Virus record (IMG/VR): IMGVR_UViG_3300022074_000201
Coordinates: 1-32,584 of that record
DNA: 32,584 bases
Strand: one strand, 5' to 3'
Source: a virus
Made by a program: the position numbers and the translations under genes. The notes below the pieces were generated by a model. The model was not told where the DNA came from, ran no database searches, and was given only the letters and a program-made list of their open reading frames with translations. Shown piece by piece: positions 1 to 32,584 of the stretch (the stretch's first letter is position 1; every line of letters starts with the position of its first letter).

Positions 1-176
1 TCTTTAATGGTAAGTGGATATACAAGATTAGAATCTATACCAATTCCTAAATTTGTGATTGCATTACCTAATCCATTTTCTAGCCTACCACTTAACGGAT
101 TAGCATCGTCTGCCGTTTTAATGGTTAGTAAACCTTGATATGAATCTTTTAACTGTTTTCCCGTAAGTGTTGCCAT
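1..176 (-). CDS. Tail fibre protein, N-terminal part (runs off left end)
   Basis: Starts at the ATG at 176-174 and stays open to base 1, giving 58 full codons that begin MATLTGKQLKDSYQGLLTIK. This opening is typical of phage fibre proteins that present repeated reporter-like segments before a C-terminal chaperone. The gene continues leftward out of the window. The fragment at 31328-32584 is open at its 5' end on the same strand and reads like its continuation, so the two are probably one gene cut by linearising a circular genome. If the terminal GA is counted once, the join reads LTIK-DSSGN and gives a fibre of about 476 residues. Direct abutment would instead hit a stop after about 17 codons. 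Role: receptor-binding fibre at the tail tip. The assignment rests on the opening and on the partner fragment. Confidence 0.65.
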   Translation of the reverse strand, partial: MATLTGKQLKDSYQGLLTIKTADDANPLSGRLENGLGNAITNLGIGIDSNLVYPLTIK

Positions 177-274
177 AATTTAGTGCTTGTCAAAATACAT
201 TGTTGATTGATTCCAAACTTGATTGGAGCGTGATAAGACACCCCATCTGATATGTGATATGTAGACTAATAATC

Positions 275-607
275 TCAATCTAGTATATCTATTAATAAGA
301 ACTTAGCCGTTCTGTCGCTTGCTTCGTTACTTGCTCCCTTCAATCGCACTTTGTTTACGTCTTTAAACACATCAGCAGGTAATGAATGCTTGCCAGTTGC
401 TACCGTTACCGAATACTTATTTCCAAACGTATCGTATATATCGAACCACGTTCCATCCACTTCTACTTGTACGTCAAATGACGTGTTCGTATACGTTCCT
501 TCTAGGATCAAAGAGCCTATTTCAAATTCTTTGTTTCTGTCATCTATCTCTACTGCTGAAGAAACAGATTGACCACTTGTGATTGTCGTTGTTCTAATCT
601 GAGCCAT
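275..607 (-). CDS. Small virion/fibre-associated protein (110 aa, unknown function)
   Basis: A 110-residue soluble protein, rich in beta-forming residues, with no signal peptide or membrane segment. The Thr/Val/Asp-rich stretches and the WFDIYDTFGNKYSV segment suggest a beta-sandwich, as in small phage decoration or fibre-associated proteins, but I do not recognise a family. It lies between the tail-tip protein and the fibre gene on the same strand, so a role in the adsorption apparatus is inferred from position. Its DNA contains many more CpG dinucleotides (16 counted by hand in bases 301-600) than the tail-tip and tape measure genes upstream, and it shares this trait with the fibre. This suggests it was acquired with the fibre as one receptor-binding module. 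A 98-base gap separates it from the fibre start. Confidence 0.7.
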   Translation of the reverse strand: MAQIRTTTITSGQSVSSAVEIDDRNKEFEIGSLILEGTYTNTSFDVQVEVDGTWFDIYDTFGNKYSVTVATGKHSLPADVFKDVNKVRLKGASNEASDRTAKFLLIDILD

Positions 608-653
608 GTTTTACATTTTTTTTCAAGTTACAAATTTTTTATTTGTTTTAAAA

Positions 654-3600
654 TTAACCTGCTGAAATTTTCAAAGTGCCACTGCTATTCCACAATGCAC
701 CTGCAACACTTGGATCAGAAGTTGGAAGACTATCCAAGACAACCAAGTTGTCTGATCTGCTTGACACATTCATGATCGTTCCATTTCTGTACAATGCACC
801 TGTTTTCACAGGATTGCTTGTTGAAATATTGTCCAATATAGTCAACCCACCCAACTTGTTTGAATCTCTTGTCAGTCTTGCATACTGTTGTGAATTGTTA
901 TTGACATATACACCATCAAGTGCAACCCTTGTTTGACTTTCAAAACTTTTGACAGTGATGTCAATTTGAATTGTGATACTTGGTGTTGCAGGTAATGTTG
1001 CGGGATCTACTGCATTGATCTGAATCCCAACCTTAAAATGTGTATATGTATAGTTGTACCCTGTCAGATACAAATCTGTTGTGTCATTTACATTTTCAAG
1101 TATCACACTTCTTGTTCTTGCAATCTCATTTGTTGCATTTGTCGAAGATGTACCACCATAAAGTATCACATCAAAAGAACTTGCACCTGCATTTGAAAGT
1201 GCAGTCAATTCTGCATCCACAAAAACTTCAACAGAATCACCCTTGTCTATACTTGGATATGGTATTGGTGTATTGTATTCAACTGTAACATCATCAACAT
1301 AGTTGACATTTTGATTGGTGATTTGTTCTTCAGTTGTTGAAGAAACAGATGGTGATCCCTTTGTGATGTCAATCTGTGTTCTAACCTTATTCCCATCTTC
1401 CAATTGAATTAACTGATTGGAAGAATCTATTTTGACACCACCATCATCATCAGTGGCATCTAAAGTGAACTGTTGTGTTTCTATGTCAAAAGAACCTGTG
1501 ACTTCATCAAATTTTAAGAAATTAGTTCCATTACCAACTTTGAAAGAAACATTTCCTGATCCAAGAAACCAATAGTTTTGATCGGTTATTCCTGAACTGT
1601 TTATTTTTAACCCTTTTAATCCACTGCCCAAATCACCAATTGTAACACCTGAAGACACACTGCCAACAATTATTCTTTCATTTTCACTGTCAATGATTAG
1701 ATTTGTGGTGTTAAGTGTGAATGTATCAGTCTGTATGTCAAAAGAAGTTCCATCGAAGGACAAGAAGTTTGTATCATCTCCCACCTTGAATGTGTTGCTT
1801 GTTAATTCAGCAAGCGTGTTGATAGGATCAGTGCTTCCATCCTTCAGGAACAAACCTTCATCAGTCACAAGTATGTGTTCATTTAGATTTTTACCTGCAA
1901 AGAATCCAAACTTTTCTGCACTTAGTCCTGAATATCCATTCAGATCACCAAATGCAACCCTTGTCTTGTCAGGGCTTAGGAATCCATCATGATCAGTGAT
2001 ATCAGTCTGCAAGCGCATGATCAGCTTGTCAGTCTTCCTGTCCACATTTCTGTACATGATTGATTGTCTGTCTGTATCAGAAGTGTTTCCAATGGCAACA
2101 ATCATATCACCTTTTTGCAGGCTTGATGCAGTTCCATCAACATCAATGGTTGTGATCACATTTCCTGATATATTTGTGATCTGCCCTTTGTAGCTTCTAA
2201 CAATCTGAACAGGATCAACACCATCATTTTCAAAGTTCTTGTTGATATCAACCACTTGAACTCTGATCAGATCATTGTTTTTGAATGAAGTTGAATTTGT
2301 TCCATCCTTCATCTGCAAAGTGATCTGATTTGTTGTTGAACTCTCAACAATACCTGTGGCAATGGTCAAGACTTCAGTCCCACCAATAGTTGATATCTGC
2401 TTTGCAATAAATTCAAAGACTGTCAATGCACCCCTGACAAGAACATTTCCAAATTCTGCATCACCATCTGACTTGATCTGATACCCCTGTCCACCAAATG
2501 TTGCAACAAAACCATCATCCTGAACATCTGCCTGTGTTGTCAAAGTACCCTGAAGATTCATTGTACTATTGAAATCAGCTTCACCATTCAGTGTCAATGA
2601 TCCATCAACAGTGGCATTGTTTGTGACATCTAATGTATCAAATGTGACACTGTCAGAAGTCTGAACATTTTGGTTCATAGCATACAATTCATTATCACCT
2701 TGACCTGTGTTCAGTGTTGGTGCATCCAATGTGCCTGAAATAGTTGCATTTCCTGATACATCAAGACTTGAAAGACTTGAACTACCTGACACAGTAACAC
2801 TTGTCAATGTGGTAGAACCTGTGACATTCAATGTTGTGCCTATTGTTGCACTTGTTCCTACTTCAAGATATGTATCACTTTTCAGATATGTTCCTGCATG
2901 AATGTGTTGGTCTGCATTGATGCCATTATCAACATCTAAACTTGTTCCAATGAATACAGGATTGTTGAACTTCTCTTCGCTTGTAGCCCAAAAAACTTCA
3001 GGTGTTAAGGCATCCCATACAATGCTTGTTGTATCTATTTCATCAGTGAAAATGATTCCATCACTTGTGATGTTGTTGAATGTAACATCATCAGATGATC
3101 CAAGACCAAGATTTGTTCTTGAAGTTGATGCACTTGCTACATCTGAAAGGTTGTTTGATATCTTCAGAAATTCATTTGAAGGAACTGTGCTTCCTGTGGT
3201 TGATCCTGACACACTTCCTGAATATCCACCTTCACCATTTGTGAAGTATATTGCAGTGAATGAATCTGCTGATGCACTAACATCTGAAGGTCTTTCAACA
3301 TTGAATTCACCAAGATTTGCTGACCATTGATATGTCTTTGAATCCCATGATCCACCAAAGAAAAAGAAAGTACTTGAATCATATGATATGATGTCATCAG
3401 GTTCATATTCTCCATATAAAACTGATCTGATTGATCTCTTCTGTGTTCTTCTGATATCTAATACTTCACGAAGAAGAAGTTCTGCATGACTTGTTTCTGT
3501 TGAATCGTATGTCCTTTTGAAGTTTGCAAGTATATCATTTGAACTATCCTTCAGTGTTGCAAGACTTGCCAATGGCAGTCCTGATCCAAAGTAATATGTC

Positions 3601-5018
3601 CCAAAATTGTATTCCTCTGAATATGACAAAGAAGATTCAAGGATGTATTCAATTGAAGTTGATGATCCTTCCACTGTGTCTGAATACTGCAAATTGAATA
3701 TCAGATCCCTGACATACATATATTCAAACTGTGGGATTGCACCACGTGGTTGAATTTTTACAGTCAACACACCACTTGCACCAATTGGAATTGGATCTGT
3801 TACAATTGTAAGACCTTGATTCTTATGAACATAGTTTCCATCACCATCAGTTGTTGAAAAGACATCTTCAACAGATATTTCAATTGTTGGTGTTCCTGTT
3901 TCTGTCCATTCAGATCCATCAAAGTAAAATGTGCCACATTGAATGGTCACATCTCCAATCACAGTGTTCCCACCAAGATCAGGATCACCCGATGTGTTTC
4001 TTCCCAACCAAGTTGTGAATTCAAGTGTCAGATTTCCTGTTCCATCAGCTTCCCAATTCTGTGATCTTGTCAGTGCATCGGTATTTGGAAACCAATATTC
4101 CCTGTTAAATTTTATCCCTTGATAAATCGAATCATGTTGAAGTTTTGATTCAACCTTTTTCAATCCTGCAAAGAAAGTGTTTGAACTTGATCCGAACAGA
4201 CGAAGATCACCACTGTTTGCAGTTGTAGATCCAAGTGTGTATGTCAGATCTTTGGATTGAAATGCACCTGTGTAATCATATACAAATCTTCTGACTGATG
4301 ATGGTGTATTGAATGCTGAAACTTGTATCAAATTCCACACACCATTTGCCTGCCTTAACACTGCACCATAGGTTGTCAACATCCATTTCAGTGCTTCAAG
4401 ATTTGAAATTGGTCTGTCATCTTCATCATCATTCCTTCCAAACCTTCTCAGTCTTCCCTTTTCGTGATAGACCTGACCAAATATGTCATCAGTTGCAGTC
4501 AGTTCATTTGTTTCAGTCCAAGAACTGTATGATATGATGTTGATCTGATAATCAAGAACATCCAAAATGTCTGCTATGATTTCAATGGCTGATTCACTGC
4601 CTGTTGTCAATGTATAATCACCAACAATGTCAAGATCCTTTGCAACTAATGAAGCAGACTGATTTCCAAAGTTTGCTTCAGATATAGCAATCAAATCAGG
4701 AACAAGAAGTCCTGTCCAAATCACAGACCCATCCTTCTTCAGAACAACTTTCCAATCACCAATTTCTGAATCTGCAATCCCTTCAATGATGTTTCTTTGT
4801 GTCTGATCTTCAATCCTGATGTTCCCTGTACAGGATGACTTCTGAATGTAGTTTATTTTTCGAAGTGATGACTGATCATAATTTCTTTGAATGTTGATCC
4901 CTGTCCATTCTGTGGATGAACCAACATATCCATCTTCATACAATTCCCATCTGTATGTGTATTCTGTTGTTGTGACAATTTTTTTGTCAACAAAGAAGTA
5001 TTTCAGACCATATGCCAT
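654..5018 (-). CDS. Giant tail-tip / central fibre protein (1454 aa)
   Basis: The largest gene in the window, directly downstream of the tape measure with adjacent stop and start. The first roughly 500 residues look like a globular tail-hub domain, with a YRWELYEDGY opening followed by an aromatic- and charge-rich region. Residues of about 600-870 are Ser/Thr/Gly-rich and quasi-repetitive (TLTSVTVSGSSSLSSLDVSG and similar), typical of trimeric beta-helical fibre shafts. The C-terminal part again mixes repeats such as FKVGDDTNFLSFDGTSFDIQ and FKVGNGTNFLKFDEVTGSFD, which share the pattern FKVG-[DN]-x-TNFL-x-FD. Position after the tape measure and the architecture support a tail-tip protein that contacts the host and ends in a fibre. 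No lytic or peptidase motif is evident. Unlike the neighbouring fibre, it has the low CpG content of the main genome. Confidence 0.75.
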   Translation of the reverse strand: MAYGLKYFFVDKKIVTTTEYTYRWELYEDGYVGSSTEWTGINIQRNYDQSSLRKINYIQKSSCTGNIRIEDQTQRNIIEGIADSEIGDWKVVLKKDGSVIWTGLLVPDLIAISEANFGNQSASLVAKDLDIVGDYTLTTGSESAIEIIADILDVLDYQINIISYSSWTETNELTATDDIFGQVYHEKGRLRRFGRNDDEDDRPISNLEALKWMLTTYGAVLRQANGVWNLIQVSAFNTPSSVRRFVYDYTGAFQSKDLTYTLGSTTANSGDLRLFGSSSNTFFAGLKKVESKLQHDSIYQGIKFNREYWFPNTDALTRSQNWEADGTGNLTLEFTTWLGRNTSGDPDLGGNTVIGDVTIQCGTFYFDGSEWTETGTPTIEISVEDVFSTTDGDGNYVHKNQGLTIVTDPIPIGASGVLTVKIQPRGAIPQFEYMYVRDLIFNLQYSDTVEGSSTSIEYILESSLSYSEEYNFGTYYFGSGLPLASLATLKDSSNDILANFKRTYDSTETSHAELLLREVLDIRRTQKRSIRSVLYGEYEPDDIISYDSSTFFFFGGSWDSKTYQWSANLGEFNVERPSDVSASADSFTAIYFTNGEGGYSGSVSGSTTGSTVPSNEFLKISNNLSDVASASTSRTNLGLGSSDDVTFNNITSDGIIFTDEIDTTSIVWDALTPEVFWATSEEKFNNPVFIGTSLDVDNGINADQHIHAGTYLKSDTYLEVGTSATIGTTLNVTGSTTLTSVTVSGSSSLSSLDVSGNATISGTLDAPTLNTGQGDNELYAMNQNVQTSDSVTFDTLDVTNNATVDGSLTLNGEADFNSTMNLQGTLTTQADVQDDGFVATFGGQGYQIKSDGDAEFGNVLVRGALTVFEFIAKQISTIGGTEVLTIATGIVESSTTNQITLQMKDGTNSTSFKNNDLIRVQVVDINKNFENDGVDPVQIVRSYKGQITNISGNVITTIDVDGTASSLQKGDMIVAIGNTSDTDRQSIMYRNVDRKTDKLIMRLQTDITDHDGFLSPDKTRVAFGDLNGYSGLSAEKFGFFAGKNLNEHILVTDEGLFLKDGSTDPINTLAELTSNTFKVGDDTNFLSFDGTSFDIQTDTFTLNTTNLIIDSENERIIVGSVSSGVTIGDLGSGLKGLKINSSGITDQNYWFLGSGNVSFKVGNGTNFLKFDEVTGSFDIETQQFTLDATDDDGGVKIDSSNQLIQLEDGNKVRTQIDITKGSPSVSSTTEEQITNQNVNYVDDVTVEYNTPIPYPSIDKGDSVEVFVDAELTALSNAGASSFDVILYGGTSSTNATNEIARTRSVILENVNDTTDLYLTGYNYTYTHFKVGIQINAVDPATLPATPSITIQIDITVKSFESQTRVALDGVYVNNNSQQYARLTRDSNKLGGLTILDNISTSNPVKTGALYRNGTIMNVSSRSDNLVVLDSLPTSDPSVAGALWNSSGTLKISAG

Positions 5019-7667
5019 TTATCTGTCCAAAGTGTAATTTGCTTCAGACAAGGCAAGAACAAGATCATTTCCACTGATTCTGAATTCGCCACCAAGTCTG
5101 ATGTTTTGTTGTGATGATCCACCACCACCCTTCATCAATGAATTTATCATACCATTTGACACAACTGTTCCTGATGTATTTGGAACAAATATTTCCATTC
5201 CTTGTTCACCAACTATTCTTGGCACATCACCTTGTATCATGCCACCTGTTCTGCTTTTCCCAATCTTATCAAATATACCTTTTGCAAGACCACCTGTTGT
5301 TGATACTGTACCAAGACCAAGCATTTTTCCAATCGCAGAAATGATCATCAGTTTTGCAAGTTCTGCAAGTGCTTCCTTGACAAATCCTTTGACTGCATCA
5401 CCCATGTTTCGAAGTGATTTCTTGAACACATTTTCCCTTGCCTGTGCAATCTGTGTTTCTGTGTCAAGAAGTTCTTGATTCAACAATGCCATGCGAAGAT
5501 TGTATTCCTCTCTTTCAATCTCTTGATTCTTCAGGCTTTGTTCCAATGCAAGTTGTTGTTCTTCAAGTGACATCTTGCGAAGTTCCAATTCTTGTGTGTT
5601 AAAATTCTTCACACCCATCAATGCATTGAAGAAACCATTCAGTGTTGCATCAACAAATCCCCTGATTGCATTTTCCCCAAAGTCCATCATCACATTTCCA
5701 AATGTAGTGGCTTCTCTTGAAAGTTGTCTGATCTGTGCTTGTAGCTTTTCAATCTGTTGCTGATATGCCTGAATTGTTGATGGATCAGTTGCCCTTTCTT
5801 GAAGGTTGCTGAATTCCCTGATATTTTCATTTAAACCACCAAAAGATCCTGCAACACCACTGACATTCAACCCTGCATCCAAATCAAGATTTGCAAGTTC
5901 TGTTGTCAATTCAACTGTTTCTTTTACAATGAAACCTGCTTCACCTGCTTTTTTTGTGAAATCAATGATTCCCCTTTCAAAAGATCCTTCACCTGCAAAT
6001 GCACCAACAGGAACAATTTCAACTTCAACAATTGGTTTCTTTGGTGCAATAGCAGTGAAGTCAAGAGCATCTATTTCAGGAATGACAATGTTTTCTTCAA
6101 GAATTACAACTTCAGGTTCAACTGCTCCAACAGATTGCCTTGCCTTTGTAGTCATGACATCTGCTTCCATCTTGATCCTTGTTTCCAATGTGATTGGCTT
6201 GAAACCAAACTTCACAAATTCTTCAAAGTTCTTCTTGATGTTTTGGAAACCCAACTTGAACCTGTTGACAGACTTATTGATTGCATCTTTTGCTGAATCA
6301 GGAAGGAATGCAAATGCAGTCCTTAATCCTTGAAACAGAACAATTGCACCTGCCACATATGGATTCATTCTTCCAATTGCTTTCCCAATTAAGGCAAAAG
6401 CAGGAACTGCAACTTTCTTGATGGTCAGAAATGAACTGATCAGAATACTAAGTCCAACCATCAATGGTGCAGTGACACCAAGTGCAACTGCAATCTTTGT
6501 GATGGCAGATCTTGTCTGTTCAGACATATTTGAAAAGGCATCAGCCACACCTTTCACTGAATCAATTCCTTCTTTTAATACAGGAAGAATATCTTGACCA
6601 AATGTGATTCCAATATCTTTCAGATTCCCAACAAGAATACCAACCTGTGATGCAAATGTTTCATATCTCTTTTGTGCTTCATCAGTCAGTGCAGTGTTTT
6701 CAATGAATGCTTCATCAGCAACATCAAATGCCTGATCTAATTGATCAAGATTGGAAATGACCTTTCCGAATTCCCTTTGAAGTCTTTGATCTGCAAGACC
6801 CAACTGATCAAGAACCATTGTTGTTGACTGCCCATCTTCTTGAATCCTTTTCAGACCTGCCAAGAATTGAACGATTGCACCACCTGCATCATCCCTGAAT
6901 GATTGTGAAAATGCTTCAACAGTCATACTTGCAGTTTCTGCAAACACTGCAAGATCTTCATTGCCTGTCAACACTGCATCCCTGATTGTGAATGCAGTCT
7001 TTTGGAATGCAGTTGCTGATGCTTCCACATTACCACCTGATGAAGCAATGGCAGTTGCAAAAGCAAGGACATCTGATTCAGACAATTTCAATGCACTTCC
7101 AAAACTTGCAAGGGAAGTACCAATCATGATGATTTCAGATTCAGTTGAAGCAAAGTTGTTTCCAAGTGCAACAATTGCTGAACCCAAGTTTGAAACATCA
7201 GACTGTGAAGTTCCCATGATGTTCATGAATCTTGCAATGGCAAGACTTGCTTCTTCACCTGAAACATTGGTTGTATCACCCAACATTGCCATCACTTTTG
7301 TGAATTCAACAATGTCTTTTGATTTGACACCAAGTTGACCTGCAACACCTGCAAGTTTGTTCAGTTCATTGACAGATGTTGGAACTTCTTTGGCAAGTGA
7401 TCGGATTCCTTTTTCAATGTCTGCAAATTCTGCATCAGTTGCATCGACTGTCTTCCTTATGTCAGCAAAGGATGATTCAAAGTCTGATGCTAACTTGACA
7501 ACACCTGCACCAATTCCTGCCAATGGCAATGTCAATCTTGTAGTCAGTGTCTTTCCTAATGCACCAACATTCTTGCTAAACCTTTGAAGTGTGTGTTCAG
7601 CATCACCAATCCCTTTTGACAGATCTTTTATATCTGCACCGATTTCAACAAATAGCTTTGCAATCAT
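5019..7667 (-). CDS. Tail tape measure protein
   Basis: An 882-residue protein whose first ~350 residues match the TP901-type tape measure core: an early GALGKTLTTRLTLPLAGIGA segment, FESSFADIRKTVDATDAEFA, then LAGVAGQLGV. It is rich in Ala, Leu and Gln with long helices. Hydrophobic stretches lie near residues 390-415 (VALGVTAPLMVGLSILISSF) and 430-460, and a coiled coil rich in Q/E/L lies near 620-760. The C-terminal region is Gly-rich. The gene overlaps the chaperone gene upstream by 4 bases (ATGA) and is followed directly by the tail-tip gene, the standard siphovirus order. It sets tail length during assembly and is thought to be ejected with the DNA. At the usual ~1.5 angstrom per residue, a tail of roughly 130 nm is expected (inference). 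Confidence 0.95.
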   Translation of the reverse strand: MIAKLFVEIGADIKDLSKGIGDAEHTLQRFSKNVGALGKTLTTRLTLPLAGIGAGVVKLASDFESSFADIRKTVDATDAEFADIEKGIRSLAKEVPTSVNELNKLAGVAGQLGVKSKDIVEFTKVMAMLGDTTNVSGEEASLAIARFMNIMGTSQSDVSNLGSAIVALGNNFASTESEIIMIGTSLASFGSALKLSESDVLAFATAIASSGGNVEASATAFQKTAFTIRDAVLTGNEDLAVFAETASMTVEAFSQSFRDDAGGAIVQFLAGLKRIQEDGQSTTMVLDQLGLADQRLQREFGKVISNLDQLDQAFDVADEAFIENTALTDEAQKRYETFASQVGILVGNLKDIGITFGQDILPVLKEGIDSVKGVADAFSNMSEQTRSAITKIAVALGVTAPLMVGLSILISSFLTIKKVAVPAFALIGKAIGRMNPYVAGAIVLFQGLRTAFAFLPDSAKDAINKSVNRFKLGFQNIKKNFEEFVKFGFKPITLETRIKMEADVMTTKARQSVGAVEPEVVILEENIVIPEIDALDFTAIAPKKPIVEVEIVPVGAFAGEGSFERGIIDFTKKAGEAGFIVKETVELTTELANLDLDAGLNVSGVAGSFGGLNENIREFSNLQERATDPSTIQAYQQQIEKLQAQIRQLSREATTFGNVMMDFGENAIRGFVDATLNGFFNALMGVKNFNTQELELRKMSLEEQQLALEQSLKNQEIEREEYNLRMALLNQELLDTETQIAQARENVFKKSLRNMGDAVKGFVKEALAELAKLMIISAIGKMLGLGTVSTTGGLAKGIFDKIGKSRTGGMIQGDVPRIVGEQGMEIFVPNTSGTVVSNGMINSLMKGGGGSSQQNIRLGGEFRISGNDLVLALSEANYTLDR

Positions 7668-7948
7668 CGCTTTTTCCTTGCTTGTCTTTTCTTGGATTGG
7701 TTAAGTATATCCAAAACCTGATCTTTGGTCAACTTATCTTTTTTGATTTCATCAGAATCCAAAGGAAACATCTTCTGTGGTGTGATCTTCTTCCTTGTCT
7801 TGTTGTCAAGTCCTGAAAAAATACTGATCAGATATGCGTTGTGTCGCATGACATCAAAGTCATGTTTCACATTGATTGCAAATGCTTGTGCCATCAAATT
7901 AAAGTCATACAATGTTGTTGACCTTATTTCATCAGGCTTCATGCCCAT
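7664..7948 (-). CDS. Tail assembly chaperone, second frame (T-like, expressed by frameshift)
   Basis: A 94-codon frame starting at an ATG, ending KKRQARKKR and overlapping the tape measure start by 4 bases. Gene callers will list it as a separate gene, but its reading frame is open upstream through the end of the preceding chaperone ORF to the slippery site at 8020-8026. It is therefore most likely the C-terminal domain of a frameshift fusion, not an independent protein. The segment TTLYDFNLMAQAFA and the basic tail resemble the T domain of such fusions, which contacts the tape measure protein. Independent initiation at 7948 cannot be excluded but is not needed. Confidence 0.7.
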   Translation of the reverse strand: MGMKPDEIRSTTLYDFNLMAQAFAINVKHDFDVMRHNAYLISIFSGLDNKTRKKITPQKMFPLDSDEIKKDKLTKDQVLDILNQSKKRQARKKR

Positions 7949-8283
7949 CCTAAATCCAAAGATCAGGATGTCATCAATGGTTTCTATTTTGCTGACACCA
8001 CCTTTTGTGGTGTTGCCACGTTTCCCATTGATTCTTTCAGTAATTCAAAAACTTGATTCAAGACACTGAAGTCCATTGATCCAATCTGTTCAGAAGTAAG
8101 TTCTGTACCACCCGAAGAAGAAAGACATTGAATGAAAAGTTTGATGTTTGAAACCTTGTTCAAGGCTTCTTCCAAACCATCCAATCCAATGCCAACTTCA
8201 TCAGTGAATGTTTCCAATGCATTCAGGTCGAATTTGAAGGCAATTTTCTTGCCATCAATGTTGATGTGTTTGATACCTTTCAT
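7664..8283 (-). CDS. Tail assembly chaperone, -1 frameshift fusion product (GT-like)
   Basis: Join of 8283-8020 with 8020-7664, made by a -1 ribosomal slip. The first frame encodes the 99-aa chaperone. At codons GGA-AAC, preceded by G, the ribosome meets the canonical slippery heptamer GGGAAAC (8026-8020). Slipping back one base opens the frame RGNTTKGGVSKIETIDDILI..., which runs without a stop through the second ORF to 7664. The fusion is about 206 residues. A perfect 7-bp stem with a 5-base loop begins 6 bases after the heptamer, the expected spacing for a stimulator. Lambda gpG/gpGT and many other long-tailed phages make their two tape-measure chaperones this way. Position between tail tube and tape measure supports the call. 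The ratio of the two products is not visible from sequence. Confidence 0.85.
7984..8283 (-). CDS. Tail assembly chaperone (gpG-like, 99 aa)
   Basis: A small acidic, mostly helical protein (MKGIKHINIDGKKIAFKFDL opening) directly downstream of the tail tube gene and upstream of the tape measure. This position defines the gpG-type chaperone that coats the tape measure while the tube polymerises. The opening, with a short beta pair followed by NALETFTDEVG-type helices, is common in these proteins. Eleven codons before its stop lies the slippery site GGA-AAC, where a fraction of ribosomes shift to make the longer fusion; unshifted ribosomes end at TAG 7984-7986 after VVSAK. Only 1 base separates it from the tail tube gene. 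Confidence 0.85.
   Translation of the reverse strand: MKGIKHINIDGKKIAFKFDLNALETFTDEVGIGLDGLEEALNKVSNIKLFIQCLSSSGGTELTSEQIGSMDFSVLNQVFELLKESMGNVATPQKVVSAK
7995..8026 (-). promoter_or_regulatory. Programmed -1 frameshift signal: slippery GGGAAAC plus hairpin
   Basis: On the minus strand the heptamer GGGAAAC occupies 8026-8020 with codon phasing G-GGA-AAC, the exact X-XXY-YYZ form. Six bases later (8019-8014) a perfect 7-bp stem begins: ACACCAC at 8013-8007 pairs with GTGGTGT at 8001-7995 around the loop AAAAG. The -1 frame is open from here to 7664, while the zero frame stops at 7984. All three elements (heptamer, spacing, stem) are seen directly; efficiency is unknown. Confidence 0.85.
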
Positions 8284-8284
8284 A

Positions 8285-8707
8285 TTAAGAAACTACAACT
8301 TCAGACAATGCACCTGTTCCTGTGAAAGATCCTGTCAATGTGCAAGTATCTTCATTTGAAGCTACAACAGAAACAGAAGCACATGATGCATCACCTTCAT
8401 ATGAAACACCTTTCGAACCATCAAATGCACCTGCTAATGGTACAAATTCAATTTGTACATTTTCACGATTCAATATGTAGTTGACTACATCCTGAACACC
8501 ACCTGTTGTTCCAACTTCAAAATCTGCAAGACCATCAAGATCCACAGACCAAGATTTTTGACCTCTGATGTGTTCTGCCCATCCTGCTGATCCTTTGTGG
8601 GAAGCATCAGGAAGATCCATGTCAATATTCAAAGTGCATGAAGTTGACAATGCAAAGGGATCATTGTTGTCCCTTAGAAGAATTAAAGTTCCATTTATTG
8701 CTGACAT
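8285..8707 (-). CDS. Major tail tube protein
   Basis: A 140-residue protein with the length and beta-rich composition of TP901-1-type tail tube proteins. It opens MSAINGTLILLRDNNDPFA, has KSWSVDLDGLADFEVGTTGG in the middle, and ends in a SCASVSVVASNEDTCTLTGS strand-rich region. The SWSVD-L-G-L element followed by a request for strands is typical of the tube fold. It sits between the tail completion gene and the chaperone pair, as in other siphoviruses. Hexameric rings of this protein stack to form the tail tube. A 67-base gap precedes it, longer than other gaps in the operon. That gap has a TTGATA hexamer at about 8750 and a 14-base palindrome, so extra expression control is possible. Confidence 0.85.
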   Translation of the reverse strand: MSAINGTLILLRDNNDPFALSTSCTLNIDMDLPDASHKGSAGWAEHIRGQKSWSVDLDGLADFEVGTTGGVQDVVNYILNRENVQIEFVPLAGAFDGSKGVSYEGDASCASVSVVASNEDTCTLTGSFTGTGALSEVVVS

Positions 8708-8729
8708 AATTATGTATTTTTGTAATGTT

Positions 8730-8743
8730 AAAGTTTAAACTTT
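8730..8743. repeat. 14-bp perfect palindrome in the tail tube leader
   Basis: AAAGTTTAAACTTT is its own reverse complement and lies 23-36 bases upstream of the tail tube start, in one of the few real gaps of the late operon. It could be a protein-binding site or a small hairpin that affects RNA stability. Such an AT-rich palindrome can also occur by chance, so function is unproven. Confidence 0.4.
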
Positions 8744-8774
8744 GCAGAAAAGATATCAAAAAAATTTGAAACTG

Positions 8775-9203
8775 TCACTTTTCTTCAATAATGTGTCCAA
8801 ATCTCAATTCCCTGATATAGTATGTGAAAGTGCTTGTTCTTTCTTTTCTTGACACATCTGATTCAACAACTGATGTGATCACATTGAAATTTGTAAGATT
8901 AAAGGGAACAGGTCTTGTCCTGACTATCTGCTTGACCTGATTGACAACACTGTTGATCTTCGATCTTGTGCCTGTATCAGAAGAAAACCTGTCCACAACA
9001 GACATACTGAATGAACCCCTGTCTTGAAAACTTTGCTTTGTTGAATCATCATTCAGATTGGTATTTCCAAACTGTATATGTGGATATGTTGCAGTTGCAG
9101 GCACTTCATCATAAACAGGAACAGGCGTTCCCGACAATGTCACATTGTTGTTCAATAGTGTGTAATATGCAACTTGCAATTCTGTGGTTGAATCTTTAGA
9201 CAT
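8775..9203 (-). CDS. Tail completion / tail-to-head joining protein (Tc1, gp17-like)
   Basis: A 142-residue protein with features of the DUF3168 / SPP1 gp17-like tail terminator family: an N-terminal helix (TTELQVAYYTLLNNN), a short PVPVYDEVPATATYPHIQFG loop region, then beta strands with SFSMSVVDRFSSDTGTRSKI and a helix of VNQVKQIVR type. Members form a hexameric ring that ends the tail tube and docks it to the connector. Position immediately before the tail tube fits this role. The gene overlaps the preceding virion gene by 8 bases, which suggests coupled translation. Sequence similarity is recognised by pattern only. Confidence 0.7.
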   Translation of the reverse strand: MSKDSTTELQVAYYTLLNNNVTLSGTPVPVYDEVPATATYPHIQFGNTNLNDDSTKQSFQDRGSFSMSVVDRFSSDTGTRSKINSVVNQVKQIVRTRPVPFNLTNFNVITSVVESDVSRKERTSTFTYYIRELRFGHIIEEK

Positions 9204-10092
9204 TTTCTACAAGGTAAAGTGTGAAATCAATTGTTGCAGGTGCATTCCCTGCCTTTAGTTTTGCAAAAAATATGATATCAGTTTCTTCTTCAAACTTCAA
9301 TGGTGAACTGAAATTGATTGACTGAACACCTTTTGCAGAACTAATTTCTGTGACCAATCTCATTGGATCGTATGGTGCAGTTGTGTTCAGAACCCCATTT
9401 CTTTCAAACAACAAAATTTCAGCTTCTTTGTCACTTTCAATTGATGATGTGATATCTGTCATAAAAGCACTGTACCCTGTTGGAACTGTGTATGCACCAA
9501 TCTGTGATTGTCCCCTTCCAAAGGTGTTGATTGCTATTTTTGACCACACATCACCACCACCTGTTTCCTGAATAGTCAATGTACCTGCATGACTTGGTGA
9601 AGCCTGATGTGCATATGTTCCTGATGTTGCCACCTGCCACCTGTACAATCTCAACAATGAATCAGGAAGTGCAACTGTATTTGTGCCATTTAGAGAAACT
9701 GTATTTGTAACAAAGACAAGATCTGATCCACTTATTGCAACACCCTGATATGTGATTGATCTTGCACCTGTCCCTGTTGATGTATCATTTGCATTGTCAG
9801 AAACAACTTCAAGTGAAGTGTTTGTTGTTGGTGTTCTGAAAAAACCTGATTCACAAATTGGTACAAAAGAACTACCCACTGAACTATTTCTTCCAAATTT
9901 ATGAATTGATGTATGATTTGGAACATCACCCTTTGATACCTGAACACCAAAGTCAAGTGTTTTTTTGTAGTAATCAACATGACTGTTGAATGTATAGTCA
10001 GCAACATTGATGTATGAATTGTCTTCCTTGATGACCCTTCCTGTGGTCTTGTGCATCTTGGCAATTCCATATGTGTTAAAACTATCAGCCAT
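9196..10092 (-). CDS. Virion structural protein of unknown role (about 298 aa)
   Basis: A beta-rich protein, MADSFNTYGIAKMHKTTGRV at its start, with many Ser/Thr/Gly strands and no membrane segment. I start it at the ATG 10092, which overlaps the previous stop by 8 bases; an in-frame ATG four codons upstream (10104) is also possible. It sits between the gp10-like neck protein and the tail terminator, so it should be part of the particle. I do not recognise a family: a neck appendage, decoration protein or head fibre are all possible. The segment VPTGYSAFMTDITSSIESDK followed by AEILLFERNGVLN recalls host-facing jelly-roll proteins, but this is an impression only. Confidence 0.6.
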   Translation of the reverse strand: MADSFNTYGIAKMHKTTGRVIKEDNSYINVADYTFNSHVDYYKKTLDFGVQVSKGDVPNHTSIHKFGRNSSVGSSFVPICESGFFRTPTTNTSLEVVSDNANDTSTGTGARSITYQGVAISGSDLVFVTNTVSLNGTNTVALPDSLLRLYRWQVATSGTYAHQASPSHAGTLTIQETGGGDVWSKIAINTFGRGQSQIGAYTVPTGYSAFMTDITSSIESDKEAEILLFERNGVLNTTAPYDPMRLVTEISSAKGVQSINFSSPLKFEEETDIIFFAKLKAGNAPATIDFTLYLVENV

Positions 10093-10612
10093 TTTTTGCA
10101 CCAAGTTCTTTTTTGATGTTCTTGATCAACTTTGGATATAATTTATTGAATGCAGGAAACAGGAATGGTTGTGCCTTGATCCCTTTGGTCAGTATATGCA
10201 AAACAAGGTAGTCAAGATCTTCTTCAGGAATGTTCTTGAATCTTCCCCAATTTTTGATTGATTCTTCTGCTTCTTTGAATCCACCTTTTGATTCACCACC
10301 TTCAAATTGCTTTGCATAGTCTTCAAGACCTGAAGGGATGTCCACTTTGCTTTTTGTACCAAATTCAACATATGGTGCATAATGTGTGTCAGCAACAACA
10401 ATTCTTTTCATTTCTTCATCCTTCTGTGTCTTGATGCTTCCTCTCAATACACTGTTCACACCTTTTGGTGCATTCAATTTTGCTTCAGATTCAACAAGAA
10501 GCGCATTGTCCTGAACAAGTCTGTCCACTTTCTTTTCAACTACTTGATTGTACAACTTAGAAACAGAAATGAATTTCTTGATTTCACTTTGTTTTAGTTT
10601 TGCAGTGATCAT
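10085..10612 (-). CDS. HK97 gp10-like neck / tail completion protein
   Basis: A 175-residue protein with the HK97 gp10 family layout: a long N-terminal helix (NQVVEKKVDRLVQDNALLVE) that ends in SEAKLNAPKGVNSVLRGSIK, then strands leading to HYAPYVEFGTKSK, and a C-terminal KAQPFLFPAFNKLYPKLI helix. The elements P-x-x-T/S-G-x-L-R-x-S-I, YAxYVEFGT and QPFLxPA are the family hallmarks and all are present in recognisable form. An insertion of roughly 50 residues between the FGT and QPF motifs (GLEDYAKQFEGG onward) is common in this group. The gene overlaps the head closure gene by 4 bases. Role: joins the head connector to the tail. Confidence 0.85.
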   Translation of the reverse strand: MITAKLKQSEIKKFISVSKLYNQVVEKKVDRLVQDNALLVESEAKLNAPKGVNSVLRGSIKTQKDEEMKRIVVADTHYAPYVEFGTKSKVDIPSGLEDYAKQFEGGESKGGFKEAEESIKNWGRFKNIPEEDLDYLVLHILTKGIKAQPFLFPAFNKLYPKLIKNIKKELGAKNG

Positions 10613-10983
10613 TGTGTGACCTCTTCAACTGCATACAGTTCAGTGTATGTGTGTTCCTCTCCTTTGTCCTTTGCATATTCAATGTTAAAAGTCCTTCCAT
10701 CATATACAATTCTTAGAAGAAAATCATATGTGGATCTGTCATATCCTGCACTGACAAAATCATCCCTATATCGTGTTATAATTTTATACTTGACACTTCC
10801 CTTCAGTCCACCAATTTCATACGCTTCACGACCTGATATGGCTTCTATTTTACCCCATACAGTTGCAAGATCATTCCAATCCTGTGTGTTTCCACCCATC
10901 CCATCCGATGTCAGTGAATAATATTGGACAGTGAACCTTTGTTTCATCATCCCAACATTGTATGATCTGTTTTTTGTCTTCAT
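10609..10983 (-). CDS. Head closure / head-tail joining protein (gp16-like, Hc1)
   Basis: A 124-residue protein with the SPP1 gp16 / Phage_H_T_join pattern: MMKQRFTVQYYSLTSDGMGG (usually ...RIxIQ...D..Gg), then W-x-x-LATVWGKIEAISGREAYE, and FxIxYxKDKGEEHTYTELYA near the end. These proteins form the stopper ring below the connector that keeps DNA in the filled head. It follows the gp6-like connector gene with a 3-base gap and overlaps the gp10-like gene by 4 bases, the standard neck gene order. Confidence 0.85.
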   Translation of the reverse strand: MKTKNRSYNVGMMKQRFTVQYYSLTSDGMGGNTQDWNDLATVWGKIEAISGREAYEIGGLKGSVKYKIITRYRDDFVSAGYDRSTYDFLLRIVYDGRTFNIEYAKDKGEEHTYTELYAVEEVTQ

Positions 10984-10986
10984 TCA

Positions 10987-11592
10987 TCACCCAAGTTTTG
11001 AATATCTTTTGAAGTGTTGCTTTGATCCATTTGGAAGTTCATTGACTGATCCATCAACAAGATCCTGTCTGTCTTCATAGGAAGAAAGAACTGCTTTTTT
11101 CAGACCAATAGTGATCCCATTTGGGATGCTTGTATATCCTGCAACATAAGTGACTTTCAATCTAATTCTTGCAAATGGATATTCACTGTCATAAATCTGA
11201 TTCATGACCAATGTATCACCTGTCAAGTAGTAGTCAGATCCTGAAGTCAGTGTTGTTTCTGATCCATCATCATCCACTGTCTTCACACTTGTGATGCTTT
11301 GAACAGGAAACAATGGAAGACCAACCCTTTTCCCAAAACTTTCAAATTCTGCAACAACTGATTTTTCAATCAACTGAAATGAATATGTTTGTTCAGTAAT
11401 ATCAATGACTTCTGCAACAAGATCAGCAATCAGGGAATCATCAGTTGATGTATCAACTTTCATCCATGCTTTTGCATCAGCAGTTGGCAATACATCTGTG
11501 GATGCATTTGTTCCTGTTTCTGTTGTAGTAACAGTCACAACACCATTCCGACCATAGTCAGGTGTAGAAAGTGAAGCCCTAAGAAATGCCAT
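10987..11592 (-). CDS. gp6-like head-tail connector protein (Ad1)
   Basis: A 201-residue protein with the gp6/gp15 connector pattern: ADAKAWMKVDTSTDDSLIAD with a following EVIDITEQTY helix, a central strand region (VGLPLFPVQSITSVKTVDDD), SDYYLTGDTL, then a RIRLKVTYVAGYTSIPNGIT stretch followed by a C-terminal helix GLKKAVLSSYEDR. The D-D-x-L-I-x-x-L-I-x-x-A, P-V-x-S-I and Y-x-A-G-Y-x-x-x-P motifs are the family signature. It forms the adaptor ring under the portal. The gene overlaps the preceding 95-aa gene by 14 bases. Confidence 0.9.
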   Translation of the reverse strand: MAFLRASLSTPDYGRNGVVTVTTTETGTNASTDVLPTADAKAWMKVDTSTDDSLIADLVAEVIDITEQTYSFQLIEKSVVAEFESFGKRVGLPLFPVQSITSVKTVDDDGSETTLTSGSDYYLTGDTLVMNQIYDSEYPFARIRLKVTYVAGYTSIPNGITIGLKKAVLSSYEDRQDLVDGSVNELPNGSKQHFKRYSKLG

Positions 11593-11866
11593 TGTTCAAT
11601 TCCTCAACAAGTTTTTCTGCTTTCGTTTTGGGTAATCTGTCAATGATTTGATTTCCCTTTTTCACATAGTACATTGTCTTTGTGTTGTTGTCCTTTTCCA
11701 TGTGATGCTTTGCAGTATTGGAATAAGGTCTTTTGTCTTCTTTTGAAACATACAACAAACCCCTTTCCAACATTGAATTCATTTCATTCTTTGGTGCAAC
11801 AAAAGGATCATCAATTTTGTATGGTGTTGATTTGTACCTGAAATTTTTTCTGCATCTGTACTTCAT
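11579..11866 (-). CDS. Small basic protein after the capsid gene (95 aa)
   Basis: I start this gene at the ATG 11866-11864 (MKYRCRKNFRYKSTPYKIDD). An upstream in-frame ATG at 11944 would translate through the tRNA-like hairpin into an atypical hydrophobic leader, so it is unlikely. The protein is basic at its start, has no membrane segment and includes KTMYYVKKGNQIIDRLPKTK. Small proteins at this place in HK97-like genomes are often capsid-associated or connector helpers, sometimes with a Rho-N-like fold, but no family is evident here. It overlaps the connector gene by 14 bases. Confidence 0.65.
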   Translation of the reverse strand: MKYRCRKNFRYKSTPYKIDDPFVAPKNEMNSMLERGLLYVSKEDKRPYSNTAKHHMEKDNNTKTMYYVKKGNQIIDRLPKTKAEKLVEELNNGIS

Positions 11867-11893
11867 GATCAATGTATTTGTTTGTAAGAAAAG

Positions 11894-11937
11894 AAGGATG
11901 GCAGGGAATCGAACCCTGCCAAGTTCCAAACATCCTT
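11894..11937 (-). ncRNA. tRNA-like minihelix (acceptor plus T-arm) after the capsid gene
   Basis: Read on the minus strand, 11937-11894 starts with AAGGAT, has a 10-11-base bulge, then a 7-bp stem GGCAGGG/CCCTGCC closing the loop TTCGATT, and ends with ATCCTT, which pairs with the start. The loop matches the tRNA T-loop consensus TTCRANY exactly, and the coaxial stack (7 + 6 bp) matches the length of an acceptor plus T-arm. D-arm and anticodon arm are absent, so it is not a decodable tRNA. It fills the 80-base gap between the capsid stop (11947) and the next start. A U-rich tail (CTTCTTTTCTT) follows, so a partial terminator is an alternative. The RNase P substrate idea is inference. Confidence 0.45.
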
Positions 11938-11946
11938 GTGGCAATC

Positions 11947-13176
11947 TTATGAATTACCTGCGTTCTGTATAGCAGTTGTAAAGTTTCCAAATGCACCTGC
12001 ATTAGGCAAGTAAGTTGGAAGTGCTAAACGACCACTGATCTGTACAGTCACAAGATCTTTGACAACATTGTCCTGATCTTGCTCATAAAAACGAACCTGC
12101 ATTGATTCACGATCAAATAAGGTTGTCAACTGTGCGAAGTCAGCAATCAAGAAGTCATCAGCATCACCATCAGTGTCATTTATTGCATTGGTTGCAATAA
12201 TAGGAACACCACGAACAATTGGGCTTCTTGTACCAAACACAACATCATTTGGGAAGATGTAGCGACCATCAGCATCTTTTCGTCTGATCATTTCATAAAA
12301 ACGACCAATTCCCATCATGATTGCAGATGGTCGATAGTTTCTATTTTCGATCTGCTTGATAGCTTCAAGAATTACATCATGTTCCTGTGCATCTGCATCA
12401 CCTGTGTACAGGTCAAGTGCATAGTCAGTTGAAGTCACAGTCAGTCCATAAGTACTGTCATAAAGAAGATAAGAATCTTCCTCTTTCATGTACTTTTCCA
12501 TTCCACGAAGTGAAATGTGACTTGCAAGACCCGCAGTGTCATTCAGTGCTTCTTTAGAAACTCTGAAGTGTGCAGAAATCTTTTCAACAACAGCATCAGT
12601 TGCAGTCAAGTCAAAGTCATTCTGTCCTGATGCATCACCTTCAGCAGTCACACCTGTATTGTCAGTGAAGTTGCTTTCTTTGATATATCGGATTTTGTCA
12701 CTGTTGGTTGTTCCTGTTGGTAAGAATTGACGAACATGAACCTTTCGTTCTGCATCGTATTTCATACCTGCAACATAGTCAGCAGGCACAACATCACCTG
12801 TGTATGCATCTGCTTCAGTGATGACTGCTTTGGTATTCATTGTGAAACCTGAAGTCTGACCTGCTTTGAAAGCCTCGATCATGTCTTGTGTTCCTTTTGA
12901 TTCCAATGCTTCTTGCATTTTAGAACGGAATGATCCACCATTGCTTCCTGCACCCATTCGGTTTGCAGATTTTTCAATTGCTTCAATTCGTTCTTTTTGG
13001 CTTGAAATCATAGATTCTATGTTCTTGATTTCATTTTTGGTGGCTTCATCAGCAACACCTGCACTTTTAACTTCTTCCTGAAGTTTTTCATATCGGCTTT
13101 CCAAATCAGATTTCAAGCCATCCATGTGACCTTTCACCGATTCAAGACCTTCTGATAACGTTTTTTCTAAGTCCAT
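11947..13176 (-). CDS. HK97-type major capsid protein
   Basis: A 409-residue protein with the HK97 layout. Residues 1-~75 form a charged coiled coil (delta/scaffold domain, EGLESVKGHMDGLKSDLESR), then a Gly/Asn-rich linker near 75-82 and the capsid fold from ~110 on. Typical segments are VVPADYVAGM, ISAHFRVSKEALND, MMGIGRFYEMIRRKD and FPNDVVFGTRSPIVRGVPII, with DFLIADFAQLTTLFDRESMQ toward the end. The delta domain should be removed by the protease encoded just upstream, with which it overlaps by 10 bases. Arginine is mostly CGT/CGA here, while neighbouring genes prefer AGA/AGG; such codon choice is common for the most abundant protein. A tRNA-like hairpin follows the stop. Confidence 0.95.
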   Translation of the reverse strand: MDLEKTLSEGLESVKGHMDGLKSDLESRYEKLQEEVKSAGVADEATKNEIKNIESMISSQKERIEAIEKSANRMGAGSNGGSFRSKMQEALESKGTQDMIEAFKAGQTSGFTMNTKAVITEADAYTGDVVPADYVAGMKYDAERKVHVRQFLPTGTTNSDKIRYIKESNFTDNTGVTAEGDASGQNDFDLTATDAVVEKISAHFRVSKEALNDTAGLASHISLRGMEKYMKEEDSYLLYDSTYGLTVTSTDYALDLYTGDADAQEHDVILEAIKQIENRNYRPSAIMMGIGRFYEMIRRKDADGRYIFPNDVVFGTRSPIVRGVPIIATNAINDTDGDADDFLIADFAQLTTLFDRESMQVRFYEQDQDNVVKDLVTVQISGRLALPTYLPNAGAFGNFTTAIQNAGNS

Positions 13177-14732
13177 TTTTCAAATGATTTTTGGATTGAT
13201 ATTTTATTGTTGAATTGTTCAAACATCTTTTGGATCATATCGGCTTCATTTTCCAAAGTGATACTGTCTTGAATCGGCTTTGCATCCTGAAGTGATTTTC
13301 TGAATGTTTCTTCAAGGTGTTTGATTTGTTTTTCAATAAGCAAGAAAGTGTCATCTGTATAGTCACCTTCATACCATGCTTTTGAAAGTCTTTTGTATTG
13401 ATCAACTGCATCTTTGTGGCTTCCCTTAGCCATTCCACCAAGTGCCATTTCATTTGCACCCCATGTCACTGTTGATCCTTCCCACATCTTACATTCTTTG
13501 ACAATGTAGCAATCATCATTGTTTGAATATTCTCTTTGAACAAAGTTGATGCCAACACTGTGTTCTTTCAAGACACCATCTCTGTACAACTTTAGAACAT
13601 CAGTTCCAAGTTCAGTGTCTGTGATCATCGTCTTGAAATAAAGTCCTTTTTCATCTTCCATCAAAGTCATTGGTTTTCCAAGAACCATCAATGGATCATG
13701 TTGATACAAGTGCATGATTCTATTTTTTCCACCTGCACCATTTTCTTCAATAGTCTTTTTGAATGCACCCTTGATCAGAACATCACCATCAGAATCTTTG
13801 AAATCAAAGACACTGAAATATCCTTCAACAAGTCTTCTGTCAATGTCAACATCCTTAATGGATGAAGATGAATTTTTTAATACATATGGTAAGTCCATAG
13901 ATTTTCCCTGTCTTTGTTCTTCAAGTTCAATGTTTCTTTCATGACTACTGCAAGCCATGAAAAATGTTTCACCATCCATTGTGTGTGTATGTGTTCCTGT
14001 ACAACCTAAGAAATCAGCATATTCTTCTGCTTCTTCTCTAGTTCTAAAATAAGACAATTGTTCATTCTTTTCTTCATCATAATCATATGACTTTGATGAT
14101 TGTGGATGACCTTTAGGAAGAAGATCTGTGTCATGTTTCCCTGATTTGAACTTGCCATTTCTCAAACAGTACAAAAAACTGTTGACTCTGCCCATTGCCC
14201 ACTGATTTGCAGATGTCACATTTGGTCTGACTGATTGTGGATTTGTTCTGTATGCACCAAGACCTCTGTCATAAACCTTTTTCAGTGTGGTGGCAGTTGT
14301 TCTTTTTGAAGCAACATCACCAACATCATCATTGTGTTCTTTTGCTTTTTCTCTTAGTGTGTCAATCAATGCTTTCAGTTCTTTAACTGATCCACAATCA
14401 CAGTCATCACAGTCAGGACACATTGATTTCTCCTCATCAATTTGTTTTGATTTTCTTATTGCCCAATCAACACCTTCTGTGCCACCCCATGCATCCCATG
14501 CAACACCACCACATCCTTCATCATATGGAACATCCTTGTTCTGTCTGTGCCTGTTGAATTGTGCCATTCTTTTCACAACATCTGCTGATAATGCTTCACC
14601 ACTTGCAAGTTGTCTTGCTCTTGCAAAACCAACTTTTGTCAGGCAGTTTCTTGGATTCCCTGATTCCTCAAGGTACTTCAATGCCCTTCTTGCGTTTGAT
14701 GATGCTTTTTTTGGATAATCTTTGTATGTCAT
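13167..14732 (-). CDS. Composite prohead protease (521 aa)
   Basis: The C-terminal half carries an HK97 prohead protease (S78 type): DRRLVEGYFSVFDFKDSDGD at ~298-317, the likely catalytic His345 in YQHDP and Ser392 in EHSVGI. It matures the capsid by removing the delta domain. The N-terminal ~200 residues hold another domain often seen in phage head genes: NCLTKVGFARARQLASGEAL, RMAQFNRH (residue ~55-62), VAWDAWGGTEG (77-87), then after a Cys-rich linker (CPDCDDCDCGS) the block DRGLGAYRTNP...WAMGRVNSFL. A GCTGTHTH...FFMACSSHE block follows near 243-265. The usual stand-alone protease is about 200 residues, so this is more than twice as long. It has its own promoter upstream and overlaps the capsid gene. 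Confidence 0.88.
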   Translation of the reverse strand: MTYKDYPKKASSNARRALKYLEESGNPRNCLTKVGFARARQLASGEALSADVVKRMAQFNRHRQNKDVPYDEGCGGVAWDAWGGTEGVDWAIRKSKQIDEEKSMCPDCDDCDCGSVKELKALIDTLREKAKEHNDDVGDVASKRTTATTLKKVYDRGLGAYRTNPQSVRPNVTSANQWAMGRVNSFLYCLRNGKFKSGKHDTDLLPKGHPQSSKSYDYDEEKNEQLSYFRTREEAEEYADFLGCTGTHTHTMDGETFFMACSSHERNIELEEQRQGKSMDLPYVLKNSSSSIKDVDIDRRLVEGYFSVFDFKDSDGDVLIKGAFKKTIEENGAGGKNRIMHLYQHDPLMVLGKPMTLMEDEKGLYFKTMITDTELGTDVLKLYRDGVLKEHSVGINFVQREYSNNDDCYIVKECKMWEGSTVTWGANEMALGGMAKGSHKDAVDQYKRLSKAWYEGDYTDDTFLLIEKQIKHLEETFRKSLQDAKPIQDSITLENEADMIQKMFEQFNNKISIQKSFEKWT

Positions 14733-14751
14733 TGATCAATAAGTTTGTTGA

Positions 14752-14780
14752 AATGTAGCAACATTTGAATTCTTTTACAA
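14752..14780 (-). promoter_or_regulatory. Promoter of the protease-capsid-tail operon
   Basis: Minus-strand TTGTAA (14780-14775), a 17-base spacer and TACATT (14757-14752), followed by TC. This has the same spacing as the other promoters of this genome. Transcription would begin near 14745, only ~13 bases before the protease ATG at 14732. It lies in the only large gap of the virion genes and would let the capsid operon be made separately from the portal operon. Confidence 0.6.
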
Positions 14781-14823
14781 TTTTTTGCATTTTAATTCGA
14801 TCAAATCATTTAAAATCAATGAT

Positions 14824-14985
14824 ATGAATGCAAAAATCAATTTTTCAGAACTTTTTGAAAGGGTTTCACAACAATTGGAAAACAATTGGTATGTTGAAAA
14901 ATCAGATATCATGATACTGTTGATGATGGCAATGTCTTATCATACTTCAGGTCATAAATCTGATTTGCAATATGATTCTGATTGA
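14824..14985 (+). CDS. Possible small plus-strand gene opposite the late operon (53 aa)
   Basis: An ORF on the strand opposite to all neighbouring genes, MNAKINFSELFERVSQQLEN at its start and ending LQYDSD. An in-frame ATG further upstream (14785) would extend it. It begins in the non-coding gap between the protease and the third glycosyltransferase, and its last ~77 bases overlap the end of the latter. The predicted protein has an amphipathic first half and a Met-rich middle (IMILLMMAMSYH), with sensible composition. I see no convincing plus-strand promoter: TTGAAT and CATTTT sit 17 bases apart upstream, a weak match. It could be a real orphan or a chance ORF. Confidence 0.3.
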   Translation: MNAKINFSELFERVSQQLENNWYVEKSDIMILLMMAMSYHTSGHKSDLQYDSD

Positions 14986-15598
14986 CACAATTTTTTGATT
15001 CCATCCTGTGAATTGACTGAAGCACATTTGTTGCAGTCATTTTCAACCAAAAGATCTTGTGTTCTGCACAAATGATCCTGACACCCTTTTTTGCTATTTC
15101 CAAAGAAGCCATCAGATCAGACATCCTAAAATATTTCCATTCCTTTGGATCAAACTTGATTGTATCTGTATGAAATGCACTGACACCTGTTCCACAAACA
15201 TCAATTTCAAAATCACCATTCACATCTCTTAGACATTGATATGATATATGTCCTGAATAGTAGTTCAGATCCAATCCTCTTAATTTTCTTCCATGAAAGG
15301 TGATCCATGTTTTTGGATATTTCTTCATGTACCATTTGATCTTGTCAACATAGTCAGGTGGATAGATAATGTCATCATCACATGAAAGATAGATTCCCTT
15401 ACTTTCAGGAAGCCAAAAGAACTTTCCATTGTCAGTCATGTCTTCACCTGTTGTGACCTGAACCTTTGGATGATCAATCTTTGGTTCATAGTCATTTGCA
15501 TAGATCCTAACAAGATCCACTTGATCAACAAGTGAATCAACAACCTTCATCAGTTCCAATCCCCTTGCTTTGATAGTTGCTAAGTTTGCAGTGATCAT
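14909..15598 (-). CDS. Glycosyltransferase-like protein 3 (229 aa)
   Basis: A GT-A-type fold is suggested by the N-terminal MITANLATIKARGLELMKVV opening, in place of the usual AT...R...L...V pattern, and by YLSCDDDIIYPPDYVDKIKW, where Asp74-76 form a DDD/DxD metal- and nucleotide-sugar-binding motif. GTGVSAFHTDTIKFDPKEW is a typical acceptor-side element of such enzymes, followed by a D-L-x-x-S-L-E-I-A-K-K-G segment near residue 165. It is the third glycosyltransferase in a run of four genes between MuF and the protease, and it overlaps the preceding membrane protein gene by 4 bases. The predicted role is transfer of a sugar to a virion or host-surface acceptor; the substrate cannot be read. 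Confidence 0.7.
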   Translation of the reverse strand: MITANLATIKARGLELMKVVDSLVDQVDLVRIYANDYEPKIDHPKVQVTTGEDMTDNGKFFWLPESKGIYLSCDDDIIYPPDYVDKIKWYMKKYPKTWITFHGRKLRGLDLNYYSGHISYQCLRDVNGDFEIDVCGTGVSAFHTDTIKFDPKEWKYFRMSDLMASLEIAKKGVRIICAEHKIFWLKMTATNVLQSIHRMESKNCVNQNHIANQIYDLKYDKTLPSSTVS

Positions 15599-15777
15599 TT
15601 GTTTGTGTCTTGAAATAGTGATTCAATTTGATCTTGAACATACATCACCATGTCTGATCTGTATGAAACAAAAAGAAGGACAAGGATGACTGCAATTTGC
15701 CAATCATAAAAAATTGCCCAAATAATTGATGATAAAAATGTGATCATTCCAAGCCTGTTTGATGTTGCTTTTGTCAT
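15595..15777 (-). CDS. Small membrane protein between glycosyltransferases (60 aa)
   Basis: Two adjacent hydrophobic segments (LGMITFLSSIIWAIFY and WQIAVILVLLFVSY) separated by the short turn D-W, with a polar C-terminal helix MVMYVQDQIESLFQDTNK. The topology is a small hairpin membrane protein. It overlaps both neighbours by 4 bases, which indicates coupled translation with two glycosyltransferases. It may anchor these enzymes at the membrane or act in lysis; the main lysis genes lie some 3 kb upstream, so the first option seems more likely by context only. Confidence 0.65.
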   Translation of the reverse strand: MTKATSNRLGMITFLSSIIWAIFYDWQIAVILVLLFVSYRSDMVMYVQDQIESLFQDTNK

Positions 15778-16370
15778 TTGTATCTGTTTCTTATTTCTTT
15801 GATTGCCTTGATTCTTTTCTTCCTGTATTCTTCTGTCTTTGCAAATGATTTCTGTTCTTCATGAATTCTGTGTACATACACAAATTCATTGACATATCCA
15901 ATTTTTGCACCATGCTTCAACAGGTTCATGTGATAGTCAAGTTCTTCACCTGTCCAAAGTGATTCATCCCACTGAACTTTTTCATGAAAATCAGTTCTGT
16001 ACATTCCTGTCCCACCAAATACATGATTCTTTTCAACAAGATCCTGAACATTTGGCTTTCTGTTTTCAGGTATTCTTGAAGATGCAACAACTGATCCATA
16101 CACAATGCCATTGCCATGAATGAAATCATTGTCTTTCATTGCCTTCATTCTTAGTTCAACAGAATCAACAGGAAGAATATCATCATCACAAAGATACACC
16201 CAAAAGTCAGTGGTACATTTTTCAATTGCCCTGTTCAGATTGTACCCAACACTGTTGTCTGATTGACTTAGTATCAAACCACATTCAACAGTCTGTTCAT
16301 GAACTGATTCAATTGCTTTTTCAAGAAAACCCCTGTCTTTGACATATGGAATAATGACTGTACAATTCAT
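15774..16370 (-). CDS. Family 2-type glycosyltransferase (198 aa)
   Basis: Clear GT2 pattern: MNCTVIIPYVKDRGFLEKAI, ESVHEQTVECGLILSQSDNS (the usual S...Q....E.i...d.s), a GYNLNRAIEKCTTDFWVYLC strand, and CDDDILPVDSVELRM with Asp62-64 as the metal-binding motif. GGTGMYRTDF and the following WDESLWTGEELDYHMNLLKH form the acceptor-side ED-x-x-x-xxR-like element. The protein is shorter than typical cellular GT2 enzymes and lacks membrane segments, as is usual for phage versions. It overlaps the neighbouring genes by 4 bases on both sides. The target is unknown: capsid, tail or host glycans are possible. Confidence 0.82.
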   Translation of the reverse strand: MNCTVIIPYVKDRGFLEKAIESVHEQTVECGLILSQSDNSVGYNLNRAIEKCTTDFWVYLCDDDILPVDSVELRMKAMKDNDFIHGNGIVYGSVVASSRIPENRKPNVQDLVEKNHVFGGTGMYRTDFHEKVQWDESLWTGEELDYHMNLLKHGAKIGYVNEFVYVHRIHEEQKSFAKTEEYRKKRIKAIKEIRNRYK

Positions 16371-17029
16371 CTGATTGGAAGATTTGGATTCAGTTCCCTT
16401 TCAGCAGGATGCATCATGGATTGATGATGTTCTGTCCAAGAAAGACTTTTGACAGGTCTGTACATGGGAACATTGTTTTTTTCAAATTCATGTGTCTGAC
16501 TTTTTCCTACACCTGAAGGTGCATTCCATCTATAAAAGTTCAACATTGAAATTTGTGGTTGTGTGAAGTTTATTGCTTCAAGTGCTTTTCTGTTGCAGAA
16601 ATATCCACAATCTACAAAATGACACAAGATAGTTTCAACATGAAAAATATCAACCTGTGTTTCTTTTTTCTTTGTCCAACCATGCTTGATGCCATTGTTG
16701 TGAAAGTTGTATGCATATGCACCTGATACATCATTGTGAATCCTCATCATATCATCAGTCCATACATCCCACCAATCATCAGGAATGAATGCAAAGAAGT
16801 CATCATCAGATTCCTTGCAGATATCAAAGGCATATTGCCAATTTTGCCACCATTGTTCTTTTCCACCATGTTTCAATCTGTGAAATTCACAGTGATCAAC
16901 AAAAGGCATTGGATCAAAATCAGACCCATCATCAATGACAACAATCCTTTGATCAGGAAGTTTTTCCTTCAGTTCATGAACAAGTCTTTGCAACATTGGT
17001 TGCCTGTTGTATGAAAAGATGGTGATCAT
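16367..17029 (-). CDS. Glycosyltransferase-like protein 1 (220 aa)
   Basis: MITIFSYNRQPMLQRLVHEL resembles the start of GT-A enzymes. VVIDDGSD (residues 30-37) and FIPDDWWDVW (81-90) supply the two acidic motifs that bind nucleotide-sugar and metal. The C-terminal part (FVDCGYFCNRKALEAINFTQ) resembles the acceptor-side region. It starts inside the stop region of a 49-aa gene (3-4-base overlap) and its stop overlaps the GT2 gene by 4 bases. Together with the next three genes it forms a compact glycosylation cluster. I am sure of the fold class to a fair degree, not of the sugar or acceptor. Confidence 0.72.
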   Translation of the reverse strand: MITIFSYNRQPMLQRLVHELKEKLPDQRIVVIDDGSDFDPMPFVDHCEFHRLKHGGKEQWWQNWQYAFDICKESDDDFFAFIPDDWWDVWTDDMMRIHNDVSGAYAYNFHNNGIKHGWTKKKETQVDIFHVETILCHFVDCGYFCNRKALEAINFTQPQISMLNFYRWNAPSGVGKSQTHEFEKNNVPMYRPVKSLSWTEHHQSMMHPAERELNPNLPIR

Positions 17030-17175
17030 TCTATTTCAAATATCCTGTCATCAAGATCAAATTCTTCTGCCCATTCAAGAATTTCTTTTCTTTGTTGTTC
17101 TGTTGCTTGTTCTGAAATAATGTATTCACCATCTTCAATGGTGAACAAGTCTTCATGTGGTGGTGGTGCAATCAT
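17026..17175 (-). CDS. 49-aa acidic protein between MuF and glycosyltransferases
   Basis: A short ORF, MIAPPPHEDLFTIEDGEYII at its start and EFDLDDRIFEIE at its end, coupled by 4-base overlaps to the MuF gene before it and the glycosyltransferase after it. That tight coupling and the absence of any other function for this 142-base gap make it convincing. It is strongly acidic, with no membrane segment. No function is recognised. It might be an immunity-like or regulatory partner of the preceding MuF-zincin protein, since such partners are usually small, acidic and directly downstream, but this is inference. Confidence 0.72.
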   Translation of the reverse strand: MIAPPPHEDLFTIEDGEYIISEQATEQQRKEILEWAEEFDLDDRIFEIE

Positions 17176-18887
17176 TTTTGTCCTTTGTATTTTTCAATGA
17201 ATCTTTTCACTATAAAATCAGTGTTTTCATCTCTGAATCCTGAATAGTGTCTTTCAAATGCTAGTGTCACAAGTTCTGCCCAGTCTTTATCTTTATTAAA
17301 TGCATATGTCACATATCTTCCCATTGATTCAGCAATATCCAAAAACTTTTCTTTGCCATGTATTTCAATCATCTCTTCTGCAATTTCTGATGAAAGTGAA
17401 AGATATTTTTTTTCTCTGACCCAATTGCCATATGTAGAATGTTTGTACACATTGTCCTTGTTCAAACCCAAGTGTTTCTTCATGGAATAAGTGAAGTCAT
17501 AGTGATGGATCATCTCATGAAGATATGTTGTCATGTATGAAGAACCTTGATTCCATTTTGATGGTGTATTCAATTTATCCAATTCCCAAAATCCAACACC
17601 ATTGAATTTCCTTGACATGGAATTCAGTTTCACATATCCATCAAGCTGAACATTTTCATACCCTTTATAAAACCCTGCATTTGTGGATGCTTCTCCCCAT
17701 CTGTTTTTTGAAGATATAGAATTTATTTGTTTGAATGATTTTGGATGCTCTCCAAGTGTGTCAACAAGATACTTGTGTTGTTTTGCCATCTCCTTGAAGC
17801 CATCATTGGTGATGTTTCTTGGCAGTTTTTCAATACGAACATCAAACTGTTCAACAAATTCAATGAATGTCTTTCTGTTTTTAACAGATGCAACACTGAC
17901 TGCAAGTGCATTTGCAAGTTCTTCAATTTGTGTTTGATCTTCTAAAACATCAGAAGACTGATTTTGTTCAGGTTCAACATATATCTGTGTACATCTGCAA
18001 TTGATTGTGTTTCCTGCATCTGCACCAAGACTGTCATCAGATGGTACAAGAAGATAGTTGATCCTTCCATCAATACCTGTCAAGACAAATGGATCATCAA
18101 TTGCAATTGGTTGATCTCTTTCAGGTGCAAAATGATCCCACATATTTCCTTTGATGTGTGATCTGACTCTGTCATCCCTGCTTGACAACCACTTCTTCAT
18201 CAGTTTTGTACCTGATTCTTTTGCACCCATCAGTGAACCCATATTTGATCCTGCAATGATTTCAGTCCTTCCAATCCTTCTTGCCCTGTCCATACTGAAT
18301 GCAAAGTCCATAGGAAGAATCCTTCTTGCAAAGTCATCCACTGAAAGACCATCAATCAATGCCCTTTCAACCTGTTTCAAAACCCTTTTTTTTGTGTAAG
18401 CATCAACACCTGCAATCTTGTTTGTTGTATTGTACTTCAGCCATTCCTTGATCAGCTTTTCCCAATCAACACCTGTCTTCTTGGCTTTCTTGACAAATTG
18501 ATTGTATGTTTCAAGTGCAAATGGCTTCATCACTTTCAAGTACACTTTTTCATACGCTTCCACAATTGGTTCTTCCTTGTACATCAGATCAATGTCCACA
18601 TCAAAAGATTGTGTCCTGATCATTTCATCCAAGTATGGCTTGATTGATTTCTTTAGTGCCTTGTGAAAGACATCAGTTGCATATGATTCAAACGCTTTTC
18701 TTTTGTTATCAAATGCCTTCCATATCCTTGCCTTCTGTGCTTCTTCTGCCTTGTTTGCTTCTTCATACTGATCATAACAGATTGCAAATGCCTGTTCATC
18801 TGATCTGCCTTCATTGACAAGGAAAGACACACATCTTCCAATGAAGTTGCTTCTGCTTTCCCCTGTATTTGGTGATGGTATCGGCAT
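17172..18887 (-). CDS. MuF-like head morphogenesis protein fused to zinc-peptidase-like domain
   Basis: A 571-residue three-part protein. Residues 1-~45 carry the short MPIPSPNTGESRSNFIGRCV motif found at the start of many phage head proteins. About 50-305 is the MuF domain: RARRIGRTEIIAGSNMGSLM, then KKWLSSRDDRVRSHIKGNMW and AGNTINCRCTQ. Residues ~340-571 form an extra domain with YLHEMIHHYDF (HExxH, His457, Glu458, His461) and a downstream DWAELVTLAFERHY, where Glu538 is a candidate third zinc ligand. Phage MuF proteins with variable C-terminal enzyme domains are known and have been proposed to be delivered toxins. The third domain may act on host protein or peptidoglycan. A 49-aa acidic gene follows with a 4-base overlap. 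Confidence 0.8.
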   Translation of the reverse strand: MPIPSPNTGESRSNFIGRCVSFLVNEGRSDEQAFAICYDQYEEANKAEEAQKARIWKAFDNKRKAFESYATDVFHKALKKSIKPYLDEMIRTQSFDVDIDLMYKEEPIVEAYEKVYLKVMKPFALETYNQFVKKAKKTGVDWEKLIKEWLKYNTTNKIAGVDAYTKKRVLKQVERALIDGLSVDDFARRILPMDFAFSMDRARRIGRTEIIAGSNMGSLMGAKESGTKLMKKWLSSRDDRVRSHIKGNMWDHFAPERDQPIAIDDPFVLTGIDGRINYLLVPSDDSLGADAGNTINCRCTQIYVEPEQNQSSDVLEDQTQIEELANALAVSVASVKNRKTFIEFVEQFDVRIEKLPRNITNDGFKEMAKQHKYLVDTLGEHPKSFKQINSISSKNRWGEASTNAGFYKGYENVQLDGYVKLNSMSRKFNGVGFWELDKLNTPSKWNQGSSYMTTYLHEMIHHYDFTYSMKKHLGLNKDNVYKHSTYGNWVREKKYLSLSSEIAEEMIEIHGKEKFLDIAESMGRYVTYAFNKDKDWAELVTLAFERHYSGFRDENTDFIVKRFIEKYKGQK

Positions 18888-18950
18888 GATAAAAAAGGCA
18901 AGACATTTTCACACACCTTGCCAATTAACTAAGTACGGAATGTTTCTACT

Positions 18951-19271
18951 TCAAGAGAGATCCTGCAAAACCTGATTCAACACTTCCACAAAATTCTTAA
19001 CATCTTCAGGTGTGACAAATCCACCTATGTATGCAACTGTCAGAAGTATTGCAACAACATTTCTGACTGTCAGCACTTCATGCAATTTTTCAATGACAAC
19101 ACCTTTATCACCAAGAAGAACTGCTTTCAATAGCTTTCCAATTGGTTGATTCGGTATTGGAAGAATGTCAAGGACACCATGAACTGCTTGACCAACCTTG
19201 CTTTCACCTGAAACTGCACCTTCAAGGAAGGCAAAAAGTTTTGTTTCTTTGAATTTCTTTTTGTTTTTCAT
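18951..19271 (-). CDS. Small membrane protein, holin candidate (106 aa)
   Basis: I start this at ATG 19271, where ATGA overlaps the stop of the upstream gene; an in-frame start at 19334 would read deep into that gene. The protein opens with MKNKKKFKETKLFAFLE, has a Gly/Lys-rich middle (LPIPNQPIGKLLKAVLLGDK) and one hydrophobic segment VRNVVAILLTVAYIGGFV (residues ~70-87) followed by an amphipathic helix. It directly follows endolysin and a coiled-coil membrane gene, so a holin or partner of the holin is likely. The family is not recognised. Confidence 0.6.
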   Translation of the reverse strand: MKNKKKFKETKLFAFLEGAVSGESKVGQAVHGVLDILPIPNQPIGKLLKAVLLGDKGVVIEKLHEVLTVRNVVAILLTVAYIGGFVTPEDVKNFVEVLNQVLQDLS

Positions 19272-19534
19272 TTCATCATCTCCGATATCGCATTGAATAA
19301 GGCACTTGAACCAAGACCTGCACCTGTTGCCCATGCAATGATCTTCTGTTTGAATTTGACTAATTCTGCAATCTGTTTTTCATTGTTCGTCACCTTCTTG
19401 ACAAGACCTTCTTGTCCAAATTCATTTCCAAGAAGTGCTTCTTTTATGTCTTGAATATCTTTAGCAAGCAATTCGATCATGGCTTCAAGGTTGTTCACTT
19501 TAAATTTTAAGTCATTTATTTCTTTGTCATTCAT
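19268..19534 (-). CDS. XhlA-like coiled-coil membrane protein, lysis-associated (88 aa)
   Basis: An N-terminal coiled coil (EINDLKFKVNNLEAMIELLA onward, about residues 1-62) ends in a C-terminal hydrophobic stretch IIAWATGAGLGSSALFNAI. Length, order and composition resemble the XhlA / haemolysin-like phage lysis proteins, which anchor at the membrane and help release endolysin. It overlaps the endolysin gene by 8 bases and the next membrane protein gene by 4. It may be the holin itself or its partner. The assignment is based on architecture and neighbours. Confidence 0.6.
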   Translation of the reverse strand: MNDKEINDLKFKVNNLEAMIELLAKDIQDIKEALLGNEFGQEGLVKKVTNNEKQIAELVKFKQKIIAWATGAGLGSSALFNAISEMMK

Positions 19535-19895
19535 AATATGTCCAAGCTACTGATGATGTTTTGTCTTTGTCAAGGTCAACATGAATAAAATTTTTTCCAA
19601 TTCCAATCCTGCTGAATCCTACTGAAATAAGTCCATTAAAAATCCTGAATCTGTCATTTGATGAAGAACACTTGATGTCAACTGCAATACCTTTTGTGTG
19701 TGAAGATGTTCCATCCCTTCCTTGTTTTTTTTCCCATTCTTCAGATCTGTATGCACTTGTCAAAACAAATGGAACTTTGGCAACCTGTCTTGCAATATCC
19801 AACTTTTTAATGAAATCACCTTTCAGATCATTCATGTTGCATGGTGGATTGCAGTTGTCAAAATCCTTTTGTGTGAAATATCTGTATTCTGTCAT
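19527..19895 (-). CDS. Endolysin, peptidase M15-type L-Ala/D-Ala-specific peptidase
   Basis: A 122-residue M15 fold: FVLTSAYRSEEWEKKQGRDG at 43-62 (SxYR motif), then SSHTKGIAVDIKC with zinc ligands His66 and Asp73, and FIHVDLD with His105. This is the SxHxxGxAxD...HxD pattern of small phage peptidoglycan peptidases. It cuts peptide cross-links or stems of the wall at the end of infection. There is no signal peptide, so a holin is needed; two small membrane genes follow with overlaps. It starts 4 bases inside the end of the portal gene (ATGA). Lying between portal and MuF is an unusual place for lysis genes. Confidence 0.92.
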   Translation of the reverse strand: MTEYRYFTQKDFDNCNPPCNMNDLKGDFIKKLDIARQVAKVPFVLTSAYRSEEWEKKQGRDGTSSHTKGIAVDIKCSSSNDRFRIFNGLISVGFSRIGIGKNFIHVDLDKDKTSSVAWTYYE

Positions 19896-21274
19896 GGCAT
19901 TGTATTGTCTTCTATGTCATCAGATGCCTGATCAGGAATAAGGTTCATTGGAATATATCTTGCATTGTCCCCTGTTGGTTCAAATCCCATTTCTGTCCTT
20001 TTCTCATCAGCAGTCAACCACCATGCCTTGTCCAACCATCCAACTTTGTCTGCATTGTCTTGGTTTAGTGCATCAATTGCTTGAATATCAAAGTCCAAGT
20101 GATATTTCTTTCCTGTTGCTTTCTCAAACATTGGAACAATGGTTCTGTTCATTTCACCAAAGTCCCTTGTCAGTGTTGGTATCACATTATCAAGGTACAA
20201 CTGTTTTCTTGACTGCTCTTTGTTTGCATTAGTTTTATTGTCAGGATCGTTTAACAGTTCTGAAGGATAGTTGTACACATTGCATATGTCCCTTTGTGAC
20301 ATTTTACCTGCTTCAAGGATTTCAAGATCCACAGGTGGAATGCCAAATTGTTGAAAGCCAAGTTTGACTGAAGAAACCAACCATGCTTTGTAGTTGTCGG
20401 GTGTCCCCATTTCTCGAAGGAAGTTTTGCAACTGTGATCTTTGCATTGGTGTCAGTTGCTCCATATCAGGATCATCAGGATAGACAACACCTGATGCACC
20501 ACCATTCTTGAATGCCTTTGAAAGTGCCTTGTCCCCATCATTCCCAAGCCTGATTGATCTTCTTGCAGACTTCAGTGGTGACATACCATACAAGTGTGAT
20601 CCGACTGAATTGTAGTCAGGATTCCAATACTTCCAATGCATGACAGTGTCTTCAGGAAGCATATCACCTTGATGACCATACATATCAATCACATATCCTT
20701 TGACAAGTGTTTCATATGATGGATCAGCAACGATTCTTGTGAACTGTGAAGGCATCACCCACATTTCACCAACACTTCCATCACCTAACAAAACAAAATG
20801 TGTGTATGAATTTCCTGTGATCAACTGAAATCCTTTCATGTTTTCATACCATTCAGGATATGATTGCAATGGATTTGGCTGATGAATCATCTTATACAAC
20901 GGATCTGCATGATCACTGACTTCTTCAAATGCCTGTTGTTTTAATTCAAGAAGCTGATCAACCTGATTATTTGTTGTGCCATTTCTTTGGTTGTGCTTGA
21001 TTCTTCTGTACTTCTCTGCTTTCTCTACATTCTTGACAACATGAACAATTGGTGGAACTGATGCACAAGCCATTGTGATCCCATTGACCACACTGTACAC
21101 ATCGGGATTTCCTTCATATCCATCTGAAACATATCCATCCTGTGTGTCTTCAATTGATATTGGATAGTTTCCACCATGAAACCTGAACAATTGTTTGTTC
21201 ATGTTGTTGATCAGTGTTTGCTGACTGTTCACTGCCTTGCTTCTTGTGAATGGGATCAGATCTTTCAGTTCCAT
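19892..21274 (-). CDS. Portal protein (HK97 type)
   Basis: A 460-residue portal with typical segments: VYSVVNGITMACASVPPIVH (near residues 80-100), MIHQPNPLQSYPEWYENMKG, YGMSPLKSARRSIRLGND, then FKNGGASGVVYPDD, and LEAGKMSQRDICNVYNYPSE near 330. A 12-mer of this protein forms the DNA entry ring at one head vertex and binds the terminase. It is the first gene of the leftward virion operon, 160 bases from the preceding gene. The C-terminus ends IEDNTMP and overlaps the endolysin start by 4 bases. Usually the protease or MuF follows the portal directly; here the lysis genes intervene. Confidence 0.95.
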   Translation of the reverse strand: MELKDLIPFTRSKAVNSQQTLINNMNKQLFRFHGGNYPISIEDTQDGYVSDGYEGNPDVYSVVNGITMACASVPPIVHVVKNVEKAEKYRRIKHNQRNGTTNNQVDQLLELKQQAFEEVSDHADPLYKMIHQPNPLQSYPEWYENMKGFQLITGNSYTHFVLLGDGSVGEMWVMPSQFTRIVADPSYETLVKGYVIDMYGHQGDMLPEDTVMHWKYWNPDYNSVGSHLYGMSPLKSARRSIRLGNDGDKALSKAFKNGGASGVVYPDDPDMEQLTPMQRSQLQNFLREMGTPDNYKAWLVSSVKLGFQQFGIPPVDLEILEAGKMSQRDICNVYNYPSELLNDPDNKTNANKEQSRKQLYLDNVIPTLTRDFGEMNRTIVPMFEKATGKKYHLDFDIQAIDALNQDNADKVGWLDKAWWLTADEKRTEMGFEPTGDNARYIPMNLIPDQASDDIEDNTMP

Positions 21275-21434
21275 AAAGTAAAAATTTTAATTTGTCAAGA
21301 AATTAATAAGAAAAAGACCAATTTGAAAACAAAAAAAAACAACAGGATTTCAACCCCATTGTTTTGGATAACAAAAGTATGAAAACTACTTGTTTTCAAG
21401 ATAGTCAAATTTAGCTTTTAAGGACAGATATTTT
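21275..21434. other. Leader region of the portal operon (160 bases, no gene)
   Basis: Minus-strand elements: a weak hairpin with 7-bp arms (TGAAAAC at 21380-21386, GTTTTCA at 21392-21398), followed by TACTTTTG (21379-21372), which matches the Bacteroidota -7 element TAnnTTTG, although no -33 TTTG sits at the standard distance. Further on are a TTGTTT and a TATTAA 18 bases apart, and a TTGACA just before the portal start. The portal operon needs a promoter here, but the exact one cannot be chosen. Confidence 0.4.
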
Positions 21435-21746
21435 TCAAGACAATAGTTTGACCCACATTTTGTTGTATGTCTTGTCATATTCTAAATTTTCACTGTGTGT
21501 GTTCAAATGATGGATCACAGTTGAATGATTCATGTTCAGATACCTTGCAATTTCAACTTTGGTGTATGTGTCACACATAAAATTTGCAAACAGTCTTTTC
21601 ATTCTGACATATTCAACCCTTCTTGACTTGATCAAAAGTTGTGATCTTTGTATTCCACTTTTTTTGCAGAATTCTTCCACATATTCATCCATTGGATCTA
21701 CTTCATCATATGCAAGAAGGAATGCTTTCAGAATTTTATTGTGCAT
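21435..21746 (-). CDS. DnaA domain IV-like DNA-binding protein without AAA+ domain (103 aa)
   Basis: I start at ATG 21746, which overlaps the preceding stop by 11 bases; an upstream in-frame ATG (21857) would overlap 122 bases of that gene. The C-terminal ~65 residues match DnaA domain IV: SRRVEYVRMKRLFANFMC (basic loop and helix), YTKVEIARYLNMNHSTVIHH with the helix-turn-helix and the HSTV signature at 74-77. In DnaA this domain reads the DnaA box. Domains I-III (loader and ATPase) are absent. It may direct host replication to the phage origin, block host DnaA, or act as a regulator. I saw no exact DnaA box in the nearby gaps, by eye only. Confidence 0.75.
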   Translation of the reverse strand: MHNKILKAFLLAYDEVDPMDEYVEEFCKKSGIQRSQLLIKSRRVEYVRMKRLFANFMCDTYTKVEIARYLNMNHSTVIHHLNTHSENLEYDKTYNKMWVKLLS

Positions 21747-21990
21747 GATGTGGTGAAATGTATTCTGTTGATGTGATGGATGTGATCTGAAGATCTTGTT
21801 TTGATTCTTGCATGACTTGATTCCTGATCCTGTCAATAAATCCCTGTCTTGTTTCATTGCTTATTGAAAAGAATGAAAAACTGTGACCATTCTTTTGCCT
21901 GATGTTGATCCTGAATGTGTCATGGTTGTACCCTTGCCAATCTGAAAATTTGATGCACTGAAGTTCTGCATTCTGATATGGATTTGTCAT
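21736..21990 (-). CDS. Unknown small protein (84 aa)
   Basis: A soluble 84-residue protein (MTNPYQNAELQCIKFSDWQG opening, mixed alpha/beta, Asn/Gln-rich, ends EYISPHHAQ). I do not recognise it. It lies between a cassette gene with its own promoter (start 22339) and the DnaA-IV-like gene, with an 11-base overlap to the latter, so it is likely co-transcribed with both. A perfect 7-bp hairpin (22011-22029) sits in the short gap before it and may reduce or stabilise this part of the message. Position among short accessory genes suggests a non-essential, host-directed role. Confidence 0.6.
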   Translation of the reverse strand: MTNPYQNAELQCIKFSDWQGYNHDTFRINIRQKNGHSFSFFSISNETRQGFIDRIRNQVMQESKQDLQITSITSTEYISPHHAQ

Positions 21991-22010
21991 TGTTGTGTCC
22001 TGTTATGAAA

Positions 22011-22029
22011 GGAAGGCTTTGTGCCTTCC
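22011..22029 (-). terminator. GGAAGGC/GCCTTCC hairpin between accessory genes
   Basis: Perfect 7-bp arms with a 5-base loop. On the minus strand it is followed by TTTCATAACA, a weak U-tract, so it could be a leaky terminator or a stability element between the 97-aa and 84-aa genes. It resembles two other purine-arm hairpins of this region in arm sequence. Confidence 0.5.
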
Positions 22030-22045
22030 CTTCTGTTGTTGCTTG

Positions 22046-22339
22046 TTAAATTAAGTTAGCCTTCTTCAAATCTCTTTCCATTCTTTTTTGAAAGTTGTAC
22101 CCACAAGTCCAACCCTTGTCGCATCTTCCATTGTTTGCTGAATATCTTTGATTGAAATGAACATATTCTTTGTCATTTGAAAGTCTTGAAATTTCAAACC
22201 AATAATACACAGAACTATATGCACCACCCTTGATTGATATGCACACACGTTCTTTGTAGTCATATGCAGTAGGTTCAAATTCAACATTGTATTTTTTAAT
22301 TGTTGAAAGTTGTTTGAAAGTGTTTCTTGAAAGTTCCAT
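22046..22339 (-). CDS. Unknown accessory protein (97 aa) with its own promoter
   Basis: A 97-residue soluble protein starting MELSRNTFKQLSTIKKYNVE. It is rich in aromatic and charged residues (KGGAYSSVYYWFEISR and KGWTCGYNFQKRMERDLKKA) and looks like a small alpha/beta fold. No family is recognised. A strong promoter (22379-22407) precedes it with an A/C-rich leader that ends GGATAACAAAATG, identical over 13 bases to the leader of the gene at 23620. It is thus one of several independently expressed cassettes, a pattern usual for early host-takeover or counter-defence proteins, but that role is inference. Confidence 0.7.
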   Translation of the reverse strand: MELSRNTFKQLSTIKKYNVEFEPTAYDYKERVCISIKGGAYSSVYYWFEISRLSNDKEYVHFNQRYSANNGRCDKGWTCGYNFQKRMERDLKKANLI

Positions 22340-22378
22340 TTTGTTATCCGTTTTGTTGTTGTTTGTTTAACTATAACA

Positions 22379-22407
22379 ATGATAAGGCATCACACAATCA
22401 ATGTCAA
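22379..22407 (-). promoter_or_regulatory. Cassette promoter 3
   Basis: Minus-strand TTGACA (22407-22402), exactly 17 bases, TATCAT (22384-22379) then TG. It is preceded by an A-tract and followed by a leader with AACAACAACAAAAC and GGATAACAAAATG. It drives the 97-aa gene and probably the two genes after it. Confidence 0.75.
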
Positions 22408-22439
22408 GTTTTTTTTTAATTATTTTTAAAAAAATAAAT

Positions 22440-22460
22440 GGGAAGGGATGACCCCCCCCC
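22440..22460 (-). terminator. Degenerate hairpin with poly-C9 arm
   Basis: GGGAAGGG (22440-22447), ATGA, then nine C (22452-22460). On the minus strand G9 precedes TCATCCCTTCCC, then ATTTATTTTTTT, so a hairpin with six G-C pairs plus a U-rich tail forms a plausible terminator for the 117-aa gene. It is the same element as the perfect hairpin at 23309-23329 except that one arm has become homopolymeric. Confidence 0.55.
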
Positions 22461-22472
22461 AATTTTCTGTTT

Positions 22473-22826
22473 TTAATAGATTACTTTTTTTGGCAAGTGT
22501 CTTCTTTCAATTTTGTTTTTGGCATCTTCCCATGCAAATGTTTCACCAATTTTCATTGGAACATTGCAGATGGTTGCGACATATCTCATAACATCACATA
22601 ATTCACAGACCCAATCTTCATCAAGGTCAAATTCAAGCATCAAATAAGAATTTTCCCACACATTGTTCCAAATTGCAAAATGATAGACTCCATCATTTTT
22701 TAATTGCATCAAGTAGTGAATCAAGTTGAAGTTCCATTCAGGTACTTCATTGACAAGTGCTTCAATTCTGTTTTTGTATTCTGTTGATAATTCAATTAGC
22801 AGTTCTGATTGTTCTTGTGTTTTCAT
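22473..22826 (-). CDS. Unknown accessory protein (117 aa) with its own promoter and terminator
   Basis: A 117-residue acidic protein: MKTQEQSELLIELSTEYKNR, LIHYLMQLKNDGVYHFAIWN, then DLDEDWVCELCDVMRYVATI. The WVCELCD element has one CxxC pair but no second one, so a zinc site is not evident. The protein is probably soluble and helical. It forms a full cassette: a TTGACA promoter (22862-22890) upstream and a hairpin plus U-tract downstream (22440-22460). I do not recognise its family. Cassette structure and small size fit an accessory early gene. Confidence 0.7.
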   Translation of the reverse strand: MKTQEQSELLIELSTEYKNRIEALVNEVPEWNFNLIHYLMQLKNDGVYHFAIWNNVWENSYLMLEFDLDEDWVCELCDVMRYVATICNVPMKIGETFAWEDAKNKIERRHLPKKVIY

Positions 22827-22861
22827 CGTTTTGTTGTTTTGTTATCGTTTAACTTGATTCT

Positions 22862-22890
22862 AATATACAACACTTCAGAACACTTGTCAA
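22862..22890 (-). promoter_or_regulatory. Cassette promoter 2
   Basis: Minus-strand TTGACA (22890-22885), 17 bases, TATATT (22867-22862), then AG. Upstream is an A-tract (UP-like) directly after the stop of the zinc-ribbon gene. The leader contains GATAACAAAACAACAAAAC before the start at 22826. Confidence 0.8.
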
Positions 22891-22919
22891 GTTTTTTTTA
22901 AAAATAATTAAAAATAATT

Positions 22920-23108
22920 TCAAAACATGGCATCTTTCCATGATTCAGTCACTTTGCTTACATCAATCAGGTCATCTAAATATTCACCACAGTCAGGACA
23001 TACAACATGAAGATCCACTGTGCTTCCAAATTCATGGCTGAATCCATCATCTACAATCCTGATCTGTTCTTCTTCATGTTCTTCTTTGCATTCAGGACAG
23101 GTGATCAT
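22920..23108 (-). CDS. Small zinc-ribbon protein (62 aa)
   Basis: Two CxxC pairs: MITCPECKEEHEEEQI near the start (Cys4, Cys7) and VCPDCGEYLDDL (Cys37, Cys40 or close), a classic zinc-ribbon spacing. The rest is acidic (IRIVDDGFSHEFGS). Such proteins bind zinc and often modulate RNA polymerase or act as DNA/RNA-binding helpers; no specific function is evident. It starts 4 bases inside the end of the HTH gene, so the two are translated together, which suggests one regulatory unit. It has no terminator, but the next cassette promoter follows directly. Confidence 0.75.
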   Translation of the reverse strand: MITCPECKEEHEEEQIRIVDDGFSHEFGSTVDLHVVCPDCGEYLDDLIDVSKVTESWKDAMF

Positions 23109-23293
23109 GATTCTTCTTTTTCTTTGACAAGTTGCAATTCACGTATCATCTGAAAGGATGCATTCTGTGATTTGCCTGCTTGAAAATAGTACAACTTACT
23201 TTTTCCAAGTCCTGTTTTTTCTGATAGTCTTGGGATGTTCTTGTTCTGAATCCATTCCCAAATTTCTTGTTCTTCTTTGTATGCTTGTGTCAT
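23105..23293 (-). CDS. Small helix-turn-helix protein A (62 aa)
   Basis: The segment IPRLSEKTGLGKSKLYYFQAGKS, with the turn at TGLGKSKL, looks like a phage Cro-type helix-turn-helix, in which the second helix reads DNA. The protein is a relative of the 65-aa protein at 28268-28465: after EIWEWIQNK / ELRDWIQDK the two align without gaps over 53 residues with 16 identities, including W-I-Q, L-S-x-K-T and IRxLQL. That suggests a duplication, with copies in opposite early transcription units. It is probably a transcription regulator of early genes. It follows the 93-aa gene across a hairpin (23309-23329), and its stop overlaps the zinc-ribbon gene by 4 bases. Confidence 0.7.
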   Translation of the reverse strand: MTQAYKEEQEIWEWIQNKNIPRLSEKTGLGKSKLYYFQAGKSQNASFQMIRELQLVKEKEES

Positions 23294-23308
23294 TGTCTTG
23301 TAATTTGT

Positions 23309-23329
23309 GGGAAGGGATCAACCCTTCCC
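23309..23329. terminator. Perfect GGGAAGGG / CCCTTCCC hairpin
   Basis: Arms of 8 bp (23309-23316 and 23322-23329) with a 5-base loop ATCAA, very stable. On the minus strand it lies after the stop of the 93-aa gene and 15 bases before the HTH start. No U-tract follows, so it may be an RNA stability or attenuation element, or a bidirectional signal, rather than a classic terminator. Confidence 0.55.
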
Positions 23330-23338
23330 TGTTGTTGT

Positions 23339-23620
23339 TTAGATTGTGAATGTGTCAATGGCATAGTGATCTTGATCCCTGATGGTCACTTTTATATCCA
23401 TGTTGTCATAGTTCTTTTGGTAGTACTTGATTCTTGGTACAAATTTTCTGACCATTTCATCCAAAGTTCCTTGTTCCCATTTCCAATCTGCATAGTCATG
23501 CTTAATTGTAAGATTTGAACTAAGCATTGAATCTTTTCTCTGAATCAGTGTTTGACGATCAATTTTGAATTCAATGTTTCTGTGTTCTGCAAGTAGTTTT
23601 TTGATTTCTGAAGTTGTCAT
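23339..23620 (-). CDS. Unknown accessory protein (93 aa) with its own promoter
   Basis: A basic, helical protein, MTTSEIKKLLAEHRNIEFKI at its start, later KWEQGTLDEMVRKFVPRIKY and a final DHYAIDTFTI. No motif or membrane segment is seen and no family is recognised. It is the first gene of a cassette with promoter 23662-23690 and shares the 13-base leader GGATAACAAAATG with the gene at 22339. Genes of this kind next to terminase are often anti-defence or takeover proteins. The hairpin at 23309-23329 separates it from the HTH and zinc-ribbon pair. Confidence 0.7.
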   Translation of the reverse strand: MTTSEIKKLLAEHRNIEFKIDRQTLIQRKDSMLSSNLTIKHDYADWKWEQGTLDEMVRKFVPRIKYYQKNYDNMDIKVTIRDQDHYAIDTFTI

Positions 23621-23661
23621 TTTGTTATCCTGTGTGTGTTGTTGTTCTTTAATCTGTTATA

Positions 23662-23690
23662 AATATACACAGTTCCAACATACTTGTCAA
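23662..23690 (-). promoter_or_regulatory. Cassette promoter 1
   Basis: Minus-strand TTGACA (23690-23685), 17 bases, TATATT (23667-23662) followed by TATAAC. An A-tract precedes it and a leader with AACAACAACACACA plus GGATAACAAAATG follows, close to the start at 23620. Confidence 0.8.
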
Positions 23691-23720
23691 GTTTTTTTTA
23701 AAACTTTTTTATCTTTTTTT

Positions 23721-24908
23721 TTAAACAAGGTCAAATGTGGCTTCTTTTAGCTTCATTCGCATCATAATGGCATACCTTCCTGCATCAATAGCATGGTTGT
23801 GAAGATCAATTGGTTTGTTTGTTGGCAGTCCTTGTCTGTCTTTTGCCCATGTATAGGAACTAAATTCTGTGATCAGATCCTTGCTTCCCACATAAATCAT
23901 GTTCTTGTAATCTTGCAGAAGCTGAATCCCATACATGATTGAATCTTTTCCCTTCTGTGTTGCTTTTATGTGTACACCTTCCCTTCTGATTTCAGCAATT
24001 GATTTTGGTTCTGCACTGTCTGCAATAACTTCATCTTTGATTCCAAGATCCTTGATGATTCTTGCAATGGATTGATTGGTCAGTTTCCTTCTGTAAATGT
24101 GTTGTTTCCAATACAGGTTGCCATGTGCGTATCTGATTTCAACCAATGCAGTTGGATCATTAGTGAATCCGAAGTCAAGACCATAGACCTTCCATTTGTA
24201 GTCTTCAGGGAATTCAGTTGCAACTTCAAAGTTTGGAAACACCAATCCTTCCAATCTTGCCACCTTCCCAAGACCATACACATCCCATCTGTATTGGTTA
24301 GCAGTTCCTTTCTTGATGTTTTCAGGTGTTGGTTCATATGACAGTATTTTTTCCCTGATGGAATCCTGAATGAATGTGTTGTTCCTGAAGGTTGACACAA
24401 ACCAATCAACATCATCCCTGCCTTGCAGTTTATCATGACACCAAAAAGATGCAGATGGATTGAAGTCAAGGATCACTTTGTGTGATGTTCGAAGTGATAT
24501 CTGTTCAAAGATTTCTTCACTGATCCCATTGGCTTCATTAAAGAATGAATGTGTTCTTTTCCCTGATCTTGCATCTACACTGTCAGCATATGAATTGAAT
24601 TCTATCCTTGACCCACTTTTGAATGTGAATACCCTGTTGGATTTGTTGTGATCAGTCATTTCCTGTTGGAAGTATGGATCAGAATTGATGATGTTCTGTG
24701 CATCCCTATATGCACCAACCCTAAGATTGGGAATATCCTGACCAACTACTGTGACCACAAGATCTTGATTGTAGCAACATTCTAGTATCAAGTACTGAAG
24801 AATAGCATATGTCTTCCCTGATGATGTTCCACCTTGATGGACAATGATTGGCTTTTCTGATTCAGCAGTCCAAAAGTACAGTTCAGTTGTTTGAAGTGTG
24901 TGATCCAT
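23721..24908 (-). CDS. terL: Terminase large subunit
   Basis: A 395-residue two-domain packaging motor. Walker A is GGTSSGKT at 26-33 and the Walker B-like strand is HSFFNEAN near 120-127, followed by a DFNPSASFWCHD coupling region. The nuclease domain has the three acidic sites: Asp245 in YGLDFGF, Asp297 in VIADSAEP and Asp375 in HAIDAGRYA, the RNase H-like pattern. It translocates DNA into the portal and cuts it. Length and motifs match small PBSX/phage-type TerL. The gene overlaps the small subunit by 1 base (TAATG). The packaging mechanism (cos or pac) cannot be read. Confidence 0.95.
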   Translation of the reverse strand: MDHTLQTTELYFWTAESEKPIIVHQGGTSSGKTYAILQYLILECCYNQDLVVTVVGQDIPNLRVGAYRDAQNIINSDPYFQQEMTDHNKSNRVFTFKSGSRIEFNSYADSVDARSGKRTHSFFNEANGISEEIFEQISLRTSHKVILDFNPSASFWCHDKLQGRDDVDWFVSTFRNNTFIQDSIREKILSYEPTPENIKKGTANQYRWDVYGLGKVARLEGLVFPNFEVATEFPEDYKWKVYGLDFGFTNDPTALVEIRYAHGNLYWKQHIYRRKLTNQSIARIIKDLGIKDEVIADSAEPKSIAEIRREGVHIKATQKGKDSIMYGIQLLQDYKNMIYVGSKDLITEFSSYTWAKDRQGLPTNKPIDLHNHAIDAGRYAIMMRMKLKEATFDLV

Positions 24909-25267
24909 TACTTCTTCAGTTCAACTGTCACCTTGTTTATTTTTTCACCATCAGTTGTGTGATCCCTGAATTGCATTGACAATGCTTTCCTTTCATCTTC
25001 AGTGCATATCAACTTGTACAATGCCAACCATCCTGTTGGTGTGTTTGATTCATGCATCTTCTTCCGAAGAACCACTTTTGTGACTGCCCTGTTTTTCTCA
25101 AGTGCTTCTTTTATATCTTTCGATTCTTTCGAATCTGTTGGGAAATGAACATAAAATGTTTCTGTGCTGATCCCCAATAATGATATCACATCAGTGACAA
25201 AGAACAGGGAATGTGACTTGATCAGGTCAAGTGCTTTTTTGTATAAATCTTCAGTTTTGTATGCCAT
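24908..25267 (-). CDS. terS: Terminase small subunit
   Basis: About 119 residues from MAYKTEDLYKKALDLIKSHS; an ATG four codons upstream (25279) is equally possible. ALDLIKSHSLFFVTDVISLLG followed by ISTETFYVHFP forms an N-terminal helix-turn-helix of the kind that binds the packaging site. The rest, ALEKNRAVTKVVLRKKMHES..., is an alpha-helical oligomerisation region. The gene overlaps the ParB-like gene (17-29 bases) and ends at the first base of terL. Size and position support TerS; the sequence itself is only weakly conserved in general. Confidence 0.85.
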   Translation of the reverse strand: MAYKTEDLYKKALDLIKSHSLFFVTDVISLLGISTETFYVHFPTDSKESKDIKEALEKNRAVTKVVLRKKMHESNTPTGWLALYKLICTEDERKALSMQFRDHTTDGEKINKVTVELKK

Positions 25268-25787
25268 ATGTCTTTCCATTCAATTTGATTTGTACTTCAC
25301 CCAAATTAAGAAATTCATGAACCTTTAGTTTGCAATCACTGCAAAGGTAATGATCCAACTCAATCAGGAATGGGCGTTCCTGATTTTCATCATTTGGTTT
25401 TGATTTCTTAACATTACCAAATAGATCATCATCTGTGAAACCCCATTCAATCAATTCATCTATTTCAAAAAGATTGGCAAGATCATCAAAGTTCCATTCA
25501 CCACTGTTCTTGTTCAGCCTGACATTCAGTTCCCTTTCCTGATCTTCATTCAGACTTACTTCAACACAAGGGAATTCAGACATCCCCATTTCCATTGCAA
25601 CCCTGATCCTTTGGTGTCCACCCACAATAATGTTTTCCCTTCCCTTGTAAGTGTTGACAATTGCAGGATCAACAACACCAAATCTTTTGATGCTCTTTTC
25701 AAGATCTGACTTTTGTTTCTTGGTCAGTATTCTTGGATTGTATTCAGCAGGTTTCAGATCGTAGATCCTTTTCATTACTATCTTCAT
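25251..25787 (-). CDS. ParB/Srx-like domain protein (178 aa)
   Basis: The N-terminal ~100 residues fit the ParB N-terminal fold: IYDLKPAEYNPRILTKKQKS, SIKRFGVVDPAIVN and IIVGGHQRIRVAMEMG (GGHQR at 56-60, the ParB box II equivalent) and VNLN-like ELNVRLNKNSGEW. In phages this fold occurs next to terminase or DNA methylase genes and is involved in DNA binding, NTP binding or cleavage. The C-terminal part is specific, with CSDCKLKVHEF as a possible zinc site. No methylase is present here. It starts with a 4-base ATGA overlap with the preceding gene. Confidence 0.8.
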   Translation of the reverse strand: MKIVMKRIYDLKPAEYNPRILTKKQKSDLEKSIKRFGVVDPAIVNTYKGRENIIVGGHQRIRVAMEMGMSEFPCVEVSLNEDQERELNVRLNKNSGEWNFDDLANLFEIDELIEWGFTDDDLFGNVKKSKPNDENQERPFLIELDHYLCSDCKLKVHEFLNLGEVQIKLNGKTYGIQN

Positions 25788-26326
25788 GCTTCTTCATACC
25801 TTTTGTGAAATTCTGTTTTTAATCTTCCAAAAAAGGAATCACCACCTTTCATTCTCCAAATACCATCAATCATGTTGTTCCTAGTAAGCATCACAACAGT
25901 CTGATACAGATCATGAATGGTCTTGTCATCCCATGCTTCAAGTTTTGTTGACTTTGTTTCTTTGTTAAAGTCTTTTTTTATCAAGTACTTATCAGCATTT
26001 ATCTTGAACCATTCATTGAAACAGTATGCAATTGCACTGATGTTGTTCCCATGTCTTTTGGCTTTGTTGTAGATCACATCCATCATGAATTGTGGATATA
26101 TATCTGTGAATGGAATGTCATCAGGTATCATGTTGTTTTCTACCATTAAAACTTCATGCAATCTTACAAGATACTTTTGAATCTTGTCTTTCTCATATGG
26201 AAGTTCATTCTTTGCACCTATGTCATGCATGAATCCAAACAATGTGTTCATCATATCTTTGTCATAGTCAAATCGCACACCTTCTTCCCTGTATGCCATC
26301 ACTTCATTTTTTGTTGTTGCTATCAT
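25784..26326 (-). CDS. Unknown protein of the replication operon (180 aa)
   Basis: I choose ATG 26326, one base after the stop of the previous gene; an in-frame ATG 22 codons upstream would overlap that gene by about 65 bases. The protein is acidic and helical: MIATTKNEVMAYREEGVRFD, FMHDIGAKNELPYEKDKIQK, IPDDIPFTDIYPQFMMDVIY, and ends RLKTEFHKRYEEA. I do not recognise a family or catalytic motif. Between a Lin1244-type replication protein and a ParB-like protein it may be a helicase loader or replication helper, but that is inferred only from position. Confidence 0.65.
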   Translation of the reverse strand: MIATTKNEVMAYREEGVRFDYDKDMMNTLFGFMHDIGAKNELPYEKDKIQKYLVRLHEVLMVENNMIPDDIPFTDIYPQFMMDVIYNKAKRHGNNISAIAYCFNEWFKINADKYLIKKDFNKETKSTKLEAWDDKTIHDLYQTVVMLTRNNMIDGIWRMKGGDSFFGRLKTEFHKRYEEA

Positions 26327-26327
26327 A

Positions 26328-26996
26328 TTAAAATGGGTTTCCTGTGAATGTTGTTGTTTTGTCAAATTGGTTATTGATCCAACCATTTGCAAGTCTTTTC
26401 CAATTCTTTAAGTCTTCACCTTTTTCATCTTTCCAATCTGTCTTGTCATAGTATCGCATGAACTTCTTTGAAAGATCTTTGACTTCTTCATGTTTAATTT
26501 TATTTGAAAGAAAGAAATGTTCTTCAACCATTGTGACTGTTGGCTTGTACATATTTACTTTACTTTTCTTTACTTTACTTTTCTTTACTTTACTTGGATT
26601 CTGATCTGCATTGCTTTTGGTATGCATTTGCATTCCATTTGCATTCCCATCTTTATTCCATCGCTTTAGACTTGCATTCCTTGCCCTTTCTTTCTTCTCC
26701 AAGTATGGTGTCATATATTCATTCAGTCTTGGTGAATAGAAGTGATCATCTTCAATTGTGAACAAATCAAAACTGTCAACAATAGACTTGACCCTGTCTT
26801 CACTTGTCTTGAATTCATCAGCTAGAAGATCAATGTCTTCCATTGGATATCTGAATTCATCTTGTTCCCTAAGTACTTCCAATATCATGAAGTACACTGC
26901 ATAAGATTCCAAACCCTGAAGTTTGACCATTCTTCTGATCTTCCTGTCATTCCTAGCATTGGAAAAGTGTGGGAAGTAGTAAGCATCCTTTTTCAT
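26328..26996 (-). CDS. Replication protein with Lin1244/Lin1753-like N-terminal domain
   Basis: A 222-residue protein. The first ~95 residues (KKDAYYFPHFSNARNDRKIR, LEVLREQDEFRYPMEDIDLL, EYMTPYLEKKERARNASLKR) match the Lin1244/Lin1753 (DUF4373) winged-helix domain common in phage and plasmid initiator-type proteins. After ~130 comes an unusual Lys/Ser/Val tandem repeat (about residues 135-147), then a C-terminal region ending WKRLANGWINNQFD, typical of the family's tail (NW..LA..Wi...). It likely binds the phage origin or loads the host helicase. It is the first gene of the leftward early operon, 38 bases after its promoter. Confidence 0.8.
   Translation of the reverse strand: MKKDAYYFPHFSNARNDRKIRRMVKLQGLESYAVYFMILEVLREQDEFRYPMEDIDLLADEFKTSEDRVKSIVDSFDLFTIEDDHFYSPRLNEYMTPYLEKKERARNASLKRWNKDGNANGMQMHTKSNADQNPSKVKKSKVKKSKVNMYKPTVTMVEEHFFLSNKIKHEEVKDLSKKFMRYYDKTDWKDEKGEDLKNWKRLANGWINNQFDKTTTFTGNPF
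26554..26595. repeat. 15-bp tandem repeat, 2.8 copies, inside the replication gene
   Basis: The plus-strand unit TTTACTTTACTTTTC is repeated at 26554 and 26569 with a partial third at 26584. Fifteen bases are five codons (K-S-K-V-K type), so gain or loss of a unit keeps the reading frame. It encodes a basic linker between the DNA-binding and C-terminal domains. Confidence 0.85.
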
Positions 26997-27033
26997 ATAT
27001 GTTGTTTGTATGTTTGTGATTGTGTGGTTGTGT

Positions 27034-27062
27034 AATATATTTAAAAAATAATTTTAAAACAA
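27034..27062 (-). promoter_or_regulatory. Leftward early promoter (replication and packaging operon)
   Basis: Minus-strand TTGTTT (27062-27057), 17 bases and TATATT (27039-27034). The -35 abuts an inverted repeat at 27062-27094. A short leader of about 35 bases follows to the start at 26996. Confidence 0.6.
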
Positions 27063-27094
27063 AGCCTGCCACAGAAAAAATCCATGACAGGCTT
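27062..27094. repeat. Inverted repeat between the divergent promoters
   Basis: AAGCCTGCCA (27062-27071) and TGACAGGCTT (27085-27094) pair over 10 bp with a single G-T wobble around a 13-base spacer rich in A. It abuts the -35 of the leftward promoter and lies 50 bases upstream of the rightward one. It may be an operator of the small HTH proteins, a terminator for leftward read-through (TTTGTTTTAAAA follows), or part of the origin. Confidence 0.6.
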
Positions 27095-27143
27095 CCACAA
27101 ACACAACAACAGGTGAAGGTATGAAAAGATTGTGAAAAAAAAT

Positions 27144-27175
27144 TTTGATATTTATTTTCAAAGATTGTATATTTG
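27144..27175 (+). promoter_or_regulatory. Rightward early promoter (recombination operon)
   Basis: TTTG (27144-27147) and TATATTTG (27168-27175), 20 bases apart, fit the Bacteroidota -33/-7 consensus exactly. Read as sigma-70 elements they are TTGATA-N17-TATATT. The leader contains ACAAACAACAACAAACAC and no Shine-Dalgarno, and ends at ATG 27207. Confidence 0.85.
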
Positions 27176-27206
27176 TATTCACAAACAACAACAAACACAT
27201 ACAAAA

Positions 27207-27359
27207 ATGAAAACTATCACATTCTACATTGCAATAATCACATTCATGATTGCAATGTGTATTGAAGCACAAGACTTCACACAAATCTTTGTTCAGGCAA
27301 GCATTCTATTTGTTTCAGCCATTATGATCAAAAAAACATATGGTGAAGTGTATGAATAA
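27207..27359 (+). CDS. Small two-segment membrane protein (50 aa)
   Basis: Starts at the ATG right after the A/C-rich leader: MKTITFYIAIITFMIAMCIE then QIFVQASILFVSAIMI, two hydrophobic segments with a short polar turn between them (AQDFT). The charged C-terminus KKTYGEVYE suggests an inside-facing tail. It is the first gene of the rightward early operon and overlaps the next gene by 8 bases. Small early membrane proteins may disturb host membranes or exclude other phages, but no motif decides this. Upstream in-frame codons would lengthen it without a better start. Confidence 0.65.
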   Translation: MKTITFYIAIITFMIAMCIEAQDFTQIFVQASILFVSAIMIKKTYGEVYE

Positions 27360-27765
27360 TTCAATTAAAAAAATCACCACTGACATTGCAGAAAAAGTCA
27401 GGAATGGTGAAATGAAACCATCAAACGCATATGTCGGTCTTAGGAAGCTAAGGGATCAGATTGATCATGTGATCAAGTCCATTGAAGATGAAGTCATGGA
27501 TGAACTTATGTTGTACAGTAGGCATGATGACTTGATTGTTGATGACAGAAGGATTGTTCATGTTGCAGGAAGAACAACATATGATTTCAAGGATTCCCAT
27601 ACATGGAATGACATCAATGAACAAAAGAAAAGAATTGAAAGAATGATCAAGACTGCAACCAAAGATGGTGTTCAGATCATAGATGATGAAACAGGTGAAA
27701 TGTATGAACCTGTCCCTGTAAAGAATTCAAAATCATATCTAAAAATTGAAAGGATAAAAAGATGA
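27352..27765 (+). CDS. Unknown early protein (137 aa)
   Basis: I start at ATG 27352 (MNNSIKKITTDIAEKVRNGE), four codons after a possible upstream ATG at 27340, because it overlaps the previous stop by just 8 bases. The first half is a helical, charged region (AYVGLRKLRDQIDHVIKSIE) and the second half has VDDRRIVHVAGRTTYDFKDS and ends SKSYLKIERIKR. This is the layout of small recombination-helper proteins that precede ERF or RecT genes in Bacteroidota phages. No catalytic motif is found. It overlaps the annealing protein gene by 4 bases. Confidence 0.7.
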   Translation: MNNSIKKITTDIAEKVRNGEMKPSNAYVGLRKLRDQIDHVIKSIEDEVMDELMLYSRHDDLIVDDRRIVHVAGRTTYDFKDSHTWNDINEQKKRIERMIKTATKDGVQIIDDETGEMYEPVPVKNSKSYLKIERIKR

Positions 27766-28271
27766 CTATACACACCAAACTACTGAAGGCAATTTCCAAA
27801 ATGGAAAAGATCAAGAAGGATTCCAACAATCCATTCTATAAATCAAAGTATTATGATATCAATAGTCTTCTTGAAACAGTCAAACCAATACTTCATGAAG
27901 AAGGTCTTGTTCTTCTTCAACCAATAGAAAACAACTGTGTTGTGTCAAGGATCTATGATGTGGACACAGGTGACTTTGTTGATTCATCCATGAAGATACC
28001 TGACATAGATGATCCACAAAAAATTGGATCGTGTGTGTCTTATTTCAGAAGGTACACACTGTCAAGTCTTCTGTCTGTTGAAGCTGAAGATGATGATGCC
28101 AATGCTACTGTCAAGAAAGAAGAAGATGACAAAGATTGGTTGAATAAAGGAACAACCATGTGGACAAGTGCAGAAAAATTTGTTGCAGATGGTGGTGATC
28201 CTGAAAAGATTTTCAAAAAGTATAAAGTATCAAAACCAAATCGTGAACACTTAAAATCACTACAAAAATGA
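27762..28271 (+). CDS. ERF-family single-strand annealing protein
   Basis: A 169-residue ERF-type recombinase. NPFYKSKYYDINSLLETVKP (residues 23-42) and LHEEGLVLLQP, then GSCVSYFRRYTLSSLLSVEA followed by EDDDAN, fit the ERF core with its K-SKY-x-x-x-x, G-L-x-x-x-Q, Y-x-R-RY-x-L and D-D-D-A motifs. Such proteins anneal complementary single strands and promote phage recombination. The C-terminal part (WTSAEKFVADGGDPEKIFKK onward) resembles the short tail domains of these proteins. It overlaps genes on both sides by 4 bases. It works with the nearby SSB, NinG and nuclease. Confidence 0.88.
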   Translation: MTIHTKLLKAISKMEKIKKDSNNPFYKSKYYDINSLLETVKPILHEEGLVLLQPIENNCVVSRIYDVDTGDFVDSSMKIPDIDDPQKIGSCVSYFRRYTLSSLLSVEAEDDDANATVKKEEDDKDWLNKGTTMWTSAEKFVADGGDPEKIFKKYKVSKPNREHLKSLQK

Positions 28272-28465
28272 CACACAAAGAACAAGCAAAGAAAGAAGTT
28301 GAAGAATTAAGGGATTGGATTCAAGACAAGGATGTCAATCAGTTATCCTTTAAAACACAACAGAATATGCCAAGACTAAGATCCTTCAAGAACAATGAAG
28401 TGTCTGATCCTGCATATTCATTCATCAGAAGCCTTCAGCTTCATAGAAAACAAAAAGATGATTGA
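28268..28465 (+). CDS. Small helix-turn-helix protein B (65 aa), relative of protein A
   Basis: MTHKEQAKKEVEELRDWIQD at the start and FIRSLQLHRKQKDD at the end. It aligns without gaps to the 62-aa protein at 23105-23293 over 53 residues, including W-I-Q, L-S-x-K-T and IRxLQL (16 identities by hand). Unlike A, its turn region (TQQNMPRLRSFKN) has lost the Gly/Ser and looks divergent, so DNA-binding could be weaker or altered. It overlaps the ERF gene by 4 bases and the next gene by 8. It may be a regulator or a partner that pairs with A. Confidence 0.6.
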   Translation: MTHKEQAKKEVEELRDWIQDKDVNQLSFKTQQNMPRLRSFKNNEVSDPAYSFIRSLQLHRKQKDD

Positions 28466-28586
28466 TCTTTTAAAACTAATTCTTGAAGGTGTTGATCTTA
28501 TTGCTTCCATACTTGGCTTTATTGCCCTGTATGCAATAGCAATTGCAGTTCTTGATTGGCGAAAACTTAACAAGATAAAAAAATGA
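28458..28586 (+). CDS. Single-segment membrane protein (42 aa)
   Basis: A short ORF overlapping the HTH gene's stop by 8 bases and the next gene's start by 4: MIDLLKLILEGVDLIASILG then FIALYAIAIAVLDWRKLNKI. One long hydrophobic segment with a basic C-terminus (WRKLNKIKK), so probably inserted with the C-terminus inside. Translational coupling with both neighbours argues that it is real. Function unknown; an early antiholin-like or exclusion role is only a possibility. Confidence 0.65.
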   Translation: MIDLLKLILEGVDLIASILGFIALYAIAIAVLDWRKLNKIKK

Positions 28587-29104
28587 CTGAATACCAACAA
28601 TCACAACAATATCAACAACAACTGACTGTTGGAAAGATTGCAGAAAAGTTTTTTGCAGGAATGCTTGAAGATAGGTTTGGCATGAAATGTGTCTTTCCTG
28701 AAACTGATGGTGTGTACCCATATGATTTCACTGCTATTGGAAGAAAAGAATCAAAGACCATTGAAGTCAAGTTTGACAACACTGCCATCAAACATTCAAA
28801 AAAAAGATCTGATGGTGCAGTGAACCTGTTCATTGAATTCTTCAACCCTGTTGGGATGTATGCATCAAAACTTCCAATTTCAGAAGCAGATCTTCTTGCT
28901 TACATCCTGAATGAATCATCAACTTGCTTTCTTATTGATCAGAAAAAGTTGAAGCAGTTTATCATCAACAAATACAAAAACAAACAAAAAGTGTACATTG
29001 GAACAAACAACACAGAAACATTTGGTCTTGGATTTCTCATCAATGTAGATGAATTGAAAGAAGAAGAACTGATCACAGAAGATTGGACAATCAAATGGGA
29101 TTGA
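28583..29104 (+). CDS. PD-(D/E)XK-like nuclease, possible Holliday junction resolvase
   Basis: A 173-residue protein whose N-terminal half has the pattern GKIAEKFFAGMLEDRFGM (Glu21), YPYDFTAIGRK (Asp48) and KTIEVKFDN (Glu61, Lys63), i.e. an E...D...E-x-K core of the PD-(D/E)XK fold. Phage resolvases and RecB-like nucleases look like this. It is encoded between the ERF and NinG, and resolves or trims recombination intermediates if the assignment holds. The Gln/Ser-rich start (EYQQSQQYQQQ) is unusual. It overlaps NinG by 10 bases. Confidence 0.65.
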   Translation: MTEYQQSQQYQQQLTVGKIAEKFFAGMLEDRFGMKCVFPETDGVYPYDFTAIGRKESKTIEVKFDNTAIKHSKKRSDGAVNLFIEFFNPVGMYASKLPISEADLLAYILNESSTCFLIDQKKLKQFIINKYKNKQKVYIGTNNTETFGLGFLINVDELKEEELITEDWTIKWD

Positions 29105-29520
29105 AAAGAAGCAAGAACCTGACAAGTGCAAAGAAGACTTGTGATCTGTGGTTTTCCAAGTACATACGAATTAGGGATGCAGACCCTTTTGGTGGCAGAT
29201 GCAAATGCATCACTTGTGACACTGTAAAAGATTGGAAGGAAATGGATGCAGGTCACTTCATGTCAAGAAGATTCATGTCCACAAGATATGATGAAATGAA
29301 CTGTCATGCACAGTGTCAAAAATGCAATCAGTATGGTGCAGGTGAACAATACAAGCATGGCAAAATGATTGATGCATTACATGGTGAAGGTCATGCAGAC
29401 TACCTTGAAAAAGAATCAAAGAAACTTAAAAAGTACAACAAACAACAATTGATGGATCTTGCAAATGAATTCAAAACACTTGCAGAACTTCAAGCAAAAT
29501 TTAAAGGAATAATAATATGA
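29095..29520 (+). CDS. ninG: NinG-like recombination protein
   Basis: I start at ATG 29095 (MGLKRSKNLTSAKKTCDLWF), overlapping the preceding stop by 10 bases; an upstream ATG at 29083 is possible. Zinc-finger-like pattern: GGRCKCITCDTVK (Cys36, 38, 41), MDAGHFMSRR (His54), then MNCHAQCQKCNQYGAGEQYK (Cys70, His71, Cys74, Cys77, Asn78), the NinG/Rap-type HNH-like signature. In lambda this protein (Rap/NinG) cuts recombination intermediates. Operon position fits. The final segment is helical. The stop overlaps ssb by 4 bases. Confidence 0.85.
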   Translation: MGLKRSKNLTSAKKTCDLWFSKYIRIRDADPFGGRCKCITCDTVKDWKEMDAGHFMSRRFMSTRYDEMNCHAQCQKCNQYGAGEQYKHGKMIDALHGEGHADYLEKESKKLKKYNKQQLMDLANEFKTLAELQAKFKGIII

Positions 29521-29921
29521 ATAAAGCAATTTTAATTGGAAGACTTGGTGCAGACCCTGAAACAAGATTTTCACAATCCAATGTTCAGGTGTGCAACTTT
29601 AGCATTGCCACATCAAGAAAGATCAAAGGTGAAGATCAAACCGAATGGCACAGAATAGTGTGTTTCAACAAGACTGCTGAAATAGCACAAAAATATTTGG
29701 TCAAAGGATCACAGGTCTGTATTGAAGGAATGATTCAGACAAGTGAATATGAAAAGAATGGTGAAAAACGATATTCAACAAATATCGTCTGTAATAACTT
29801 GCAAATGTTAGGTGGAACAAGTAGTCAAGAAAATGATTCAAAGCCTTCAGAAGCAAAATTTGACCCATCAAATGTCAATAAAACTGATCTTTCCACCATT
29901 AGTGATGATCTTCCCTTCTAA
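29517..29921 (+). CDS. ssb: Single-stranded DNA-binding protein
   Basis: Full-length 134-residue OB-fold SSB: MNKAILIGRLGADPETRFSQ, VCNFSIATS, then EWHRIVCFNKTAEIAQKYLV, KGSQVCIEGMIQTSEYEKNG and a flexible acidic tail ending DDLPF, the host-like tip that binds replication partners. It protects single-stranded DNA in replication and recombination. It ends the rightward operon and its stop codon overlaps by 4 bases with that of the metallophosphoesterase on the other strand; no clear terminator is seen between them. Confidence 0.95.
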   Translation: MNKAILIGRLGADPETRFSQSNVQVCNFSIATSRKIKGEDQTEWHRIVCFNKTAEIAQKYLVKGSQVCIEGMIQTSEYEKNGEKRYSTNIVCNNLQMLGGTSSQENDSKPSEAKFDPSNVNKTDLSTISDDLPF

Positions 29922-30811
29922 AATTCTTCAACAGGTGTTTCAATGACAGTTGTTGTGATGAACTTTTTTCCATCAGTCATTTTGTAGGTGAAGTCAACAA
30001 ACCACCCACCAATGTCTGTTGGATTGAAGTTCTTTTCAACTGCCCATCCTGCTTTTCCATCACCTATCCCATCCACATATGATCCTGATTGAATATACTT
30101 GACCTTGTCTTTGTAGATTGTGCCTTTGTTGCCAAGTCGCATTCTTGTAGTTGATGGATCATACCACTTCTGATGTGTGTGTCCCCTGACCAATATGTGT
30201 GCATCAGGATATTTCATCACTTCAATCTGAACATCCAGTATTCCTTTGGATCTTTTAGCACTACCACCAAAGCCATGATGATAATGAATGACTTTAGTCA
30301 CACACATATTTTTTGAACTGCCCATCATCCTGAACATGACAAATCCTGAATACTGACCAATCTGAATTTTTGCACCTTGTTCCATGTTTAGTGCATACAC
30401 AATGTGATTGATCAGGTCAATGTTGTGAAACTTGTTGATCACAGTTTCATGATTTCCCTTTGATATCAGTGCAATGTTTTTTGCATATGGCTTCAGGAAG
30501 TTGATGGTGTATTCAAGAACACAGTCAAGATATGTCCTACCCCTTTGAATGAACTGTGGATCAACATCTTCCCTTTGAAGCCTTCTGTCACCATAGGTTG
30601 CCATCACATCAAGAAGATCACCAAAGATGAAGATCTTTCCATCTGCTTTCTTGATTTCATCAAAGTGTTGCTTCAGGATCTTTCTTTTGCAACCAATAGA
30701 ATCAAGATGGATATCAGAACAGAACAAGGTTGCAACAGTATGACCTGACTTGCAACCACCATATTCAAACAAATGCACATTGTCTGAAAGTTGTTCTGAA
30801 TAAAAAGACAT
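29918..30811 (-). CDS. Calcineurin-like metallophosphoesterase (297 aa)
   Basis: All five metal-binding motifs are present: SDIHLD (32-37), GDLLD (64-68), GNHE (119-122), a HYHHG near 176-180 and GHTH (210-213). The family includes DNA phosphatases/nucleases (Mre11/SbcD type), protein phosphatases and cyclic nucleotide hydrolases; phage members of this size are found beside recombination genes. Here it converges with ssb, and its own promoter lies at 30998-31028. No partner SbcC-like ATPase is present. Substrate cannot be read: DNA ends, dNTP or nucleotide signals of host defence are possible. Confidence 0.88.
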   Translation of the reverse strand: MSFYSEQLSDNVHLFEYGGCKSGHTVATLFCSDIHLDSIGCKRKILKQHFDEIKKADGKIFIFGDLLDVMATYGDRRLQREDVDPQFIQRGRTYLDCVLEYTINFLKPYAKNIALISKGNHETVINKFHNIDLINHIVYALNMEQGAKIQIGQYSGFVMFRMMGSSKNMCVTKVIHYHHGFGGSAKRSKGILDVQIEVMKYPDAHILVRGHTHQKWYDPSTTRMRLGNKGTIYKDKVKYIQSGSYVDGIGDGKAGWAVEKNFNPTDIGGWFVDFTYKMTDGKKFITTTVIETPVEEF

Positions 30812-30820
30812 TGTGCTTGT

Positions 30821-30967
30821 TTATGAAGTGACTTCTTCAGTCTGTTTTTCAGCTTGATCTTTCAAGGTATTTTCATACCCTTGTTTTACATACTGAACTT
30901 CAGCAAGTTGCATTTGCAATCTTGCTTCTTGTACTTCTAGTTCTTTGATTCTTTCTTCTAGTGTCAT
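30821..30967 (-). CDS. Short coiled-coil protein (48 aa)
   Basis: MTLEERIKELEVQEARLQMQ at the start, later QYVKQGYENTLKDQAEKQTEEVTS: a regular heptad pattern (L/I/V at a and d positions) that should form a coiled coil of about 40 residues. No membrane segment. It starts 31 bases downstream of a -7 element and ends 9 bases before the metallophosphoesterase start, so they form one unit. The function is unknown; the size fits a small oligomer or an adaptor. It is below the size normally reported automatically. Confidence 0.75.
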   Translation of the reverse strand: MTLEERIKELEVQEARLQMQLAEVQYVKQGYENTLKDQAEKQTEEVTS

Positions 30968-30997
30968 TCTGTTGTGTTTTAAAATTTAAAGGTTGCC

Positions 30998-31028
30998 CAA
31001 ATATAACTACCAAGCCAATCCTTTCAAA
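30998..31028 (-). promoter_or_regulatory. Promoter of the coiled-coil / phosphoesterase unit
   Basis: Minus-strand TTTG (31028-31025), 19 bases, TATATTTG (31005-30998), a full Bacteroidota match; TTGAAA and TATATT are 16 bases apart. It overlaps the end of the upstream gene (31007-31324). Transcription begins near 30991, just before ATG 30967. Confidence 0.7.
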
Positions 31029-31324
31029 GTCGCAGGATTCTTTTGTGCTTCTATTTGGTCGGTCAATGATTGCTCCACATCTTCTTCGCCTACTTCAGCT
31101 TTAACCCAACCAAGAACGATTTCTTCGGTTAAGTCATCAAAAGCGATGTAATCTTCAGATGATGCGTCAGGTTGAAAAGAGCAAGAACCGTACCTTCTTG
31201 AACTGTATGACACAGAGTCATCGCCTTCGCCAACAGTTTCGGTATGGGTGCAATCCCAATGAGCCGTTACAACGCCTTTGTCAGAGTCGTTAGTGTATTC
31301 TAGTGTGTTAATTTTCCAGTTCAT
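31007..31324 (-). CDS. Small protein after the fibre (105 aa), likely phage accessory virion protein
   Basis: A 105-residue protein with VVTAHWDCTHTETVGEGDDS and SSRRYGSCSFQPDASSEDYI, then ILGWVKAEVGEEDVEQSLTD, a layout seen in small marine and cyanophage proteins that sit next to tail fibres; the W-D-C-T and P-D-x-x-x-x-x-x-A/D elements are typical, though I give no formal family. It starts 3 bases after the fibre stop and shares the module's higher CpG content, so it came with the fibre. Possibly a fibre assembly or virion accessory protein. Confidence 0.65.
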   Translation of the reverse strand: MNWKINTLEYTNDSDKGVVTAHWDCTHTETVGEGDDSVSYSSRRYGSCSFQPDASSEDYIAFDDLTEEIVLGWVKAEVGEEDVEQSLTDQIEAQKNPATLKGLAW

Positions 31325-31327
31325 TTT

Positions 31328-32584
31328 TTATTGGTTTTTAAGTTGTTCAATTTCTGCTCTAAGTTCTTGAATCGCTCCTACTAATAAAGGAACTAGCTTG
31401 CTTTGGTCGATACCTTGATACATTGGATTTCCTTCTTCATCTACGGCATCCTTTTCACCAGTAATCGCTTCGGGTACAACGTCAGCTACTTCGTGTGCCA
31501 AGAAACCATCTACTGTTGTATAAGCATCAGCAATAAAATTAAATCGGCTTGGCTTTAGTTGGTCAACCCTATCCAATGCGCCAGTCATTTCTACAACGTT
31601 TTCCTTTAGTCGGTAGTCAGAAGAAGTGACAAAAGCAGTTGCAGAACCACCAAGTTGTATTGAACCAACATTTCCGTTAGGGTTGTAAAATCTTTGCACA
31701 GAAACAGTACTTGTAGTGCTTGTAGCTTGAAGTAACTGCCTAAGACCACTTCCACCATCAATGAATGCACTGCCATAATTAGCAGTACCGTTTGGTGTTC
31801 CAGTAGTTCCTATATAAGCACCAGTACCTAGATATAGGTCTTTCCATCTCCCTGATGAATATCCTAAATCAATAGCGTTATCTTGAACTGCTCCCGCAGA
31901 TGTTGCAGGAAATGCTATTCTATCACCATTGAAAAACCCAATGCCAGTATCTGTTTGACCGATTGCAAAACTACCCGATGTAACACCAATACTTCCAACT
32001 GTTGTGCCGTCTTTTCTGAAGTCTGCAATAGTACCGTCTGAAGTAAGGCGATTTAACTGAAGGGCTTGTGCACCATTTGCAGTACATCTCACTTCACCAA
32101 ATGGCTTAACTTCAACTCCTACTGCTCCTAATGATACTGTATTCTTACCCACTAATACGTTACCCGAACTATCGATGCGCATTGCTTCGTTTAGCGAGCC
32201 ACCCGACTCAAATACAATGTTCCCATATCCCGATATTGTGCCTTTTGCTCTTATATAAAGATGTTCAGAACCTGAAGAATCATAGTTTATTTCTCCGTAT
32301 GGTGTAGCATTTGGATTTCCAAATCGAATAGCTTGATTGGCTTGCGTATTATCGTTGATATGTAAACGTTTTTCAGCACTAGCCGTACCAATCCCCACGT
32401 TACCTGCACCAGTAATACTGATTAAATTTAATGGACTATCTACCCTATCAATATTTAAGAAGTTGTTTGCTGAGTCTATTCTAAAACCATAATGAATGGT
32501 ACTATCTGTGGGTTGTAAACTTAATGCTACATCACCTACTGTATTACTTCTTGTTCTCCTTGCTTGTAAGTTACCGCTTGAGTC
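31328..32584 (-). CDS. Tail fibre protein, C-terminal part with S74 chaperone (open at right end)
   Basis: Reading frame open from the right edge for 418 residues: it starts DSSGNLQARRTRSNTVGDVA and continues through GAGNVGIGTASAEKRL, typical repeats of phage fibres. A GTG at 32398 is only an internal codon, not the start. The last ~100 residues are a peptidase S74 intramolecular chaperone: SSDYRLKENVVEMTGALDRV, in which Ser and Lys five residues later form the self-cleavage dyad, then FLAHEVADVVPEAITGEKDA and a final helix. It trimerises the fibre and is then cut off. The N-terminus most probably lies at 176-1 (circular genome), total about 476 residues. Confidence 0.88.
   Translation of the reverse strand, partial: DSSGNLQARRTRSNTVGDVALSLQPTDSTIHYGFRIDSANNFLNIDRVDSPLNLISITGAGNVGIGTASAEKRLHINDNTQANQAIRFGNPNATPYGEINYDSSGSEHLYIRAKGTISGYGNIVFESGGSLNEAMRIDSSGNVLVGKNTVSLGAVGVEVKPFGEVRCTANGAQALQLNRLTSDGTIADFRKDGTTVGSIGVTSGSFAIGQTDTGIGFFNGDRIAFPATSAGAVQDNAIDLGYSSGRWKDLYLGTGAYIGTTGTPNGTANYGSAFIDGGSGLRQLLQATSTTSTVSVQRFYNPNGNVGSIQLGGSATAFVTSSDYRLKENVVEMTGALDRVDQLKPSRFNFIADAYTTVDGFLAHEVADVVPEAITGEKDAVDEEGNPMYQGIDQSKLVPLLVGAIQELRAEIEQLKNQ

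Follow-up and report, generated by a model that had tools for sequence, protein, structure and literature searches.

The window analysed here is a stretch of viral DNA of 32,584 nucleotides (IMG/VR record IMGVR_UViG_3300022074_000201, positions 1 to 32,584), which encodes on its minus strand an HK97-type major capsid protein and, downstream of it, a 95-residue protein without a family match; the genes surrounding the gap between the two are all on that strand, the gene after the capsid gene beginning at 11866. The gap behind the capsid gene contains, on the coding strand of that gene, a 44-nt tRNA-like minihelix (minus strand 11937-11894) that reads AAGGATG TTTGGAACTTG GCAGGG TTCGATT CCCTGC CATCCTT. 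It is made of an acceptor-like stem of 7 bp, a linker of 11 nt and a T-stem of 6 bp capped by an exact TTCGATT T-loop (7+6 bp). A sequence-only reading of the window had described a 44-base element with a perfect T-loop, a T-stem and acceptor-type ends at 11894-11937; the coordinates are right, the element being on the minus strand, and the description is borne out by 65 of 65 relatives and by covariation, as set out below. The features of the locus, with the evidence for each in brackets, are as follows.

11947-13176, minus strand: major capsid protein gene, HK97-type (phrog_10, E 2e-39; PF05065)
11940-11958, minus strand: hairpin GGTAATTCATAAGATTGCC, separated from the minihelix by 2 nt; its loop contains the capsid stop codon, 11947-11949 (fold; kept in the capsid group through compensatory changes or shifts of the pairing)
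11894-11937, minus strand: tRNA-like minihelix, 44 nt, 13 bp, 7 acceptor-like and 6 T-stem (sequence; 65 relatives at the homologous site; covariation; model R1)
11931-11937, minus strand: acceptor-like stem, 5' strand AAGGATG (sequence, covariation)
11920-11930, minus strand: linker TTTGGAACTTG (TTTGGAA invariant in the capsid group; GG enrichment)
11926-11927, minus strand: GG in the linker, proposed mimic of D-loop G18G19 (GG enrichment)
11914-11919, minus strand: T-stem, 5' strand GCAGGG (sequence, covariation)
11907-11913, minus strand: T-loop TTCGATT (TTCGA invariant in alignments A1 and A2)
11901-11906, minus strand: T-stem, 3' strand CCCTGC (sequence, covariation)
11894-11900, minus strand: acceptor-like stem, 3' strand CATCCTT, the last T being the N73 position and pairing with the A at -1 (sequence, covariation)
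11893, minus strand: C at the tRNA C74 position (conserved among distinct 13-bp elements)
11579-11866, minus strand: next gene, 95 aa, without a family match, its ATG 27 nt past the minihelix (ORF and family search)

The T-loop of the window copy is that of the tRNA consensus and agrees exactly with the tRNA-elbow pattern, TTCRANY closed by a G-C pair on the T-stem. Comparable structures arise at a level of 3 per 5.6 Mb of shuffled sequence, and the occurrence of the minihelix is far above chance. The covariance model search that had been suggested for the element, carried out with model R1, gave the minihelix as the single match in the window (65.6 bits, E 3e-13) and found further copies elsewhere. 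ARAGORN called no tRNA in the window, and likewise none at the array copies described below; Rfam at gathering thresholds returned nothing on the window, RF00005 included. No cloverleaf with D and anticodon arms is called, as first described; the place of the D arm is taken by a linker that carries a conserved GG.

In nearest-neighbour folding a rival fold of the window copy is better by 1.7 kcal/mol for the copy alone and by 4 kcal/mol with its flanks, because the GGA of the linker can pair with the TCC of the acceptor strand; docking of the linker GG into the T-loop is a term absent from the folding energy model. The tRNA-like fold is the (nearly) minimum-energy fold in only 127 of 189 distinct copies.

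Conservation and covariation at the capsid site

A search of IMG/VR with the window capsid protein yielded 79 loci. The minihelix lies directly behind the capsid stop, with its T-loop kept, in 65 of the 65 loci in which the capsid is 64-100% identical and the contig reaches past the stop (L015, a contig that ends 10 bases past the capsid stop, is left out of this count). Ordinary hairpins lacking the T-loop, which the sequence-only reading had set against its own proposal, are absent from these close relatives and occur only at loci with capsids 25-40% identical, where the minihelix is missing and plain GC hairpins are found, mostly followed by T-runs. Among sequenced isolates we found no capsid relatives of >60% identity, and a search of 395 Bacteroidota genomes with the window capsid gave no match.

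Twelve distinct minihelix variants occur at the homologous capsid site. Their acceptors (AAGGATG/CATCCTT, AAGGAAG/CTTCCTT, AAGGAAA/TTTCCTT, AAGGAAC/GTTCCT) and T-stems (including GCAGGG, GTAGGG, GAGCGG, GGGTGG and GGGCGG) change on both sides, while TTTGGAA in the linker and TTCGA in the T-loop are constant through all 12. In the alignment of these variants 97.4% of cells pair, there are 26 double-sided changes compared with 8.1 +/- 2.0 in shuffles, and all slid registers fail the pairing test. It is this alignment of the homologous capsid-linked site (A2) that constitutes the unbiased test of covariation; the members of alignments A1 and A3 were picked for perfect pairing, so that their 100% pairing is selected. 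Throughout A1, TTCGA plus the flanking GG/CC is unchanged. Covarying stems, together with constant TTTGGAA and TTCGA, show that selection maintains a folded RNA bearing a T-loop, and the existence of a conserved tRNA-elbow RNA is almost certain.

The capsid group has a second hairpin, which ends 1-2 nt before the minihelix and holds the capsid stop in its loop (11958-11940 in the window). Its non-coding arm tracks the coding arm (GGTAAT/ATTACC, GGTAAC/GTTACC, GGTAAT/ATTGCC), divergent members form the hairpin with different bases, and folding upstream of the minihelix has a mean z of -2.3. At six loci (L006-L008, L029, L030 and L077) the segment of the stop-codon hairpin is doubled (AAAATTGCCCAACGGTAATTCTTAAAATTGCCC) just past the capsid stop, with two arm copies before the minihelix.

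tRNA-like features of the linker and acceptor end

A GG is present in the linker of 13 of 14 independent perfect elements that lack TTTGGAA versus 9 of 50 controls (p=4e-7), namely 4 of 33 sites that lie in tRNAs and 5 of 17 imperfect ones; the frequency was judged on the earlier, unfiltered set alone, because later scans demand a linker GG. The linker variants atGGt, aacGGt, ctGGca and ttGGaa resemble D-loop cores. In tRNA, G18 and G19 of the D-loop dock on positions 55-56, and by analogy we infer that the linker GG may dock into the T-loop in the same way.

At the tRNA C74 position, outside the helix, a C is present in 70 of 75 distinct 13-bp elements. The copies of one contig, L430, end N73-CCA; CCA is absent from most other copies, and C75 is mostly absent. 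The stacked acceptor and T-stem of tRNA comprise 12 bp; most classes of minihelix, including that of the window, have a stack of the same 12 bp, to which an N-1:N73 pair may be added, and the actinophage class has 11 bp.

A wider family at gene boundaries

Two patterns relaxed in different parts were used, one without acceptor letters (TTTGGAA N8-10 GGTTCGANTCC), run on viral contigs and bacterial genomes, and one without TTTGGAA (AGGA..GGTTCGANTCC..TCCT), run on viral contigs. Matches to the latter were mostly real tRNA 3' halves; after removal of the ARAGORN tRNAs, >70 sites are perfect 12-13-bp stacks, with wholly different acceptors (AACCCTG/CAGGGTT, AGATTAG/CTAATCT, AAGATAGT/ACTATCTT, GCCTAC/GTAGGC). 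The genes upstream of minihelices are varied, being of capsid, SPFH-domain, ssDNA-binding/peptidase-like and no-function type, the names other than capsid and SPFH being read from sequence without a family search. Three contigs (L337, 238 kb; L339, 65 kb; L394, 245 kb) carry copies directly behind an SPFH/band-7 gene, the nearest annotated relatives of which are in crAss-like and Lak phages; the stretches examined around the SPFH gene in crAss/Lak isolates contain no minihelix.

Over all loci, 183 distinct minihelices were collected. At least two are present at 47 loci, with mixed strands in none of the 47, and with model R1 some contigs show several copies. The 69-kb contig L430 has 12 copies within about 4 kb, behind nearly each ORF (BLASTN of this array against phages gave no match), and L431-L434 have 4-8 copies each. 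Arrays are also present in cultured phages, i.e. the mycobacteriophages Konstantine (7 copies), Predator (6) and Papyrus (12) and the Streptomyces phage Joe (7); none of these copies is annotated. A second model, R2, built only from the 11-bp class, finds copies in L430 and in the cultured cyanophage Syn5 that are absent from its training set. The podovirus Syn5 has a single copy (L438, 19839-19884) between scaffold gene 38 and major head gene 39, which thus precedes the capsid gene, unlike the window copy, which follows it.

Model R1 found one match in 247 Bacteroidota genomes, a locus with an element identical to that of a viral contig, and R2 found one match in 246 genomes from the phylum to which the Streptomyces genome G043 belongs (L501, G468:C1:328256-328298, possibly in a prophage). 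With one match in each set, the minihelix family looks essentially viral. Stretches of Bauer, MonChoix and Goe3 that had been flagged by short T-arm matches contain no minihelix, and one odd candidate in Lactococcus phage 712, beside predicted tRNAs, was set aside as probably a decayed tRNA.

In the annotated stretches of the four actinophages Konstantine, Predator, Papyrus and Joe there are 32 sense and 0 antisense copies. Minihelices occupy 29 of the 37 gaps of at least 60 nt versus 0 of the 17 gaps shorter than 35 nt in the same stretches (Fisher p 2e-8), which were chosen because arrays are there, such that 29/37 is not a genome average. The typical actinophage copy lies 6-15 nt past a stop codon and 30-50 nt ahead of the next start. 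A copy in Papyrus (L447, 2609-2650; NC_022053.1, about 38608-38649) contains the annotated start of gp46 (38639), the start codon of which is therefore probably annotated too far upstream. For copies of the AGGATAG/AGATTAG type (L431 14398; L432, minus strand, 6205; L433, minus strand, 9756; also L333), the upstream stop codon TAG is the end of the acceptor 5' strand, which would make folding or cutting and complete translation mutually exclusive. A hairpin of 5-8 bp, varied in sequence and without a U-run, lies 3-5 nt downstream of most minihelices in every array phage examined, and downstream folding has mean z values of -1.7 to -3.3. L434 has a real tRNA gene (13853-13924) on the same strand a few kb downstream of its minihelix array, a proximity that may show a relation of tRNA punctuation to minihelix punctuation.

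The GG that resembles a D-loop core, the stop-codon hairpin and the widespread occurrence go beyond what had been read from the window. The family is large, lies between genes in many unrelated phages and is apparently undescribed: we found no Rfam family for it and, in the open-access literature (subscription papers and preprints being outside the search), no paper describing it.

Discussion

From long transcripts that many genes share, phages make dozens of proteins in controlled amounts, and how this is done without terminators is often unclear. We consider it probable that the minihelix is a tRNA-elbow mimic that is cut by host tRNA-processing enzymes, RNase P in the first place, with the separation of mRNAs as the result. 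The phage mRNA would contain a stripped-down tRNA mimic, in which an acceptor stem is stacked on a T-arm and the linker GG is docked into the T-loop; the elbow of a tRNA and a tRNA-like end would be presented in this way with neither a D nor an anticodon arm. As host tRNA-processing enzymes would measure the distance from elbow to acceptor end, the polycistronic message would be cut at the minihelix, by RNase P on the 5' side and, close to N73/C74, on the 3' side by a further nuclease such as RNase Z. The flanking hairpins suggest two designs: at the capsid site, the cut would leave a capsid mRNA that ends in the stop-codon hairpin, which may shield its 3' end, and in arrays the downstream mRNA would begin with a hairpin, which may shield its 5' end. 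The sequence-only reading had proposed that an acceptor/T-arm stack acts on the capsid message; this RNA-processing part is strengthened, short of proof, by the sequence comparisons, and such a role would fit the placement behind stop codons, the covariation, the invariant T-loop, the GG, C74 and the arrays. Points that we count against cutting are the 11-bp stack of actinophages, the lack of CCA in most copies and the rival fold of the window copy. The window copy also has an A-1:U73 pair, and with pairs of this kind RNase P tends to cut one base further upstream, in line with the observation that N-1/N73 pairing can raise cleavage at that position (PMC10465520).

Other parts of the sequence-only reading fell away, i.e. 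that the element is an attachment site or the remnant of a tRNA gene. Like att cores, the minihelix does resemble the 3'-terminal third of a tRNA, but its stems covary under selection, up to 12 copies occur in one genome, inside structural operons, the homologous site falls among the block of structural genes in many phages, no integrase match was obtained among the window proteins scanned (part of the ORFs), and the sampled Bacteroidota genomes do not carry the element, the single R1 match being virus-identical. Covariation and arrays refute such an origin for the family, and we regard it as practically eliminated. It is highly improbable that the minihelix is an intrinsic terminator of the capsid transcript, even with a window T-arm plus TCCTTCTTTT that passes a terminator pattern scan and distant relatives that have an ordinary hairpin and U-run at this place: at least five T within the 8 bases past the element are present in only 5 of 64 relatives (59 of 64 being without a U-run), the 3' acceptor strand varies with its 5' partner instead of keeping T, and there is no terminator reason for the conservation of T-loop and linker, as the earlier remark that a plain terminator would hardly need the T-loop anticipated.

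The remaining alternatives concern what a tRNA-like fold might otherwise do. The element might be retained as a 3'-end cap, the transcript being trimmed from the 3' side, perhaps with CCA added, and the upstream mRNA protected in the manner of plant-virus tRNA-like structures; copies 0-15 nt past stop codons, stable stems, the conserved C74 and the CCA of the L430 array are in keeping with this. Capping is nonetheless unlikely, since the hairpins 3-5 nt past array copies imply a role of the downstream RNA end as well, the capsid group already has a 3' end from a separate upstream hairpin, and arrays behind nearly each gene suit cutting better. We give still less weight to a released RNA of about 44 nt acting in trans, e.g. 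as an anticodon-less decoy for tRNA-modifying or -processing enzymes, EF-Tu or a defence nuclease; an elbow with an acceptor end is what many tRNA-binding proteins read, and arrays would supply many copies, but the strict placement at gene borders and the diverse single-copy cases (capsid group, one per genome) need no trans-acting RNA, and the flanking hairpins would be left unexplained. A translational role, in which the minihelix, from its place between stop and start, would act on termination, on reinitiation or on the recycling of ribosomes, might be suspected from the closeness of stop codons, which lie inside the acceptor strand in some phages and in a hairpin loop in the window; it is very unlikely given that the next start is usually 30-50 nt off and that a minihelix is never present where genes overlap or are separated by a short junction, the places at which coupling happens.

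Returning to cleavage by host enzymes, we lean, if only slightly, towards a general reading in which minimal tRNA mimics form a phage-wide RNA family that serves as gene-by-gene punctuation of polycistronic mRNAs, cut by host enzymes and paired with protective hairpins, and that spans unrelated viruses, including the podovirus Syn5, actinophages, capsid-linked phages of the window type and contigs with crAss/Lak-like genes. If this is true, the control of protein amounts in phages would have a general explanation in widespread tRNA-shaped cut marks at the borders of genes, the minimal substrate that RNase P accepts in the test tube would be in natural use on a large scale, many unannotated gaps of 60-100 nt would be explained, and phages would have a general mRNA-processing system analogous to mitochondrial tRNA punctuation. 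The presence of arrays in cultured phages of Mycobacterium smegmatis mc2 155 and Streptomyces coelicolor makes these proposals testable at once, and the minihelix may be of use as a compact module for polycistronic constructs.

Comparison with known tRNA-like RNAs

With permissive Rfam scoring on the gene strand, the best structured match to the window copy is mascRNA-menRNA (RF01684; 17.4 bits, E 0.18), aligned end to end across the acceptor and T-arm, and this family is also the best structured match to Konstantine copies (18.6-19.1 bits); neither the window copy (17.4) nor the Konstantine copies (up to 19.1) reach the gathering threshold of 42.5 bits. The window copy matches tmRNA (RF00023) at just 8.7 bits, and only across 17 bases of its T-arm. 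In mascRNA/menRNA, a tRNA-like fold in a long transcript acts as an RNase P signal (PMC11693755). These 3'-end processing signals of the MALAT1 and MEN-beta lncRNAs share with the minihelix an acceptor and T-arm that are part of a longer RNA, and D and anticodon arms that are weak or lacking, but are from animal nuclear lncRNAs, have a 56-nt model with small extra arms and do not form gene-by-gene arrays; a common origin is not demonstrated.

Viral tRNA mimics include the plant-virus structures of the TYMV type, with the TYMV tRNA-like structure being an RNase P substrate (PMC11143913), but those are genome 3' ends of RNA viruses with a pseudoknotted acceptor. Among phage RNAs, C4 antisense RNA, M3 RNA and T4 gene 32 mRNA are known substrates of host RNase P (PMC11143913); they are, however, unrelated individual RNAs and not a recurring intergenic family. 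In mitochondria, structures that border genes in polycistronic transcripts are cut marks (PMC3471875); both those and the phage elements are at gene borders, but the mitochondrial marks are real tRNAs, whereas the phage marks are minihelices without an anticodon.

Bacterial RNase P RNA cleaves model substrates composed of an acceptor and T-stem-loop, e.g. pATSer, contacting the T-loop, the RCC end and N-1 (PMC10465520). The reduced architecture of pATSer is that of the minihelix, but pATSer is artificial and has an RCCA end, whereas the natural minihelices add a GG linker and are mostly without CCA. RNase P measures from the elbow along the stack of T-stem-loop and acceptor (PMC4919913). This measuring from the elbow, together with the model substrates, the phage substrates and mascRNA/menRNA, makes punctuation by host tRNA-processing enzymes the best-supported explanation of the minihelices.
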